The notes below the pieces were generated by a model. The model saw nothing but the letters and a program-made list of their open reading frames with translations. It was not told the origin of the DNA and searched no databases. From Dictyoglomus sp. NZ13-RE01 (GTDB taxonomy: Bacteria; Dictyoglomota; Dictyoglomia; Dictyoglomales; Dictyoglomaceae): a stretch of 64,000 nucleotides of DNA. The stretch lies in NCBI GenBank assembly GCA_002878375.1, contig NIRF01000001.1, forward strand, positions 186,001 through 250,000. Direction: 5' to 3'. The position numbers were made by a program, and so were the translations under genes. This document shows positions 1 through 64,000 of the stretch, piece by piece. Positions within the stretch are counted from its first letter, which is position 1. Each line of letters begins with the position of its first letter.

Positions 1-825
1 TTTATTGGGAATTATTGAAAGATAGCTTATATTGTAAGCGTCAGATTTTAGTTCAGTTATCAAATAGTTTTTATTCTCTTTCACATACTTTGAATAAAGA
101 TCCTTTTCATCCTCATCTAAATTTGAGCATAGAATATTTTTGTTTTCATCTAACACAAAAATCACTTGTTCCGGAAAAAAAGTAGATAAATTAAGCAGAT
201 TTTTTATATAGTTCAAATACAGGTTAACCACAATAACACCTTCATCTACTTTTGAAAATGCGGGCTTTATTTTTCTATATAATGTTAAAACCTCAATTGG
301 ATTTTCTAAGAAATTATATGGGTTGATTCTTCTTCTTTCTATCCAAATTAACTCACTTTTATTATTTTTAAAATTCTTAAACCAATCTTTATCAAAGTAA
401 TTATCAACTTTAGTAATCCCATCAGGTGTAACTATAAAGTTTTGGTTAGAATTCTCGAAATATACATAAATAGAATATATATAGGGTTTTGAATAGGAAA
501 TTGAGTTTAATATACTTTTTATGCTCTCAAGCTCTAACACATCTTCCAACTTATATATGTTAGCATTTAGGATCCTTCTTAGTCTTAATGCAGTATCTTT
601 GTTAATCCCAAATATCATATATAAATAATCAACTTCGTTTAGTATAAGCTCCAGGTTATTTTTATTTTGAGAAAGAAGAGTCAAAGCATTCTTATTGATC
701 TCGTTTTTAATATATTGTTCAATCAAAACATAAGACAAAAACCCAAAAACAATGATAATAACAACTGGCAAAATAGATATTAAGGCAAAATTTTTTAAAA
801 ATATCTTACTTCTTTGTACTTTCAT
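1..825 (-). CDS. Sensor histidine kinase, N-terminal part (cut by window edge)
   Basis: I translated this frame by hand: it stays open from an ATG at 825 to the left edge, 275 residues with no stop. It has a short basic start, one hydrophobic segment at about residues 13-34, then a long hydrophilic region with the mixed alpha/beta look of an extracellular sensor domain (motifs IYSIYVYFEN, DKDWFKN, EGVIVVNLYL). This matches the N-terminal half of YesM/LytS-type kinases; the second membrane segment, HAMP and kinase core would lie outside the window. The ATG directly follows the stop of the response-regulator gene, so the pair is translated from one mRNA. It probably senses a sugar or envelope signal and phosphorylates the neighbouring regulator. 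The kinase identity is inferred, because no catalytic motif is inside the window. Confidence 0.8.
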   Translation of the reverse strand, partial: MKVQRSKIFLKNFALISILPVVIIIVFGFLSYVLIEQYIKNEINKNALTLLSQNKNNLELILNEVDYLYMIFGINKDTALRLRRILNANIYKLEDVLELESIKSILNSISYSKPYIYSIYVYFENSNQNFIVTPDGITKVDNYFDKDWFKNFKNNKSELIWIERRRINPYNFLENPIEVLTLYRKIKPAFSKVDEGVIVVNLYLNYIKNLLNLSTFFPEQVIFVLDENKNILCSNLDEDEKDLYSKYVKENKNYLITELKSDAYNISYLSIIPNK

Positions 826-1575
826 TTAAATGTGAAAATCCACTTGGCGATTTCCAAAATATTTCTTAAAAGCTCTTGTAAAGTTTTTTGGATTTTTATA
901 TCCTACCATTTCTCCTATCTCATATATTCTATATATTGGTATTTTCAAAAGCTCCATAGCCTTCTTCATCCTGATTTCCGTTAAGTAATCGGAAAAAGTT
1001 CTTCCTGTTTTTTGTTTGAATAATCTACTTAGGTAATATGGGTTCATATAAACTAATTTGGCAGCGGACTCTAAAGTAGCTTCTTTATAATTATGCTCAA
1101 CATATTCTTTTACGATACCAATCACTTTATCTACATTATTCAAATCTGTTAGTTTGTTTTCTTCTAAGGAATTTGAATATTCTAATTTATTGGTTCTTTC
1201 ATTATCAAGTTCTTTTTTAATAATTGTAAATATTTCTATGATCTCATTGTATCTTGCTGGTTTTGTTATATAATATCTTACACCGTATTTCATACCTTTT
1301 TGCGCATATTCAAATTCCTGATAACCACTAATAAAAACAACCTTCATAGGAAATTTATAGGTATATATAACATGTGCCAAATCAATTCCAGACATAAAAG
1401 GCATTTTAATATCGCAAAGAACCACATCTACAGAATTTTTCATTAAAAAATCCAGTGCCTGTTTTCCATTTTCAAAGAGACCTACAACTTTAAATCCAAG
1501 CTTTTCCCAAGGAAAACATTTACATAATCCTTCTCTTATTTCATTTTCATCTTCCACTATTATTAAACTGTACAT
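826..1575 (-). CDS. AraC-type response regulator (YesN family)
   Basis: A 249-residue two-domain regulator. Residues 1-120 form a receiver domain with acidic residues at 8-10 (EDE), phospho-acceptor Asp55 in LCDIKMP, and the late Lys in ITKPA. Residues about 145-249 are a double helix-turn-helix of AraC type (SRLFKQKTGRTFSDYL, then the closing GYKNPKNFTRAFKKYFG signature). It is followed directly by a sensor kinase and preceded, 11 bases away, by an ABC sugar permease gene, so it most likely controls that five-gene operon in response to the sugar. The ATG at 1575 has no clear Shine-Dalgarno at normal distance, which suggests translational coupling. The family is certain; the target promoter is inferred. 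Confidence 0.93.
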   Translation of the reverse strand: MYSLIIVEDENEIREGLCKCFPWEKLGFKVVGLFENGKQALDFLMKNSVDVVLCDIKMPFMSGIDLAHVIYTYKFPMKVVFISGYQEFEYAQKGMKYGVRYYITKPARYNEIIEIFTIIKKELDNERTNKLEYSNSLEENKLTDLNNVDKVIGIVKEYVEHNYKEATLESAAKLVYMNPYYLSRLFKQKTGRTFSDYLTEIRMKKAMELLKIPIYRIYEIGEMVGYKNPKNFTRAFKKYFGNRQVDFHI

Positions 1576-1586
1576 ACAATATTATT

Positions 1587-2423
1587 TTATCCCTTAATAC
1601 CTGTGGTTGCTATACCTTCAACAAAGTATTTTTGAGCAGAGAAAAAGATCAATGTACATGGAATCAAAGAAATGACAGTCATTGCCATAATTTGATTCCA
1701 ATTTACCTCTGTAGTACTATCAATACACATTCTTAGACCTAAAGAAACTGTATATTTGTCTACACTGTTAATATAAATAAGAGGATTTAGAAAATCATTC
1801 CATGTCCATATAAATTGAAATATAGCCATTGATATAATAGCAGTCTTAGAAAGAGGTACAATAATCCTTAATAATATTTGTAAAGAGTTACATCCATCTA
1901 TTTTTGCAGCCTCTTCAACCTCTTTTGGAAGTGTTCTCATGAATTGGATCATCATAAACACAAAGAAGGGTGTTACAGCAAAAAGGGATGGTATAATAAA
2001 GGGTTTATAACTATTTAACCATCCGAAAGAATTGAAAAGTATATATCTTGGAACCAAATTTACAACATCAGGTAACATTAAAGTAGCAATTAAAACACCA
2101 AACATTACATTTTTCAATGGAAAGTTAAATCGTGAGAATCCATATGCAACAAAGGTAGATGAAATTATAGTAAATAAAACAGTAGGAATGACCAGAATAA
2201 ATGAGTTCAACATAAATCTACCAAATGTATACTGACCAGTCCCTTGCCATCCTTTAATATAAGAGTCAGTTACAATTTCATGAGGAATTAAGCTAAAAGA
2301 TGTAAAAATCTCTCTGTTTGGCTTAAAAGAAGCAGAAAATACCCATAGTAAAGGATAAATCATTAAAAAGCCAAATGTTGTTATAAAGAAATATTTTAAA
2401 AATAAAATAATTTTTTTCTTCAT
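1587..2423 (-). CDS. Carbohydrate ABC transporter permease (MalG/UgpE type)
   Basis: Inner-membrane permease of the CUT1 sugar importers, with about six membrane spans. The EAA loop that contacts the ATPase is visible (EEAAKIDGCNSLQILLRI). It pairs with the MalF-type permease just upstream. I chose the ATG at 2423: it follows the upstream TAG stop after one base and has the strong ribosome site AGGGAGGAT 7-8 bases before it. A longer frame reaching 2450 lacks such a site. This gives 278 residues, the usual family length. No ATPase gene is next to it, so the importer probably uses a shared MsmK-type ATPase encoded elsewhere. The substrate cannot be told from the sequence. Confidence 0.92.
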   Translation of the reverse strand: MKKKIILFLKYFFITTFGFLMIYPLLWVFSASFKPNREIFTSFSLIPHEIVTDSYIKGWQGTGQYTFGRFMLNSFILVIPTVLFTIISSTFVAYGFSRFNFPLKNVMFGVLIATLMLPDVVNLVPRYILFNSFGWLNSYKPFIIPSLFAVTPFFVFMMIQFMRTLPKEVEEAAKIDGCNSLQILLRIIVPLSKTAIISMAIFQFIWTWNDFLNPLIYINSVDKYTVSLGLRMCIDSTTEVNWNQIMAMTVISLIPCTLIFFSAQKYFVEGIATTGIKG

Positions 2424-2424
2424 T

Positions 2425-3318
2425 CTAAAATCCTCCCTCTTCATATTCATAGTATGTCCAATACTGGGATGATTTAAAAATTAAAGCGGTAAAAATAAGT
2501 ATAACAATAAATTGGATCCATGATAGGGCAGAGGCATATCCCATTCTAAAGTATCTAAAGGCATTGTCATATATATGCATACTTAGTAGATATGTTGAAT
2601 TTACAGGTCCTCCTCCTGTAATAATAAAAGGTCCTGTAAATTCTTGGAATGCATTAATACTCTGCATCACTAAATTAAAAAAAAGAATAGGAGATACCAT
2701 TGGTAAAGTTATCTTTGTAAAAATTTTAAACCTTGATGCTCCATCAACTAATGCTGAATCAATCAATTCGGAAGGAATCTCTTTGAGTCTTGCTAAAAAT
2801 AGTACCATAGAGGAGCCAAATTGCCATACTGCTAATAAACTAACTGTAAATAATGCAATTTTTGGATCTCCAAGCCAACTTATTGGTCCTAAACCAAAAA
2901 ATTTTAGAATGTTATTAATAACTCCATCTTTCATGAATAAAAACCTCCATATGAAAGAGACAGCTACGCTTCCTGCAAAAATAGATGGTAAATAATAAAT
3001 TGTTCTATACATGCTTATTCCTTTAAGTTTCGAATTTAAAATAAGTGCAACAAAAAAAGCAAAAGCTAATTTTAAAGGTACAGTTATAACAACATACTTT
3101 AAAGAATTTAGAAGTGATTTAATAAACAGTTCATCCTTAGTAAAAATATAGATGAAATTATATAGACCATTAAATCTTGGGGGACGTATCATACTAAAAT
3201 CAGAAAAAGAATAAACAAATGACATTATAAATGGATATAGTTTGAATATTAAAAAACCAATTATCCAAGGTAATACATATAAAAGACCAATCAATTGTTT
3301 TTTATTATATTTTTTCAA
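2425..3318 (-). CDS. Carbohydrate ABC transporter permease (MalF/UgpA type)
   Basis: A 297-residue inner-membrane protein with about six hydrophobic spans, starting MKKYNKKQLIGLLYVLPWIIGF, the typical opening of UgpA/LacF permeases. The cytoplasmic EAA-like loop reads ELIDSALVDGASRFKIFTKI. It lies between the solute-binding protein gene (upstream, across a hairpin) and the MalG-type partner. Together they form the membrane channel of one CUT1 sugar importer. The ribosome site GGAGGTGAATAA precedes the ATG. Family assignment is firm. The sugar is unknown, though a plant-polysaccharide oligosaccharide would fit the lifestyle of the presumed host genus; that is only a guess. Confidence 0.92.
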   Translation of the reverse strand: MKKYNKKQLIGLLYVLPWIIGFLIFKLYPFIMSFVYSFSDFSMIRPPRFNGLYNFIYIFTKDELFIKSLLNSLKYVVITVPLKLAFAFFVALILNSKLKGISMYRTIYYLPSIFAGSVAVSFIWRFLFMKDGVINNILKFFGLGPISWLGDPKIALFTVSLLAVWQFGSSMVLFLARLKEIPSELIDSALVDGASRFKIFTKITLPMVSPILFFNLVMQSINAFQEFTGPFIITGGGPVNSTYLLSMHIYDNAFRYFRMGYASALSWIQFIVILIFTALIFKSSQYWTYYEYEEGGF

Positions 3319-3348
3319 ATTTATTCACCTCCAAGTTTTAAATAAGAG

Positions 3349-3370
3349 GGGAGCTACTTATGTAGCTCCC
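3349..3370 (-). promoter_or_regulatory. Hairpin between sugar-binding protein and permease genes
   Basis: The arms GGGAGCTAC and GTAGCTCCC pair perfectly over 9 bp around a 4-base loop, 17 bases after the binding-protein stop. On the transcribed strand it is followed by CTCTTATTT, a weak U-tract. It could be a leaky terminator or a 3' stabiliser that lets the binding protein be made in excess over the permeases. The same arrangement recurs after the two other binding-protein genes in the window. Confidence 0.7.
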
Positions 3371-3387
3371 TTTTAATTAATTTTCAA

Positions 3388-4689
3388 TTATTTTGTGGAT
3401 TGTAGTCTCTTTATTTCAGCAAGTCTTTGCTCATATAGGGTTATTAATTTTTCAGCTGCCTGTGCAGGAGTAAGCTGTCTATATCCTAATTCTTGAATCA
3501 CATCAGTAGAAATTTTCTCAATCTCTTGGTTTTGAGAAATAGCATTTTCCGGCTTTGCAGCTCTTTTCATGGCTTCATTAGTAACCTTTGATAAAACGGG
3601 GTCAATCTTATTTTCCTTTGAAAGGGCATATCTTGCTAAAGAACTTGCAGGTATTCCTCTCACATCTCCTAATATTAATGCAGCCTCCCTATCATTTAGT
3701 AGCCAATTAATAAACTTAACAGCTTCATTTACATATTTAGAATACTTATAAACTGCAAATAATTGGGAAGGTCTTACTACTATAGCAGTACTTTTTGCAT
3801 TCTTATGAACTGGTGGAAGAGTTAAGGATAAGCTTGGAACAACTGCCTTATTTGCAGGATAGGTTGATGCCCAATTCCACAATATTCCAAGTTCTCCTTT
3901 TATCCACTTTGGATTTTGTTCTGGTTTACCATGAAAAGGAGCACTTTCCTCAAAAGGTTGAATACCTCCAACTTTAAATAGTTTGTCCATATATTCGAAA
4001 GCTTCTGTTAGAATATTCTTATCAAATCCTAAAGTATAGTCATCATTTATCCAATTACCACCGGTTTTTTGTAAAATATAAGCTTTTAGCATGTAGTAAC
4101 AGACTGTAGGATCAAAGTTTAGTAAATAATAGTTTTTATCCATCTTATGAACTTTTTCTGCAGTTTCTAATAGATTATCCCAAGTCCAAACTGTATTTTC
4201 ATTTATTCCAAATTTTTTGAAGAAATCTCTGTTATACTGTAAAACTGAGCAGTTAACACCTGTTGGAAGTCCTACTAATTTATCTCCTACATAACACCAA
4301 TTATTTAAAAAGTTTTGATCAAAAGCTTTAATGTTTAATCCCTTAACAGTCTTTAAATCAACAAAGAAGTCTCCCTGGGCAAACAATTCGCCGAGCCAAG
4401 TAACATCAATTTGAACCACATCAGGTGCTGTTTTACCAACAAGTTGAGTTATTAATTTTTGCAAATATCCAGTTACTCCTCCATATTCTGCAGTTATTTT
4501 TACATAAGGATATTTCTTCATATATGCATCAATAGCAGATAATGTAGCTTTATGTCTTGCTTCGCCTCCCCACCACATAAACCTCAGATTTACCTGTTCT
4601 TTTGCTACTGCGTTACCATTGAAAAATATCAAAATAGAAATAATAAGGGAAAGGAAAAGAATAGAGGCTCTTTTTGATTTTTTAGACAT
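3388..4689 (-). CDS. Carbohydrate ABC transporter substrate-binding protein
   Basis: A 433-residue extracytoplasmic binding protein of the UgpB/MalE type, first gene of the importer operon. Residues 1-29 form a signal peptide (basic MSKKSKR, then a hydrophobic core, then GNAVAKE), with no lipobox cysteine, so the mature protein should be free in a periplasm. Family motifs include LRFMWWGG at the mature start, KTAPDVVQIDVTW, and the C-terminal helical region with FINWLL. The ribosome site GGAGGAATTTTT precedes the ATG. I could not pick a convincing promoter in the 114 bases upstream, which would fit activation by the AraC-type regulator encoded at the end of the operon. The ligand is unknown. 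Confidence 0.93.
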   Translation of the reverse strand: MSKKSKRASILFLSLIISILIFFNGNAVAKEQVNLRFMWWGGEARHKATLSAIDAYMKKYPYVKITAEYGGVTGYLQKLITQLVGKTAPDVVQIDVTWLGELFAQGDFFVDLKTVKGLNIKAFDQNFLNNWCYVGDKLVGLPTGVNCSVLQYNRDFFKKFGINENTVWTWDNLLETAEKVHKMDKNYYLLNFDPTVCYYMLKAYILQKTGGNWINDDYTLGFDKNILTEAFEYMDKLFKVGGIQPFEESAPFHGKPEQNPKWIKGELGILWNWASTYPANKAVVPSLSLTLPPVHKNAKSTAIVVRPSQLFAVYKYSKYVNEAVKFINWLLNDREAALILGDVRGIPASSLARYALSKENKIDPVLSKVTNEAMKRAAKPENAISQNQEIEKISTDVIQELGYRQLTPAQAAEKLITLYEQRLAEIKRLQSTK

Positions 4690-4803
4690 AAAAATTCCTC
4701 CTCTCTCTATTTTTTAGGCTCCTATTTATAGCTTATATTAAGAGTGGAAGAGGAGAAAGGATTTGAATTTTACAAAAGGTATCAAAATTTTACTTTTTAA
4801 TCA

Positions 4804-5496
4804 TTATAATTTTGAAAATAATTCAACCATAAGTTTTCCGTTTGGTAGCATTCCTGTATCATTATTAAAAAATATGTATACTTTTTGAGGGGAAATTTTC
4901 TTTATTTTATTGACATATTCCTTAAGCTCTTCTTCTGAGTAAACATACGAATACCACTTTTCTTTTCCATGGAATCTTACATATAAAGAAGAGGTGGTTA
5001 AAATTAAATCATCTGGAAGGGTAGGGGCATTTACAGAAACAAAGGTTATTTTATTTTCTCTTAGTTTTTCATATATTTCTTCTTTGAACCAATCTTTATC
5101 CCTTGGTTCAAAAGCAAATCTTTCTCCTAATGAAGTGAACTTTGCAAAGTCAATAACCCTATCAAGATTTTCTGACCTAAAGCTTGGAGGCATTTGAAAT
5201 AAATAAAAGTCAATAAAATTATCTAATGGTTCAAAATAACCTTTAAATTTTTGCCAATCTCCCTTTGCTTGTTCATTTAACTTATGTATATGAGTGATGG
5301 ATCTATGAACTTTTATAACAAATCTTAATCTATCTCCAAATTTTGACCAAGATTTTATATAACTTTCAAAAGGAAAGCGATAAAACGTTGAATTCACCTC
5401 AACGGCATTAAAAGGTGTGTTATCAACATACCATTGAAGATTTTTCTTCGGATTCCAAAAGTAACTCCATCCAGAAGTGCCAATATAAACTTGCAT
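4804..5496 (-). CDS. DUF72 family protein (YecE-like)
   Basis: A 230-residue protein with the standard DUF72 opening YIGTSGWSY, followed by NAVEVNSTFYRFP, the KVHRSITH stretch, LFQMPPSF, FAFEPRDKDWF and the closing IFFNNDTGMLPNGK. The family adopts a TIM-barrel-like fold; its biochemical role is not settled. It is a single-gene unit, divergent from the plus-strand pilin-like cluster and separated from the sugar operon. The ATG at 5496 is preceded by no Shine-Dalgarno, but a TATAAT box ends only 6 bases before it, so the mRNA may be leaderless. Family call is firm; function is unknown. Confidence 0.92.
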   Translation of the reverse strand: MQVYIGTSGWSYFWNPKKNLQWYVDNTPFNAVEVNSTFYRFPFESYIKSWSKFGDRLRFVIKVHRSITHIHKLNEQAKGDWQKFKGYFEPLDNFIDFYLFQMPPSFRSENLDRVIDFAKFTSLGERFAFEPRDKDWFKEEIYEKLRENKITFVSVNAPTLPDDLILTTSSLYVRFHGKEKWYSYVYSEEELKEYVNKIKKISPQKVYIFFNNDTGMLPNGKLMVELFSKL

Positions 5497-5502
5497 ATTT
5501 TA

Positions 5503-5508
5503 ATTATA
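5503..5508 (-). promoter_or_regulatory. -10 box of DUF72 gene, possible leaderless start
   Basis: TATAAT on the minus strand ends 6 bases before the ATG at 5496, so transcription would begin at or next to the start codon. No good -35 box lies 15-19 bases upstream. There is no ribosome site before the ATG. Confidence 0.5.
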
Positions 5509-5557
5509 ACATTTTTTGAAATAAATTTTTCCACTTTTCAACTTCCGATAATGTTTA

Positions 5558-5583
5558 TTATGTTAAGTTATTATGTTAAGTTA
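5558..5583. repeat. Perfect 13-bp tandem duplication
   Basis: The unit TTATGTTAAGTTA occurs twice head to tail. The second copy runs into a 9-bp inverted repeat just upstream of the promoter for the plus-strand pilin-like cluster. Confidence 0.85.
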
Positions 5584-5595
5584 AAATTAACTTAA
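5576..5595. promoter_or_regulatory. Palindrome upstream of pilin-cluster promoter (operator candidate)
   Basis: TTAAGTTAA and TTAACTTAA form a perfect 9-bp inverted repeat with a 2-base spacer, ending 3 bases before the proposed -35 box. The position suits a binding site for a dimeric regulator. The protein is unknown, and AT-rich palindromes can arise by chance. Confidence 0.45.
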
Positions 5596-5598
5596 TAG

Positions 5599-5627
5599 TT
5601 ATAATTTTTCTAACATTGTGGTATAAT
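5599..5627 (+). promoter_or_regulatory. Promoter of plus-strand pilin-like cluster
   Basis: A consensus TATAAT at 5622-5627 is preceded, 17 bases away, by TTATAA (4 of 6 matches to TTGACA). It would start transcription near 5634, about 30 bases before the ATG at 5664. Confidence 0.6.
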
Positions 5628-5663
5628 AGCTTAAAGGAAAGATTGGAAGGGGGAGCTTATAAT

Positions 5664-7300
5664 ATGAAAATCCATAAAAGAGAAAAAGGTGATTTATCCA
5701 TTATAACTGCAATTACCTTTGCTTTTCTTTTGACTTCTTTAGTATTTTTATTTCTAACTTCTTCGGTAGAAGAGAATTTTTTTGTTAGAAGAGACCAGGC
5801 TAAAGATCAAGTAATGATAATTTAGCTAATAATATAGCTACTATTTACGATGCAACAAAACAAGTTGACCCTACCACCTCTTATACTATAATTTCTTATT
5901 CCTTTTCCTTAGCGTAATACACTACTAATTTAACTGGTATAACAACATGGGTCTCATATACCTATGTTTATACAATCACATCAAGAGGTTATAAGACATC
6001 CCCACCCCTTCTTTCTCTTACTATTACAACCTCTGGAAAAATTGAGGGAAGTGTATACATAGAAAATTTTGCAAGATTTGCACTTTTTACAAATATTCAC
6101 TTAATGGAGGATGGTACAAGAGTTTGGTTTACGAGTAATACGAGATTTAATGGACCAGTTCATTCAAACGGTGAGCTTTCCTTTGCCTATACACCTACTT
6201 TCTTAGATGAAGTATCATCATATTCAACAACTGCATGGTTCTATAATAACGGTAATAATAAACGACTAAGTGCGGATAGTAATCCCCCTTATGACACCCC
6301 AATATTTGCAAAAGGATTTAAAAGAGGTGCAACATACATAAATATGCCTACTGTTACATATACCCAAGTTGCTGCTACTTTAGGTATGCCAAATGCAAAT
6401 ATACAAAACGATAATCAAATGTATCAAACAATAAGAAGTGCCTTAGGGTTACCCTCAGGAACAACCCCTCCACCTAATGGAATATACACTCAAACCATTT
6501 TAAATGGTGGAGGTATATTTGTACAAGGTGATGCATCAATTAATTTTGGTATAGATTCCCAAGGAAGAGCAGTTTATACAATTACACAAGGTTCTACAAC
6601 ATATGTATTCACCATAGATAGAGCCAATAATAGAACATATGTAAATACTGGTACAAATACCATTACAATTAATGCTATTCCTAATGGAATGATTTATGTA
6701 AACGGAAATATAACTGGAATTAGTGGATTGATTCAAAAGGATGAACAACTAACAGTCACTGCAAACGGTAGTATTACTATTACCAACGATATAATTTACC
6801 AAGAAATATCAGATCAAAGCTATTATAATACCTATACTTCTCTCACACAAACCCTTACTCAACAGGGTAGATATTACTCATCTGTATCATACAATCCTAA
6901 TGCTCAAAATGTACTCGGATTATTGGCAAGAAGTGGAAATATTATAATTAATCCACCTCAAAATGTTGGAAATAATATTAAATATACTCATCCCTTTATA
7001 ACTGCAGTTTTAATGGCTCCAAGTGGAGTTGTAAAAGTCCAAGATTATAATACAAGACCTGAGGCAGGACAGGTCCACCTATTAGGTGGAATAATATCAA
7101 ACAGGTACGGTGCTTTTGGTACCTTTAGTGGTACTTCAAATAGTACAGGTTTTGGAAGAGATTTTTACTATGATTATCGCATGAGATCAGGTTTTTCTCC
7201 TCCCTACTTCCCAACTACAGGAAGAACGATGCTCCAAGAGGGGACAGTAAATAATCCAAAATGGCTAAATGTAGAAAAATGGGAGGAGAAATGGGAATAA
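5664..7300 (+). pseudogene. Disrupted PilX/DUF4900-like exported protein
   Basis: One long ancestral gene is visible in two frames. It starts at an ATG (5664) 8 bases after the ribosome site GGGGGAG, with an N-terminal membrane anchor (ITAITFAFLLTSLVFLFL). The frame then hits a TAG at 5823. Removing one base is enough to explain this: near 5813, GTA AAT GAT would restore the frame that continues DNLANNIATIYDATKQV. That frame meets a TAA at 5915-5917 and then stays open to 7300. The downstream part (FARFALFTNIH, TRFNGPVHSNGELSF) resembles DUF4900-type proteins of pilus loci, as I recall them. An ATG at 6104 opens the last 398 codons but has no ribosome site. Two lesions argue for decay; a sequencing error remains possible. 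Confidence 0.75.
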
Positions 7301-7301
7301 A

Positions 7302-7745
7302 ATGAGAAAGTTAAAACTTATAGATATAATTTTAATAATCCTTGCAATCATAATATTAGTTATTGCTTTTACGAATAAAGCTCCTAATAAAAGTAAAAAA
7401 ATAGAGAGCATTAAAGTAGAGGAGGATTTAAATAAGGAATCTAATAATATAAATATTAATGATATTGAGGAGCCTAAAGAAGAACCACCAAAAACTTTAG
7501 ATACTTATGAGGAAAGAGTAAAAAAGATGTATGAGCTCTTGCCTCTTTTAATTAAGGATTTAACAACTCAAAATCCAAGTTCAGAAGTAGTGGCAAAAAA
7601 AATTAAAATTAGGATATATTATGCAAACTCTCAAGGTGATTATGTTGATACAAATTTTCATAAAGAACCACCAGGCTCTGGATATATAAAAAGATTTGAA
7701 AATCCATTAGCAGAACTTTCGGAGGTTATTGAAAGACCATGGTAA
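7302..7745 (+). CDS. Small membrane-anchored protein of pilin-like cluster, unknown function
   Basis: A 147-residue protein I do not recognise. It has a short basic start, one hydrophobic segment at about residues 6-24 (IILIILAIIILVIAF), then a hydrophilic, Glu- and Lys-rich region up to residue 66. The folded part that follows contains YEERVKKMYELLPLL and KIKIRIYYANSQGDYVDTNF. It starts one base after the stop of the broken PilX-like gene and overlaps the next pilin-like gene by 7 bases, so the three form one transcription unit. It may be a bitopic assembly or minor-pilin chaperone-like protein, inferred only from context. If the upstream gene is truly dead, this one may be decaying too, but its frame is intact. 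Confidence 0.7.
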   Translation: MRKLKLIDIILIILAIIILVIAFTNKAPNKSKKIESIKVEEDLNKESNNININDIEEPKEEPPKTLDTYEERVKKMYELLPLLIKDLTTQNPSSEVVAKKIKIRIYYANSQGDYVDTNFHKEPPGSGYIKRFENPLAELSEVIERPW

Positions 7746-8464
7746 AAAGGATAAAGGGAATCACTTTAGTTGAATTATTGATATCCATAACAGTATTTTC
7801 TATCTTACTTCTTATATTATCCCAAGTATGGATAAGCATACAGAGAGATACCTTTATTCAAAAGACTGATATTGAGCTTGAAAGGAGTCTATCAAACGTT
7901 ATTACAAATTTAAGATCCTCTATTCAAAGGGCAATAGTAATATATACTCCTGGAATGACAATCTCTATTAATGATACATCAGGAAGCAAATACAGTGTAG
8001 GAAATTATTCTTTTGATACAAGTACCCAAGGAATTGTTTTAGTTTCTCCAATAACTAATAATAATTATAGATTTGATATTTTTGTAGTGAGATCAAGAAC
8101 AGGCTCTCTTTATGATCCTGCAAATCCAAATGCAAAAATACTTTTATATTATTCAAAAGTAATTTCCTGGACCCCCAACTATAACCAAGGAAACATAACA
8201 AATTTTGTTAAAAACTTCACCTTTACATCCTCAGAATCTCCAAAGGTACTTGCGGATTACATAGCCAGTAATGGCTTTAAATACAAATACCTTTATTTAG
8301 ATTCTCAATCAGGCACTTATAGCTTTTTTGAATTAACAAGTGCAACATATACTCCTGGAAAGAAGGTTCAGCAATTAGAAGTTAGTATAAAACTTCAAAA
8401 AAGGTGGGGACAATTTATAAGAGAAAAGAGCACTACTTTAAGATTTTCCCCAATTACATTTTAA
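7739..8464 (+). CDS. Prepilin-type minor pilin (PilW/GspJ-like)
   Basis: A 241-residue protein with a class III signal: basic MVKRIKG, then ITLVELLISITVFSILLL, with cleavage expected after Gly7 and Glu5 of the mature chain present. The rest is beta-rich and resembles PilW/GspJ minor pilins (LERSLSNVITNLRSSIQRAI after the helix). It is the last gene of the plus-strand cluster and runs tail to tail into the pilP-like gene, overlapping it by 11 bases. It would be processed by a prepilin peptidase, not encoded in this window, and assembled into a pilus or pseudopilus tip. Family is clear; exact subtype is less so. Confidence 0.82.
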   Translation: MVKRIKGITLVELLISITVFSILLLILSQVWISIQRDTFIQKTDIELERSLSNVITNLRSSIQRAIVIYTPGMTISINDTSGSKYSVGNYSFDTSTQGIVLVSPITNNNYRFDIFVVRSRTGSLYDPANPNAKILLYYSKVISWTPNYNQGNITNFVKNFTFTSSESPKVLADYIASNGFKYKYLYLDSQSGTYSFFELTSATYTPGKKVQQLEVSIKLQKRWGQFIREKSTTLRFSPITF

Positions 8465-8990
8465 TATTAAATATTTTTCCTTTTTTATCTCTAAAAATGA
8501 TCATACCTTTAGTTTCGTCAATCTTTTCTATTTTATAATCCCCTACTCTATCCCCTTCTCCACAAACAATGCTTTTGTCCTCATTTTTTGACTCTAATAT
8601 AGCAAGCAAAGTTTTCTCACTTTTTAATATCCCCCTTAGATAATAAGGTAGTTCTTTTGACTCCTCCCTTTTTTCTATATAGATTACTCCCTCCTGCTTT
8701 AAGGTTGGTTTAGGTTCTTCTCTTGAAATCTCCTCTTTAACTAATGGCAAGAAAGGATTTGCTCTTCCTAATTTTAAACTTTTTATATCCACAAATTCAC
8801 TTTCTACAAAGCTTGATAATGTACTATCTTTTTCTTTATCGGTTTTATCTTGGATGTAAGATACAGGTTTTGCTGGAATAGGTTCAATTTTGTATATAAT
8901 TTCATCCTGTTTCAACAAGGTATAAGTATTTAAGGCTATTGATAAGGAAGAAGCTATTAATATTAGTCCACCCCAAACCTTTTGTCTCAT
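8454..8990 (-). CDS. pilP: PilP/GspC-like pilus assembly protein
   Basis: A 178-residue protein, last gene of the minus-strand pilus locus. Residues about 7-23 are a membrane segment or uncleaved signal. A flexible linker follows, with the LGRANPFLPL motif typical of PilP and related proteins, and then a small beta domain (YYLRGILKSEKTLLAIL, GEGDRVGDYKIEKID, GMIIFRDKKGKIFNIKM) matching the PilP/GspC homology region. In known systems this domain links the inner-membrane PilN-PilO complex to the outer-membrane secretin, so its presence argues for a diderm envelope. It starts 3 bases after pilO on the same strand. No secretin gene follows; the next genes run in the opposite direction. Confidence 0.78.
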   Translation of the reverse strand: MRQKVWGGLILIASSLSIALNTYTLLKQDEIIYKIEPIPAKPVSYIQDKTDKEKDSTLSSFVESEFVDIKSLKLGRANPFLPLVKEEISREEPKPTLKQEGVIYIEKREESKELPYYLRGILKSEKTLLAILESKNEDKSIVCGEGDRVGDYKIEKIDETKGMIIFRDKKGKIFNIKM

Positions 8991-8992
8991 TT

Positions 8993-9538
8993 TTATTCCC
9001 CCTCTAAAAGATAAATTTCAATTTTTCCTTGGAAGTTAAGAGTTCCATTATCATCCACAAGACTCATTCTATAATTTGTAAATCTTATAGGATAATTTTG
9101 TAGTTCTAAATCCTGAAAGAATGTCATAAAATCTTGATATTTTCCAATAAACTGGAAATTTACAGGTATCTTTTTAACCTTGAAGGGAAAAGATGGAGGA
9201 AGATCTTGAACCTCTACTCCCTCTTCAGGTGTAATTGAGAAGGACACTATATTATGCTTTTTAAGGAGAATAGAAAGCTCCTTAAGAAATATTGAAAAGC
9301 TTTTTTTATCAAAAATCCTTCTTCTACCTTCCAACATGAGATTTTCTCTTTCCTTTGAGAGCATGTTTAGAATATCTTTTAGTTTGCTAAGCTCCTCAAT
9401 ACTATTTGTTAACTCTAATCTCATTTCTTTTACCAAGCTTTCCTCCTTCTTAAGAGACGAATACGATGGATATAGAAAAAGTACTACGCCTAATATGAGG
9501 ACTATAAAAAAAATCAAGACATCTATTCTTTCTCTCAT
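8993..9538 (-). CDS. pilO: PilO-like pilus assembly protein
   Basis: A 181-residue bitopic protein: membrane segment at about residues 6-24 (VLIFFIVLILGVVLFLYP), a coiled-coil stretch to about residue 70 (SLKKEESLVKEMRLELTNSI), then a ferredoxin-like domain with LKKHNIVSFSITP, FPFKVKKIPVNFQFIGKY and the FMTFFQDLELQNYPIR motif typical of PilO. It pairs with PilN in the inner-membrane alignment complex. Its ATG overlaps the stop of the PilM-PilN fusion by four bases (ATGA), indicating coupled translation and a fixed ratio. Length and order are as expected for this family. Confidence 0.85.
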   Translation of the reverse strand: MRERIDVLIFFIVLILGVVLFLYPSYSSLKKEESLVKEMRLELTNSIEELSKLKDILNMLSKERENLMLEGRRRIFDKKSFSIFLKELSILLKKHNIVSFSITPEEGVEVQDLPPSFPFKVKKIPVNFQFIGKYQDFMTFFQDLELQNYPIRFTNYRMSLVDDNGTLNFQGKIEIYLLEGE

Positions 9539-10929
9539 TTAATCACTCCCACAATTCTAAAGTTTTGAATAGACTTATTTCCAATATTAACGAGGCTTGA
9601 ATTTTGCAAATTAACATCCTTAAAAATTTTAGAGTAGGTTAATGCAATCATGAAATCCGCAACCCCTTCACTATCCAAACTATAACCCTCAAAAAGTATT
9701 TTATTATCATTGTTAAACTCTAAGTTTGAGAGCCAAACCTTAACTGGAGTTATTCTACTTAAATCTCTAAGAAAATATGATGGTGAGATAAGTCTATTTT
9801 CATCTAATTCCTTAATCCAATTTTCCAATCCTTTATTTAAAGAAATTCTCTCTTCTACAGTTTTTCTTAACCATCCTATCTCCGCTCTTCTCTCATTTAG
9901 ATTCTGCTCTAAATATATTCTCTCCTTTTTAATATCTCTTATTCTGAGATTTAAATACATATTTCCAGAAAGAACAATTATCAAAGCCAAAGCTCCAGCC
10001 AAAACAGACCTTAATAAAACTTCCCTTTCAATTTTTAAACCTACTTTCTCCCTTCCAATAATATTAATAGTAGGAATTGATGGGATTTTTTGATTTGCCA
10101 AAAGCACTCCCATATTTCCCAGCCACAAATTCTGATTTACAGTTAAAGGAATATTAGAGAAGTTTTCGGAAAGGTAGGAACTTAAAGGGATAAATTTTTC
10201 CTCTTCCCCAATAACTATTATCTCATCCAGCAAAAAAGAAGTAGAAATATAAGTTTTTATTTCATCTATCCATGAAAGAAGAGTTGAATTTATTGGAGAG
10301 CTTTCTAAAAGAAGATCTGAAGTACCAATACTTAAATTGTATAAATTATACAAATTCCCTTTTTGGAAAAGATAAATATCTGTAACATCATTTCCTAAAA
10401 ATATGATTGCAATATTCTTTGAGAAGTCATAATTTTCTAAGGTAAGTCCTCTTATAAAGGAAAGAGATGAAATTTCCATATACTTTAAGTTTAACGATAA
10501 CCTTTCAGAAAGTTCTTTCCAAAATTTTACAATGGATTTTGGATAAGTTACAACCAATGCCTTTATTTTATCTTTTTCAGAAGGAAGGAGAGAAAAAGAA
10601 AGATCCATATCTTTTTCTCTAAAGGAGTAGAATTCCTCAAGCTCATCTATAATATTTTCTCTTAATTCCTTAATAGGCATGGTTGGAAATTCCATAACTC
10701 TCAACATGAAATCTTTCGTCTCTAAGGTTAAATATAAATCCTTCTCTTTTACATTATTTTTCTCCAACTCCTCTTTTATAATATTAGAGATCTTTTCGCC
10801 CTCTCCCCTACTTCCAAAATCTACAGAGAAAAGATCTATTGCAAAAGATTTTTCAATCTTGAAATTTTTCTTTTGAAAAGAACCTTCTAAAACTTTTATT
10901 CTTCCATTTGCAAAATGAAAGCTAAGCAT
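9535..10929 (-). CDS. PilM-PilN fusion (GspL-like) pilus assembly protein
   Basis: A 464-residue protein combining two normally separate parts. Residues 1 to about 290 look like PilM, an actin-like cytoplasmic domain (MEFPTMPIKELRENI with ELEEFYSF, NIAIIFLGNDVTDIYLFQKG, EIIVIGEE). Then come a membrane segment at about residues 308-327 (SVLAGALALIIVLSGNMYL), a coiled coil (IRDIKKERIYLEQNLNERR) and a PilN-type ferredoxin-like domain (FLRDLSRITPVKVWLSNLEF, FEGYSLDSEGVADFMIAL). GspL of type II secretion has the same overall plan. It sits between a PilX-like gene and pilO, exactly where pilM and pilN are expected. The domain split is by eye; no frameshift is involved. Confidence 0.82.
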   Translation of the reverse strand: MLSFHFANGRIKVLEGSFQKKNFKIEKSFAIDLFSVDFGSRGEGEKISNIIKEELEKNNVKEKDLYLTLETKDFMLRVMEFPTMPIKELRENIIDELEEFYSFREKDMDLSFSLLPSEKDKIKALVVTYPKSIVKFWKELSERLSLNLKYMEISSLSFIRGLTLENYDFSKNIAIIFLGNDVTDIYLFQKGNLYNLYNLSIGTSDLLLESSPINSTLLSWIDEIKTYISTSFLLDEIIVIGEEEKFIPLSSYLSENFSNIPLTVNQNLWLGNMGVLLANQKIPSIPTINIIGREKVGLKIEREVLLRSVLAGALALIIVLSGNMYLNLRIRDIKKERIYLEQNLNERRAEIGWLRKTVEERISLNKGLENWIKELDENRLISPSYFLRDLSRITPVKVWLSNLEFNNDNKILFEGYSLDSEGVADFMIALTYSKIFKDVNLQNSSLVNIGNKSIQNFRIVGVIK

Positions 10930-10931
10930 CT

Positions 10932-11330
10932 TTACTCCTCACTCCATAAAGTTATATTAATAATATAAGGGGTATATGTTCCACTTCTTTGACCTTCTAT
11001 TCTTAATGTTCTTGACCAAACACCTACTGTACCAGTAGATACAATTTCAAAAGTTGGAGAATACCAAAAAAAGGAGACAGTATATCTTCCTAAAGAACCT
11101 GTTTCAGTAACATTTGCTGATATAGTGAAGGAAGTAGGATTATCAGTCCAAATAGCACTACAAATACCAATCTCTGCTCCTCCCTCTGCAATATATAGAG
11201 CCTGTTTTTCTCCTATTTGGGCTCCCACCTTTCTTATATTTTGCTCCCAAATACTAAGAACCCCAGCCATAACTAAGCTGAGTATAACAAATATTAATAA
11301 AACTGCAATAATAATTTGACCTGATTTCAT
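10932..11330 (-). CDS. PilX/GspK-like minor pilin
   Basis: A 132-residue protein with an N-terminal hydrophobic helix (MKSGQIIIAVLLIFVILSLV) followed by EKQALYIAEGGAEIG, the Q-A-x-Y-x-A-E-x-G signature of PilX and GspK proteins. It lacks the usual Gly-Phe cleavage site with Glu5; the segment starts K-S-G-Q. The remaining beta region (GRYTVSFFWY, TGTVGVWSRTLRIEGQ) is short for the family. I chose the ATG at 11330, which overlaps the upstream stop as ATGA. A TTG at 11348 would add six residues, but neither start has a Shine-Dalgarno. It lies between the LTD-bearing minor pilin and the PilM-PilN fusion and may cap the pseudopilus tip. Confidence 0.78.
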   Translation of the reverse strand: MKSGQIIIAVLLIFVILSLVMAGVLSIWEQNIRKVGAQIGEKQALYIAEGGAEIGICSAIWTDNPTSFTISANVTETGSLGRYTVSFFWYSPTFEIVSTGTVGVWSRTLRIEGQRSGTYTPYIINITLWSEE

Positions 11331-12352
11331 GGCGAAGGAGGTAGACAATAGACTGTAATTTGAGATACTCTATAATTTGTATATGTACAACTACCCCAAT
11401 TTGATGGATCCTGAGATGCTCCTTCAATTGATTTCCTTAAAAGTGAGAAATAATCATTTCCAGAATGAAATCCTCCCCATGTGGAAGTATATTGAACTAT
11501 ATCTACAACTCTATTAATTGTATTTTTAACCTCAACAGTATCACCTTTATTATTTAGAATCGCCCCATTACTACCTAAACCATCACTATTCGTCTCAAGA
11601 ACAATTGTATTATTTGGAATATTATAATGAGATGGAAGATTTGAACCATTAGCACCTATTAAGGCGCACCAACCAGGAGGAAGATTAAAACTTCCTGACC
11701 TTACACTACTTATTATATTCCCATTAACCTTCCAATTTTGTAGATTTATTGTATATGTTGTTCCATTATAAATTTTAATAAATTCCATATAAGCCTCCTT
11801 TGGATTATTACTATTTTTATCCTTTGGGGGAAGATCATACATAATTTCTGTAATAAATATAGAATAAGTGACGGGAACAATTTCTGATCTCATACTTATG
11901 TATGTAGAATATTTCTTTTCATTATCCATTACTACAGTAATAGATAAGGTTCTTATGGCGGATGCCAAGGTTGTATAGGTTCCTTGGGCATCAAGACCTA
12001 CAAATCTTAGCTCTTTAATAGGTCCTGCCTGAATTTCATTATCTACAGTGAAATAATACTTTCCATTGTATAAAGTATAGGAATATGAAACAGAATCTCC
12101 TGATGAAAGATTCAAGGTTAAATACCCAAGGGTTTGAGTAGATGGACTTATATCTAATACTTGAGAGCCCTGTCTTATCTCCCTTGTTAATCTATCAAAA
12201 ATGATCTGAACATTTGAAAGCCTTTCTTCCTCTTCAAACTTTGCATTATATATATCAAAAACCCTTGGAAGAATATTTACAAGGAGCAAAGCCAATAAAG
12301 CTAATATAGAGACAGCAGTGAGGATCTCAATAAATGTAAATCCCCTCTTCAT
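11327..12352 (-). CDS. Minor pilin (PilW/GspJ-like) with C-terminal lamin-tail domain
   Basis: A 341-residue protein. The start MKRGFTFIEILTAVSILALL is a class III prepilin signal: cleavage after Gly4, Glu5 of the mature chain present. Residues about 30-160 resemble PilW/GspJ (IIFDRLTREIRQGSQVL). Residues about 165-330 look like a lamin-tail domain (LTD): FITEIMYDLPP, EAYMEFIKIYN, INLQNWKVNG, FNLPPGWCALIGAN, LNNKGDTVEVK, VVDIVQY, then SLLRKSIEG with SQDPSNWG, the closing signature of LTDs. Bacterial LTDs are known mostly from secreted or cell-surface proteins, including nucleases. Here the domain would sit at the outer end of a pseudopilus. The gene lies between the PilV-like and PilX-like genes. 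Confidence 0.85.
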   Translation of the reverse strand: MKRGFTFIEILTAVSILALLALLLVNILPRVFDIYNAKFEEEERLSNVQIIFDRLTREIRQGSQVLDISPSTQTLGYLTLNLSSGDSVSYSYTLYNGKYYFTVDNEIQAGPIKELRFVGLDAQGTYTTLASAIRTLSITVVMDNEKKYSTYISMRSEIVPVTYSIFITEIMYDLPPKDKNSNNPKEAYMEFIKIYNGTTYTINLQNWKVNGNIISSVRSGSFNLPPGWCALIGANGSNLPSHYNIPNNTIVLETNSDGLGSNGAILNNKGDTVEVKNTINRVVDIVQYTSTWGGFHSGNDYFSLLRKSIEGASQDPSNWGSCTYTNYRVSQITVYCLPPSP

Positions 12353-12354
12353 TT

Positions 12355-12771
12355 TTATCTTCTCCTTGATATTATTGAAACAAGTATACTTCTCTCCTCA
12401 CCGGAATCTAAAATACCATTATTATTTGTATCTTCCCCTACTTTAACTGTCACCTGTTTTAGCTTATCAGTTAACGTTGGATCAGGTAAAATCGTATAAG
12501 TTAACGTCGTATATGTTATTGAATATAAATAATTTGTCCAGCCCTCAGAAGAAAAATTTCCAGATAATGTAAAGCTTGCTGTCCAATTATTTATTATTGC
12601 CTTCCTATACTCTTCAAGCTTTTTTTCTGCCAAAATTAATGCTTGACTTTCTGCGGTTATTAATGAATCTTCTATTAATATATTTGAAATTCCCATCCAA
12701 AAATAAGTAAGAATTAAACTTAATAATAAAATAGAGACAAGAACTTCTATAAGGGTAAATCCCCTTTTCAT
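12355..12771 (-). CDS. Minor pilin (PilV/GspI-like)
   Basis: A 138-residue prepilin: MKRGFTLIEVLVSILLLSLIL gives a textbook class III signal with cleavage after Gly4 and Glu5 of the mature chain. The helix continues into EDSLITAESQALILAEKKLEEYRKA, the A-x-x-L-A-E-x-K-L-E-E pattern of PilV/GspI proteins. A short beta domain follows. Residues DTNNNGILDSGEE form an EF-hand-like acidic loop, which may bind calcium as in other pseudopilins. Its stop is two bases before the LTD-bearing pilin and its start overlaps the upstream FimT-like gene by four bases, so the minor pilins are co-translated. Confidence 0.87.
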   Translation of the reverse strand: MKRGFTLIEVLVSILLLSLILTYFWMGISNILIEDSLITAESQALILAEKKLEEYRKAIINNWTASFTLSGNFSSEGWTNYLYSITYTTLTYTILPDPTLTDKLKQVTVKVGEDTNNNGILDSGEERSILVSIISRRR

Positions 12772-13199
12772 GGGACATTTACCTCAATAAATCCTTTTTT
12801 GTTTACATTAATCCAAGAAGTATAAGTATTTAGAGTAATAGTTATGGTAACAGAATCTGTAAGATCTCCATCATTAAACTCTATTGTATTATCAGATGTA
12901 AAAATTCTTCCCTCTGTAAAAGTCCCTGAAAGTGTTCTTCCTAAATCATCCATAAAAGTATAAGATGTATAGACATTTGGAAGAAAAACATGGGGAATAA
13001 AAGTTAAAGTAGAAGTTGCATGAAGTAAAATAGATCTTTGCCTTACATATCTTAAATCTTCTTTAAGTTTATTTGTAAAATTTCTAATGAGAAGTAAATC
13101 ATCAGAACTACTTCTAAAGGAAGTATAGGCAATAAAGAATACTACTACCAAAATTCCAACCGCAATTATCACTTCCAATAAAGTAAACCCATTTCTCAT
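12768..13199 (-). CDS. Minor pilin (FimT/GspH-like)
   Basis: A 143-residue prepilin with signal MRNGFTLLEVIIAVGILVVVFF (cleavage after Gly4, Glu5 present). After the helix comes NFTNKLKEDLRYVRQRSIL, the typical D-L-x-x-x-R-x-x-A/S pattern of FimT and GspH, then a beta domain ending INVNKKGFIEVNVP. In known systems GspH/FimT begins the minor pseudopilin tip complex. In the order H, I, J, K, this gene heads the minor-pilin run that continues with PilV-, PilW- and PilX-like genes. The gap to the previous gene is 48 bases of AT-rich sequence with no visible signal. Confidence 0.86.
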   Translation of the reverse strand: MRNGFTLLEVIIAVGILVVVFFIAYTSFRSSSDDLLLIRNFTNKLKEDLRYVRQRSILLHATSTLTFIPHVFLPNVYTSYTFMDDLGRTLSGTFTEGRIFTSDNTIEFNDGDLTDSVTITITLNTYTSWINVNKKGFIEVNVP

Positions 13200-13247
13200 A
13201 GCTATATTTTAACAAATTTTAAAATTTAAATCAAAAAAATTGAAATT

Positions 13248-13712
13248 TTACTCAAACCCAACCTTTCCATTCCTATTAAATTTTATGATTCTTTTTCCAA
13301 GATATGTGGAGACTGTAATTTCTCCCTCAGGATATAAATTTCCATTTTCAAAATAAAAAGTGTAAGTATTTGTAGGGCTTGTTATTTTTATGCCAGAGGG
13401 AACAAGCTGGGGAAGAAGATATGATTTTTTGGAATTTTCTCCATAAATCCAATAATAAAGAGCGGATTTATATTTTGGTGAATATTCAAAGCTATAAACT
13501 ATCTTTTCCTGCTTTAAAATAGAAAGCTCCAAGGCGTATCTTGCATTTATAATAATATCATGAGAAATAATAAAGGCTTGAGCTCTTAGAAGGATGAAAA
13601 TATGAATAAGCATGTATAAAAGAAGAGTAAGGATAGATATTAGAATAATATAGATGATTACTCTATCAATCTTTTGGAGACTATCTTTTAAAATTTTTAA
13701 TTTCTCTCTCAA
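13248..13712 (-). CDS. Membrane-anchored minor-pilin-like protein without prepilin site
   Basis: A 154-residue protein. Residues 1-17 are charged (KLKILKDSLQKIDR), 18-42 are a membrane helix (VIIYIILISILTLLLYMLIHIFILL), and the rest is beta-rich. The C-terminal half ends FYFENGNLYPEGEITVSTY then RIIKFNRNGKVGFE, similar in pattern to the closing strands of FimT/GspH. There is no Gly-Phe-x-x-x-Glu cleavage site, so a normal prepilin peptidase should not process it. The frame starts at a TTG at 13712 with no Shine-Dalgarno, so the start is uncertain. It lies between the major-pilin terminator and the FimT-like gene. I do not recognise the family. Confidence 0.65.
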   Translation of the reverse strand: MREKLKILKDSLQKIDRVIIYIILISILTLLLYMLIHIFILLRAQAFIISHDIIINARYALELSILKQEKIVYSFEYSPKYKSALYYWIYGENSKKSYLLPQLVPSGIKITSPTNTYTFYFENGNLYPEGEITVSTYLGKRIIKFNRNGKVGFE

Positions 13713-13742
13713 TTTTTTATCTAAAAATTTTTAAAAGAAAAA

Positions 13743-13766
13743 GCCCCGAAGGATTTCCTTCGGGGC
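13743..13766 (-). terminator. Terminator after major pilin gene
   Basis: The arms GCCCCGAAGG and CCTTCGGGGC form a 10-bp GC-rich stem with a 4-base loop. On the minus strand it is followed by TTTTTCTTTT, a good U-tract. It lies 17 bases after the pilin stop. Since the minor pilin genes follow directly without a clear new promoter, it probably acts as a partial terminator that makes major pilin more abundant. Confidence 0.88.
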
Positions 13767-13783
13767 AAGAATTTTTAAAAGTT

Positions 13784-14161
13784 TTATGGTTTGTAATAAT
13801 CTAAACTATAAGAGTTTCCTGTTTTTGTATAGTTTAATATATGTGGATTATTTTCATCGGGAGTTATATTATTATCTACAGTATAATATTTATCATTATA
13901 TGGACAACGAGGACGCTCTGCAAAATATGTAGTATCTTGCAAAAAAGCATTAAATGCAGCAGCATCTGCAGGATACGAACCGGTTTTATTTCTATAATAC
14001 TCTAAACTAGTTTGAATAATAGCTATATTTGCTCTATGGGCGTTCTTCTTTGCATCATCAACTGCTTCAAAATATCTTGGTAGTGCAATTGCTGCTATTA
14101 TTCCTAAAATAGCGATCACTACTAAAAGTTCTAATAGGGAGAATCCTTTGCTTCCCTTCAC
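13784..14161 (-). CDS. Major pilin / pseudopilin (GspG- or PilA-like)
   Basis: A 125-residue prepilin starting MKGSKGFSLLELLVVIAILG, with cleavage expected after Gly6 and Glu5 of the mature chain (Glu11 of the precursor). The helix continues through IIAAIALPRYFEAVDDAKK. The short globular part (ANIAIIQTSLEYYRNKTGSYP, then DNKYYTVDNN-like turns and a Tyr-rich end) has the size and layout of GspG major pseudopilins. It starts with GTG, 6-7 bases after the strong site AGGAGGTGA. It has its own promoter and a strong terminator, as expected for the most abundant subunit. Whether the fibre is a pilus or a secretion pseudopilus cannot be told here. Confidence 0.9.
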   Translation of the reverse strand: MKGSKGFSLLELLVVIAILGIIAAIALPRYFEAVDDAKKNAHRANIAIIQTSLEYYRNKTGSYPADAAAFNAFLQDTTYFAERPRCPYNDKYYTVDNNITPDENNPHILNYTKTGNSYSLDYYKP

Positions 14162-14202
14162 TTAATTCACCTCCTTTCTTTTAGAATTATTTTACTTTTC
14201 AA

Positions 14203-14230
14203 ATTATATCACAAACTATTTCTTTTACAA
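14203..14230 (-). promoter_or_regulatory. Promoter of major pilin gene
   Basis: A consensus TATAAT (14208 down to 14203) with TTGTAA (4 of 6 matches) as -35 box and a 16-base spacer. It lies inside the last codons of the MNT gene and just after it, and would start transcription near 14196, about 35 bases before the GTG. Confidence 0.68.
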
Positions 14231-14571
14231 AGAACTTTTCCTTCTTTTAAAATATTACTAAATAAAATCTTTTCTTCTTTTGTAATTACAATTATGTCCA
14301 CTGCAATTTTTAATTGTTCTGAGAAGAATTTGAAATAGGGCTTAATCCTCAGAATAAAATCTTCCTCCTTCTTTTCCTTTTCAACTATTAATAAGTCCAC
14401 ATCAGAAAGCCCATGAAAGTCTCCTCTTGCAAGAGAGCCAAAGAGAATTATCTCATCAATATTGGGAAAAAGCTCCATTGCAGTTTTGCATGATTCTTCC
14501 AACTTTTTAAAAAGCTCTTCTTTATCTAAATAAATGGCTTTCACAGAACCTGATGATATTACTCGCCTCAC
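14209..14571 (-). CDS. MNT-type nucleotidyltransferase (antitoxin of HEPN-MNT pair)
   Basis: A 120-residue minimal nucleotidyltransferase. The motif GSLARG is at residues 45-50, the paired aspartates DVD at 57-59, and the third acidic residue lies in VDIIVI near 92. In studied HEPN-MNT pairs this protein modifies the HEPN RNase with AMP and blocks it. The start is GTG at 14571: AGGAGG sits 6 bases upstream, so it overlaps the HEPN gene by 50 bases. A second in-frame GTG at 14544 has no such site. The pair sits between pilC and the major pilin gene. The family is firm; the role as an antitoxin is inferred. Confidence 0.9.
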   Translation of the reverse strand: MRRVISSGSVKAIYLDKEELFKKLEESCKTAMELFPNIDEIILFGSLARGDFHGLSDVDLLIVEKEKKEEDFILRIKPYFKFFSEQLKIAVDIIVITKEEKILFSNILKEGKVLCKRNSL

Positions 14572-14914
14572 TTATTGCCTCCTGAGCTTTTGATCTATTA
14601 AAATAATCTGCAGGTTTTCCAGATACAAAACCGTTTGGATATCTCGTTGAGATATAGAAGATATCTAAAAATTGGGCAGATTCTTTTATTTTTTCTGGTA
14701 TCTCTATATGATCTTTTAAAAGTTCCAACATTTCTGTTAATGAATGTCCCCATAATTCATATCCAATTTTTAGACCTAAAGCTTTAATAATTTTTTCCGC
14801 TGATTGCTGGGCAGAAAAACATGCCCACTCATAAAAACCATTCTCCATATCCAACTTTGCTTTTTCTAAATCTCTAATACCTTGCTCATACCAGTCTTTC
14901 CATCTACTTTTCAT
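14522..14914 (-). CDS. HEPN domain protein (putative RNase toxin)
   Basis: A 130-residue all-helical HEPN protein: DWYEQGIRDLEKAKLDME, YEWACFSAQQSAEKIIKAL (the usual A-x-F-x-x-Q-Q-A-x-E-K pattern), HSLTEMLELL, and the C-terminal R-x4-H motif RFCESH at residues 122-127, the catalytic pair in HEPN RNases. It overlaps the MNT gene by 50 bases and starts 11 bases after pilC stops, behind the ribosome site AGGTGA. Such pairs are typical toxin-antitoxin modules in thermophiles. Position inside a pilus operon is unusual and may mean co-option or simple insertion. Confidence 0.9.
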   Translation of the reverse strand: MKSRWKDWYEQGIRDLEKAKLDMENGFYEWACFSAQQSAEKIIKALGLKIGYELWGHSLTEMLELLKDHIEIPEKIKESAQFLDIFYISTRYPNGFVSGKPADYFNRSKAQEAISEASNIIRFCESHLFR

Positions 14915-14925
14915 CCATCTCTCAC

Positions 14926-16131
14926 CTATCGTCTAAAGAGTCTTACCATATTAAACATGGGTAGGTACATAGAAAGAGCTATAAAGAATACAATTCCACC
15001 AAGAACCAGAGTGATGAGAGGCTCAATGAGAGAAGTCAATCTTTTTGTTTGATTGTCAAGCTCTCTTTGAGAAAATTTTGAGTATTCCTCAAGCATTTCA
15101 TCCACTCTTCCACTTCTCTCCCCTACTCCAACCATTCTTACAAGCATAGGGGTAAACATCTCCTCCTCTGCCATTGCTTCAGAAAGACTCCTTCCTTCCA
15201 TTATAGCTCTATAAATTCTTTTAAGTCCATCTGCAAAGTATAGGTTTCCTACAACATCCTGAAGAATTTCCAAGGAGTGGGTAACAAGAATTCCACTGGA
15301 AAGGAGAATGGCAAAAGTAGATGCAAATCTTGTTAAAATTAACTGTCTCCACATTTTACCAATTCTGGGTATGTTTAGCTTTTTCTCATCCCACCATCTT
15401 TTCACTTTTGGATTTGAAAGTAAAATTCTTGTAAGAATAAAAAGTCCTATAAAAATAATGAATAAAAATAGGATATTGTTTTTTACAAAGGCACTTATTC
15501 CTAAAAGCATTCTTGTGGGAAGTGGAAGAGGGACATTCATCCTTCCATAAATTCTTTGGAAGGTTGGAACTACAAAGGTTAAAAGAAAGATTACAACACC
15601 AATTGCAGCAATAATTACTATGGTAGGATAGGTTAATGCGGATTTTATTTTCTCTCTTAATTCATGCTGTGAGTCAAAATACCTTGCAAGTCTATCAAGC
15701 ATTATGTCTAAGCTTCCTGTTACCTCTCCAGTCCTCACAAGACTTATAAAGATGTTTGGAAATACATTTGGAAATCTACTTAAAGCCTCAGAGAGACTTT
15801 CTCCACCATCTATACTTAACCTAACTTGTCTTAATACTTCCTTGAAATATTCGTTATCTGTTTGTTGGGCTAAAGTTATTAAAGCATCAGTTAATAATAT
15901 TCCTGATCTTAAAAGGGTTGCAAATTGAGAGGTAAAAATTACAAGCTCTGGTAGAGTAACCTTTTTGCTAACAGTTAATGTTTTCCAAAATGAAGATTCT
16001 TTTTTTAATGATATTACATATAATCTCTGTCTTCTAATAAGTCTTCTTGCATCTCTCTCCGATTCTGCCTCAATAATACCTTTTAGTATTCTTCCTTGAG
16101 GGTCCTTCGCTGTATATTCAAAGCGAGGCAA
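14926..16131 (-). CDS. pilC: PilC/GspF inner-membrane platform protein
   Basis: A 401-residue protein with the full GspF/PilC plan: N-terminal YTAKDPQGRILKGIIEAES, then two homologous helical domains each followed by membrane segments. The first repeat reads FTSQFATLLRSGILLTDAL with FPNVFPNIFISLVRTGEVTGSL; the second reads FASTFAILLSSGILVTHSL with FTPMLVRMVGVGERSGRVDEML. The C-terminus ends in the usual hydrophobic span and MYLPMFNMV. It anchors the motor ATPase and helps extract or insert pilins. It begins 2 bases after pilB on the same strand. Length is normal for the family. Confidence 0.95.
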   Translation of the reverse strand: MPRFEYTAKDPQGRILKGIIEAESERDARRLIRRQRLYVISLKKESSFWKTLTVSKKVTLPELVIFTSQFATLLRSGILLTDALITLAQQTDNEYFKEVLRQVRLSIDGGESLSEALSRFPNVFPNIFISLVRTGEVTGSLDIMLDRLARYFDSQHELREKIKSALTYPTIVIIAAIGVVIFLLTFVVPTFQRIYGRMNVPLPLPTRMLLGISAFVKNNILFLFIIFIGLFILTRILLSNPKVKRWWDEKKLNIPRIGKMWRQLILTRFASTFAILLSSGILVTHSLEILQDVVGNLYFADGLKRIYRAIMEGRSLSEAMAEEEMFTPMLVRMVGVGERSGRVDEMLEEYSKFSQRELDNQTKRLTSLIEPLITLVLGGIVFFIALSMYLPMFNMVRLFRR

Positions 16132-16133
16132 AG

Positions 16134-17822
16134 CTAATCACCTTCCCAATAGATCACCCTCTTTGCCTCCTCAAAGGTAGTTATACCAGAAAGTACTTTT
16201 TCTCTTGCATTATAAAATAGAGTGCGCATTCCCTCCTCTTCCGCTCTCTCCTTCAATTCATCTAAGGATGCTCTTTTAACTATTAATTCCCTTATCCCTC
16301 TTGTAATTCTTAAAATTTCAAATACTCCAGTTCTTCCTGAAAACCCGGTATAATTACAAAGAACACATCCCTTTCCTCTATAAAGTTTTAATGGAGTGTC
16401 TAAAATTTTTGTTAATCTTAGCTCTTCAATCTCTTCCCTTTCCGCTATATACTCTTCCTTACAGGATAGACAAATAGTTCTTACCAATCTTTGGGCAACC
16501 ACTCCAAGAAGGGATGATGCAATCAAGAAAGGCTCAACTCCCATTTGCATAAGACGAGCAATGGCGGAGACTGCATCATTGGCATGGAAGGTGGAAAGTA
16601 CCAAATGACCAGTAAGAGCTGCCTCAATAGATGTATTCAAAGTTTCTGCATCTCTTATCTCACCCACCATAATAATGTTTGGGTCCAATCTTAAAATACT
16701 TCTAAGTCCTGTAGCAAAATCTATGTTTATTCTTGGCTGAACCTGTATTTGGTTTATTCCTGGAATTTCATATTCTACGGGATCCTCTAAAGTAATTATA
16801 TTAACTGAAGGTTTATTTAATACATTCAATGCGGCGTATAAGGTTGTGGTTTTTCCAGAACCTGTAGGTCCTGTTACTAAAATAAGTCCAAATGGCTTAA
16901 TTATAAGACTTTCAAAGATAGCAAGATCTTGAGGAGACATTCCCAATCTATCCAATTCTATTAAAACCTTAGTTTTATCTAAAAGTCTTATTACTACCAT
17001 CTCACCATGGGATGCTCCAACACTTGCTACCCTTAGATCAAATATCTTATTCTCATATCTATATGTGGCTCTTCCATCTTGAGGTCTTCTTTTTTCTGCA
17101 ATGTCCATTCCTGCCATAACCTTTATTCTACTTACTACCGCATCCTGAAGTTCCTTTGGGATGCTCATTATATCAAAGAGTATACCATCTATTCTGTATC
17201 TTACCTTCATATCCTTTTCTTGTGGGTCCAAATGAATATCACTTGCATTCCTTATTATAGCTTCGTTAATAATTGAGGAAACCAGTCTTACTACAGGTGC
17301 CTCCTCTATCTCTACAACAGGAGGAGCCTCAACAATGGTTTCTACAGGTCTTCTTGCTTGTAAGTTTTGGATTACCTCTTTTGTTGTTTTATCCAAGGAA
17401 AAAACTTGAGAGAGGATTTGATTAAATTCTCTCTCTGTAATTAAAAAGAGTTTTATTGGGGACCTAACAATTCTTCTTATCTCATTAAGGGCATTAGGGT
17501 CAAGAGGGGGAACAATAGCAACATGAATTAATCCCCCCTCTCTCTTTATAGGCAAAAATTTATACCTTCTCAAAAGATTCTCTGGATATGATGAGATGAG
17601 TTTTTCATCAATGGAGAGGGAAGAAAGGGGAATATATGGAATTTCACTCTGTAATTCTAAGACTTTTCCAATATCTTCAGGTTTTACATATCCTCTCTCA
17701 ATAAGAATTTGACCAAGTCTTGCTCCTGTTTTTTTCTGCTCCTCAAGAGCTTTTTCCAATTGCTCCTTGGTTATCAATCCAAGCTCCAAAAGATATTCAC
17801 CAAGAGGTTTTTTATCTTTCAT
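16134..17822 (-). CDS. pilB: PilB/GspE assembly ATPase
   Basis: A 562-residue motor ATPase. Residues 1-150 are the N-terminal MshEN-like domain (LGEYLLELGLITKEQLEKAL, ARLGQILIERGYV). The catalytic part shows ASDIHLDP, Walker A GPTGSGKTTT near residue 320, the Asp box VNIITLEDPVEYEIPGINQI, Walker B IMVGEIRDAET and the His box TGHLVLSTFHAND. Two CxxC pairs (CLSC and CVLC) form the tetracysteine zinc site near residues 459-501. It drives polymerisation of the pilin fibre. Its ATG lies one base after the gatB stop, so the pilus locus seems to be read as the continuation of the gatCAB transcript. Confidence 0.96.
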   Translation of the reverse strand: MKDKKPLGEYLLELGLITKEQLEKALEEQKKTGARLGQILIERGYVKPEDIGKVLELQSEIPYIPLSSLSIDEKLISSYPENLLRRYKFLPIKREGGLIHVAIVPPLDPNALNEIRRIVRSPIKLFLITEREFNQILSQVFSLDKTTKEVIQNLQARRPVETIVEAPPVVEIEEAPVVRLVSSIINEAIIRNASDIHLDPQEKDMKVRYRIDGILFDIMSIPKELQDAVVSRIKVMAGMDIAEKRRPQDGRATYRYENKIFDLRVASVGASHGEMVVIRLLDKTKVLIELDRLGMSPQDLAIFESLIIKPFGLILVTGPTGSGKTTTLYAALNVLNKPSVNIITLEDPVEYEIPGINQIQVQPRINIDFATGLRSILRLDPNIIMVGEIRDAETLNTSIEAALTGHLVLSTFHANDAVSAIARLMQMGVEPFLIASSLLGVVAQRLVRTICLSCKEEYIAEREEIEELRLTKILDTPLKLYRGKGCVLCNYTGFSGRTGVFEILRITRGIRELIVKRASLDELKERAEEEGMRTLFYNAREKVLSGITTFEEAKRVIYWEGD

Positions 17823-17823
17823 A

Positions 17824-19269
17824 CTATTTATTCAATTCTTCTTCTAAGAGGTTTTTAACAAGATCTAAACTCGCCCTTCCCTTTGTCTCTTTCATTACTT
17901 GACCTACTAAAAAGTTTATCACATTCTTTTTTCCTTTTCTATAATCTGATACAGCTTTTTCATTATTCTCAATCACCTTTTTAACTACATCTTTAATCAT
18001 GTCTATATCACTTAAAGTCTTCAAGCCTTCCCTTTCTACAATTTTATCTGGGCTTTCTTTAGTTTCTAAATATTTTCTCAAGATTTCTTTTCCAACCGCC
18101 CTTGTTATCTCATTCTTGTCTACCATTAAAATAATCTTTATAAATTCCTCTGGCTCAATCTGTAAGTCTTTAAAGTTTAATTTTTGATCATTTAAATAAC
18201 TCATAAGCTCAACAGTTATCCAATTACTTAAATTTTTTGCATTACTGTATAATTTAAGACATTTATCAAAAAAGTCACAAAGCTCCTTCTCTGATGTTAT
18301 AATCTCTGCCTCCTGTGGGGTTAAAGAGAGAGTTCTTTGAAGGTATAACTTTCTTTCCAAAGGAAGGGGCGTAATACTCCTTTTTATATTCTCCAAAATC
18401 TCATTAGAGATTATCAAAGGAGGAATATCGGGCTCTGGAAAATATCTGTAATCTTCTGCCTCTTCCTTTCCCCTTAATGTAACAGTTATCTGTCTTTTTT
18501 CATCCCAGTGCCTTGTTTCTTGAACAACTTCTTTCCCCTCTTTTAACAAATTTATCTGTCTTTCTATCTCATATTCTAAAGCCTTTTCCAAAGAATAAAA
18601 GGAATTGACATTTTTAATTTCAGTCCTTGTACCTAAAACTCCTTTTTCAACCATAATGGATATATTTGCATCACATCTTAATGAACCCTTTTCCATATCT
18701 CCACTACTTACCTCTAAGTATCTCAGAATATTTCTAAGTTCTTGTAGAAATAATCTTGCTTCTTTTGCAGAATGAATATCTGGCTCTGTTACTATCTCCA
18801 TTAATGGGATTCCACAACGATTTAAATCAACAAGACTATACTCCGCCTCTGCTAATCTATCTCCTTCACCTACATGAAGAAGCTTTCCAGTATCTTCTTC
18901 TAAATGAATCCTCTTTAACCTTACTCTCTTAATCTCCCCATCCATTTCAAATTCCACATATCCTCGCCTTGCTAAGGGAAGGTCATACTGGGAGATTTGA
19001 TATCCCTTTGGTAGATCTGGATAAAAATAGTTTTTTCTATCAAATTTTGAAAAGGGTGCAATCTCACAATTTAGAGCAAGGGCAGTCTTTAAAACAAGCT
19101 CTACTGCCTTTTTATTGACTACGGGAAGAACTCCTGGCATTCCCATACAAACAGGACAGACTAATGTATTTGGAGGAGCATTCTCATGATCGGTACTACA
19201 AGAACAAAACATCTTTGATTTAGTTAAAAGTTGAGCATGGACTTCTAATCCAATAACCGGAAGATACAT
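17824..19269 (-). CDS. gatB: Asp-tRNA(Asn)/Glu-tRNA(Gln) amidotransferase subunit B
   Basis: A 481-residue GatB. It opens [20 protein letters not shown], has zinc-type cysteines (CSC and CPVCMGMPG), [19 protein letters not shown] and [11 protein letters not shown], and a C-terminal YqeY-like tail domain ending [15 protein letters not shown]. GatB binds tRNA and phosphorylates the mischarged Glu or Asp before ammonia transfer. The start codon shares one base with the gatA stop (TAATG). The full gatC-gatA-gatB set is present, which implies indirect formation of Gln-tRNA and/or Asn-tRNA in this organism. Length is normal. Confidence 0.97.
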
Positions 19270-20738
19270 TATCTCATCTCCAAAATATTAGGATATTTTT
19301 CGGAAAAATCCATTAATCTTTGAAAAGCATAGGATATTTGTAAAAGTTTATCTTCAGAAAAGAAAGGACCCATAAATTGAAGTCCTACTGGCAAATTATC
19401 TTTAAATCCTGCAGGCACAGAGATTGCTGGAATTCCTGCAAGATTTACAGGAATAGTCATTATATCCGAAAGATACATCTGCAATGGATCTGTCAATCTC
19501 TCTCCTAATTTGAAGGGTAATGTTGGGCTTGTGGGAGAAATTATGATATCAACCTTTTTAAAGGCGGATTCAAACTCCTGACGAATAAGAGTTCTTACTT
19601 TTGTTGCTTTGAGATAATAGGCATCGTAATAACCTGCAGATAAGGCATAAGTCCCAAGAATAATTCTTCTCTTTACTTCACTTCCAAATCCCTCTCCCCT
19701 TGAAACTTTATAAAGAGATATTAAATCTTTTTGATCTTTACTCCTATATCCATAATGTATACCATCATATCTTGCAAGATTTGAGCTTGCCTCAGAGGTT
19801 GCAATTAGATAATATGTCGGCAATGCATACTCAACAGTTGGAAGAGAAATTTCTATTAATTCTGTCCCCATATCCTTTAGTACCCTTAGAGCTTCCTCTA
19901 AAACATTCAATACATCGCTTTCTACTCCCTTTTCCCACATTTCCTTTGGAACACCAATCTTCCAGCCTTTTACACTTTTTCCAAGGGAGTTCAAATAATT
20001 AGGTAAAGGATACGGAGAAGATGTTGAATCCTTTGGATCATGTCCTGCAATTACCTGAAGAATTAAAGCTAAATCTTCAACCTTTCTTGCAAAAGGACCA
20101 ATCTGATCCAAAGAGGAAGCAAAGGCAACGAGTCCATATCTTGAAACTAAACCATAAGTTGGTTTTAGCCCTAATACTCCATTAAAGCTTGCTGGCTGTC
20201 TAATAGACCCTCCAGTGTCAGATCCCAAGGATAATAATGCTTCTCCTGTTGCAACTACTACAGCGGACCCTCCAGAAGACCCTCCAGGTACCCTCGTAAG
20301 ATCCCATGGGTTTTTTGTGGGACCAAAAGCGGAATTTTCTGTGGATGAACCCATAGCAAATTCATCGAGATTTGTTTTTCCTATTATTATTGCACCTTTT
20401 TCCTTTAATCTTCTTACAACTTCTGCATCAAAAGGTGGTATAAAATTAGAAAGTATTTTTGATGCACACGTAGTCCTAAGATCTTTTGTTAATATATTAT
20501 CTTTTATCGCAACAGGGATACCGTAAAGTAAATGTTCATCATTAAATTCAGTATTTTCTAATCTATTTACTTCCTTCTCTATATAATCAGAATTCACAGT
20601 AAGAAAAGCATGAACGTACGGTTCCCAACTTTCTATAGTTTTTAGGTAATACTCAACTACTTCCCTAATGCTTATCTCTTTCTTTTTATATAAATCTTGT
20701 AATTCCCTTATACTCTTAAACTTAATTTCTTTACTCAT
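19269..20738 (-). CDS. gatA: Asp-tRNA(Asn)/Glu-tRNA(Gln) amidotransferase subunit A
   Basis: A 489-residue amidase of the Ser-cisSer-Lys type. The catalytic Lys is in IPVAIKDNI, the amidase signature is [14 protein letters not shown], and the nucleophile region reads [33 protein letters not shown] follows, as in GatA. It releases ammonia from glutamine for the GatB reaction. The gene lies 12 bases after gatC. Only a weak ribosome site (GGAA) precedes the ATG at 20738. Nothing unusual in length or motifs. Confidence 0.97.
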
Positions 20739-20750
20739 ACTTTTTCCACT

Positions 20751-21053
20751 TTACTCTTCATTTTTTACAATTTTAGGCACCTTAAAGCATTCATTCTCAA
20801 CCTCTGGAGCATTTAAAAGGATTAATTCTCTATCCATACTTTCTTTTACTTCATCATCTCTCCAAATATTATTAAGTGGTAAAACGTGAGCCATCGGCTC
20901 TACTTGAGAAGTATCTAACTCTTGTAGCTTTTGAAAATAATTCAATATTTCCTCCAATTGTTTAGAATAAATCTCTTCCTCTTCAGGAGTTAGAGCCAAT
21001 CTCGCAAGATGAGCAGTTTTTCTCAATTGTTCAAGAAAACTTTTCATATTCAT
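20751..21053 (-). CDS. gatC: Asp-tRNA(Asn)/Glu-tRNA(Gln) amidotransferase subunit C
   Basis: A 100-residue GatC with the family pattern TAHLARLALTPEEEEIYSKQLEEILNY, LQELDTSQVEPMAHVLPL, and WRDDEVKES before the C-terminal strand LLNAPEVENECFKVPKIV. GatC wraps around GatA and GatB and stabilises them. It starts 1 base after the stop of the ABC ATPase gene (TAA-T-ATG) without its own Shine-Dalgarno, so it is probably translationally coupled to it. A second in-frame ATG two codons on is equally possible. Confidence 0.95.
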   Translation of the reverse strand: MNMKSFLEQLRKTAHLARLALTPEEEEIYSKQLEEILNYFQKLQELDTSQVEPMAHVLPLNNIWRDDEVKESMDRELILLNAPEVENECFKVPKIVKNEE

Positions 21054-21054
21054 A

Positions 21055-22044
21055 TTAGTATAAATGACAGGCGGTATAGTGTCCTGGTTGGACCTCCTTT
21101 AGTGTAGGCTCAACTTTCGAGCATATATCCATGGCATAAGGACATCTGGGATGAAATCTACATCCAGATGGTGGATTGACTGGGCTTGGAACATCACCTG
21201 TTAATATCACTCTCTTTCTTCTCTGGGCTACTTCAGGATCCGGAATTGGAACAGCGGAAAGCAAAGCCTGAGTATATGGATGAAGAGGATTATTGTATAA
21301 GTCTTCGTTGTTTGATATCTCCACTAATTTTCCTAAATACATAACTAAAATTCTATCGCATATATGCCTTATAACACTTAGATCATGAGAAATAAAAAGA
21401 TATGTAAGTCCAAATTCTTTTTGTAAATCTTGCATTAGATTAATAATTTGAGCTCTAACAGATACATCAAGGGCGGAGGTTGGCTCATCCGCCACAATAA
21501 ATTTTGGATTTAAGGCTAAAGCTCTTGCAATTCCTATCCTTTGCCTTTGTCCACCACTAAATTCATGAGGATAGCGGTTTGCATGATAAGGGGCTAAACC
21601 AACCAATTCTAATAATTCCTGAACTCTTTTTTCCTTTTCTTTATTGTTTTTTACAATTTTATGTACAACTAAGGGCTCTCCTATTATTTCGCTTACAGTC
21701 ATCCTTGGATTTAGAGCGGAATATGGGTCCTGAAATATGATCTGCATATCTTTTCTTAATTTACGAAGGTCCTCTTGAGGTATGCTGGCAATATCCTGTC
21801 CCTCAAAGATTATCTTTCCATCAGTTGGTTCTAAAAGCCTTATTATCACTCTTGCTACTGTAGATTTACCACATCCAGACTCTCCAACAAGTCCTACAGT
21901 TTCTCCCTTTTTAATATAAAAGGATACATCATCTACCGCTTTAACATCACCAACATGCTTTGAAAATATTATTCCTCTTTTTATAGGGAAATATTTTTTT
22001 AAGTTTTTGACTTCTAATAGAATACTATCAGTATAATTATTCAT
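21055..22044 (-). CDS. Peptide ABC transporter ATPase (OppF/DppF type)
   Basis: A 329-residue ATPase with Walker [11 protein letters not shown]-loop [13 protein letters not shown], signature [15 protein letters not shown], Walker [16 protein letters not shown] and the switch His in [12 protein letters not shown]. The C-terminal extension has the Cys-containing motif [14 protein letters not shown] found in OppD/OppF subunits, which in related proteins binds a 4Fe-4S cluster or metal. It follows the OppD-type gene by 3 bases. No peptide permease or binding protein is next to this pair. The only such set in the window is the dppABC-like operon at 47896-51352, which lacks ATPases, so these may serve it. 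Confidence 0.95.
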
Positions 22045-22047
22045 TCT

Positions 22048-23034
22048 TTACCTCCTAATTTCCCTTGCATGAATACATCTTACATAATGACCCTTTTCTA
22101 TTTCTACAAGATCTGGAATTTGCTCTAAGCATTCCTTTGTTCTGTAGGGACATCTTTCTGCATAGTAACAATAATTTGGTAATGCTATTAGGTCAGGAGG
22201 TTGACCTTCTATGGCATTGAGCCTTTCCTTTCTTATATCAAGACGTGGTACAGAATCTAAAAGCCCCATCGTATATGGATGGGCTGGATGCTTAAATATT
22301 GTATGTATATCTGCATACTCAACAACTTTTCCAGCATACATTACTAATATATTATCACAAGATTCAGCTGCAATTCCCATATCGTGGGTTATAAGAATGG
22401 TTGACATGTTGAATTCCTTTTTCAATTGCTTTATAAGTTCTAAAATCTGAGCTTGAATTGTAACATCAAGAGCTGTTGTGGGCTCGTCTGCAATCAGTAT
22501 AGAAGGATTACAAGAAAGTGCCATAGCAATCATAACCCTCTGGCGCATTCCTCCACTGAATTGATGTGGATAATCATTTATCCTTTTATTAGCTTCTGGT
22601 ATTCTTACCAATTCCAACATCTCAATGGCTTTTTTCTTTGCGGTCCTTTTATCTAATCCTTGATGAAGTACAATAGCTTCAATGATTTGATCTCCAATTG
22701 TAAAAACCGGATTTAAAGAAGTCATGGGGTCTTGGAATATCATTGATATTTTATTGCCACGAATCTGCCTCATCTCTTCCTCTGACCTTTTCAATAAATC
22801 TTCTCCCTGAAAAAGGATCTCTCCACCTACAATTTTCCCTGGTGGAGTCTGTATTAATCTCATAATAGAAAGGGCTGTAACACTCTTACCACATCCAGAC
22901 TCTCCCAAAATTCCTAAGGACTCTCCTGGAGATAATTTAAAGCTTACATCATCAACTGCCTTAACAATACCTTCATCGGTAAAAAAGTAAGTAGAAAGAT
23001 TTTTAACTTCCAATAAAACATCGTCCTTTGCCAA
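22048..23034 (-). CDS. Peptide ABC transporter ATPase (OppD/DppD type)
   Basis: An ATPase with Walker [11 protein letters not shown]-loop [13 protein letters not shown], signature [15 protein letters not shown], Walker [16 protein letters not shown], switch His in [11 protein letters not shown], and a C-terminal Cys motif ([14 protein letters not shown]). I chose the TTG at 23034 (328 residues): it is preceded 7-8 bases upstream by AAGGGAGGAC. An in-frame ATG at 23088 adds 18 residues that overlap the terminator hairpin behind the tRNA gene, and has no ribosome site. OppD proteins normally begin about 10 residues before the first strand, as here. The gene is first of the oppD-oppF-gatCAB-pil run. 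Confidence 0.94.
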
Positions 23035-23064
23035 TTTACAGTCCTCCCTTATAAATAAAATAAA

Positions 23065-23086
23065 GGTTGAGGGTTTTTCCTCAACC
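23065..23086 (-). terminator. Terminator after tRNA-Leu
   Basis: The arms GGTTGAGG and CCTCAACC form an 8-bp stem with a 6-base loop, followed on the minus strand by TTTATTTTATTT. It begins 11 bases after the tRNA end. Read-through would feed the oppD-oppF-gat-pil genes, for which I see no separate promoter. Confidence 0.82.
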
Positions 23087-23097
23087 ATATTATTTTC

Positions 23098-23185
23098 TGG
23101 TGCCGAGGCCGGGATTTGAACCCGGACGGGTTTTCACCCATAGCACCCTCAATGCTACGTGTCTGCCAAATTCCACCACCTCGGC
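23098..23185 (-). tRNA. tRNA-Leu (anticodon GAG)
   Basis: An 88-base type II tRNA. The acceptor arms are GCCGAGG and CCTCGGC, followed by discriminator A and an encoded CCA. The anticodon stem TAGCA/TGCTA encloses the loop TTGAGGG with anticodon GAG. The variable arm is GGGT-GAAA-ACCC and the T-arm contains GGTTCAAATCC. It reads CUC and CUU leucine codons. It lies between recA and the peptide-ABC ATPase gene, with its own consensus promoter and terminator. Confidence 0.97.
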
Positions 23186-23197
23186 AATTCATAATTG

Positions 23198-23225
23198 ATT
23201 ATAAAATCTATTTGAAAATTGTCAA
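23198..23225 (-). promoter_or_regulatory. Consensus promoter of tRNA-Leu
   Basis: TTGACA and TATAAT are both perfect, with a 16-base spacer. Predicted transcription start is near 23191, about 6 bases before the tRNA 5' end. The -35 box overlaps the recA stop codon. Confidence 0.9.
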
Positions 23226-24280
23226 GATTTTGAAGTTCTTTTTGTAGACTTTTCTAAAGTGGGAGGAGTCTCTTCCTTTTTCTCAATAGAGATATTATCT
23301 TCAAATCCCCATATTTTTCTTATTTCTCTTTCTATCTCATCTGCAATCTCAGGATGCTCTTTTAGGTAATTTTTAGCATTTTCTCTCCCCTGTCCAAGGC
23401 GTATATCTTTATAAATAAACCAGGTTCCGCTTTTTTCAATAATATTTGTCTCAACACCTGTATCTAAAATACAGCCTTCCCTTGAAATTCCCTCTCCATA
23501 AATAAGCTCAAACTCTCCTTCTTTAAAGGGAGGTGCGACTTTATTTTTCACTACTTTTATTTTAACCTTTGTACCTGTTACCTCTGATCCTTCTTTCATT
23601 GTCTCAGATTTCTTTACCTCAATTCTTACAGAAGCGTAAAATTTTAAAGCTCTACCACCAGGAGTTGTCTCAGGATTCCCAAAAAATACTCCTACCTTTT
23701 CCCTCAATTGATTAATAAAGATAGCAACTGTTTGAGATTTACTAATTACTCCTGTTAGCTTCCTTAAAGCTTGAGACATTAAACGAGCTTGTAAACCTAT
23801 ATAGGCATCTCCCATTTCACCTTCTAATTCTGCTCTTGGAACTAATGCAGCAACAGAGTCTATAACTATTACATCCACAGCTCCACTTCTCACAAGAATT
23901 TCTGCTATCTCTAAGGCTTGCTCACCAGTATCTGGTTGGGAGATGAGAAGATTATCTAAATTTACGCCTAATTTTTTAGCATAATTTGGATCCAAAGCAT
24001 GTTCTGCATCAATAAAAGCTGCAACTCCCCCTAACTTTTGCGCAGATGCTATAATTTGCAATGCAACAGTAGTTTTTCCAGAACCTTCTGGTCCATAAAG
24101 CTCAATAATCCTTCCTCTTGGCACTCCTCCAACTCCTAAGGCATAGTCTAAGGTAAGGATTCCGGTAGGAATCACTGCTACTTGGAAGCGTTCTGTGCTT
24201 CCTAACCGCATTATAGCACCTTTACCAAACTGTTTCTCTATTTGGGAAATTGCAGACTCTAAATTTTTCTCCCTCTCCAT
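23222..24280 (-). CDS. recA: RecA recombinase
   Basis: A 352-residue RecA with Walker A GPEGSGKT at residues 63-70, the DNA-binding loops ([13 protein letters not shown], and [20 protein letters not shown]), Walker [13 protein letters not shown], and the C-terminal domain ending in a basic tail. It carries out strand exchange and activates SOS-type responses where LexA exists. It has its own promoter with a perfect -35 box, and the ribosome site AAGGAGAATATAAA precedes the ATG. It follows plsY on the same strand. I saw no LexA-box-like palindrome between the promoter and the start. Confidence 0.98.
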
Positions 24281-24312
24281 TTTATATTCTCCTTATCTAT
24301 TTTTCTAAAATA

Positions 24313-24342
24313 AGTTTAACAGCTTACAATTAATTTTGTCAA
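24313..24342 (-). promoter_or_regulatory. Promoter of recA
   Basis: TTGACA is perfect (24342 down to 24337), overlapping the plsY stop. An 18-base spacer leads to TAAACT (4 of 6 matches to TATAAT). Transcription would start near 24306, about 25 bases before the ATG. Confidence 0.6.
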
Positions 24343-24947
24343 TTTTTATTTTTAAACCATTCTACTTTATGTTCTTTCCCTTGAATCAACCTCTTTATAT
24401 TAGGTATGTGACGAAATATAACAAAAATTGATGCAAATAAGACTACTATAAAGTACTCAATAGATGGCTTTTCAAAAATGGAAAGAAGAAAAGGATATAT
24501 TATTGCTGAGATAATAGAACCCACAGATTTATATTTTGTTAAATAAACAATGGTAAAGGCTATAACTAAACATAAGAGAGTTGTTTTTGGAAATAACCAA
24601 AATAGAATACCTCCACTTACACCTACACTCCTTCCCCCTCTAAAATTTGCAAAAATAGGGCAAGAGTGTCCAACAATTGCGGAAATACAAGCAAGAATAA
24701 TAAATACATTATTATTTTGCAGAAAGTATTGGGCTAAAGAAACAGTTAAAATACCTTTACCTACATCCATTATAGCGGTTATTAATGCTGGAATAGGACC
24801 TAAAACTCTCAATACATTTGTTGCCCCAAGATTTCCACTTCCATAATTTCTTATGTCAATATTCTTCCACAACTTACCAACAATTAGAGCGCTTGGAATT
24901 GAACCCAAAAGGTAACCAGCGATAATCATTAAAATTCCCTTTATCAT
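24339..24947 (-). CDS. plsY: Glycerol-3-phosphate acyltransferase PlsY
   Basis: A 202-residue integral membrane enzyme that moves the acyl group from acyl-phosphate to glycerol 3-phosphate. The three PlsY motifs are visible: GSIPSALIVGK, GSGNLGATNVLR, and GHSCPIFANFRGGRSVG. Five or so membrane spans fill the rest. The start overlaps the der stop by four bases. Together with the two PlsC-like genes a few kilobases upstream in the same run, it supplies phosphatidic acid. The matching PlsX is not in the window. Confidence 0.95.
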   Translation of the reverse strand: MIKGILMIIAGYLLGSIPSALIVGKLWKNIDIRNYGSGNLGATNVLRVLGPIPALITAIMDVGKGILTVSLAQYFLQNNNVFIILACISAIVGHSCPIFANFRGGRSVGVSGGILFWLFPKTTLLCLVIAFTIVYLTKYKSVGSIISAIIYPFLLSIFEKPSIEYFIVVLFASIFVIFRHIPNIKRLIQGKEHKVEWFKNKN

Positions 24948-26281
24948 TCTCTCCCTCTCACTTCAAATTTTAATGGGGTTCCTACAAAAGAAAACTTCCC
25001 TCTAATTTTATTCTCTAAAAAATTTATTACATTTTCTTTTACAAGTTCTGGATCATTTACAAAGATTACAAACTTTGGTGGAGATACATCTACCTGCGTA
25101 ATATAGTAGATTTTTAATAGTTTTCCTTTTCTACTAAAGTTTACTTTATCTAAAATCTCTCTTAAAAATTGGTTCAAGGTAGAGGTTTGTACTCTCATAT
25201 TCCTAACCTCATATAGTTTATCAACCCACGGGATAATCTTTTTCACATTATAGTTTCTTATAGCGGAGGTAAATATATATGGGAAATAATCAAAAGGAGT
25301 TAATTGAGTTTTTAATAACTTTTCTAATTCCCTCCTTTCTTGAAGAGATGGAATAAGGTCTGTTTTATTAAAAATTATTAGGCAAGATTTTCCTTGTTCC
25401 TCTATATAATGCAATATTCTTTTTTCTTGTTCTCTAATACCAATTGAAAGATCAATAACCATAAGAGCGATATCTATTTTTTTTATTGTTTGTAAAGTCT
25501 TTCTGACAGAAAGTTCTTCAAGCCCCTCCTCAACTCTTGCAGGTCTTCTTAATCCAGGAGTATCAACAATAAGATAATTTTTGCTATTATAATTCCATAA
25601 AATATCAACAGCATCACGAGTAGTGCCTGGTATCTCACTTACTATGCTTCTTTCCATACCAATAAGTGCATTAAGGAGAGACGATTTTCCACTATTTGGT
25701 CTTCCCACAAAGGCAAATTTAATAATTTTTTCCTCTTCTTTGTAAGTGTAAGTATTAGGAATATACTCTAAGATCTTCGCTAAAAGCTCATCTATATTTT
25801 CTTTGTGTAATGCAGATATTGGTATGATGGTGTCAAAACCAAGAGATGTAAATTCAGCAATTTTATCCTCCCTATCTATTTTGCCTTCCATTTTATTAAC
25901 AACTAAGATAACTTTTTTATTTGTTTTTCTTAAAATATCAACAAATTCATAATCTAAGCTGGTTAATCCTTCCTTACCATCCACAATAAATAAAAGTAGA
26001 TCACTTGATTCTATTACATTCATTATTCTCTCATGAATTATATCTTGTAGGGAATCAGATATGCCCCATCCTGCGGAATCTACGAGATAGAATGTTTTTC
26101 CTTCATATTCACATAAATGTACCAATGGATCTCGGGTAACTCCTGGGATATCTGCAGTTATAGCCTTCTTCTCCCCAGAGAGTCTATTAAATAGTGTGGA
26201 TTTTCCAACATTTGGTCTTCCCAATATGCTTACAAGGGGTATATCCTTATTTAACGATAAGAAATCTCTAAAGGATACCAT
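24944..26281 (-). CDS. der: GTPase Der (EngA), ribosome assembly
   Basis: A 445-residue protein with two tandem GTPase domains and a C-terminal KH-like domain. Domain 1 has GRPNVGKS at 21-28, DIPGVTRDP, DSAGWG and NKMEGK; domain 2 has GRPNSGKSS, EIPGTTRDAVD, DTPGLR and NKTDLI. Der acts in maturation of the 50S subunit. The ATG at 26281 lies 31 bases inside the ispH 3' end, with AAAGG 8-9 bases before it; no better start exists downstream. The ispH-der-plsY order is common in Firmicutes-like genomes. Confidence 0.96.
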   Translation of the reverse strand: MVSFRDFLSLNKDIPLVSILGRPNVGKSTLFNRLSGEKKAITADIPGVTRDPLVHLCEYEGKTFYLVDSAGWGISDSLQDIIHERIMNVIESSDLLLFIVDGKEGLTSLDYEFVDILRKTNKKVILVVNKMEGKIDREDKIAEFTSLGFDTIIPISALHKENIDELLAKILEYIPNTYTYKEEEKIIKFAFVGRPNSGKSSLLNALIGMERSIVSEIPGTTRDAVDILWNYNSKNYLIVDTPGLRRPARVEEGLEELSVRKTLQTIKKIDIALMVIDLSIGIREQEKRILHYIEEQGKSCLIIFNKTDLIPSLQERRELEKLLKTQLTPFDYFPYIFTSAIRNYNVKKIIPWVDKLYEVRNMRVQTSTLNQFLREILDKVNFSRKGKLLKIYYITQVDVSPPKFVIFVNDPELVKENVINFLENKIRGKFSFVGTPLKFEVRGRE

Positions 26282-27102
26282 TCTCTCAACCTTTCTATTA
26301 CCTCTTTTATAATATCATCAGGAGTCGAAGTACCACTTATTATACCAACAACTTTGTTATTATCAAACCAATCCTTTCTCAATTCTTCTACATTTTCTAT
26401 ATGATAAGTAGTGGTATTTTTAGAAGAAATTTGAAAAAGACGTTTCGTATTTGCACTATTTTTTCCACCTAAAACCAGCATGACATGCACTTCTTTGGAA
26501 ATTTCCTCCGCCTTTTTCTGTCTTTCTTCCACCTCAGGACATATAGTATTAAAAATTCTTATTTCCTTTGGAAAATCTAAAATATAATATATCAATTCTT
26601 TCACTTCTTCCCAATTTTGAGTAGTCTGTGAAACAATTCCAACCCTTCTTAAATTTTTAACAATATCAAGATCATCTTTATTTTGTACCACAAAGCCATT
26701 TCCTTTAGCATAACTTAATATACCTTTCACTTCTGGGTGCTTTTTTTCCCCAATAATAATTACACTATATTTATTATTAACCAAAAATTCCACTATCTTT
26801 TGGACCTTTTTAACTAATGGACAAGTTGCGTCAAATATTTCATTTCCTAAACTCTTATACTCCTCAACCTCATACCAAGGAAGGCCATGAGCTCTAATAA
26901 GTAATGTTTTATTTTTTGGCTTCTCCTGAGAACTCCAAAGTTTAATATTTTCCCTTTCAAGTTCCTCAATTACTTTTGGATTATGCACTAATGCACCTAA
27001 GGTATAAACCTCATCTCTATTCTTCTTTATATCTAAAGCTAAATTTATAGATCGCCTAACACCAGAGCAAAATCCAAACGGTTTAATTACATAAACAATC
27101 AT
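26251..27102 (-). CDS. ispH: 4-hydroxy-3-methylbut-2-enyl diphosphate reductase IspH
   Basis: A 283-residue enzyme of the last step of the MEP isoprenoid pathway. The three 4Fe-4S cysteines are visible in KPFGFCSGVRR, DATCPLVKK and NTICPEVEERQ. Substrate-binding motifs RAHGLPWYE and SQTTQNWEE are present, with GGKNSANTKRLF and SGTSTPD near the end. It overlaps the upstream PlsC-like gene by four bases and der by 31. No ribosomal protein S1 fusion is attached, unlike in some clostridia. Confidence 0.96.
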   Translation of the reverse strand: MIVYVIKPFGFCSGVRRSINLALDIKKNRDEVYTLGALVHNPKVIEELERENIKLWSSQEKPKNKTLLIRAHGLPWYEVEEYKSLGNEIFDATCPLVKKVQKIVEFLVNNKYSVIIIGEKKHPEVKGILSYAKGNGFVVQNKDDLDIVKNLRRVGIVSQTTQNWEEVKELIYYILDFPKEIRIFNTICPEVEERQKKAEEISKEVHVMLVLGGKNSANTKRLFQISSKNTTTYHIENVEELRKDWFDNNKVVGIISGTSTPDDIIKEVIERLREWYPLEISYR

Positions 27103-27725
27103 GATATTAAGTTTGAAATAGCTTCTTTAATCTTATTATTTAACTTAATTATATCATCCTTTGTTGGTTTTAATATCTTATCAACTTTAATGGGTTTACC
27201 AATTTTAACTAAAACTTTGTAGTTCAAATTTGGCAAAATTTTACCTCTTTTCCAAACCTTATCCGTACCTATGATCCCCATAGGAACAATAGTAAGACCA
27301 TATTGCATGGCAAGAACAGATGCACCTGCCTTAAGAGGAAGAAGTCCTTTCTCGGGATTTTCATTTCTTGTCCCTTCAGGGAAAATTACCAAGATATTTT
27401 TATCTTCTATTAATCTTTTTATTCTTTTCCAAGAGTCCTTTTTAAAATCTTTTCTATCTACATCAATACCTCCAAGCCACCTAATAAGTGGCCTTGTAAG
27501 AGGAAATTTAAAAATTTCCTGTTTAGCTAAATAATAAAGCCTAAAATCATAAATAGCACCTATAATAAATGGATCTAATAGACTTAGATGGTTTGCTACT
27601 ATTAAATACGGTGGATCAGGTAGGTTTTCTATATTTTTTACTTCATATTTCCATATCAACTTCAACAAAAATCTTACAGTTCTTGCTATAAGTCTATAAA
27701 AAAACTTAGATACTCTATCTTTCAT
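27099..27725 (-). CDS. 1-acyl-glycerol-3-phosphate acyltransferase (PlsC-like), copy 1
   Basis: A 208-residue membrane-associated acyltransferase with the catalytic NHxxxxD motif (VANHLSLLDPF), the second motif KQEIFKFPLTRPLIRWLGGIDVDR, and FPEGTRN. It should add the second acyl chain to lysophosphatidic acid. It is the downstream member of two tandem paralogues and overlaps both neighbours by four bases. Related acyltransferases can have other acyl acceptors, so the substrate is inferred. In Firmicutes a single plsC gene often sits upstream of ispH. Confidence 0.9.
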   Translation of the reverse strand: MKDRVSKFFYRLIARTVRFLLKLIWKYEVKNIENLPDPPYLIVANHLSLLDPFIIGAIYDFRLYYLAKQEIFKFPLTRPLIRWLGGIDVDRKDFKKDSWKRIKRLIEDKNILVIFPEGTRNENPEKGLLPLKAGASVLAMQYGLTIVPMGIIGTDKVWKRGKILPNLNYKVLVKIGKPIKVDKILKPTKDDIIKLNNKIKEAISNLIS

Positions 27726-28372
27726 TTTTCCATCACCAGAAGTGTATTTATTGTTTCCATCAATCGTCTTGTGAATTCTTCCTCCTCTATCTTACTTCTC
27801 CCATAGGAGTAATACATGGGCTCTCCAAAAACCACTTTAATTTTTCCTCTCATTTTAGGTATCCTTCTTTCGGGAGGCCATATCTTATCTGCACCAACTA
27901 TGGCAGTTGGTATAATAGGGGCATTTGTTTTTGAGGCAAAGTAAGCTACTCCTCTCTTTGCTGATTCTATTTTTTTGTGACTTCCAATGCGAGTACCCTC
28001 AGGAAATATTAAGAGCAGATTTCCATTTTTTAAAATCTCAAGGGCAGTTTTTATAGTAGATTTATCTGGATGCTCTCTATCTACAGGAATTCCCCCTAAA
28101 TATCTTGCAAACCTTCCAAATATGGGATACTTAAACCTTTCTATTTTTCCCAAGGCTTTTATAGGGCGTGGAATAGCTGAAGCAATAACAATAACATCTA
28201 AGCTACTTCTATGATTTGGAGCAATAATAGCTGGACCTTCCTTAGGAATATTCTCAATTCCCTTTATCTCAAACTTATAGAATATCCTGAGGAGTATTCT
28301 AAATATGGTAGCTAATTCTTTATATACAAATATTTGAAAACTATACTTCTTCTTTCTCATAAGGAATTCCAT
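27722..28372 (-). CDS. 1-acyl-glycerol-3-phosphate acyltransferase (PlsC-like), copy 2
   Basis: A 216-residue paralogue of the next gene downstream, with APNHRSSLDVI, the region KIERFKYPIFGRFARYLGGIPVDR split over two motifs, and FPEGTRIG. Two tandem copies suggest either different acyl-chain preferences or a second acceptor. The start is uncertain: the ATG at 28372 overlaps the permease gene by 32 bases, and another in-frame ATG at 28360 is also possible; neither has a good Shine-Dalgarno, so translation is probably coupled to the permease gene. Confidence 0.88.
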   Translation of the reverse strand: MEFLMRKKKYSFQIFVYKELATIFRILLRIFYKFEIKGIENIPKEGPAIIAPNHRSSLDVIVIASAIPRPIKALGKIERFKYPIFGRFARYLGGIPVDREHPDKSTIKTALEILKNGNLLLIFPEGTRIGSHKKIESAKRGVAYFASKTNAPIIPTAIVGADKIWPPERRIPKMRGKIKVVFGEPMYYSYGRSKIEEEEFTRRLMETINTLLVMEK

Positions 28373-29267
28373 CTGCCGCTGGAGGAATAGCTCTTCCTAC
28401 TGCTCCTGCAAGTACCAACATTGTTAAGACGTATGGTATCATTTGAATAAATTGGGTGGGAATTCCTACACCTTCTATTCTCATTCTTACAGCCTCAGCT
28501 AAACCAAAAAGAAAACATGCAAAAAGGGAACCAAAAGGAGTCCATTTACCAAAAATCATGGCAGCTAATGCAATATAACCTCTTCCAACAGTCATTGTCT
28601 CCACAAAGACTCTTGCATGTTCTAAGGATAAGAAAGCCCCACCTAAACCACCTAAAAATCCACTTATCAGTACTCCAATATATCTATATAGATAAACATT
28701 TACTCCTAAGGTATCTGCAGCTTGGGGATTTTCTCCAACTGATCTTAATCTTAAACCAAAAACGGTTTTGAAAAGTATGAAGTGTGATAATATTACAAAC
28801 AAGAACATAATTACTATCAAAGGAGAAAGATCGGAAAAGATTTTTCCAATCCCAGGAATGGAAGAAAGAATAGGAATAGACCATGGTTTAAGCCCTTCTA
28901 AATGGGGAGAAGATCCAGCAGCCTTAAATATCAACCTTGAAAGGAAGGTTGTTCCTCCTGTTGCTAACATATTTAATGCAACTCCACTTATTATCTGGTT
29001 CACTCTAAAATTAATAGAAACTATTGCATGGATAAGAGAAAATAAAACTCCTGAGATACCAGCCATAAATATTGCAAACCATGGATTATTAAAAAAGTAG
29101 ACGAAAACTGCTGCAGAAAAGGCACCAACAAGCATTATTCCTTCCAAAGCTATATTAACAACACCACTCCTCTCAGAATAGACACCACCTAAGGAGGCAA
29201 AGGCAAGTGGTGTTGTCATTCTTATTGCTGAAGCAATTGTTTCCCAGGAAAAGATGGACATCAACAT
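28341..29267 (-). CDS. Nucleoside ABC transporter permease (NupQ/YufQ type)
   Basis: A membrane protein of the BMP-type nucleoside importers, about 8-9 spans, with the family region LGGVYSERSGVVNIALEGIMLVG near the start and LRSVGENPQAADTLGVNV in the middle, the loop that contacts the ATPase. I chose the ATG at 29267 (308 residues) because AAGGAGGAAG lies 8 bases upstream and it follows the previous stop by one base. A start at 29312 would overlap the neighbouring permease by 44 bases and has no comparable site. It is the last of four genes: binding protein, ATPase, permease, permease. Confidence 0.93.
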   Translation of the reverse strand: MLMSIFSWETIASAIRMTTPLAFASLGGVYSERSGVVNIALEGIMLVGAFSAAVFVYFFNNPWFAIFMAGISGVLFSLIHAIVSINFRVNQIISGVALNMLATGGTTFLSRLIFKAAGSSPHLEGLKPWSIPILSSIPGIGKIFSDLSPLIVIMFLFVILSHFILFKTVFGLRLRSVGENPQAADTLGVNVYLYRYIGVLISGFLGGLGGAFLSLEHARVFVETMTVGRGYIALAAMIFGKWTPFGSLFACFLFGLAEAVRMRIEGVGIPTQFIQMIPYVLTMLVLAGAVGRAIPPAADGIPYEKEEV

Positions 29268-29268
29268 T

Positions 29269-30360
29269 TTATTTCTTCCTCCTTCTTTTAATAAATCTTG
29301 ATAATACTTCATTCCCTACAGCAACTGTAATTATTATAATGGCTTGAAGAATTGAGATTATTTCCCTGGGGATATGAGTAAATACATCCATACCAATCGC
29401 CATTCTATCTAAAGCACCGAATAAAAGAGCAGAGAAAAATATTCCCACAGGATGGTTTTTACCTAATAAAGCAACAGCAATTCCAGTAAATCCAATACCA
29501 TGGGTAAAGTTATCCAAAAATCTATGTCTATACCCCAATACATCGTTAATACTTGTTAATCCTGCTATTGCTCCACTTAGTAGCATTGTCAATAAAATGG
29601 TTCTTGATATCACAATTCCTCCATTTTCAGCTGCAAGTGGATTGCTTCCAATAGCTCTTATCTCGTAGCCTAATCTGGTTCTCCATAATAAAAGATATAC
29701 AAGAATCAACATTAAGATGCTTATAAGCAAAGATGCATTTAAAGGATTACTTTCTGGTATATTTATACCAATACTTTGGAAAAGTACACCTAATCTTGGA
29801 AGGGTAGCTGAAGGGGGAAGTTCAGATGTTTGAGGCAGAGGATATCTTACCCCTGTCTCCCTTACCACATTAATTACTAAATAATTAGTTAATGCATAGG
29901 CTATCCAGTTCATCATAATTGTATTTATAACTTCATGCACGCCTAATTTTGCTCTTAATATTCCTGGAATAAAAGCCCAGATCATTCCTCCAATTGCAGC
30001 AAATAATAAAACTATTGGTAAATGAATAAACCAAGGCATCTTTGGTAGATAGAGCCCTACAACAGCGGACAACATTCCTCCAACTAAAATTTGTCCTTCA
30101 ACTCCAATATTAAACAATCCACCCTTAAAAGCTACTGCAACAGCAAGTCCAGCAAGAATTAAAGAGGTAGCATTAAAAAGAACATATCCCCATCCTACAG
30201 GATTTCCCAATGCAAAACCTATAACCTCTGGATATATTTTTAAAGGATTAAATCCTAATGCTAAAATTACAAACCCCCCTAAAATTAAAGCTAATATAAT
30301 TGAAATTGCTGGACTTAAAATATTCCAAAGTAAATCTTTAAGAAAAGATCCTACTCTCAA
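29269..30360 (-). CDS. Nucleoside ABC transporter permease (NupP/YufP type)
   Basis: A 363-residue permease with about ten hydrophobic spans. It contains FKGGLFNIGVEGQILVGG, typical of this family, and the ATPase-contact loop EIRAIGSNPLAAENGGI. The start is TTG at 30360, overlapping the ATPase stop by four bases, with AAGGAGG 8 bases upstream. It forms a heterodimeric channel with the NupQ-like protein. Known relatives import purine and pyrimidine nucleosides; some close relatives import other small molecules, so the substrate is an inference. Confidence 0.93.
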   Translation of the reverse strand: MRVGSFLKDLLWNILSPAISIILALILGGFVILALGFNPLKIYPEVIGFALGNPVGWGYVLFNATSLILAGLAVAVAFKGGLFNIGVEGQILVGGMLSAVVGLYLPKMPWFIHLPIVLLFAAIGGMIWAFIPGILRAKLGVHEVINTIMMNWIAYALTNYLVINVVRETGVRYPLPQTSELPPSATLPRLGVLFQSIGINIPESNPLNASLLISILMLILVYLLLWRTRLGYEIRAIGSNPLAAENGGIVISRTILLTMLLSGAIAGLTSINDVLGYRHRFLDNFTHGIGFTGIAVALLGKNHPVGIFFSALLFGALDRMAIGMDVFTHIPREIISILQAIIIITVAVGNEVLSRFIKRRRKK

Positions 30361-31889
30361 CTTAAAGCCTCCTTTGCCAATTCTTTTCTCTTTACTCCCA
30401 TCATATAATAACCTATCTCTTTTTCATCAGTTTCTTTTGTGTAAAAGGCTCCAACAATCTCACCATTGTACATAACAAGAATCCTATCGCTAAGATTAAA
30501 TATTTCATCTAAATCGGAAGAAATAAGCAGGATAGCTTTTCCTTGATCTCTTAATCTGGCAAGCAATGAATGAACAAACTCAGTAGCACCAATATCCAAT
30601 CCTCTTGTAGGCTGTGCAGCAATTAGTAAATAAGGTGAAGTACTCATTTCTCGACCTGCTACAATTTTTTGTTGGTTTCCACCTGATAAATTCCTAATAG
30701 GTATTTTTAAATTAGGGGTTGCAACATTGTATTCCTTTACTATGCTATCCGCATGATCAAAAATTTTTTTGTAATCTAAAAGCAATCCTTTAGAAAATTT
30801 CGGTAAATGATGAAGACCTAATATACAATTTTCTGCTACCGAAAAATCAAGAATTAATCCCCTCTTATGTCTATCCTCAGGTATATGACCAAGAATTGCT
30901 CTCCTCTCTAAAACAGAACTTTTTGTAAAATCCTTTCCCTTAATTAAAATTTTACCTTTTTCAACAGGTAATAAACCAACAATAGCCTCAATTAATTCTG
31001 TTTGTCCATTTCCTTCTACCCCAGCGATTCCAACAATCTCCCCTTCTCTAACATTAAAACTTACATTCTTTACAGCTAAAAGCCCTCTTCTGCTTTTTAC
31101 AGATAGGTTTTCTACCCTTAAGATTTCGCTTCCGGGATTATATGGTCCCTTGCTCGTCTGCAAAAAGATTTCCCTACCAACCATTAATTGAGCTAATTCC
31201 TGTTTATTTGTATCTTTTGTATTCAATGTTTTTACTACTTTTCCTCTACGCATTACTGTTACTCTATGGGAAATTTCAAGCACTTCATTTAATTTATGAG
31301 AAATGAAAATTATTGTTTTTCCTTGCTCGTTTAGTTTTCTAAGATTATAAAAAAGCTCCTCTACCTCTTGAGGAGCAAGTACAGCTGTAGGCTCATCAAG
31401 AATCAAAATGTCCGCTCCTCTATAGAGAAGCTTTAAAATTTCAACTCTCTGGGCTTGCCCCACAGACAGATTTTCAACTTTTTCATTAGGATCAATCTTA
31501 AATCCAATGCTATTTGAAATTTCATTTATCTTCTCAATAGCCTTCTTATAATCTAAAGTAATATTATTTTTAGGTTCTGCTCCAAGAATAATATTCTCAG
31601 CAACAGTAAAATTAGGTATAAGCATAAAATGTTGATGCACCATTCCAATTCCAAGAGAAATTGCAATCCTTGGCTCATTTATTTGAACTTGTTTCCCTTT
31701 TACAAATATTTTTCCTCTATCAGGTCTATATAGACCATAGAGTATTTTCATTAGTGTAGATTTACCAGCTCCATTTTCACCAACAATTGCATGGATCTCT
31801 TTGTTATAAATAGATAAGCTAACATGATCATTCGCTATAACTCCAGGAAAGGTTTTTACTATTTCTTCCATTCTAATTATCTCTTCCAC
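30357..31889 (-). CDS. Nucleoside ABC transporter ATPase (NupO/YufO type, double domain)
   Basis: A 510-residue protein with two ABC domains, as in RbsA and YufO. Domain 1 has Walker A GENGAGKST, signature LSVGQAQRVEI and Walker B LILDEPTAVL. Domain 2 has a degenerate Walker A (GVEGNGQTE), signature LSGGNQQKIVAGRE and an altered Walker B (LLIAAQPTRGLD), where the usual Asp-Glu is Ala-Gln. That asymmetry is normal for this family, so one site carries most of the hydrolysis. It starts with GTG at 31889, seven bases after GGGGAGG, just beyond a strong hairpin. Confidence 0.95.
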   Translation of the reverse strand: MEEIIRMEEIVKTFPGVIANDHVSLSIYNKEIHAIVGENGAGKSTLMKILYGLYRPDRGKIFVKGKQVQINEPRIAISLGIGMVHQHFMLIPNFTVAENIILGAEPKNNITLDYKKAIEKINEISNSIGFKIDPNEKVENLSVGQAQRVEILKLLYRGADILILDEPTAVLAPQEVEELFYNLRKLNEQGKTIIFISHKLNEVLEISHRVTVMRRGKVVKTLNTKDTNKQELAQLMVGREIFLQTSKGPYNPGSEILRVENLSVKSRRGLLAVKNVSFNVREGEIVGIAGVEGNGQTELIEAIVGLLPVEKGKILIKGKDFTKSSVLERRAILGHIPEDRHKRGLILDFSVAENCILGLHHLPKFSKGLLLDYKKIFDHADSIVKEYNVATPNLKIPIRNLSGGNQQKIVAGREMSTSPYLLIAAQPTRGLDIGATEFVHSLLARLRDQGKAILLISSDLDEIFNLSDRILVMYNGEIVGAFYTKETDEKEIGYYMMGVKRKELAKEALS

Positions 31890-31906
31890 TTTCTATCCTC
31901 CCCAAA

Positions 31907-31944
31907 TAAAGTTCCCCCTGCCTTTTTAGACAGGGGGAACTTTA
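31907..31944 (-). promoter_or_regulatory. Strong hairpin between nucleoside-binding protein and ATPase genes
   Basis: The 14-bp arms TAAAGTTCCCCCTG and CAGGGGGAACTTTA are perfect complements around a 10-base loop. It starts 8 bases after the binding-protein stop. On the minus strand it is followed by TTTGGGGAGGAT, so it lacks a long U-tract and abuts the ribosome site of the next gene. It probably protects the upstream mRNA end and/or lowers expression of the ATPase and permeases. Confidence 0.82.
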
Positions 31945-31951
31945 TAATTTT

Positions 31952-32980
31952 TTACTTCTTCAAATATTTTGCCTTAAACTCTTCAAAAGTCTTATCATCG
32001 TATGGAACAACAATCTTTCCTGCAATGATAGAAGATTTAAGAGCATCAACTCTACCCTTTACATTACTTGGGATTAATGGTTTTGTATATTCATCATACT
32101 CGTAGTCCACACCTTTATTAGCTAATCCAAAATACTTTCTTCCGCCTTTGAACTTTCCTTCTACAACATCCTTAATTGTTAAGAATACTGCTTCGTCCAC
32201 TCTCTTTAACATACTTGTAATAATTCTTCCAGGAGCTATCCAGGCTTGAGGAGAATCTACTCCAATAGCATATTTTCCAGTTTCTTTTGCTGCTTCAAAT
32301 ACTCCTTCTCCTGATGCGCCAGATGCATGATAAATTATGTCTGCACCTTGTTTATATTGTGCTAAAGCAAGCTCTTTACCTTTTACTGGATCCTTGAAGG
32401 CTTCTCCAGTAACACCTATGTAGTTAATTAGAACCTTTACTTTTGGATTTACATACATTGCACCAGCTTTATATCCTACTTCGAATTTATGAATTAATGG
32501 AATATCCATTCCTCCTACAAATCCTATGACATTTGTTTTAGTTAATAAGCCAGCAATTGCTCCAACTAAAAATGAGCCTTCATGCTCGTTGAATAACAGG
32601 GAAGCTACATTAGGAAGGTCTCCTACATCACCATCAACAATAGCAAATTTAACATTTGGAAATTCCTTAGCAGTCTTAATTATAGCATCAGTAAATAAGA
32701 ATCCTACACCAACTACTAAATCATAGTTTTGCTCAGCTAATGTTCTCAATAACTCTTCTCTGTTTGCACCTCCAGGTCCTGGCTCCATATCTTTTCCTTC
32801 AACCTTTAGTAATTTAATTGCTTTCTGTAATCCTGCATAAGCAGCATCATTGAATGATTTATCTCCTCTTCCCCCAACATCATAAACTATTCCAATCCTA
32901 ACCTTCTTTTGAGCATAAGTGGGAGATAAAGCTAAAATTACTAAGGATAAAATTAATATAGCAATCAAGCAACGACGCAT
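31952..32980 (-). CDS. BMP-family nucleoside-binding protein
   Basis: A 342-residue solute-binding protein of the BMP (Med/PnrA) family. The start at 32980 is set by TTAGGAGGTGTTAAT just upstream; a longer frame to 33022 lacks a site. Residues 1-22 form a signal peptide (hydrophobic core LIAILILSLVILALS, then PTYAQ). No lipobox cysteine is present; Cys4 lies in the basic region. Family motifs: IGIVYDVGGRGDKSFND, VGVGFLFTDAI, GFVGGMDIPLIHKFEVGY, YHASGASGEGVFEA, GVDSPQ. It captures nucleosides in the periplasm for the adjacent importer. Most Gram-positive relatives are lipoproteins, so the lack of an anchor is noteworthy. Confidence 0.93.
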   Translation of the reverse strand: MRRCLIAILILSLVILALSPTYAQKKVRIGIVYDVGGRGDKSFNDAAYAGLQKAIKLLKVEGKDMEPGPGGANREELLRTLAEQNYDLVVGVGFLFTDAIIKTAKEFPNVKFAIVDGDVGDLPNVASLLFNEHEGSFLVGAIAGLLTKTNVIGFVGGMDIPLIHKFEVGYKAGAMYVNPKVKVLINYIGVTGEAFKDPVKGKELALAQYKQGADIIYHASGASGEGVFEAAKETGKYAIGVDSPQAWIAPGRIITSMLKRVDEAVFLTIKDVVEGKFKGGRKYFGLANKGVDYEYDEYTKPLIPSNVKGRVDALKSSIIAGKIVVPYDDKTFEEFKAKYLKK

Positions 32981-33043
32981 ATTAACACCTCCTAAGAAAT
33001 AATTAATAATTATTGATAGCAAAGATTTTTTAAGATAGATTTT

Positions 33044-35008
33044 TTAATTTTTTATATCACCTCCTTTTAACACTTTCTTAGGTTTTCCTTCTCCTTGTGA
33101 TGCTACATATCCTTTTTCCTCTAATATATCTAAAATTCGTGCTGCTCTATTATAACCTATTCTAAATCTTCTTTGAATATATGAAGTTGATATTATTTTT
33201 CTACCTTCTAATAGTTCAATTACTTGAGGAAGAAGAGGATCTTCTGAAAGATCATCAATTTTTTCTTCCTCTTTCTTGGTAACATCTAAGTTTAATGATG
33301 AATCAAGCCCAGAATAAATATCTGATAAATAGTTAACAACTTTTTTTATTTCCATTTCTTCTATAAAGGGAGCCTGCAATCTTATAGGTGTAGTACTCAT
33401 TATAGGAAGGTATAACATATCTCCCTTTCCTAATAATTTTTCAGCCCCATTATCATCTATAATTATTCTGGAGTCAACCTGAGATGATACAGCAAAAGCT
33501 ATTCTGGATGGAATATTTGCTTTAATTAATCCAGTTATAACATCTACAGATGGTCTTTGCGTAGCAACAACCAAATGAATCCCACCTGCTCTTGCCTTTT
33601 GAGCTAATCTGCATATCATATCTTCTATTTCTTTGGGCGCAACCATCATTAAATCATTCAATTCGTCTATTATTATCACTACATATGGCAAATTTTCTCT
33701 TGTTTTATTAAGCCCTTTATTGTTATATTCATCAATATTTCGTACCTCTTCTTCTGCAAAGATTTTATATCTTCTCTCCATCTCATATATCGCCCATTTC
33801 AAAACTGAAGAAGCCTCACTGTATTCTGTTATTACTGGATACCATAAATACTTTTTATAAAGTCTGTTATACATGGATAGTTCAACTCTTTTTGGGTCTA
33901 TCATTAAAAATTTCAAATTATAGGGCTCATGCTTATAAAGAAGACTAATTATCAATGTATTTATAAACATGCTCTTACCAGAGCCTGTAGTTCCCGCAAT
34001 TAAAAGATGAAGCATATCCGCCAAGTTTCCTACTTGAGGCTTTCCTGCCAAATCTTTACCTAAAGCAATAGGTAAAGAATAGTTTGTATTCTGAAAAGCT
34101 TTGCTTTCTAAAATCTCTCTCAAATATACTTTTGAAGGTTTTTTTCTTGGAACTTCAATTCCTACCAAAGATTTCCCAGGGACTGGGGTCTCAAACCTGA
34201 TACTTGGAACTGCTAAAGCCAAAGCTAAATCATTAGATAAGCTTAATATTTTACTAACTCTAACTCCAGGAGCTATTGAGATATCAAATCTAATTACTGA
34301 TGGACCTACGTGATACTCCTCAACCTTTGATTCTATTTTGAAATTTTTAAGAGTTTCCTCTATCTTTCTTGCCAACTTTTCCAAATCTTCCTCTTCATCT
34401 CTTGCACCTACATTAGGAGAGAGTAAATCCAAAGGTGGTGGAAAGGTTTTTTTAATTTGAACATCTGTTTTGTTAGTAGTAAATTGTAAATTAGCAGAAT
34501 ACGATTCCTCTTTTGTTTCCTGCTTTATAACTTTGGGTTTTCCTATCTCTCTTCTTACTTCTTTAGTTCTTTTTATTTTTTTAGGAATTTGGGCTCTTGA
34601 AAATAAAGAAAAATTATAGAGGCTAAGAAATAACAAGAATAAAGAGAGCAAGAGAATTCCAGAAACTCCCAAGTAGTTATAAAAGAATCTTTTTAGAAAA
34701 AGAGAGACAAATCCCCCAAATCTTTGTAAGTCATCTATAAAAAGAAAGAGGGAAACGAATAGAAATATACTGAAGAATAAAGAGGTAAGAGCTATAATAT
34801 CCTTTCTTTTTACTTCCTTTTTAAAAAGATAGTAAACTATTATGCTTTCAAATAAAAGGAATACCAAATTATAAATGCCAAAAGTATTTTTAAGAAAAGA
34901 TACCAAAACTCTCCCAAATTTTCCTCCCCCTTGAGGAAAAATCCAAGAAAGAATTACAAATAGATTAAAAAAAATTATTCCTATGCCTACAGCAATTCTT
35001 TCTGGCAT
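33044..35008 (-). CDS. ftsK: DNA translocase FtsK/SpoIIIE
   Basis: A 654-residue translocase. The first 145 residues contain about four membrane spans, followed by a short basic linker (about 60 residues) and the motor. Motor motifs: Walker A GTTGSGKSMF, FLMIDPKRVELS, Walker B YVVIIIDELNDLMM, and LAQKARAGGIHLVVATQRPS. The C-terminal winged-helix gamma domain (LPQVIELLEGRKIISTSYI, then RIGYNRAARILDILEEKGYV) recognises polarity sequences on DNA. It moves chromosome ends through the division septum. It starts 1 base after the RNase J gene. The short linker puts it in the SpoIIIE-like size class. Confidence 0.96.
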   Translation of the reverse strand: MPERIAVGIGIIFFNLFVILSWIFPQGGGKFGRVLVSFLKNTFGIYNLVFLLFESIIVYYLFKKEVKRKDIIALTSLFFSIFLFVSLFLFIDDLQRFGGFVSLFLKRFFYNYLGVSGILLLSLFLLFLSLYNFSLFSRAQIPKKIKRTKEVRREIGKPKVIKQETKEESYSANLQFTTNKTDVQIKKTFPPPLDLLSPNVGARDEEEDLEKLARKIEETLKNFKIESKVEEYHVGPSVIRFDISIAPGVRVSKILSLSNDLALALAVPSIRFETPVPGKSLVGIEVPRKKPSKVYLREILESKAFQNTNYSLPIALGKDLAGKPQVGNLADMLHLLIAGTTGSGKSMFINTLIISLLYKHEPYNLKFLMIDPKRVELSMYNRLYKKYLWYPVITEYSEASSVLKWAIYEMERRYKIFAEEEVRNIDEYNNKGLNKTRENLPYVVIIIDELNDLMMVAPKEIEDMICRLAQKARAGGIHLVVATQRPSVDVITGLIKANIPSRIAFAVSSQVDSRIIIDDNGAEKLLGKGDMLYLPIMSTTPIRLQAPFIEEMEIKKVVNYLSDIYSGLDSSLNLDVTKKEEEKIDDLSEDPLLPQVIELLEGRKIISTSYIQRRFRIGYNRAARILDILEEKGYVASQGEGKPKKVLKGGDIKN

Positions 35009-35009
35009 A

Positions 35010-36668
35010 TTATATTTCCCATAGTATGGGAATTAAAATTGGTTTTCTTCTAATTTCTTGATAGAAAAAGTTTTCTAACGTCTCTTTTAATAGAGTCTTT
35101 TTGTCTACTTTACTCTTATTATTTTTTGCAAGATCTTGGAAAAGTTTAATTACTTTTTGCCTTGCCATTTCGAATAGATCATCGGACTCTTTCTCAAAAA
35201 CAAAACCTTTTGAGATAATTTCTGGTCCCTCTAATATTAACCCTGTACTTTGATCTAATAATAAAGATACTACCACAACACCATCTTCTGCAAGTTTTCT
35301 TCTCTCTTTTAGAACAATATTACCAACATCTCCAACTCCTAATCCATCCACATAAACATTGCCTGCATCCACTTTATCCACAATTGTCATTTTATCCCCA
35401 GTCAATTCAAGGACATATCCATTTTCTAATATCTTAATATTTTCTTGAGGATATCCTAAACTTTGAGCCAATTTTTTAAAAATTACCAAATGTCTATACT
35501 CTCCATGATATGGAATCAAGAACTTAGGCTTTAATATATTTATAAGCATTTTAATCTCCTCTTGTGCTGCGTGTCCTGATACATGAACCCCTGCGCTTTC
35601 TCCATATATTACCTCTAATCCCTTTCTAAATAGTTGATCTACAAGCCTTGAGACCATAACTTCATTTCCTGGAATAGGGGTTGTGGCTAAAACCACAGTA
35701 TCTGTAGGGTTTAAAGCTAATTGCTTATAAGAATTATTAGTAAGAAGAACAAGGGCAGAGTAAGGCTCTCCTTGACTTCCTGTAGAAAGTACTAATACTT
35801 TTTCAGGAGACAAATGATTTACATCTCTTATGTTTATAATCATTTCATCAGGAAGATGAAGATAGCCAAGTTTTCTCGCTACCTCAATATTATTTATCAA
35901 ACTTTTCCCTGCAATAGCAATTTTTCTATGATACTTCATTGCAACATCAATTGCTTGTTGTATTCTATGGAAATTAGATGCAAAAGTAACTAAAAATATC
36001 CTTCCTTTTGCTTGGCTAAATATGTTTTCAAAAGTTCCTTTAACAGTACTTTCAGAAGGAGTGATTCCTGCTTGCTCCACATTTGTTGTATCACATATTA
36101 AAGCTAAAACCCCTCTCCCTCTAAGCTCAGCAAGCTTTGAAAAATCTGTTGGCTTTCCATCAATAGGATTTTGGTCTAACTTAAAGTCACCACTTAAAAC
36201 AATTAATCCAACCTCTGTTTCTATTGCATACCCCACTGAATCAGGTATGCTATGGGTCTGTCTAAAGGATTCTATAACAAATGAGCCTATTTTAAATCTC
36301 TCTCCTACCACTATACTATGCAGATTTGCCCTAATACTATATTCTTCCAATTTCCTTTCAACTAAGCCGAGAGTTAATGGTGTACCATAAACAGGCACAT
36401 TCAAATCTTTTAAAATATAGGGAAGAGCTCCAATATGATCCTCATGTCCATGAGTTAATAATATACCTCTAACCTTTTCCTTCTGAGACAAAAGGTAAGA
36501 GATGTCAGGAATTACAAAATCTATCCCTAACATTTCATCAGTTGGAAACATTAATCCTGCATCAATAACTAAAATCTCATCATTCTGTTGAATGATGAGC
36601 ATATTCTTTCCTATTTCCCCTAATCCACCTAAAGGAATTATTCTTATTTTGTTCTCATTTTTACTCAT
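35010..36668 (-). CDS. rnj: Ribonuclease J
   Basis: A 552-residue metallo-beta-lactamase/beta-CASP ribonuclease. The metal motif is THGHEDHIGALP, with further ligands in RQTHSIPDSVGYAI and LSGDFK; beta-CASP motifs include ALICDTTNVEQAG, VLSTGSQGEPYSAL and VSGHAAQEEI. The PYHGEYRHL segment and a C-terminal domain are typical. RNase J has 5'-3' exonuclease and endonuclease activity on mRNA and rRNA precursors. It overlaps dapA by 8 bases. The order dapA-rnj-ftsK matches the dapA-rnjB-spoIIIE region of Bacillus as I remember it. Confidence 0.95.
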   Translation of the reverse strand: MSKNENKIRIIPLGGLGEIGKNMLIIQQNDEILVIDAGLMFPTDEMLGIDFVIPDISYLLSQKEKVRGILLTHGHEDHIGALPYILKDLNVPVYGTPLTLGLVERKLEEYSIRANLHSIVVGERFKIGSFVIESFRQTHSIPDSVGYAIETEVGLIVLSGDFKLDQNPIDGKPTDFSKLAELRGRGVLALICDTTNVEQAGITPSESTVKGTFENIFSQAKGRIFLVTFASNFHRIQQAIDVAMKYHRKIAIAGKSLINNIEVARKLGYLHLPDEMIINIRDVNHLSPEKVLVLSTGSQGEPYSALVLLTNNSYKQLALNPTDTVVLATTPIPGNEVMVSRLVDQLFRKGLEVIYGESAGVHVSGHAAQEEIKMLINILKPKFLIPYHGEYRHLVIFKKLAQSLGYPQENIKILENGYVLELTGDKMTIVDKVDAGNVYVDGLGVGDVGNIVLKERRKLAEDGVVVVSLLLDQSTGLILEGPEIISKGFVFEKESDDLFEMARQKVIKLFQDLAKNNKSKVDKKTLLKETLENFFYQEIRRKPILIPILWEI

Positions 36669-37551
36669 TTATGCTAAATCCAAACTCCTTTAATCTTTTT
36701 ATAAGTTCTTGTCTATTCTTTTCATCAATTGGAGGTAATGGGAGACGACAATTTCCTACATTGTAGCCTAATAATTTTAAAGCTTCTTTTAAAGGAATGG
36801 GATTTGTCGTTAAAAATAGTGCCCTAAAAATTGGAAATAATTTTAGATGAATCTCATATGCTCTATTTACTTCTCCAGAGAAATATGCATTTATCATTTC
36901 CTTTATTTCTTTACCAACAATGTGGGATGCAACACTAACAACACCATCCCCTCCCACACTTAATAATGGTAAAGTTATAGAATCATCTCCACTATAAAGT
37001 AAAAAAGGTTTTGGTATTAGTCTTCTTATTTCTGATATCTGGTTTAAATCGCCACTTGCTTCCTTCACTCCAACTATATTTGAAAAATCTTTTGCCAATT
37101 TATATAAAGTTTCTGGAAGTATATTCACAGCAGTTCTTGATGGTATATTATAAATAATTATAGGAAGTGAAGTGGAGTCTGCAATTGCGCCAAAATGCTT
37201 ATATAACCCATCTTGTGGGGGTTTATTATAATAAGGTGCTGTAGCTAAAATCCCATCTACTCCAATCTTTTCTGCCTCTTTTGTTAACTCAACAGACTCC
37301 TTTGTACAGTAGTTTGTGGTACCTGCTATAACTTTTACTCTTCCTTTTGCACAGAATTTAACTCTTTCATAAAGTTGAAGCTTTTCTTCCCTTGATAATG
37401 TGGGTGCTTCACCGGTAGTCCCAGTTACTAAAATACTGTCCGATCCATCATTTATTAATTTTTCAACTAATCTGTCAACCTCTTTCCAATTTATTTCACC
37501 ATTTTCGTCAAAAGGGGTAACCATAGCTGTTATCAATCTTCCAAAAGACAT
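36661..37551 (-). CDS. dapA: 4-hydroxy-tetrahydrodipicolinate synthase
   Basis: A 296-residue TIM-barrel aldolase that condenses pyruvate with aspartate semialdehyde in lysine and diaminopimelate synthesis. Motifs: ITAMVTPFDENGEI, VTGTTGEAPTLSREE, Tyr in IIYNIPSRTAVN, and Schiff-base Lys in VGVKEASGD. I chose the ATG at 37551: it follows the dapB stop TAG after one base and has GAGGGTG at suitable distance. A GTG three codons upstream at 37560 overlaps that site. Lysine feedback residues cannot be judged by eye. No lysine riboswitch is visible upstream because the gene is internal to the operon. Confidence 0.96.
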   Translation of the reverse strand: MSFGRLITAMVTPFDENGEINWKEVDRLVEKLINDGSDSILVTGTTGEAPTLSREEKLQLYERVKFCAKGRVKVIAGTTNYCTKESVELTKEAEKIGVDGILATAPYYNKPPQDGLYKHFGAIADSTSLPIIIYNIPSRTAVNILPETLYKLAKDFSNIVGVKEASGDLNQISEIRRLIPKPFLLYSGDDSITLPLLSVGGDGVVSVASHIVGKEIKEMINAYFSGEVNRAYEIHLKLFPIFRALFLTTNPIPLKEALKLLGYNVGNCRLPLPPIDEKNRQELIKRLKEFGFSINE

Positions 37552-37552
37552 G

Positions 37553-38356
37553 CTATTCACCCTCTTCTAAAATAGTTTCTAAACCATAAAAGAAACCTGT
37601 TCTTTTATATACTTCTCTGATCCCAAGTAATACACCAGGAATATAGCAATCCCTACTAATCGCATCATGCCTAATGGTTAATATTTGCCCAACTCCACCA
37701 AATATTATCTCTTGATGGGCAACCAAACCAGGAAGTCTTACACTATGTATATTCACACTGTCTACTTTTCCACCTCTTACATTAGGTATTTTTTCTATTT
37801 TAGTTGCATCAAAATGAGACAAATTTCTCTTTTTCAGCTCTTCCGCTAATATCTCCGCAGTGAGTAATGCTGTTCCAGAAGGTGCATCTATTTTCTCATT
37901 ATGATGAAGTTCAACTATTTCTACGTCTGGAAAATATTTTACTAATTCCTTAGCCATCTTAATCATTAATACTGCTCCCAAAGCAAAGTTTGGTGCAATT
38001 AAAACTGCAGATTTCTTTTCTTCAGTTTTTCTTTTTATATCTTCTATCATATCCTTTGAAAGTCCTGTAGTACCTATCACAGCCTTTTTACCTAAGTTTA
38101 GAACATATAATACATTCCTATATGCTGATTCAGCATTTGTAAAGTCTACAATAAGATCAAATTCTTCTGAAACATCCTCTATTTTTTCCCTAACTGGTAT
38201 ATTTAAATTTTCAACTCCAATAACCTTACCATATTCAATACCTGCACCTTTAGGGTCCACTGCTGATACCAATTGGATATCATTTGATAAAGCAATTGCT
38301 TTACCTATAACTGTACCCATTTTCCCCAAGGCTCCACAAAGAACAGCTTTTATCAT
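37553..38356 (-). CDS. dapB: 4-hydroxy-tetrahydrodipicolinate reductase
   Basis: A 267-residue NAD(P)H-dependent reductase for the step after DapA. The nucleotide-binding motif is CGALGKMG near the start; [17 protein letters not shown] and the catalytic [16 protein letters not shown] follow. It ends before the dapA start with a single base between stop and ATG, and it overlaps the M16 peptidase stop by four bases. The pair dapB-dapA without other lysine genes suggests the rest of the pathway is encoded elsewhere. Confidence 0.96.
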
Positions 38357-39612
38357 AAAATCTCACCTCTTTCTATTATATTTTTTAAACGTTTATTAAC
38401 AGGACCTACAATAGTTAAAGAAAATGGTCTATAAAAAATAGACTCTACTGTATCCAACACATCAATAAGCTTTACTCTTCTTATATTCTTAATAGTATCA
38501 ATAAAAGGAATAATCTTATCATAAATTAAGATAGAATCTAAATAATAATATAAACGATATTTAGGAGATTCCATACTCATTAGAAAGTTGTATATGCTTT
38601 GTCTTTTTGCAATATCCAATTCTTCTTTACTTATTCCATTGCTTTTTATTTTATCCAATTCTTTTTTAAGAGAGAATAAAGTTTCTTCTAAAAATCTCTC
38701 ACTTGTTGCTGTATAAACAGAAAAAATACTAATATCCTTAAAGTTTATTCCCTGACTCTCAACATTGTAAACTAAACCTTTCTTTTCTCTTAATTCCTGA
38801 AATAAACGTGAGCTTAATCCACCGCCTAAAATAATTGATAAAAGATAAAGAGAAAACTTTTTTACATCTTTTGGATTATAACCCTCAGTACCATAAAGAA
38901 TATGTACTTGTTCAAACTTCTCCTCAACAACAGTTTTATTAGGATTAAATTTAGGATTTTCTTCTACTTTTTCAATATCGATTTTTCTATTTATGAAAAC
39001 TCTCTCAAGAATACTGCTTACTTTTTTTAGAGATAAGTCCCCACTGATAGCAATAATCATATTATCAGGAGTATAGTTTTTATAAAAATAGTCCAACAAT
39101 CTTTCTATAGTGATAGACTCAACAGTTTTTTCTGTCCCTAAAATCTCTCTTGCTAATGGGTGACCATTGAGTGAACTTTTTAAAAACAAGTCCAAAACAA
39201 TTTCCTCGGGAGAATCTTTATACATTCTAATCTCTTCTTTTACTACTTCTTTTTCTAAGGTTAAATCTTTTTCTGTAAAATCTGGGTTTTGAATAATTTC
39301 AGAAAGGAGATTAATTCCTCTAACAAAATGAGATCTCAAAAGTTTTAAAGTGAAATAGGTTCCTTCTCTTGTAGTAAAAGCATCTACTTCTCCACCAAGT
39401 CTATCTATTTCTAAATGGATATTTCTACTTTTCTTGTGATTACTTTTAAATAGAAGATGTTCTAATAAGTGGGTAATGCCATGCTCATCTTCTTTTTCAT
39501 CTCGGGAACCAACATTAACATACAGAATAATATCTACACTTTTTCTATTGGGGGTATGTTCAAATATTAATTTAAGACCATTGTCTAAAGTTAAAAACTG
39601 CGGGTTCATCAA
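38353..39612 (-). CDS. M16 family zinc peptidase (MlpA/PqqL-like)
   Basis: A 419-residue pitrilysin-type protease. The inverted zinc motif HLLEH (HxxEH) lies near residue 48, with the third ligand Glu about 75 residues later in [19 protein letters not shown]. The C-terminal half has [20 protein letters not shown], the usual M16 signature for substrate binding. It probably cuts small peptides or leader sequences in the cytoplasm. The place between pnp and the dap genes is the one occupied by mlpA in Bacillus. It overlaps pnp by four bases. Confidence 0.93.
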
Positions 39613-41690
39613 ATATCACGTCTTGTTAAGCTAATCCTCCCTTGTGGATCAATAGATTCCACTTTAATTAAAATCTCATCCCCTAAATTTACCTCTTCTC
39701 TTACCTGTTTCTTCCCTTGATTTACAGTCTTATATTTTGATATATGAAGTAAGCCTATTTTACCTGGTAGAATTTCTATAAAAGCCCCATAATCTGTTAC
39801 CCTAACCACCTTGCCTAAGAAAACATCACCCTCTTTAATATCCTTTGTATAATCTTGGACCATTTGAGCTGCTTTTTCCGCTGATTCCATATTAGGGGCA
39901 GAAATTATTACTAAACCTTCTGGTTTTATGCTAATTTCGGTTTTTGTTTCTTCAATTATCTTTTTAATATTTTTCCCACTTGGACCAATCAAATCTCCTA
40001 TCTTAGATGGATTAATTTCCACAACCTTAATTCTTGGAGCGTAAGGAGATATCTCAGGTCTTGGAGCAGAAATCACACTATCCATAATATCTAAAATTTT
40101 CAATCGAGCTTCTCTTGCCTGATAAACAGTTTTTTTAATAATCTCATAAGTTAATCCATCTACCTTAATATCTAACTGTACAGCAGTTATTCCATTTCTT
40201 GTACCAGCTATCTTAAAATCCATACCTCCTAAAGCATCCTCTAAACCCTGTATATCTGTTAAAATTTCAAACTCTTCACCATCTTTTATTAATCCCATTG
40301 CCACTCCTGCAACAGATGTTTTAATCGGCACACCTGCGTCCATTAAAGCCAAACTACTACCGCACACACTTGCCATAGAAGTTGAACCATTTGAGGATAA
40401 AACCTCTGAGACTAATCTAATGGTATATGGAAAATCTTCCTCCTTAGGTATTAATGGAAGTAGAGCCCTTTCTGCTAAAGCACCATGTCCAATTTCTCTT
40501 CTTCCAGGACCTCTCAATGGTTTGACTTCACCAACAGAGTACGGCGGGAAATTGTAATGATGCATATATCTCTTAGGAGGGCTTTCAATTACACTTTCTA
40601 TGATTTGTTCTTCTCCAGCTCCTAAGGTGGCTACTGTTAAAACCTGAGTTTCTCCTCTTTGGAATAATGCTGAACCATGTACTCTTGGTAATACTCCTAC
40701 ACTACAACTTACAGGTCTGATTTCATCAAGTTTTCTTCCGTCTACCCTTCTTTTCTCCTTTAAAACTAATCTTTTGATGAGATTTTTTGCTATTTCATTT
40801 ATGATTTCATCTACCTGCTTAACTTTCTCTCCATATAAGGGCTCTAAATACTTTGCTATATTTTTCTTTAGATCTTCTAATGCTTTTTGTCTCTCAGACT
40901 TACTTGGTGTTAGAATAGCATTCAAAATTTGTTCTTCGGTAGTAAGCTTCAATACATCATTCTTTAATTCTTCATCAATTACATATGGAGTATAAGGGAA
41001 TGGTGAAGGATTTATCTTCTCTAAAATTTCCTCTTGAATCTTAATGGATGCCTGTAAAGCTTCATGACCCCTTATAACTCCCTCAATGAAAATATCTTCA
41101 GGAACTTCTACCCCGTCACCTTCCATCATAAAAACTCTATCTTTTGTACCTGCTACAACTAAATTAAGTAGAAGGTTCGGGAAGATGTCCGCTGTTGGAT
41201 TTATATACCAATCTTTACCATCCCATCCAACACGAACAGCACCTACCGGACCATTAAAAGGAAGTCCTGCCAACATTATTGCACATGAAGCCCCAATAAT
41301 TCCTGGCACATCAGGATAGTTTAATTGATCCACTGCCAAAACAGTTACTATTATCTGAACCTCATGTCTGAAATCCTTGGAAAAAAGTGGTCTCAAGGGT
41401 CTATCAATAAGTCTTGCCATTAAAATCTCGGTTTCTGAAGGCTTTCCTTCCCTCTTTAAAAATCCTCCAGGAATTTTACCAGCAGCATAAAGTTTTTCAA
41501 TATATTCAACAGTGAGTGGGAAAAAGTCAATATCTTCCCTTGGCTCCTCAGAGGCAACAACAGTAACAAGGAGCACTGTTTCTCCATATCTGATAAGGAC
41601 GGAGCCTGTTGCCTGCCAAGCAACTTTTCCAATCTCAATTATTAGATCTCTTCCAGCAAATTCCTGCTTAAAAGTATAAGATTCCCGCAT
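39609..41690 (-). CDS. pnp: Polyribonucleotide nucleotidyltransferase (PNPase)
   Basis: A 693-residue PNPase with two RNase PH domains (first about residues 1-210, second about 310-540; [17 protein letters not shown] and [15 protein letters not shown] lie in the second), an all-helical linker, a KH domain ([16 protein letters not shown]) and an S1 domain ([26 protein letters not shown]). It degrades RNA phosphorolytically from the 3' end and can add tails. It follows rpsO by 2 bases, the order conserved across most bacteria. Length is normal. Confidence 0.98.
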
Positions 41691-41692
41691 AA

Positions 41693-41962
41693 TTATCTTC
41701 TCAAACCTAACTCTTGTATCAACTTTTTATATCTTTCTGCATCTTTTTCTTGCAAGTAATTTAGCAACTTTCTTCTTTTACCAATCATCTTAAGAAGCCC
41801 CACACGAGAATGATAGTCCTTCTTATGGACCTTTAAATGCTCCGTTAGTTTCCTAATCTTTTCTGTTAACAAAGCAATCTGTACTTCAGGAGATCCTGAA
41901 TCATTCTCGTTGATTCTAAATTTTTCAATTATTCTTCTTTTTTCTTCCTTTGTTAGAGCCAT
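41693..41962 (-). CDS. rpsO: Ribosomal protein S15
   Basis: An 89-residue S15 with the full family pattern: [59 protein letters not shown]. (These are two separated stretches.) S15 binds 16S rRNA in the central domain and often represses its own mRNA. The ribosome site AAGGAGGTAACAG precedes the ATG. The 5' region contains a strong hairpin and a promoter-like sequence, described separately, that could support self-regulation. Confidence 0.97.
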
Positions 41963-41994
41963 TCTGTTACCTCCTTCTTTATTCCAAAAAATCG

Positions 41995-42024
41995 CCTATA
42001 GCGATGGTAACCCATCACTATAGG
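41995..42024 (-). promoter_or_regulatory. Hairpin with U-tract upstream of rpsO (terminator or S15 leader element)
   Basis: On the minus strand CCTATAGTGATGG pairs with CCATCGCTATAGG over 13 bp, loop GTTA, followed by CGATTTTTT. One pair is U-G on this strand but would be C-A on the other, so the RNA is made from the minus strand. It may end the coaD transcript, or form the 5' end of the rpsO mRNA, because a promoter-like sequence lies directly upstream. Confidence 0.8.
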
Positions 42025-42032
42025 TTAATAAT

Positions 42033-42061
42033 ATTTTAGCACACAAATAAACTTTTTCCAA
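42033..42061 (-). promoter_or_regulatory. Promoter candidate of rpsO-pnp operon
   Basis: TTGGAA (4 of 6 matches) at 42061-42056 and TAAAAT (5 of 6) at 42038-42033 with a 17-base spacer. Transcription would start near 42026, exactly at the foot of the hairpin. Confidence 0.5.
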
Positions 42062-42063
42062 TA

Positions 42064-42474
42064 TTATTTCAATTGATTCTTTGCTTCTTCAATAATTGCC
42101 AGTTCTTTTTTCAATATTTCTTCTACTTTTATTAATAAAGATAAAGCATACTTTTCTGCCTCTCTTTTTATCTCTTCTGCCTCCTTTTCTGCTCTCTGCG
42201 TTATAGTATTCTCATTTAAAAGATAATCCGCTTTCTCTCTTGCTATTTTAACTATAGCTTCAGCTTCCTTTTTTGCTTCGTCTATTATCTCATCTTTATT
42301 TTTCAAAATCTCATTTGCCTCTATTATTTCATTAGGCAGAATATGGTCTAATTCATTAATAAGTGATTTTAATCTGTCATAATCAATGATTACTCTATCT
42401 ATTATAGGTATTACAAAACTTTTTTCCAATAATTTCTTCAATTCACTTATAAGCTCAATAGATCTATTTAACAT
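42064..42474 (-). CDS. Coiled-coil protein downstream of coaD, unknown function
   Basis: A 136-residue hydrophilic protein. Residues 1-50 contain [20 protein letters not shown] and [10 protein letters not shown]; residues 50 to the end are a long coiled coil rich in Glu, Lys and Ala ([36 protein letters not shown]). Small proteins with this layout are, as I recall, often encoded beside coaD in clostridia and resemble DivIVA or ATP-synthase b-subunit coils. I chose the ATG at 42474 with GAGGG four bases upstream, overlapping coaD by 11 bases. Function is unknown; a cell-division or scaffold role is only a guess. Confidence 0.82.
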
Positions 42475-42958
42475 CTTTCCCTCTAAATTTTTTATAAAGG
42501 CTTTTCGCAACTATATCAGGAACCAAGTCTTTTATACATCCCCCAAATCTTGCTATCTCTTTTACCATACTTGAGCTTAGGTATGCATATTTTGCATCAG
42601 TTATCAAAAAAACAGTCTCACATTCAGGATATAATTTTTTATTAGCTAAAGCCTGCTGAAACTCATATTCAAAATCTGATACTGCCCTCAACCCTCTAAT
42701 TATAACCTTTGCATCAACCTTCTTCAAATATTCTACCAATAGTCCATCAAAATAATCTACTTTGACATTTTCTATATCTTTTACGCTTTCTCTTAGCATT
42801 TCCAACCTTTCTTCTAATGTGAAAAAGGGCTTTTTTGCTACATTTTGAGCTACAGCAACAATAAGCTCATCGTAGATTTTAGCTCCTCTTCTTATAATAT
42901 CTAAATGACCATTTGTAACAGGATCAAAACTACCTGGATAAACTGCTCTTCTAAGCAT
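42464..42958 (-). CDS. coaD: Phosphopantetheine adenylyltransferase
   Basis: A 164-residue enzyme for the fourth step of coenzyme A synthesis, forming dephospho-CoA. The nucleotidyltransferase motif is [16 protein letters not shown], with the T/HxGH site as TNGH; later motifs [18 protein letters not shown] and [15 protein letters not shown] match CoaD. It follows rsmD by 9 bases, an order common in Gram-positive bacteria and relatives. Length is normal. Confidence 0.97.
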
Positions 42959-42967
42959 ATAAAAATT

Positions 42968-43528
42968 TTACTCCATTTTGTAATAACTGAAAAGAGTCTC
43001 ACCAAAAATTTTTTTATTAATTAAATTCAATTTATCAACCCTCTCAGGAAGATCAATTTTCTTATGATGTTCAACAACTATGATTCCACTACTCTTTAAC
43101 CATTTGTTTATACTTAACAACTCTAAGACATCCTTTATTTTAGGTCCCAATTCGTATGGGGGATCCATAAAGATTACATCAAAGGATTCTAAGGGATTTT
43201 TAGAAAGAAATTTAAACACATCAAAATTATACACTTCTACCCTACCCTCTAAACCTAATCTTTTTGCATTAATTTTTAAAAGTTTTACTGCAGGTAGGTA
43301 GTTCTCGACAAAAACAACCTTTTTAGCTCCCATACTTAGAGCCTCAAAACCTATAATGCCTGATCCCGCAAATAATTCTAAAAAAAGAGAATCCTGAATG
43401 AATGATCTAAGAGTATTAAACAGAGACATTCTTACCATTTCCATGGTAGGTCTATATTTTTTACCCTTCAAAGTTTGTATAGTTTTACCCTTTAATTCAC
43501 CATGCAGAATTTTTATCTCATGGGGCAA
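42968..43528 (-). CDS. rsmD: 16S rRNA (guanine966-N2)-methyltransferase RsmD
   Basis: A 186-residue methyltransferase. The SAM-binding region is [19 protein letters not shown], followed by KKVVFVENY, and the catalytic motif DPPY appears in [11 protein letters not shown]. The opening [20 protein letters not shown] is typical of RsmD. It methylates G966 of 16S rRNA in the small subunit. It overlaps recG by 11 bases and precedes coaD. Confidence 0.94.
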
Positions 43529-45854
43529 GGATCTTTACCTTTTTATTTTCAATATTTTTTCTCAAAGGAGAATATTCTTCTTTCTCTAAATTTGGATCTT
43601 CATTTAAAATCTCAAAGGCTTCTTTTCTTGCGATTTCAAGAATTCTAAGATCCCTTGTTAAATCAGTAAGTTTTAAATCTGGAAGCCCATGCTGTTTTGT
43701 TCCAAGAAATTCACCAGGACCACGTAACTCCAAATCCTTGTTAGCAATAACAAATCCATCATTTGTCTTAACAAAGATTCCCAATCTCTCTTTTACATCT
43801 TCAGAGCTTAGATTTGCTATAAGAAAACACAAAGATTGAGTCTCACCTCTTCCTATTCTACCTCTCAATTGATGAAGTTGGGCAAGTCCAAACCTATGAG
43901 CATCCTCTATAACCATAACCGATGCATTAGGAACATCTACACCTACCTCAATAACTGTAGTAGCCACTAATATTTGAATTTTTCCCTGTCTAAATTCTTC
44001 CATGATCCTAACTCTCTCTTCCCTTGGCACAAGTCCATGGATTAATCCAATATTAAAATTTGGGAAAAACTTTTTCAGTCTTTCATAAATTTTTGTGGCA
44101 GATTCTGCCTCTATCTTTTCTGATTCTTCTATTGTTGGACAAACCACATAAGCCTGTTTTCCAGCCAAAATTTCCTTTCCAAGTAGTTCATAAACCTTCT
44201 TCCTTTCGGAAGAAGAGAATAAATATGTACTTACTGGTTTTCTTCCAGGTGGTAACATATCAATAACTGAAACATCAAGCTCACCATATATGGTTAAGGC
44301 TAAGGTTCTTGGAATAGGAGTTGCGGTCATGACTAATAGATGTGGATTATCTCCCTTTTCCCATAATTGAGTCCTTTGTATAACTCCAAACTTGTGTTGC
44401 TCATCAATGATAACTAAAGCTAATTTTTTGAATTTTACTTCCTCCTGAATTAAAGCATGGGTACCTATGACAATAGGTAAAGTACCATTTCTTAAAGATT
44501 CCAGTATATATCTTCTTTCTTTTTTTGATGTACTGCCTGTTAAAAGAGCAATCTCTATACCATATTTCATAAACATAGGGAACAACCTATTATAATGCTG
44601 TTCTGCCAAAATTTCTGTTGGTGCCATATAGGCGGATTGATACCCATTCTCTACTGCAAGTAGCATAGCAAGTGCAGCGACTATGGTCTTACCAGAACCA
44701 ACATCACCCTGAAGAAGCCTATGCATGGGTCTTCCAGAAGCAAGATCCACTTTTATCTCTTCCCAGACCCTTTCTTGAGCAGGAGTTAATTTAAAGGGTA
44801 GATCTTCAATAAATTTTTTAACTAAAGGTGTATCTGTTTTAAAAACAGGAGCATTGCAAAATTCAATCTCTTTCTTTTTTTGTACCAAAAGAATCTGCAT
44901 CAAAAGAAGTTCCTCAAAAACAAGCCTTTTAGTGGCACTTCCCATTAATAGGAAGGATGTAGGAAAATGCTTCTCAAATACACTAATAGGCTTATCCATT
45001 AAATTGTATTTTTCTTTCAATCTTGGTGGCAAATTATCTTCTATAAAGGGAGCGTACTGGTTCAATACATCATATATTAACTGTCTCATAACCTTTTGAG
45101 ACAGACCTTCAGTTAAAGAATAGATAGGAACAATTCTCCCTACATGTAAAGTTTCCTCTTTTCCTTCCTCCAATATTTCATATTCTGGATTCTCTATCTC
45201 AAGGTATCTGTATCCTTTTTGTACAATTCCAGAGAGTAAAATTTCTGAACCGATAGGAATATTTTTCTTTATAAATTTTTGATTGTACCAAATAGCATAA
45301 ATAAAACTTGATCCATCTGTTAATTTGGCACGAAGTATAGGTATACCTTTATACGGTGTTTTTCCCTCCTCATAATCAATTACTTTTACCCTTAAAGTGA
45401 CTTTTTCCCCTATTCCTACTTGTGATATCCTTTTTAAACGGGATCGATCATCATAGTCTCTTGGATAGTAATATATTAAATCCTCTAAGGTATGTATCTC
45501 TAACTTCTCCAGTAGTTTTGCCCTTTTTGGACCAACCCCTTTTATAAACTGGACAGGTTTTTGGAAGAAATCCTCATCGGTATAGTATTCAATAGCTAAA
45601 TCAAGAATATCAAAAATTTGGGATATAGCTTTTTTTCTCTCTTCTAAGTTTTTTTCAGAATAACCAGTGATTAACTCCAATACTTTTGAAGTCCAATATC
45701 CTTTCCATTGAGGAAATTGATTAATAATAGCTTTGGTTGTTTTTTCTAAACCATATTTTATGCTTTTATCGGAATAATTAGTAGAAATTTCGTTCTCTAA
45801 TATTTCCTTTAATCTTTTTAGTAATTTTATGCGATCTTTACTGAGAACATTCAT
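43518..45854 (-). CDS. recG: ATP-dependent DNA helicase RecG
   Basis: A 778-residue helicase that remodels stalled replication forks and Holliday junctions. Residues about 105-310 form the wedge domain with an OB fold ([20 protein letters not shown], then [12 protein letters not shown]). Motor motifs: Walker [16 protein letters not shown] box [35 protein letters not shown] and QLRGRIGRG. An N-terminal extension of about 100 residues before the wedge is longer than in E. coli RecG but known from thermophile relatives. It overlaps fakA by four bases. Confidence 0.96.
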
Positions 45855-47488
45855 TCTAACCCTAAGTAGTAATAGTAAAAGGGTTGTCCACCATACATTA
45901 ATTCAATAGTTAAATTGGGATATGTTTCTGTTAATTTATTATAAAGTTTTTCCGCCTCTTCTTTACTAACTTCCTTCCCATAATACAAAGTAATAAGCTC
46001 TATTTTTTTCTCCTGGTTAATAATGTTATTAATTAGATTTATAACTACTTCTTCTATACTTTTACCAACATACACTATTTTATCATCAACTATACCTAAT
46101 ATATCTCCTTCACTAATAGAAAAGCCATTTATATTTGAATCTCTAATGGCTTTAGTTACTTCACCTACTCTTATCTTATTAATGCTATTTTCAAATTTAC
46201 TCTTTATTTGTTCAATGGAATCCCTTGGATTATATTCTATTAATGCTCTTATCCCCTCTAAAACATGCTTTGTCGGAATTATTATAACCTTGTCATTATA
46301 TAACTTTTCTACTTGTTGAGCTGCTAATATAACATTCTTGTTATTTGGAAATAGAAAGATTTTTTTTGCATTTACCTGCTCAATAGCACTAATCAATGAT
46401 TCTACACTGGGATTTAGTGTTTGACCACCATTTATAATGTAATCAACAGAAAAGCTTCTAAATATTTCATTTATTCCATCTCCCCATGAAACTACCACAA
46501 ATCCAATCTCTTTTTCTTCCTTCTTTTTTGTGGCTTGAGAATCTATCTCTTTTCTAATTCTCTCCTCATGCTGTTCCGCCATATTGTCTATTTTTATTCT
46601 TGATAGGCTTCCAAATTGTAGAGCTTTATCCAAAACCTTTCCAGGATTATTTGTATGTATGTGGACCTTTAACATTCCAGGAGCCTCTGCAGTTACGATA
46701 CTATCTCCTTGCGATTGCAAGAAACTTTTGAATTCTGAAAAATCGACATTTTCCTGAGATACAATGACAAACTCTGTACAATACTGATATGTAAGAACCT
46801 GTTTTTCAATTACCTCTAACTCAGGTCTTTCTTTTATTAGTGTCTCTTCCTTCTCAACCTTTATTCTTTCTCCTAATAGTCCCCTATAGAATCCTTCCCA
46901 AAAATAAACAAGTCCTTGTCCACCTGCATCTACGACTTGGGCTTCTTTTAAAATTGGCAAAAGATTAGGAGTATTTAAAAGGGCTTCTTTTGCTTTTTCC
47001 AACATTCTCCTTGTTATTTCTACAATATCTTTTGTATCCTTAAGGGAGCGTGTTGCTTCTTTAACTCCTTCTCTAAGTACTGTAAGAATTGTTCCCTCTG
47101 TTGGTTTTAATACTGCTCTATAGGCAACCTTAGTTGCTTCTTGCCAAGCCTTTACCCATGTAATTGCATCTACTTTTTCTTTGTCCCTTATATACTCTGC
47201 GAATCCTCTTATTATCTGAGAAAGAATAACACCTGAATTTCCCCTTGCTCCCATAAGTGAGCCTTTTATTGCAGATTCTGCAACGTTTTTCAAGGTTTTA
47301 ACTTTTTGCTTTTTAATTTCATTAAGGGTTGATTTTAATGTATATAACATGTTTGTGCCTGTATCTCCATCGGGTACAGGAAAAACATTTAATAAATCAA
47401 CCTCTTCCCTATGTAGTTCCAATTGATTTACTGCATTTTCAAATAAACTTTCTAATAATTCTCCATTTATCTCCAATACCTTTTGCAA
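45851..47488 (-). CDS. fakA: Fatty acid kinase FakA-like protein (YloV, DhaL domain)
   Basis: A 545-residue protein. The N-terminal DhaL-type kinase domain has [15 protein letters not shown] with the Asp cluster for magnesium, [13 protein letters not shown] and [12 protein letters not shown] central and a C-terminal domain of YloV type follow ([34 protein letters not shown]). FakA phosphorylates fatty acids bound to a FakB partner, which is not in the window. It starts with TTG at 47488 behind GGGAGGAAGG. The Asp23-fakA-recG order is a known Firmicutes arrangement. Confidence 0.92.
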
Positions 47489-47489
47489 G

Positions 47490-47924
47490 CTAACCTTCCT
47501 CCCAATTAAATGTTTCTTCTTTTTTATCCTCCATAACTCTTATTCCCCATACATTCACATTAATTTCTTTTATTGATAAGCCAGTTATTCTCTCCAAATT
47601 CCATTTTACTCTTTCCATAACATTATGAGCAACCTCTGGAATTCTCACTCCATAAGCAACAATTACATAAAGCTCTATGATTAATCCCTCTTCAGTTACA
47701 TGGACTTGAACCCCTTTATTTATCTCTTCTAAATGGAGGAGTTCTGATATTCCATCCATTATACTTCTAACAGCCATTCCTACTATACCATAGCTTTGCA
47801 ATGCAGAAAGACTTGCCAATGTAGCAATGGCATTCTCTGAGATTTCCACCCAGCCAATCTCTGTATAGTACCTTTGAGAAGATTTATTTCCAGTCTTATA
47901 TATATAATCTCGGATCCAACGCAT
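47490..47924 (-). CDS. Asp23/YloU family protein
   Basis: A 144-residue protein of the Asp23 (alkaline-shock) family: GWVEISENAIATLASLSAL, YGIVGMAVRS, then VHVTEEGLIIELYVIVAYGVRIPEVAHNVME and the closing GLSIKEINVNVWGI. (Separate stretches.) YloU proteins are usually encoded directly before fakA/yloV, as here, one base apart; their role is unclear, with links to the envelope. The N-terminus (about 25 extra residues) overlaps the peptide permease gene by 29 bases, so the true start may lie further in, but I see no better start codon with a ribosome site. Confidence 0.9.
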   Translation of the reverse strand: MRWIRDYIYKTGNKSSQRYYTEIGWVEISENAIATLASLSALQSYGIVGMAVRSIMDGISELLHLEEINKGVQVHVTEEGLIIELYVIVAYGVRIPEVAHNVMERVKWNLERITGLSIKEINVNVWGIRVMEDKKEETFNWEEG

Positions 47925-48780
47925 CTCTTAAACCATCCCCTAAAAGATTAAAGCCAAAAACTACTATCATAATGACAACACCTGGGGCTACAGGATACCA
48001 CCATCTACTCCTCAAATAAGCTAATCCAGCCTGCACCATAGAGCCCCAACTTGGAGTTGGTGCCTGCACACCTAAGCCAAGAAAACTTAACCCAGCCTCT
48101 AACATGATCATACCGCCCATTCCTAAAGTAGCCTCAATGATTATTGGAGATAAAGCATTGGGAAGAATATGTCTAAATAGAATTCTCCATGTTGATGCAC
48201 CAATTGCTTTTGCACTGGCAATAAAATCTCTTTCTCTTAAACTCAATACTTGTCCTCTAACAATTCTTGAGACGCCCGCCCATCCTATAAGAGCCACCGC
48301 TATGTATAAATTTTGAATGCCTGTTCCTAAGGTTGCCACTACCGCTATAACGAAAAGAAGAAAAGGAAAGGCAAAAAGAATTTCTACTATTCTCATTATA
48401 AGATCATCAATCCATCCGCCATAATATCCTGCAATTAGTCCCATAACAGTTCCTAAGGAGATGGATATAATCTGAGCAAAAAAGGCAATTTGAAGAGAGG
48501 TACGAGCCCCATGGATTAGTCTACTTAGTATGTCTCTACCAAACTCGTCAGTTCCTAAAATATGTTCTCTGTTTGGAGGAAGTAGGGATTTGGACAAATC
48601 TACTTGTAGAGGATCGTAAGGAGCAATATGGGGAGCAAATAGAGCAACAATGACAAAAACTAATACTATAATAAAGCCAACAATCGCTAATTTATTCTTA
48701 ATTAATCTTTTTATAGCAATTCTCCATAAGCTTCTTGGTTTTCTAACTCCCTGACTTTTCATAACATTTTCTACGGCCAT
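47896..48780 (-). CDS. Peptide ABC transporter permease (DppC/OppC type)
   Basis: A 294-residue inner-membrane permease. The N-terminal OppC motif is LIKNKLAIVGFIIVLVFV followed by HIAPYDPLQVD and LGTDEFGRDILSRLIHGART; the EAA loop reads REREFIASAKAIGAS-like (RERDFIASAKAIGAS). About six spans. It forms the channel with the DppB-like protein upstream. It overlaps the Asp23 gene by 29 bases. No ATPase gene follows; the nearest candidates are the OppD/OppF pair at 21055-23034. Confidence 0.94.
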   Translation of the reverse strand: MAVENVMKSQGVRKPRSLWRIAIKRLIKNKLAIVGFIIVLVFVIVALFAPHIAPYDPLQVDLSKSLLPPNREHILGTDEFGRDILSRLIHGARTSLQIAFFAQIISISLGTVMGLIAGYYGGWIDDLIMRIVEILFAFPFLLFVIAVVATLGTGIQNLYIAVALIGWAGVSRIVRGQVLSLRERDFIASAKAIGASTWRILFRHILPNALSPIIIEATLGMGGMIMLEAGLSFLGLGVQAPTPSWGSMVQAGLAYLRSRWWYPVAPGVVIMIVVFGFNLLGDGLRDALDPRLYI

Positions 48781-48794
48781 TTATTAAAACCTCC

Positions 48795-49724
48795 TTATTC
48801 ATAACGAATCCTTGGATCAATAAGTGCATACGAAATATCTACAACCAAATTTGCAATAATATAGATAAAAGCAATAAATAATACTGTACCCTGAATAATA
48901 GGAAGGTCTCTATCCAGAATCCCTTGCACAGTTAATCTACCAAGACCTGGCCAAGCAAAAATGGTCTCTGTCAATACTGCTCCGGTTAAAAGATCACCAA
49001 CAACCATACCTGCATAGGTAACAACAGGTATAAGTGCATTTCTCAAAGCATGTTTAAATATAACTAATCTTTCGGGCACTCCCTTTGCCCTTGCTGTAAT
49101 AATATATTCTTGCCTTATAACTTCTAACATTGATGACCTTGCGAGTCGAGCAAAATAAGCAGCAGGTCTTGTTCCTAAAGCAATTGCAGGAAGCACGACC
49201 GCCTTTAACCCATATTCACTTATGTATCCTCCTAAAGGGAACCATCCCAAATTATAACTAAAAATCAATAAAAGAATAATACCAACCCAATAAACAGGGG
49301 CAGATACCCCTAATAAAGCAATAACCATGGCTGTATAATCAAACACAGAATACTGTTTTACTGCGGATATGATTCCTGCAGTAACTCCAAGTCCAATAGC
49401 AATAATAAAAGCAAATAAAGCCAAAACTATAGTAGCCTTAAATCTTTCTAAAATAGATTCTAATACTGGAATATTTGTTTTAAATGATCTTCCAAAATCA
49501 AGCCTTATTATTCTACCTAAAAATAAAAAATATTGAATATACCAAGGTCTATCTAATCCCCAACTCTTTCTAATCTGTTCTAATACTTCGGGATCTGCAC
49601 GTTGTCCTGCAATTAATCGGGCTGGATCTCCAGGAGCAATATAAAATAACGCAAATGTAATCAATGTAACTCCAATAAATACTGGTATTGCTTGAATTAA
49701 TCTTCTTATTAGATATCTATACAA
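48795..49724 (-). CDS. Peptide ABC transporter permease (DppB/OppB type)
   Basis: A 309-residue permease with about six spans. It opens YLIRRLIQAIPVFIGVTLITF and has FYIAPGDPARLIAGQRA, typical of DppB, plus the loop RSSMLEVIRQEYIITARAKG that contacts the ATPase. It starts with TTG at 49724; the site GGAGGAGAG lies about 7 bases upstream, right after a perfect hairpin. It stands between the binding protein and the DppC-like gene. Confidence 0.94.
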   Translation of the reverse strand: MYRYLIRRLIQAIPVFIGVTLITFALFYIAPGDPARLIAGQRADPEVLEQIRKSWGLDRPWYIQYFLFLGRIIRLDFGRSFKTNIPVLESILERFKATIVLALFAFIIAIGLGVTAGIISAVKQYSVFDYTAMVIALLGVSAPVYWVGIILLLIFSYNLGWFPLGGYISEYGLKAVVLPAIALGTRPAAYFARLARSSMLEVIRQEYIITARAKGVPERLVIFKHALRNALIPVVTYAGMVVGDLLTGAVLTETIFAWPGLGRLTVQGILDRDLPIIQGTVLFIAFIYIIANLVVDISYALIDPRIRYE

Positions 49725-49752
49725 CTCTTATCTCTCCTCCTTCTATATAATT

Positions 49753-49778
49753 TCAGGAGGGGAAATTTCCCCTCCTGA
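49753..49778 (-). promoter_or_regulatory. Perfect palindromic hairpin after peptide-binding protein gene
   Basis: The arms TCAGGAGGGGAAA and TTTCCCCTCCTGA are perfect 13-bp complements with no spacer, so the true loop would be about 4 bases. It starts 11 bases after the stop of the binding-protein gene and lacks a U-tract (AATTATATAG follows). Like the two other hairpins after binding-protein genes, it probably sets a higher level of binding protein than permease. Confidence 0.8.
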
Positions 49779-49789
49779 GACAAGATAAA

Positions 49790-51352
49790 TTATTTCTTAG
49801 ATAACCAAACAACTCTATATCTTACACCGGAAAGTCCTGTTAATGGATCTACATACAATCCATGGACCCATGGTTGATATATTGGTTGAGAAACGTAGTA
49901 GTAAATAGGTACAATAGGCATATCCTCTAATATGATTCTTTCTGCCTCATTATAGTATTTAACTCTTAAATTCCAACTGGATACTTTTCTTGCTTTATTA
50001 GTTAACTCATCAACCTTTGGATTCTCATAGAAGCTATGATTTCCACCCTCTCCAAAGTTTGCTGAGTTGAAGAGTACCCATAGGAAGTTGTCTGGATCAA
50101 TATAGTCTGCAACCCATCCAAGTCTATATACAGGAAGCTTACCTTTATCTAATAGGTCTAAGTAAACTGCCCAGTCATAATTCTGTATCTTTGCATTAAT
50201 ACCTATAGCTAATAAATTAGCCTGAATTGCTTCCATAATTCTTTGATGAGCCTTGCTTGAGTTATAGTATATTACAACCTCAGGAAGTCCTTTTCCACCA
50301 GGATATCCTGCTTTCTCTAATAATTTCTTTGCCTCTTCCACATTATAACTGAAGTTTTCTTTTGCCCAATTATATAAGTCTTTACTGAAACCAGGCATTG
50401 ATGGAGGAAGAATTGTATATGCAACTTCCGCTCTATTTCTTCTTATAACTTTTACAATAGAATCTTTATCTATAGCTCTCGCTATTGCCCATCTTAGATA
50501 TTTGTTATCAAAGGGTTTCTGTTTTACATTAAATCCTAAGTAATAAATACCAAGAATTGGTTTCGATAAGATATATGGTTTGTATTTTGGATCGTTACTT
50601 ACCCTATCCCATTCAGGATCAGGAACACCCGTTATATCAAGATTCCCTTTCTCAAAATTCATAAAGTCTACATTCTCATCAGGAATTATTGCCCATTCTA
50701 TTGCATCGGTATATGGTCTTCCTCTAAAGTATTTTAGATTGGCTTTAACTCTTATTTTTACATCATGTTTCCATTCATCAAATATATAAGCTCCAGTTCC
50801 TACAGGCTTAGTTGCAAAATCTTTTCCAAGTTTCTCAACCTCTTCCTTAGGAACAACCCAGAAACATGAATAAGTTAAAGTAGATAGGAAGGGAGCAAAA
50901 GGTTCTTTTAATGTTATTTCTAATATGTATTTACTTTTTGCCACCACATCCTTGATTGGGTCTGTGAAGTTTGCCCTTGGTGATGCAGTCTTTGGATCCA
51001 TTACTCTCTTTATTGAGTATACGAAGTCCTCTGCAGTAACTTTTCTTCCGTTATGGAAGTATACATCATCTCTTAAATAAAAGGTATACTTGAGCCCATC
51101 ATTAGATATACTCCAACTTTTTGCTATAACAGGGACTACTTTCCCATTAGGATCATATTCTACCAAACCATCAAATATTTGCCTTGCTACCTCATCGGAT
51201 GCTGTATCTGTTATCATCGCAGGGTCTAATGTTGGTGGATCATTTACCAAACTTCTTCTCAATACACCACCATATTGGGGTGTTTGAGCTAAAGAAGACC
51301 CAAATAAGGTAATTAAGAAAACTAATAAAAGAAGAATACTTATACGTTTCAT
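49790..51352 (-). CDS. Peptide ABC transporter substrate-binding protein (DppA/OppA type)
   Basis: A 520-residue family 5 solute-binding protein. Residues 1-22 are a signal peptide (MKRISILLLLVFLITLFGSS, then LAQTP) without a lipobox cysteine. Family motifs: GGVLRRSLVNDPPTLDPA, IFDGLVEYDPNGKVVPVIA, WSISNDGLKYTFYLRDDVYFHNG split over two strands, VGTGAYIF, and RWAIARAIDKDSIV. It delivers peptides (or possibly oligosaccharides, which some family 5 proteins of thermophiles bind) to the adjacent permeases. The ATG follows AAGGAGGTATGCT. The 62 bases to secG contain only A/T runs and no clear promoter. Confidence 0.93.
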   Translation of the reverse strand: MKRISILLLLVFLITLFGSSLAQTPQYGGVLRRSLVNDPPTLDPAMITDTASDEVARQIFDGLVEYDPNGKVVPVIAKSWSISNDGLKYTFYLRDDVYFHNGRKVTAEDFVYSIKRVMDPKTASPRANFTDPIKDVVAKSKYILEITLKEPFAPFLSTLTYSCFWVVPKEEVEKLGKDFATKPVGTGAYIFDEWKHDVKIRVKANLKYFRGRPYTDAIEWAIIPDENVDFMNFEKGNLDITGVPDPEWDRVSNDPKYKPYILSKPILGIYYLGFNVKQKPFDNKYLRWAIARAIDKDSIVKVIRRNRAEVAYTILPPSMPGFSKDLYNWAKENFSYNVEEAKKLLEKAGYPGGKGLPEVVIYYNSSKAHQRIMEAIQANLLAIGINAKIQNYDWAVYLDLLDKGKLPVYRLGWVADYIDPDNFLWVLFNSANFGEGGNHSFYENPKVDELTNKARKVSSWNLRVKYYNEAERIILEDMPIVPIYYYVSQPIYQPWVHGLYVDPLTGLSGVRYRVVWLSKK

Positions 51353-51414
51353 AGCATACCTCCTTACAAAATATAAACTTTTTTTGGAAAAAATTTTTTA
51401 AGTAAATCACCTCC

Positions 51415-51642
51415 TCATTTAATTAAGAATAAAAGAGTAGAAGTAATCATGAAAAGAATTGCAAGAACTACCGTAGCTTGTTTTAAGGTTCTCTCCATTT
51501 TTCTCTTTGCTTTATAAAATACAGAAGCTCCACCACCAATGAAGCCCAAACCTTCTCCAACTTCAGATTGGAATAATATTACCGCAATTAACCCAATTGA
51601 TATTAGAAAATGAAGAATCAAAAGTACTGTAAACATTCTCAT
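51415..51642 (-). CDS. secG: Preprotein translocase subunit SecG
   Basis: A 75-residue protein with two membrane spans separated by GFIGGGASVFYKAK, the usual SecG loop with the GLG/GGG and F motifs (GEGLGFIGGG). It assists SecYEG in protein export. It lies 11 bases after tpiA; the tpiA-secG or pgk-tpiA-secG order is common in bacteria. Length is normal. Confidence 0.94.
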   Translation of the reverse strand: MRMFTVLLILHFLISIGLIAVILFQSEVGEGLGFIGGGASVFYKAKRKMERTLKQATVVLAILFMITSTLLFLIK

Positions 51643-51653
51643 CTCTCCTTATT

Positions 51654-52403
51654 TTAAATTTTTACTATTTCCCAAAAGCTTTTTGCCTTTAAACTTGCTC
51701 CACCCACTAAAGCGCCGTCAATTTCTGGCTGTGACAAAAATTCACCAATATTATTTGGATTTACACTCCCCCCATACTGAATTCTAACCTTTTGGGCTAC
51801 CTCCTGAGAATATTTTTCCTTTATAACATTCCTAATTAAAAGGGCTACTTCATTTGCATCCTCACCTTTTGCTGAGTGCCCTGTTCCAATAGCCCATACA
51901 GGTTCGTATGCTATTACTAAATTTTGCAATTTATCTCCATCAATTCCTTCTATTGCTTTAGAAACTTGTCTTATAATTACTTCCTCAGTTTTACCTTTCT
52001 CTCTTTCTTCCCATTTTTCTCCTACACATAGAATTGGAGTTAGTCCAAATTCATATGCAGATTTTATTTTTTTGTTTACATTTTCATCAGTCTCTCCAAA
52101 ATATTGTCTTCTTTCAGAATGCCCAATAATAACATACTCACAGTCTAAGTCTTTAAGCATTATTGGAGAAATCTCCCCCGTAAAAGCACCTTCTTTTTCC
52201 CAAAAAAGATTTTGTGCTCCTAATTTAAAAGGAGTACCTTTCAGTAAATTCCGAGCCACATAAAGGGATGTAAAGGGTGGACAAATTACTACTTCTTTAT
52301 CTTCGTAATTAGAAGCAAGCTCTATAAACTCCCTTATAAATTCCTCCGTCTCATGGGTAGTCTTATACATCTTCCAGTTTGCAGCTATAATTTTTTTTCT
52401 CAT
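51654..52403 (-). CDS. tpiA: Triosephosphate isomerase
   Basis: A 249-residue TIM barrel that interconverts dihydroxyacetone phosphate and glyceraldehyde 3-phosphate. Catalytic residues: Lys11 in AANWKMYK, His in IIGHSERR, Glu in AYEPVWAIGTG, followed by IRIQYGGSVNP-type phosphate loop (VRIQYGGSVNPNN) and DGALVGGASL. It is transcribed with pgk and a roadblock-domain gene. All active-site residues are intact. Confidence 0.98.
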   Translation of the reverse strand: MRKKIIAANWKMYKTTHETEEFIREFIELASNYEDKEVVICPPFTSLYVARNLLKGTPFKLGAQNLFWEKEGAFTGEISPIMLKDLDCEYVIIGHSERRQYFGETDENVNKKIKSAYEFGLTPILCVGEKWEEREKGKTEEVIIRQVSKAIEGIDGDKLQNLVIAYEPVWAIGTGHSAKGEDANEVALLIRNVIKEKYSQEVAQKVRIQYGGSVNPNNIGEFLSQPEIDGALVGGASLKAKSFWEIVKI

Positions 52404-52426
52404 ACTTCCTCCTTATTACACTAATC

Positions 52427-52786
52427 TTATTGTATTAATCTTATAAGTTTGTAAATAACCTTCTTTATAGCATTTCTTATTTTCCCAAAATTTGCTCCAG
52501 GATTCGCTACAACAACTAATGTTGCAGGCTTTCCTTCAATTGGATAAATAAAAACTGCTCCCTCCTCAAATATGATTATTACTTCCTTTGTGGAACCCTT
52601 TGCTAATTCATTTCCTATCATAGTAGTAGCTCTTAACCCACCCGATGCAACAGCCCCCAGAGCCTCTGGATCTATTGAATCCTTAGTTGCTTTATCAATT
52701 ACTAAACCATCATCACTGGCAAGAAGAGAAACCTGGACACCCTCAATTTCAAGAATCTCATTTAAAATAGGTTGAAAGTCAGCCAA
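52427..52786 (-). CDS. Roadblock/LC7 domain protein (MglB-like)
   Basis: A 119-residue single-domain protein of the roadblock/LC7 fold: ILNEILEIEGVQVSLLASDDGLVI, then LGAVASGGLRATTMIGNELAKG, KEVIIIFEEGAVFIYPI and ATLVVVANPGANFGKIRNAIKKV. In other bacteria such proteins bind small Ras-like GTPases (MglA) and set polarity or motility. No MglA-type GTPase is encoded nearby. It lies between pgk and tpiA in the same transcript (18 and 23 bases apart), which is odd for a polarity regulator. A link to the pilus locus is speculative. Confidence 0.88.
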   Translation of the reverse strand: MADFQPILNEILEIEGVQVSLLASDDGLVIDKATKDSIDPEALGAVASGGLRATTMIGNELAKGSTKEVIIIFEEGAVFIYPIEGKPATLVVVANPGANFGKIRNAIKKVIYKLIRLIQ

Positions 52787-52804
52787 AGTCTCCCCCTCTA
52801 AATT

Positions 52805-53995
52805 TTATTTATCTTTAAGAACCGCAATACCGGGCAAAGTTTTCCCCTCGAGAAATTCTAAAGAGGCTCCTCCACCTGTGGATATATGTGTAAATTTATC
52901 CTCAAGACCAAATTTTGCCACGGCAGATGCGGTATCTCCACCTCCCACAATACTTACACAATTCTTATTATTGGCAATAGCCTCTGCAATCTTCTTCGTT
53001 CCCTCAGCAAATTTGTCCATCTCGAATATTCCCATTGGTCCATTCCAAATAATAGTCTTTGCATTTTTAATCTCTTCAACAAACTTACTTATAGAATTTG
53101 GACCGATATCTACACCTATATCATCTGGTGCAAATTCCCCCATTTTCTTTATAGTAGTCTCTGTATTCTCAGAAATTTCTTTTACTACAACTGCATCATC
53201 TGCAATAATAAGTTTTACTCCCTTTTCTTTTGCCATATTTATAAATTCCTTAGCTAACTCTATTTTATCTTCTTCCAGTTTTGATTTACCTACTTCATAT
53301 CCAAGAGCCTTCCAAAAAGTAAACATCATTCCTCCACCAATTAGTAACGCATCTACCTTACCAAGAAGATTCTGAATAACTCCTATCTTATCAGAAACCT
53401 TTGCACCACCCAAAATACATACAAAGGGTCTTTCTGGACTCTCTAACGCCTTTCCCATAATTTCTATTTCTTTTTTTACCAATAAACCAGCATAAGCAGG
53501 TAAATATTGAGCAACACCAGCAGTTGAGGCATGGGCTCTATGAACAGTACCAAAAGCGTCACTTACATAAATATCTCCTAATTTTGCTAATTTCTTGGCA
53601 AATTCAGGATCATTTGCCTCTTCCTCTTTATAGAATCTAACATTCTCCAATAAAATTACTTCCCCTGGTTTCATATTATTTACTTCTTTTTCAACTTCCT
53701 CACCAATACAATCATTAAGTTTTTTCACTGGTCTTCCTAAAAGCTCACTTAATCTTTTTGCTACAGGATCAAGACGTAAATCATCCTGAAATCCCTTTGG
53801 TCTTCCTAAATGAGACATAAGAATAACTTTTGCCTGTTTTTCTATTAGGTATTGAATTGTAGGTAAGGCTTCTCTAATCCTTCTATCATCTGTAATAACT
53901 CCGTTCTTTATAGGAACATTAAAATCAACTCTTACTAATACCCTCTTTCCCCTCAGTTCTTCATCCTTTAAATCCAATATCGTCATTTTAGCCAT
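52805..53995 (-). CDS. pgk: Phosphoglycerate kinase
   Basis: A 396-residue glycolytic enzyme. Motifs: [61 protein letters not shown], and [15 protein letters not shown] then [14 protein letters not shown] chose the ATG at 53995, seven bases after GGGAGGA; a TTG two codons upstream falls too close to that site. The gene has a perfect promoter, so glycolytic genes pgk and tpiA are transcribed strongly with the roadblock gene and secG. GAPDH is not in the window. Confidence 0.98.
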
Positions 53996-54022
53996 TATCA
54001 ATTCCTCCCTTCTTTTAAGAAT

Positions 54023-54050
54023 ATTATAGAATTGTGAGTTTTTTTGTCAA
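54023..54050 (-). promoter_or_regulatory. Consensus promoter of pgk operon
   Basis: Perfect TTGACA and TATAAT with a 16-base spacer. Transcription should start near 54016, giving a leader of about 20 bases that carries the ribosome site GGGAGGA. The -35 box begins 7 bases after the yvcK stop codon. Confidence 0.9.
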
Positions 54051-54056
54051 ATGAAA

Positions 54057-55019
54057 TTAATATAAAAACTTATTAATTATGAATTTTGCTAATTTATCAG
54101 GATCGTGTCTAACCATATCATTTTCATATATAAATTCACCCGTTAAAACCTCAACATCAAATTTTCCAAAATTCTCAATATCTGGATAAACTATATCTGC
54201 CCCTACAGCTCTATACTTTTTCAATAACTCTTCCTTTGGCACTTGAGTATTTATTATAACATAATCTACAGGAACAAACCCCAAATGCTCCACTATTACC
54301 CTTAAATGATCAGAGGCAGAGAAACCAATAGTCTCAAAAGGTTGAGTCATTACGTTACATATATAAACCTTTGGTACATTCACTTTTTTAAGAACATTCT
54401 TGATATCTTCAATCAAAAGGTTAGGAAGAATACTTGTGTAAAGACTACCAGGTCCAATTACTATTAAATGCGAATTTTTCAATGCATATAATGCCTCTGG
54501 TGTTGCTGTGATAGGGGTATCAGATACTAAAAAAAGTCTTTTTATCCTGCTTTTATGATATGAGGAGATAGCTGTTTCTCCAATTATTTCCTCACCGTTT
54601 TCAAACAATGCCTTAAGTTTTACTTTACACAAGGTTGATGGAAAAACCTGTCCTTTTATAGCTAATACCTTACTTGCCTCCTTAATCCCTAAAAGAAAAT
54701 CCCCAAGAATATCCGCCATTGCTGCAAGAAACAAATTCCCAAAAGAGTGTCCCTTCAATTCTCCATTATTAAATCTATACTGGAACAGTTTTGTCATTAA
54801 TGCTTCTTCATCAGCTAAAGCGACAAGACAATTTCTAATATCACCAGGTGGTAGAATATCTAAATCCCTTCTTAATCTTCCAGAGCTTCCCCCATCATCA
54901 CTTACTGTAACGATAGCATTAAGCTTTAGAGGATATTTCTTCAATCCTCTTAATACTGTTGAGAGCCCTGTTCCTCCACCAATTATAGTTACGCTTTTCA
55001 ATTCTTTCTTATGATACAT
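54057..55019 (-). CDS. yvcK: YvcK/CofD-like protein (gluconeogenesis factor)
   Basis: A 320-residue protein of the YvcK family, related to CofD transferases. Motifs: IIGGGTGLSTVLRGLKKY, VTVSDDGGSSGRLRRD, LPPGDIRNCLVALAD, SFGNLFLAAM and IGPGSLYTSILPNL. In Bacillus it binds UDP-GlcNAc and is needed for cell shape on gluconeogenic carbon. I chose the ATG at 55019; an in-frame TTG at 55028 is possible. It overlaps rapZ by 11 bases. The usual third partner, whiA, does not follow; pgk does. Confidence 0.93.
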   Translation of the reverse strand: MYHKKELKSVTIIGGGTGLSTVLRGLKKYPLKLNAIVTVSDDGGSSGRLRRDLDILPPGDIRNCLVALADEEALMTKLFQYRFNNGELKGHSFGNLFLAAMADILGDFLLGIKEASKVLAIKGQVFPSTLCKVKLKALFENGEEIIGETAISSYHKSRIKRLFLVSDTPITATPEALYALKNSHLIVIGPGSLYTSILPNLLIEDIKNVLKKVNVPKVYICNVMTQPFETIGFSASDHLRVIVEHLGFVPVDYVIINTQVPKEELLKKYRAVGADIVYPDIENFGKFDVEVLTGEFIYENDMVRHDPDKLAKFIINKFLY

Positions 55020-55890
55020 CCTTATCAATATCTCTATGAAAAACTTTTACATAATATTTTGAGGACAAATAATCCTTTAATTCTTCAGCAATAACAACCG
55101 CTCTGTGTCTTCCTCCAGTACAGCCTATAGATATGTTAAGATAAGTTTTTCCCTCTTCCTGATACAACGGGATTAAAAAATCAAGAAGATTCTTTAGTTT
55201 GTTAAGAAACTCTTGAGTTTCTTTTCTCTCCAATACAAAATTTTTTACTTCCTTATCGAGTCCTGAAAGCTTTCTTAAATTTGGGTCATAAAAAGGATTA
55301 GGTAAAAATCTAACATCAAAGATTAAATGAGAGTCCAATGGAATTCCATATTTAAATCCAAAGGAGTATATTGTAATATTTAAATTTATTTTTAAGTTAT
55401 ATCCAAAATCTTCAATATATTGCAATATGATCTCTTTTAATTCCTTTGTCGTAGTTTTACTTGTATCAATAATGTAAGTTGCTAAGCTCCTTATGTCATT
55501 TAATCTTTCTTTTTCTAACCTAATACTCTCTAAAATACTTCTTCCCTCTTTTAATAAAGGATGTCTTCTCCTCGTCTCATTATATCTCCTAATTAAAACT
55601 TCTTCGTCCGCTTCTAAGAATAAAAGTATATATTTAGGAATAATCTTTTTTAGATCATTTAAGACGTCTCTAAAATTTTGAAGAAATTCCTCACTTCTAA
55701 TATCAGAAACTAAAGCCACTTGGGATATTTTCCCATCAGTATTCATACATAAATCCACTAAAGTAGGTATCAAATTAGGTGGTAGATTATCAACACAGAA
55801 AAATCCACTATCCTCTAAAATATGTAATACTTGAGATTTTCCTGCGCCAGAAAGCCCTGTAATAATTATTAGCTGAAAATCATTCCTCAT
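55009..55890 (-). CDS. rapZ: RapZ/YvcJ nucleotide-binding protein
   Basis: A 293-residue P-loop protein. Walker A is GLSGAGKSQ near residue 13, with SGFFCVDNLPPNLIP next, FLEADEEVLIRRYNETRRRHPL in the middle and the C-terminal signature SIGCTGGRHRAVVIAEEL. RapZ binds small RNAs or UDP-GlcNAc-related ligands in E. coli; YvcJ of Bacillus hydrolyses GTP. The ATG at 55890 has no Shine-Dalgarno, but a TATAAT box ends 7 bases before it, so the mRNA may be leaderless. Confidence 0.94.
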   Translation of the reverse strand: MRNDFQLIIITGLSGAGKSQVLHILEDSGFFCVDNLPPNLIPTLVDLCMNTDGKISQVALVSDIRSEEFLQNFRDVLNDLKKIIPKYILLFLEADEEVLIRRYNETRRRHPLLKEGRSILESIRLEKERLNDIRSLATYIIDTSKTTTKELKEIILQYIEDFGYNLKINLNITIYSFGFKYGIPLDSHLIFDVRFLPNPFYDPNLRKLSGLDKEVKNFVLERKETQEFLNKLKNLLDFLIPLYQEEGKTYLNISIGCTGGRHRAVVIAEELKDYLSSKYYVKVFHRDIDKDVS

Positions 55891-55897
55891 AGACTTT

Positions 55898-55903
55898 ATT
55901 ATA
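55898..55903 (-). promoter_or_regulatory. -10 box of rapZ-yvcK, possible leaderless start
   Basis: TATAAT on the minus strand ends 7 bases before the rapZ ATG (AAAGTCT between), so the start site would fall on the start codon. The best -35 at 17 bases is a poor TTTATT. Confidence 0.5.
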
Positions 55904-55911
55904 TCTTATTT

Positions 55912-55939
55912 TTGATATAAAATAAATACTAAGTTTAAT
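55912..55939 (+). promoter_or_regulatory. Promoter of penicillin-binding protein gene
   Basis: TTGATA (5 of 6 matches) at 55912-55917, a 16-base spacer, and TTTAAT (5 of 6) at 55934-55939. It would start transcription near 55946, before the ribosome site GGAGGGATAAAGGAAGG. It is divergent from the rapZ promoter. Confidence 0.6.
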
Positions 55940-55963
55940 TTATTTTGGAGGGATAAAGGAAGG

Positions 55964-57889
55964 ATGAATAAAAAAGCAATAAACGAAATATCAGTAATGC
56001 CAAAAAAAGAAAGAAAATTTTGGAAGGTTTTAAAATTTACAATTCTTACAGCTTTAATTTTAGTACTAATTTCTTTTACCTTTGCTTCCATATACGTAGT
56101 ATCTGTACTAAAATCCGCTCCATCCATTGAGAAATGGACGGAGATAAGACCAAGTCAAACAACAATTATATATAGCAGTGACAATAAAATCTTAGGAAGG
56201 ATCTATAAAGAGAATAGAATAATTGTTCCCCTCTATAAAATATCTCCATATTTACAAAAAGCAGTAATTGCTTCTGAAGATAAAGACTTCTATAACCATT
56301 CAGGAGTTAGCATAAGAGGAACAATTAGGGCTTTATGGAAAGATTTAACTGGTACAGGACCTTTGCAAGGAGGAAGTACAATAACACAACAAGTAGCTAA
56401 ACTACTATTCTTGTCTCCAGAAAGAACCATAAGAAGAAAAATACAGGAAATTTACATTGCAACAAAATTAGAAAAATATTACACAAAACAGGAAATATTA
56501 GAGATATATTTGAATTTAGTTTACTGGGGAAATGGAGCATACGGTGCGGAGTCTGCAGCACAAACATACTTTGGAAAATCTGCAAAGGATCTAAATTTAG
56601 AGGAAAGTGCAATGCTTGCTGGAATACTCCCTGCACCTGAGTTATACAATCCCTTCAAAAATATTGAAAAGGCAAAACAATTAAGAAACATTGTCTTAGA
56701 AAAAATGTTAGAAGAAGGTTATATAAGCCAAGAAGAGTTTAAAAAGGCATATAACTCTCCAATTAAGTTAATAACTAAAAAAACATCCCAATATCTTGCT
56801 CCATATTTTTTTAATTATGTCCTCAAAGAATTAATTCAAAGATTTGGTGAAGAAACAGTTTATAAAGGTGGATTAAAAGTATACACAACGCTTGATCTAA
56901 ATTTACAAAAATTTGCGGAGGATGCATTAAACAAAATTATTAATAAATATGGCAAAGACTACCATGTAAGCCAGGGAGCATTAATTGCTATAGAACCTAA
57001 TACGGGATATATTAGAGCATATGTAGGAGGATTAGATTATAATAAAAGCCAGTTTGATAGGGTAAGTCAAGCAAAAAGACAACCTGGTTCAGCTTTCAAA
57101 CCTTTTGTTTATCTCACTGCTATTCAGAGGGGATTTAAGCCCACAGATCTTCTTGAGGAAAGAGAGATATCCTATAAATTTGCAGGAAAAGTATGGAAGC
57201 CTCAAAACTATGATCAGAAATTACATGGAACAGTAACTTTAGAGGAAGCTTTAAAAAATTCTTACAATATAGCTACGATTATGTTATTAGAAGAGATAGG
57301 CGTGAGCGATGTTATAAAAAATGTAAAGAAAATGGGCATAGAAAGCGAAATAGAGCCAAGCTTAGCATTAGCTTTAGGATCGTATGTTGTTACACCATTA
57401 GAGCTAACAAGAGCCTACGCATGTATTGCAAATGGTGGATATAGAATAAATCCTATTGCCATACTGAGGGTTGAAGATAGCAAAGGGAATATACTTCTTT
57501 CAAATGAACCTCAATTAACAAAAGTTCTAGATACAGAGGTAGTAGCTACTTTGGTAAAGATGATGAAAAAAGTCATATTGGAAGGGACAGGGACAAGAGC
57601 AAATATAGGCAGACCATGTGCTGGAAAAACTGGAACTACTGATGATTATAGGGATGCATGGTTTATCGGATTTACTCCCGATCTTTGTACAGGCGTTTGG
57701 GTAGGAAATGATGACTATTCTCAAACCAAAAAAGTTGTAGGAGGATTTATTCCTGCTTTGATTTGGAGAGAATTTATGTCAAATGCTTTAAAAGATAAGC
57801 CGGCAAAAGACTTTGACTTTTTATATGCTCCTCCCCCAGAGGAAACATATACGGATACTCAAAGCCAAACAGAAACTAAAGCTCCATAG
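55964..57889 (+). CDS. Class A penicillin-binding protein (PBP1A-type)
   Basis: A 641-residue bifunctional peptidoglycan synthase. Residues 1-22 are cytoplasmic, about 23-48 a membrane anchor. The glycosyltransferase 51 domain has [48 protein letters not shown] and [20 protein letters not shown]. The transpeptidase domain has SxxK in PGSAFKPF, SxN as SYN in KNSYNIA, and [15 protein letters not shown]. It polymerises and cross-links cell-wall glycan on the outer face of the membrane. One of few plus-strand genes, with its own promoter; its 3' end overlaps hisIE tail to tail by 14 bases. Confidence 0.96.
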
Positions 57890-58505
57890 GATCTTTATGT
57901 CTTCTTATAAGTTCCTTAATAATATCCCTTAAGGAAAGATCTTTTGATACTAAAGCAATTAGTAAATGGTATAAAAGATCTGATGCCTCATAGATTAGCT
58001 CTTCTTTTTTATTTTTAATGCCTGAAATAACTGTCTCTATAGCTTCTTCTCCAACCTTCTGAAATATCCTCTCTTCACCCTCCCTAAAAAGCTCCGCAGT
58101 ATAAGATCCCTCAGGTAATTTTTCTTTTCTATCTTTAATTACTTCTTCCAAATGAAACAAAAAATTTTCTTCTAAATTTTTAATTCCTCTAAAAAAGCAA
58201 CTGAAATTTCCTGTATGACATGCCACACCTATCTGCTCAACCATTAACAAAAGAGTATCTCCATCACAATCTATTTTTATATCCTTCACTTTTTGTATAT
58301 TACCAGAGGTTTCGCCCTTATGCCATAACTCTTTTCTACTTCTACTCCAATACCAGGCTTCTTTTGTTTCAATCGTCTTTATCAATGCTTCTTTATTCAT
58401 ATAAGCAAGCATTAATACCCTTCCAGTAATATAATCCTGTACTATGACTGGAATTAATCCTTTCTCATCAAATCTTACCAAACTTACAAGTTCATCAAAA
58501 TCCAT
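57876..58505 (-). CDS. hisIE: Bifunctional phosphoribosyl-AMP cyclohydrolase / phosphoribosyl-ATP pyrophosphatase
   Basis: A 209-residue fusion catalysing steps 2 and 3 of histidine synthesis. Residues 1 to about 112 are HisI ([65 protein letters not shown] with the zinc cysteines). Residues about 118-209 are HisE ([41 protein letters not shown]). It is the last gene of the his operon, 2 bases after hisF, and it meets the penicillin-binding protein gene tail to tail with no terminator between. Confidence 0.96.
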
Positions 58506-58507
58506 TA

Positions 58508-59266
58508 TTACACCTCTCTAATATGTACATTCTTATTTTTCAAATAATCTTTTACTTCTTTCACAGTGTATTCACCGTAGTGAAAAATAGATGCAGCAAG
58601 CACTGCATCAGCACCAGACATTAAAGCTAAATAAAGATCTTCAAGCGAACCTGCACCACCTGATGCTATTAATGGAATATTTAATATAGAAGATGCTCTT
58701 TTTATTAAATCCAAATCGTAACCTCTTCTATGACCATCCGCATCTATACTCGTTAATAAAATTTCTCCAGCTCCCCTATTCTGCACCTCTCTCAGCCATT
58801 CAAAAACATCTATTCCTGTAGACTCCTTTCCACTTTTAATATATACCTCCCATTTACCTTGTGAAATCCTCTTAGCATCCACAGCAATAACCAGGCATTG
58901 ACTTCCAAATTCATCTCTTACCCTATTTATTATCTCAGGATTTAATACAGCAAAGGTATTTAAGGAAACTTTATCCGCTCCAGCCCTTAATAAATTACGA
59001 ATATCTTCTATACTCTTAATCCCGCCCCCCACTGTTAAAGGTATAAAAATCCTTTTTGCAATATCTTCTACAAGCTTTAAAAAGGTCTTTCTATTTTCCA
59101 GTGTTGCAGTTATATCTAACAAAACTAATTCATCCGCTCCTTCTTTTTCATATCTTTCTGCAAATTCTATGGCAGGACCTATCACCTGAAGGTTTTCAAA
59201 ACTCCTTCCTTTAACTACATTTTCACCAATTGTATCAAGACAGGGTATAATTCTTTTTGCTAACAT
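58508..59266 (-). CDS. hisF: Imidazole glycerol phosphate synthase, cyclase subunit HisF
   Basis: A 252-residue beta-alpha barrel that uses ammonia from HisH to close the imidazole ring. The first catalytic Asp lies in [15 protein letters not shown] and the second in LVIAVDAKR. Phosphate-binding loops: [37 protein letters not shown], and [12 protein letters not shown]. It overlaps hisA by 7 bases. The usual CLDVKDGRVVKG opening is slightly altered, which should not affect activity. Confidence 0.97.
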
Positions 59267-59976
59267 ATAAACTCTCCTAAATCTATTTTTCCTTCATATA
59301 ATGCTCTTCCAACAATTACTCCTTTTATTCGATTTCCATAGTCACCATTAATCTCTTTAAGCTTTTCAATATCCATGGTAGAAGATATACCACCTGCAAT
59401 CCATAAGTAAAAATTTGTATTTTCTAACACATTTCTTATTAGTTTCACGTTAATTCCTTGTAGAGTACCATCTCTACTAACATCTGTAAAAATTACCTCC
59501 CTAAAACCTGCGTACTCTATCTTATCTATTACTTCATTCCATGATATGTTCTCTTTCCATCCTTTAATTACCACAGAATTTCCCATCACATCTATACTTG
59601 GTATAATTTTTTCTCCAAATTGGAGCCTTAAATTTCTTAAAAAATCTTTATTCTCCTTTAATAAACTACTGAAAATGACTCGCCAAGCACCAAAAGATAA
59701 AATTTTTTCAATTTTTTCTATGGTTCTAATACCTCCTCCTACCTCAACAGGTATTGGGATATTTTTTATTATCTTTTCAATTATTGGAAGACTTTCTTCA
59801 TCTCCAACTATGGCGCCCTGTAAATCAATCACATGTAATGCTTTAGCGCCTTTCTTATACCAGTAAAAAGCCACATCAAAGGGATTTTCTAAACTAAAAA
59901 GGATTTTACTCTCTCTCCCTTGTTCCATTCTCACAGTCTTGCCTTGGTAAATATCAACAGCAGGAATAACTATCAT
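59260..59976 (-). CDS. hisA: ProFAR isomerase HisA
   Basis: A 238-residue barrel enzyme that isomerises ProFAR to PRFAR. Motifs: VIPAVDIYQGKTVRMEQG with the first catalytic Asp, HVIDLQGAIVG, VEVGGGIRTIEKIE, FTDVSRDGTLQG with the second Asp, and WIAGGISSTMDIEKL. I chose the ATG at 59976, 7 bases after GGAG; starts at 59982 (ATG) and 59991 (TTG) are in frame but badly placed. It overlaps hisH by 23 bases. Confidence 0.96.
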   Translation of the reverse strand: MIVIPAVDIYQGKTVRMEQGRESKILFSLENPFDVAFYWYKKGAKALHVIDLQGAIVGDEESLPIIEKIIKNIPIPVEVGGGIRTIEKIEKILSFGAWRVIFSSLLKENKDFLRNLRLQFGEKIIPSIDVMGNSVVIKGWKENISWNEVIDKIEYAGFREVIFTDVSRDGTLQGINVKLIRNVLENTNFYLWIAGGISSTMDIEKLKEINGDYGNRIKGVIVGRALYEGKIDLGEFIC

Positions 59977-60577
59977 ATACATGCTCCACAAAGTTTTTTA
60001 TTATCTTTAGTCCCAAGGTACTACTTTTTTCAGGATGAAACTGTACACCAAAAATATTATCCTTCTGAATTATGGATGGAAATGTGCCCTCATAATCGGT
60101 TAAACCTACAATGATGTCTTTTTCACATTCTACATAATAAGAATGTACAAAATAAAAGAAAGAATTATTAGGGATATCTTTTAAAATGACAGAAGGATTA
60201 ATAATCTCTACCTGATTCCAACCAAGATGTGGAAGTTTAAAGCTCTTCAATTTCTTTACTTTACCCTTCAAAATACTTAGCCCTTTCATTTCCATATCTA
60301 CCGCCTCTTCGCTTTCTTCAAATAAAATCTGCATACCCAAGCATATACCCAAATAGGGTTTCTCTCCAAGTAAATCCTTCAATGTATAAAAATTCCCATT
60401 CAGACGCAAGTTTTCTACTGCTTGTACAAAATTCCCTTGCCCAGGAAAAACTAAAGCATTACTTTTCTCCCACTCTCTTGGATCAGAAGAAATTTCAGCT
60501 CTTATTTTTAAAAAATCAAAAGCCTTTTTAATACTAAATAAATTTCCTCCACCATAATCAATAATGGCTATTTTCAT
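59954..60577 (-). CDS. hisH: Imidazole glycerol phosphate synthase, glutaminase subunit HisH
   Basis: A 207-residue class I glutamine amidotransferase. The catalytic Cys is in YLGICLGMQILFE; the His-Glu pair is in FGVQFHPEKSS. The start IAIIDYGGGNLFSIKKA and VFPGQGNF are typical. It supplies ammonia to HisF. It overlaps hisB by four bases and hisA by 23, so operon genes are tightly coupled. Confidence 0.97.
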   Translation of the reverse strand: MKIAIIDYGGGNLFSIKKAFDFLKIRAEISSDPREWEKSNALVFPGQGNFVQAVENLRLNGNFYTLKDLLGEKPYLGICLGMQILFEESEEAVDMEMKGLSILKGKVKKLKSFKLPHLGWNQVEIINPSVILKDIPNNSFFYFVHSYYVECEKDIIVGLTDYEGTFPSIIQKDNIFGVQFHPEKSSTLGLKIIKNFVEHVYDSYSCC

Positions 60578-61137
60578 ATTATCCCCTTTGTAGAAGTTGT
60601 TGTGTCAGAAATTTCACAAGCCTCCTTTAAAGCCATGCCTAAAGACTTGAAAATTGCCTCCTGTATATGATGTATGTTTTCTCCATATAAAATAATTACA
60701 TGTAATGTAATTTTACTTTCGTTCACAAAAGCCCTTAAGAACTCCTTAACTAATTCATGCTCAGTTGTCCTATATTGAGAATTATCTTTAAAATTCAAAT
60801 ATGGTCTTCTACTTATATCTAACGAAGTCATTACCAAAGCATCATCCATAGGAACTATTTTATTGGAAAACCTCTTAAAATTATACTTATAAATTATGTT
60901 ATAAAAAGCAGTTCCAAGACAAAGTCCTACATCCTCAACTAAGTGATGAAAATCTACATCAATATCACCTTCCGCCTTCATCTCCAAATCAAAAGAAGCA
61001 TAAAATATTAAAGTCTCCAATAAATGTTTCCAATATGGGATAGGAAAATCTCCAATAAATCTTCCTTTTCCATCAAGATTTAGCTTTAGTTTTATTTTTG
61101 TTTCCCTTGTTGTTCTTTCTAATTCATATTTCCTCAT
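60574..61137 (-). CDS. hisB: Imidazoleglycerol-phosphate dehydratase (monofunctional HisB)
   Basis: A 187-residue metal-dependent dehydratase. The metal-binding repeat is VDFHHLVEDVGLCLGTAF; RTTRETKIKLKLNLDG opens the protein. In the usual second repeat the family has HHxxEA; here it reads NIHHIQEAIFKSLGMALKEA, intact. I chose the ATG at 61137 with GAGGTG five bases upstream; a start at 61158 would overlap hisC further. No HisN phosphatase domain is attached, so histidinol-phosphate phosphatase must be encoded elsewhere. Confidence 0.96.
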   Translation of the reverse strand: MRKYELERTTRETKIKLKLNLDGKGRFIGDFPIPYWKHLLETLIFYASFDLEMKAEGDIDVDFHHLVEDVGLCLGTAFYNIIYKYNFKRFSNKIVPMDDALVMTSLDISRRPYLNFKDNSQYRTTEHELVKEFLRAFVNESKITLHVIILYGENIHHIQEAIFKSLGMALKEACEISDTTTSTKGII

Positions 61138-62183
61138 GATAACACCTCTGATAAACAATTTAAAAACTTCTCATTTTCCTCTCTACTTCCAATTGTAACC
61201 CGTAGACAGTTTTCTAATAGAGGCTCTTTGCTAAAATCCCTTAGGGCAATCCCCCAATCAACAAGCTTTCTATCCAACAACTCTTTCTTTTCGGTTCTAA
61301 AGAGCAAAAAGTTTGTTGTTGATGGAAAAACCTTAATGTTTTCAAACTTTCTCATTGTAGAATATACTTCCTCTTTATACCTTAAAATTTCCTCTATTCT
61401 TTTCTCTAAAATATCCCAATATTTAAGTACTATAGTCCCTGTAATCTGAGAAAAAATATTTAAGTTATAAGGAAGTCTAAAGTTTTCCAAGTAATTTATC
61501 AAATTTCTATGGGCAACAAGATATCCTAATCTTACACCTGCACAGGAAAAAGCTTTTGAGAAAGTCCTAAGGATCATAATATTTGGATAATCATTTATCA
61601 AGTCAATAAAGGAAACTTTTGAAAACTCATAATAAGCCTCATCAATAAGAATGATACTATTAAAATCTAAAATCTTATCTAAATCTGAAGGCTCAATTAA
61701 TAAATTTCCCGTTGGATTATTAGGATTACATATTACAATTAATTTAATACTTCTTTTTTTATAGCTATCCAATTTTTCCCATGGCATTGAAAAATCTTCT
61801 TTATTTAAAAACAAGTCATGAATAATTACATCTTTTTGTTGAAAGATCTTTTTATAGAGAGGAAATGTTGGTTGAGGGAGTATTACTTCATCTCCTTCTG
61901 ATAGAAGGGCATTCGATATGATGTTTATAATTTCCCCTGAGCCATTACCAAGTAGAATATTCTCATAAGGAATTTTTAAAAAATCCGCTAATGCATTTTT
62001 TAACTCATAAGCCTTGCTATCAGGATACCTATTCCAAGGCGTATTTAATAACTTATTAATTACCTCTTGTTTTATTTCCAATGGTAAATCATAGGGATTT
62101 TCATTTCTTGCCAAAGAAATAGGTAAATCTTTAACCTCAACCTTATATCCTGTATAATCTTTTTTAATTATCTCTTCCCACAT
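61134..62183 (-). CDS. hisC: Histidinol-phosphate aminotransferase
   Basis: A 349-residue PLP enzyme of fold type I. Motifs: LARNENPYDLP, LGNGSGEIINII, CNPNNPTGNL, LIDEAYYEF, and the Schiff-base Lys in RTFSKAFSCAGVRLGYLV; the phosphate-binding Arg is near LRVTIGSREEN. It shares one base with hisD (stop and start overlap) and overlaps hisB by four. Full length, no anomalies. Confidence 0.96.
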   Translation of the reverse strand: MWEEIIKKDYTGYKVEVKDLPISLARNENPYDLPLEIKQEVINKLLNTPWNRYPDSKAYELKNALADFLKIPYENILLGNGSGEIINIISNALLSEGDEVILPQPTFPLYKKIFQQKDVIIHDLFLNKEDFSMPWEKLDSYKKRSIKLIVICNPNNPTGNLLIEPSDLDKILDFNSIILIDEAYYEFSKVSFIDLINDYPNIMILRTFSKAFSCAGVRLGYLVAHRNLINYLENFRLPYNLNIFSQITGTIVLKYWDILEKRIEEILRYKEEVYSTMRKFENIKVFPSTTNFLLFRTEKKELLDRKLVDWGIALRDFSKEPLLENCLRVTIGSREENEKFLNCLSEVLS

Positions 62184-63463
62184 TAACTTTTTCCCCCAAA
62201 ATAGTTTTTTAGACTTTTTTCATGCATAAAGAATCCCTCTTCTCTTGCTATTATACTTCCATATTTTGAAATTTCTCTAATATCTTCATCACTTAAATTG
62301 ACAAAACTAATTCTTTTTATAAAAGTGTTTACACTTAATCCTGATGAAAAGATTGCTCTTCTACCTGTAGGTAAAACATGACTTGGTCCTGCTATAAAAT
62401 CTCCAAAAATAGAGGAATGATTTATAAATATGGCACCTGCATTATTAATATGTGGTATATATTCCATGTAATTATTACTAAGAATTTCTAAATGCTCAGG
62501 GGCTATATGATTAATGATTTCTATAGCATTCTTCTTATCTTCTACTAATATTATAAAACTATTTTTCATTGATTCTTTTAGAATAGCACTTCTCATTGCC
62601 TTTTCAATCTCAATATTTATCTCTTTTACTATATCATCTACTATTTCTTCATTTTCAGTTATGATCCATCCTCTGTCATATGGGGAGTGTTCTATTTGAG
62701 CCAAAAAGTCACAAACAACTTTCTTAATATCTATTTCTTTTTCCTTATCAATCAAAATAGCAATTTCACTGGGTCCATTAATACCATCAATACCAACTTC
62801 CCCAAAAACCATCTTTTTAGCTAAAGCTACATATATATTTCCTGGGCCAACAATCATATCCACTCTTGGAATACTTTCTGTTCCATAAGAAAAAGCAAAT
62901 ATAGCTTGAGCTCCCCCTAAGGTATAAAATTTTGAAAAGTTTAATACTTTCAGTGTATATAAAAATAATTCATTATAAGTTTGTTGGGGAGGAGTAGTAA
63001 TATAAATTTCTTTAACCCCTGCAATTAATGCTGGAATTGTAGTCATAATAATTGTTGAGGGATAAACGGCTCTTCCCCCTGGTACATATATTAATACCTT
63101 TTCAACAGGTTTTATAATCTGCCCCAATAAGCTATTTTTATCATTAGTAAAAAACCAAGAATTAATCCTTTCTCTTTCATGAAATTCACTTACTCTCTTG
63201 ATCATTACATTAATGCTATACTTAACCTCATCTTCTATACTTAAAGTATCCGCTTTAATATTTTCCAAACTATATATGAAACCTTTTTCACTTAGATCAA
63301 TATTGTCAAACTTTTTAGTCAAAGAAATTAAAGCATTATCTCCATACATCAGTACTTCTTGCATAATATTTTTCAATTCTTCCTCTACTTTATACTCCCA
63401 CTTCTTCCTTTCCACTTCAAAATCGACTTTAAAAAAATCACTGCCTTTAATCACTCTGATCAT
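62183..63463 (-). CDS. hisD: Histidinol dehydrogenase
   Basis: A 426-residue zinc enzyme that oxidises histidinol to histidine in two steps. Motifs: [41 protein letters not shown] (split), [27 protein letters not shown], and the catalytic/zinc region [12 protein letters not shown] and [10 protein letters not shown], ending [20 protein letters not shown]. It overlaps hisG by 17 bases. Order hisG-hisD-hisC-hisB matches the front of the operon in many bacteria. Confidence 0.97.
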
Positions 63464-64000
63464 TCTCCGCCTCCTCCATTTTAGCTATCAAATCTAAAAC
63501 CTCATCCTTCTTAAAAGCAAAACTTACCTCATTAATAATAAGCATCGCTGATGTTTCAAATATGACATCCTTTATCTCTAATCCATTCTCTCTTAAAGTA
63601 TTTCCTGTCTCCACAAGATCTATGATACAGTCCGCTATGTTAGCTATAGGAGCAAGCTCAACAGATCCATTCAACTTAACAATTTCATAATCTATTCCTT
63701 TCCATTTATTATTAAAATATTCTTCCGAAACCTTAGGATATTTTGAAGCAACCTTAACAGATTCTTTACTTTTTATGTCCCATTCAGGATAGCTTGCCAA
63801 AACCATCTTACAATAACCAAACCTAAATCTTCCCATTATAACCACATTACTTTTTCTCTCTCTAATTACATCTCCCCCTACAATTCCAATCTCCGTAATT
63901 TTTTCCTCCACATAAACGGGAATGTCCCAAGGTTTCACCAAATAAATCTCAAAAACATTACCTCTCCATACTAACTTACGAGATAACTCATCTAATTCAG
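63447..64000 (-). CDS. hisG: ATP phosphoribosyltransferase HisG, short form (N-terminus cut by window edge)
   Basis: The frame is open from the stop at 63447 to the right edge. Hand translation of the last bases gives ELDELSRKLVWRGNVFEIYL before VKPWDIPVYVEE, the normal middle of HisG, so an apparent start (GTG) at 63941 is internal. Visible motifs: ITEIGIVGGDVI, and the PRPP-binding loop ADCIIDLVETGNTLRENGLE (normally D-x-I-V-D-x-V-x-T-G-x-T-L). The protein ends soon after, so it is the short form that needs a HisZ regulatory partner in known cases; HisZ would be outside the window. First enzyme of histidine synthesis. Confidence 0.94.
   Translation of the reverse strand, partial: ELDELSRKLVWRGNVFEIYLVKPWDIPVYVEEKITEIGIVGGDVIRERKSNVVIMGRFRFGYCKMVLASYPEWDIKSKESVKVASKYPKVSEEYFNNKWKGIDYEIVKLNGSVELAPIANIADCIIDLVETGNTLRENGLEIKDVIFETSAMLIINEVSFAFKKDEVLDLIAKMEEAENDQSD

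What the first reader, a model, noticed from the sequence alone, without database searches (positions are those of the whole stretch)
11327..12352. Minor pilin carrying a lamin-tail domain at its outer end
The sequence shows a standard prepilin signal and PilW/GspJ-like start, then about 165 residues with the full run of LTD signatures up to SQDPSNWG. LTDs are known mainly as modules of nuclear lamins and of secreted bacterial proteins, often near nucleases or DNA-uptake proteins. In this position the domain would be displayed at the tip of a pseudopilus or pilus, where it could bind DNA, a surface or a polysaccharide. I do not recall a described example; it may define a pilus with an LTD tip.
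Basis: partly seen in the sequence, partly recalled or inferred. Interest (0 to 1): 0.62.

Follow-up and report, generated by a model that had tools for sequence, protein, structure and literature searches.

The report
Pilus tip protein carrying lamin-tail domain
A heat-loving Dictyoglomus relative makes a minor subunit of a bacterial surface filament with an added lamin-tail domain, probably a grafted binding head at the filament's end; the add-on principle is known, but this head has not been described on a pilin in the papers searched.

Summary
The 341-aa gene at 11327-12352 (-) encodes a prepilin (MKRG|FTFIE) with a genuine lamin-tail domain (PF00932, 48 bits against a 34.3 cut-off). The genome is from the Dictyoglomaceae. 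The gene takes the gspJ place in a conserved operon E-F-G-X-H-I-J-K-PilN-PilO-like. Orthologues in four related genomes carry TWO tandem LTDs, so the window copy has most simply lost the second. Three of those genomes also carry an orphan paralogue, again with two LTDs. The LTDs are under purifying selection (dN/dS 0.09-0.29). The neighbouring K subunit is short and lacks room for the alpha-domain of T2SS GspK. Best reading: a 'modular pilin', with the LTD as a ligand-binding head at the filament tip. Modular pilins are an established class (264 architectures, PMC8179133). The architecture is not unique: a second small lineage (G321) carries GspG-like prepilins with an LTD, so grafting probably happened at least twice; 76 other complete LTD genes checked were not prepilins. 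The ligand is unknown; near-neutral LTD charge gives no support to bulk DNA binding. AlphaFold models were too poor to use. New member of a known kind; moderate interest.

The parts
12281..12352 (-). Class III (prepilin) signal and N-terminal hydrophobic helix, MKRG|FTFIEILTAVSILALLALLL; predicted cleavage after Gly4, Glu5 of the mature protein present
   Evidence: TIGR02532 23.7 bits over cut-off, PF07963 20.1 bits; direct reading
11876..12280 (-). GspJ/PilW-like pilin core (residues 25-159)
   Evidence: weak TIGR01711 GspJ match residues 3-62; operon place; most conserved part between window and relatives, 60-64% identity
11330..11875 (-). Lamin-tail domain region (residues 160-341); Pfam match 164-289 = 11486-11863
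   Evidence: PF00932 48 bits; profile-profile 99.3% with other bacterial LTDs
11327..12352 (-). whole gene: gspJ-like modular minor pilin with one LTD; second LTD of the orthologues is missing at its 3' end (YCL-PP-SP stop)
10932..11330 (-). short GspK/PilX-like minor pilin, 132 aa from the ATG overlapping the J stop; no room for the T2SS GspK alpha-domain
   Evidence: NF037980 GspK 19.5 bits over residues 10-59, model of 307 positions; short in relatives too
12355..12771 (-). gspI/pilV-like minor prepilin
   Evidence: PF07963 29.6 bits
12768..13199 (-). gspH/comGD-like minor prepilin
   Evidence: PF07963 23.3 bits; ComGD 38.5 bits, below its cut-off
13248..13712 (-). conserved membrane protein X of the operon, one N-terminal helix, no prepilin motif, no family match
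13784..14161 (-). gspG-like major (pseudo)pilin, followed by a strong hairpin terminator at 13743-13766
   Evidence: GspG 57 bits (below cut-off), T2SSG 26.1 bits; terminator
14926..16131 (-). gspF/pilC platform protein
   Evidence: PF00482 204 bits
16134..17822 (-). gspE/pilB assembly ATPase with MshEN domain
   Evidence: PF00437 437.6 bits, PF05157 66.5 bits
9535..10929 (-). PilN-domain protein with long N-terminal part (GspL-like layout)
   Evidence: PF05137 49.2 bits at residues 386-459; N-terminal part not matched by any model
8993..9538 (-). PilO/GspM-like protein (by position and layout only)
   Evidence: no convincing family match; same place in relatives
8454..8990 (-). PilP/GspC-like protein (by position and layout only)
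   Evidence: no convincing family match; same place in relatives

Best explanation
The gene makes a modular minor pilin. Its N-terminal helix and GspJ-like core are cleaved, inserted and polymerised like any type IV pilin by the E-F-PilN/PilO-like machine encoded around it. With the short H-, I- and K-like subunits it builds the complex that starts the filament and ends up at its outer end. The lamin-tail domain that follows the core is too bulky to pack easily along the shaft and is held out at the tip, where it acts as a ligand-binding (adhesive) head for a surface or extracellular polymer. Shown here: prepilin signal, LTD, operon place, conservation and purifying selection, tandem LTDs in relatives. 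Inferred: tip position, adhesive role. The ligand is not known; a polysaccharide or surface protein is slightly preferred over DNA.
For: Prepilin motif and LTD both at significant scores in one intact ORF. Gene order G-X-H-I-J-K conserved in several genomes, with the LTD always on J. Orthologues in G001, G003, G004, G005/L002, and an orphan paralogue in three of them, with two LTDs. dN/dS on LTDs 0.09-0.29. Modular pilins with vWA, lectin or beta-solenoid heads are known or proposed tip adhesins or DNA receptors (PMC8179133, PMC6561018). Same idea in prepilin-LTD proteins of a different pilin type in G321.
Against: No usable structure model (mean pLDDT 39.5 and 37.4), so packing at the tip was not tested. 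The ligand is unknown and no bacterial LTD ligand is established (PMC6085458 says the role is not elucidated). Loss of one LTD in the window genome, and decay of the divergent minor-pilin operon next door, suggest that the head is partly dispensable here.
Confidence: 0.55

Rival explanations
1. Tip DNA receptor for natural transformation: the LTD binds extracellular DNA and retraction brings it to ComEC, as proposed for Thermus ComZ.
For: ComEC is present in all six family genomes searched and PilT-type ATPases are present; LTDs occur in DNases and in ComEC-like metallo-beta-lactamase proteins (L171 read); ComZ is a GspK-like pilin with an added domain that binds DNA.
Against: LTDs here have net charge -2 to +3 over 175-225 residues; ExeM without its LTD still degrades DNA almost like wild type in vivo; ComEC is found in most bacteria and so is no specific link; the LTD gene is not beside competence genes.
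Confidence: 0.17
2. Substrate-handling head of a type II secretion-like pseudopilus: the LTD on J, together with the short K, recognises exoproteins (for example glycosidases) and pushes them through the outer membrane.
For: Gene order and the layout of the PilN protein resemble T2SS; J, I and K form the T2SS pseudopilus tip (PMC8179133).
Against: No secretin gene in this cluster; the only secretin of each genome lies elsewhere, in sister species beside a separate type IV pilus locus. No GspJ, GspK or GspG equivalog cut-off reached.
Confidence: 0.17
3. Structural role only: the LTD is a cap or spacer that stabilises the tip or holds the filament in its channel, with no outside ligand.
For: K lacks an alpha-domain, so some other part may cap the tip; LTD copy number varies from one to two, which suits a spacer.
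Against: LTD sequence is under purifying selection and keeps family-specific motifs, which a pure spacer would not need in detail.
Confidence: 0.11

Closest known systems
Modular type IV pilins (Streptococcus sanguinis PilB with vWA, PilC with lectin module; PMC8179133)
   Same: N-terminal pilin module plus a recognisable extra domain fused C-terminally, proposed at the tip
   Different: Extra domain is an LTD, in tandem in most relatives; the carrier is GspJ-like in a T2SS-like operon; no experiment here
Thermus thermophilus ComZ (PMC6561018)
   Same: T2SS-pseudopilin-like minor pilin of a thermophile with a large added beta domain
   Different: ComZ is GspK-like with a beta-solenoid inserted in the pilin sheet and shown to bind DNA; here an LTD follows the core of a GspJ-like pilin
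T2SS minor pseudopilins GspI-GspJ-GspK
   Same: Same gene order and J/K neighbours
   Different: GspJ has no LTD and GspK has an alpha-domain; here the extra bulk is on J and K is short; no secretin in the cluster
Secreted bacterial LTD proteins (for example ExeM of Shewanella; PMC6085458)
   Same: Extracellular LTD, in other proteins also in tandem repeats
   Different: Those are Sec-exported, not prepilins
Prepilin-LTD proteins of G321
   Same: Prepilin signal plus C-terminal LTD
   Different: Carrier is GspG-like (35% identity to the window's GspG), single LTD, two genes side by side

Membership tests
Lamin-tail domain (PF00932) | score over the curated Pfam cut-off | tested here: met
   48 bits against 34.3; 51.1 in genome search
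Lamin-tail domain (PF00932) | Ig-like beta fold | tested here: inconclusive
   AlphaFold2 models with 2-3 sequences had mean pLDDT 39.5 and 37.4; no fold search was made on them
Type IV pilin | class III signal: short basic leader, Gly, then hydrophobic residue, Glu5, hydrophobic helix | tested here: met
   MKRG|FTFIE...; TIGR02532 over cut-off
Type IV pilin | processed by prepilin peptidase and built into a filament | not testable with these tools
   a protein with the look of a prepilin peptidase is read in the T4P locus of a sister species (L025); no experiment
[quoted passage not shown]
   TIGR02532 plus PF00932 in one ORF
GspJ (TIGR01711) | equivalog cut-off 64.85 bits | tested here: not met
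   26.7 bits over residues 3-62
Type II secretion system | cognate secretin GspD with the cluster | tested here: not met
   one secretin per genome, on another contig here (G000:C12), and in a sister species near the T4P locus
Type II secretion system | GspK with alpha-domain, about 300 aa | tested here: not met
   K-like ORF of 132 aa here, 133-144 aa in G001 and G004
Competence DNA-receptor pilin | binds DNA; needed for transformation | not testable with these tools
   only indirect: charge near zero, ComEC present

The most novel reading that the evidence does not exclude
In Dictyoglomaceae the tip of a T2SS-like filament has been re-engineered: the GspK alpha-domain cap is absent and its job has moved to one or two lamin-tail domains grafted on GspJ, with an orphan paralogue giving an interchangeable second tip. 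The LTD would thus be a new class of filament tip module that arose at least twice.
Probability: 0.2. Interest if true: 0.6.

Novelty: new member of a known kind. Interest (0 to 1): 0.4.

Why it matters
It gives a concrete place and role to test for bacterial lamin-tail domains, whose function is unsettled, and adds a head to the list of modules that bacteria fuse to pilins. Orthologous and paralogous pilins with one and two LTDs allow a direct comparison. If the LTD binds a polymer found in hot springs, it would explain how a little-studied phylum attaches to its substrates.

Tried and rejected
Structure prediction of the whole protein (2 sequences) and of the LTD alone (3 sequences) gave mean pLDDT 39.5 and 37.4; fold searches were not run on them because the tool warns that low-confidence models give meaningless matches. 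Relatives in viral contigs: none, and a broad LTD profile had no stretch conserved enough to scan with. Idea that the architecture is confined to Dictyoglomaceae: first supported by a 386-genome profile search, then rejected when L136 was found. Literature for 'lamin tail domain' with 'pilin' gave one unrelated paper; the supplementary list of 264 modular pilin architectures could not be read, so it may already contain LTD. Idea that the single LTD is an assembly collapse: rejected, since the two LTDs of relatives are too different from each other to collapse (45-47% identity) and the gene joins the next one cleanly.

Full report
Observation. The ORF at 11327-12352 on the minus strand is 341 codons long, starts with ATG and ends in the ATGA overlap of the next gene. 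Its start reads MKRG|FTFIEILTAVSILALLALLLV, a class III prepilin signal; TIGR02532 scores 23.7 bits against a cut-off of 16.3 and the GspJ model matches residues 3-62 weakly. Residues 164-289 match PF00932, lamin-tail domain, with 48 bits against a cut-off of 34.3. It is the only LTD in this 1.93-Mb genome. A three-row profile of Dictyoglomaceae LTDs aligns to a profile of 14 other bacterial LTDs at 99.3% probability, and that profile reaches lamin A/C and lamin B structures in the PDB with E about 0.01 to 0.04.

Organism. A relative found by protein is labelled Dictyoglomaceae bacterium RSWP16 (L002). Two same-family genomes have one contig each of 1,959,987 and 1,855,560 bases, which I recall as D. 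thermophilum H-6-12 and D. turgidum DSM 6724 (memory, not tested). The window belongs to another genus of that family.

Surroundings. On the minus strand the order is gatA-gatB-gspE-gspF-gspG-X-gspH-gspI-gspJ(LTD)-gspK-PilN-domain protein-PilO-like-PilP-like; gatA and gatB are named from reading. The same order is found in G004 (L018), G003 (L019), G005 (L023, up to the J gene at the contig end) and, from J on, G001 (L022). Names for H, I, K, PilO and PilP rest on place, layout and weak model scores. There is one secretin per genome and it is not in this cluster; in a sister species (G002) it lies just behind a separate set of pilM-N-O-like genes and minor pilins. There are two PilB-type ATPases per complete genome, one in this cluster and one beside a PilT-like gene. 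The cluster is therefore a second type IV filament machine. I do not file it as a T2SS because it lacks its own secretin and a full-length GspK.

Relatives of the gene. Orthologues in G003, G004, G005/L002 and G001 carry a second LTD directly behind the first. The G001 copy is cut by a contig end at its 5' side and the G005 copy by a contig end at its 3' side. G003, G004 and G005 also have an unlinked paralogue of about 560-570 aa with two LTDs (L020, L021, L024). G002 lacks a hit, but its contig ends soon after gspG, in front of the expected place, and G006 is 72% complete, so neither counts as an absence. The window copy ends in VYCL-PP-SP where the others run VYCL-(second LTD)-YCTPGxKNSxSP, so it has most simply lost the second LTD. 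By Nei-Gojobori, dN/dS is 0.09-0.18 for LTDs between the two Dictyoglomus species and 0.285 for the LTD between window and G001 (some dS values are near saturation). The domain is therefore kept by selection.

How widespread. A profile of the whole protein against 386 genomes found the full architecture only in this family, but only three candidates per genome were scored. A second search with PF00932 found LTDs in 183 of 385 genomes. I read the starts of 78 distinct complete LTD genes outside the family. Two of them, side by side in one genome (G321, locus L136), have a prepilin start (N_methyl 34 and 34.8 bits; LTD 62.7 and 58.1 bits). A third gene of the same genome, fetched later (L160/L172), has a prepilin-like start and an LTD match of 38.1 bits. 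The carrier in L136 is GspG-like, 35% identical to the window's GspG over 107 residues, and matches the window's J core only in the signal. So the LTD has probably been joined to pilins at least twice, on different carriers. The count rests on the highest-scoring LTDs listed and is not a census.

Mechanism. Modular pilins, with a functional domain fused to a pilin module, are widespread; the authors argue that the bulk of the extra domain favours the tip (PMC8179133). ComZ of Thermus is a parallel in a thermophile, with an added beta domain and DNA binding (PMC6561018). In T2SS, I, J and K form the tip and K carries an alpha-domain (PMC8179133). Here K has 132 residues and J carries the LTD. 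I therefore infer a tip-displayed binding head. The ligand is open. LTD net charge is -2 to +3, which does not suggest bulk electrostatic DNA binding but does not exclude a local site. The literature on bacterial LTDs offers membrane association, DNA and oligosaccharide contexts without a proven ligand (PMC6085458, PMC4486849).

Limits. Two structure predictions were unusable. Tip position, filament formation and ligand binding are inferred. The supplementary list of modular pilin architectures was out of reach, so LTD may already be in it.

Verdict. A real, conserved and selected prepilin-LTD protein; an instance of a known design with a head that I could not find described. New member of a known kind, interest 0.4.

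Noticed in passing
5664-7300 (+): A DUF4900 (PilX-like) large minor pilin is broken in the window: its prepilin start (about 5664-5816) and its body (from about 5810) are in different frames with stops between and about 40 residues missing or unrecognisable, while relatives have an intact gene of about 568 aa.
   Followed up: partly
7302-7745 (+): The N-terminal two thirds of a PilV-like prepilin (190 aa in G001) are gone and the rest is fused behind the small upstream membrane protein; the divergent minor-pilin operon appears to be decaying in this genome but is intact in G001, G003 and G004.
   Followed up: partly
14209-14914 (-): A nucleotidyltransferase (PF18765/PF01909) and HEPN (PF05168, 112.9 bits) pair, of the MNT-HEPN toxin-antitoxin type, sits between gspF and gspG; the pair is absent at this place in L018, L019 and L023.
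   Followed up: partly
13743-13766 (-): Strong intrinsic terminator hairpin (10 pairs) right behind the gspG-like major pilin gene, which could make the major pilin more abundant than the minor pilins behind it.
   Followed up: no
L136:1905-3386, L160:1281-2162: G321, from a small phylum with nine held genomes, has three prepilin-LTD genes, two of them side by side, with a GspG-like carrier.
   Followed up: partly
L020:6418-8118, L021:8217-9920, L024:6921-8591: Orphan paralogue of the LTD pilin with two LTDs, away from any pilus operon, conserved in place beside an OsmC-like gene and an RlmI-like methyltransferase gene (neighbour names from reading only).
   Followed up: partly
13248-13712 (-): Conserved operon protein X, with one N-terminal helix and no prepilin motif or family match, lies between G and H in the relatives whose operon covers that stretch; its C-terminal end looks like that of GspH-like pilins.
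   Followed up: no
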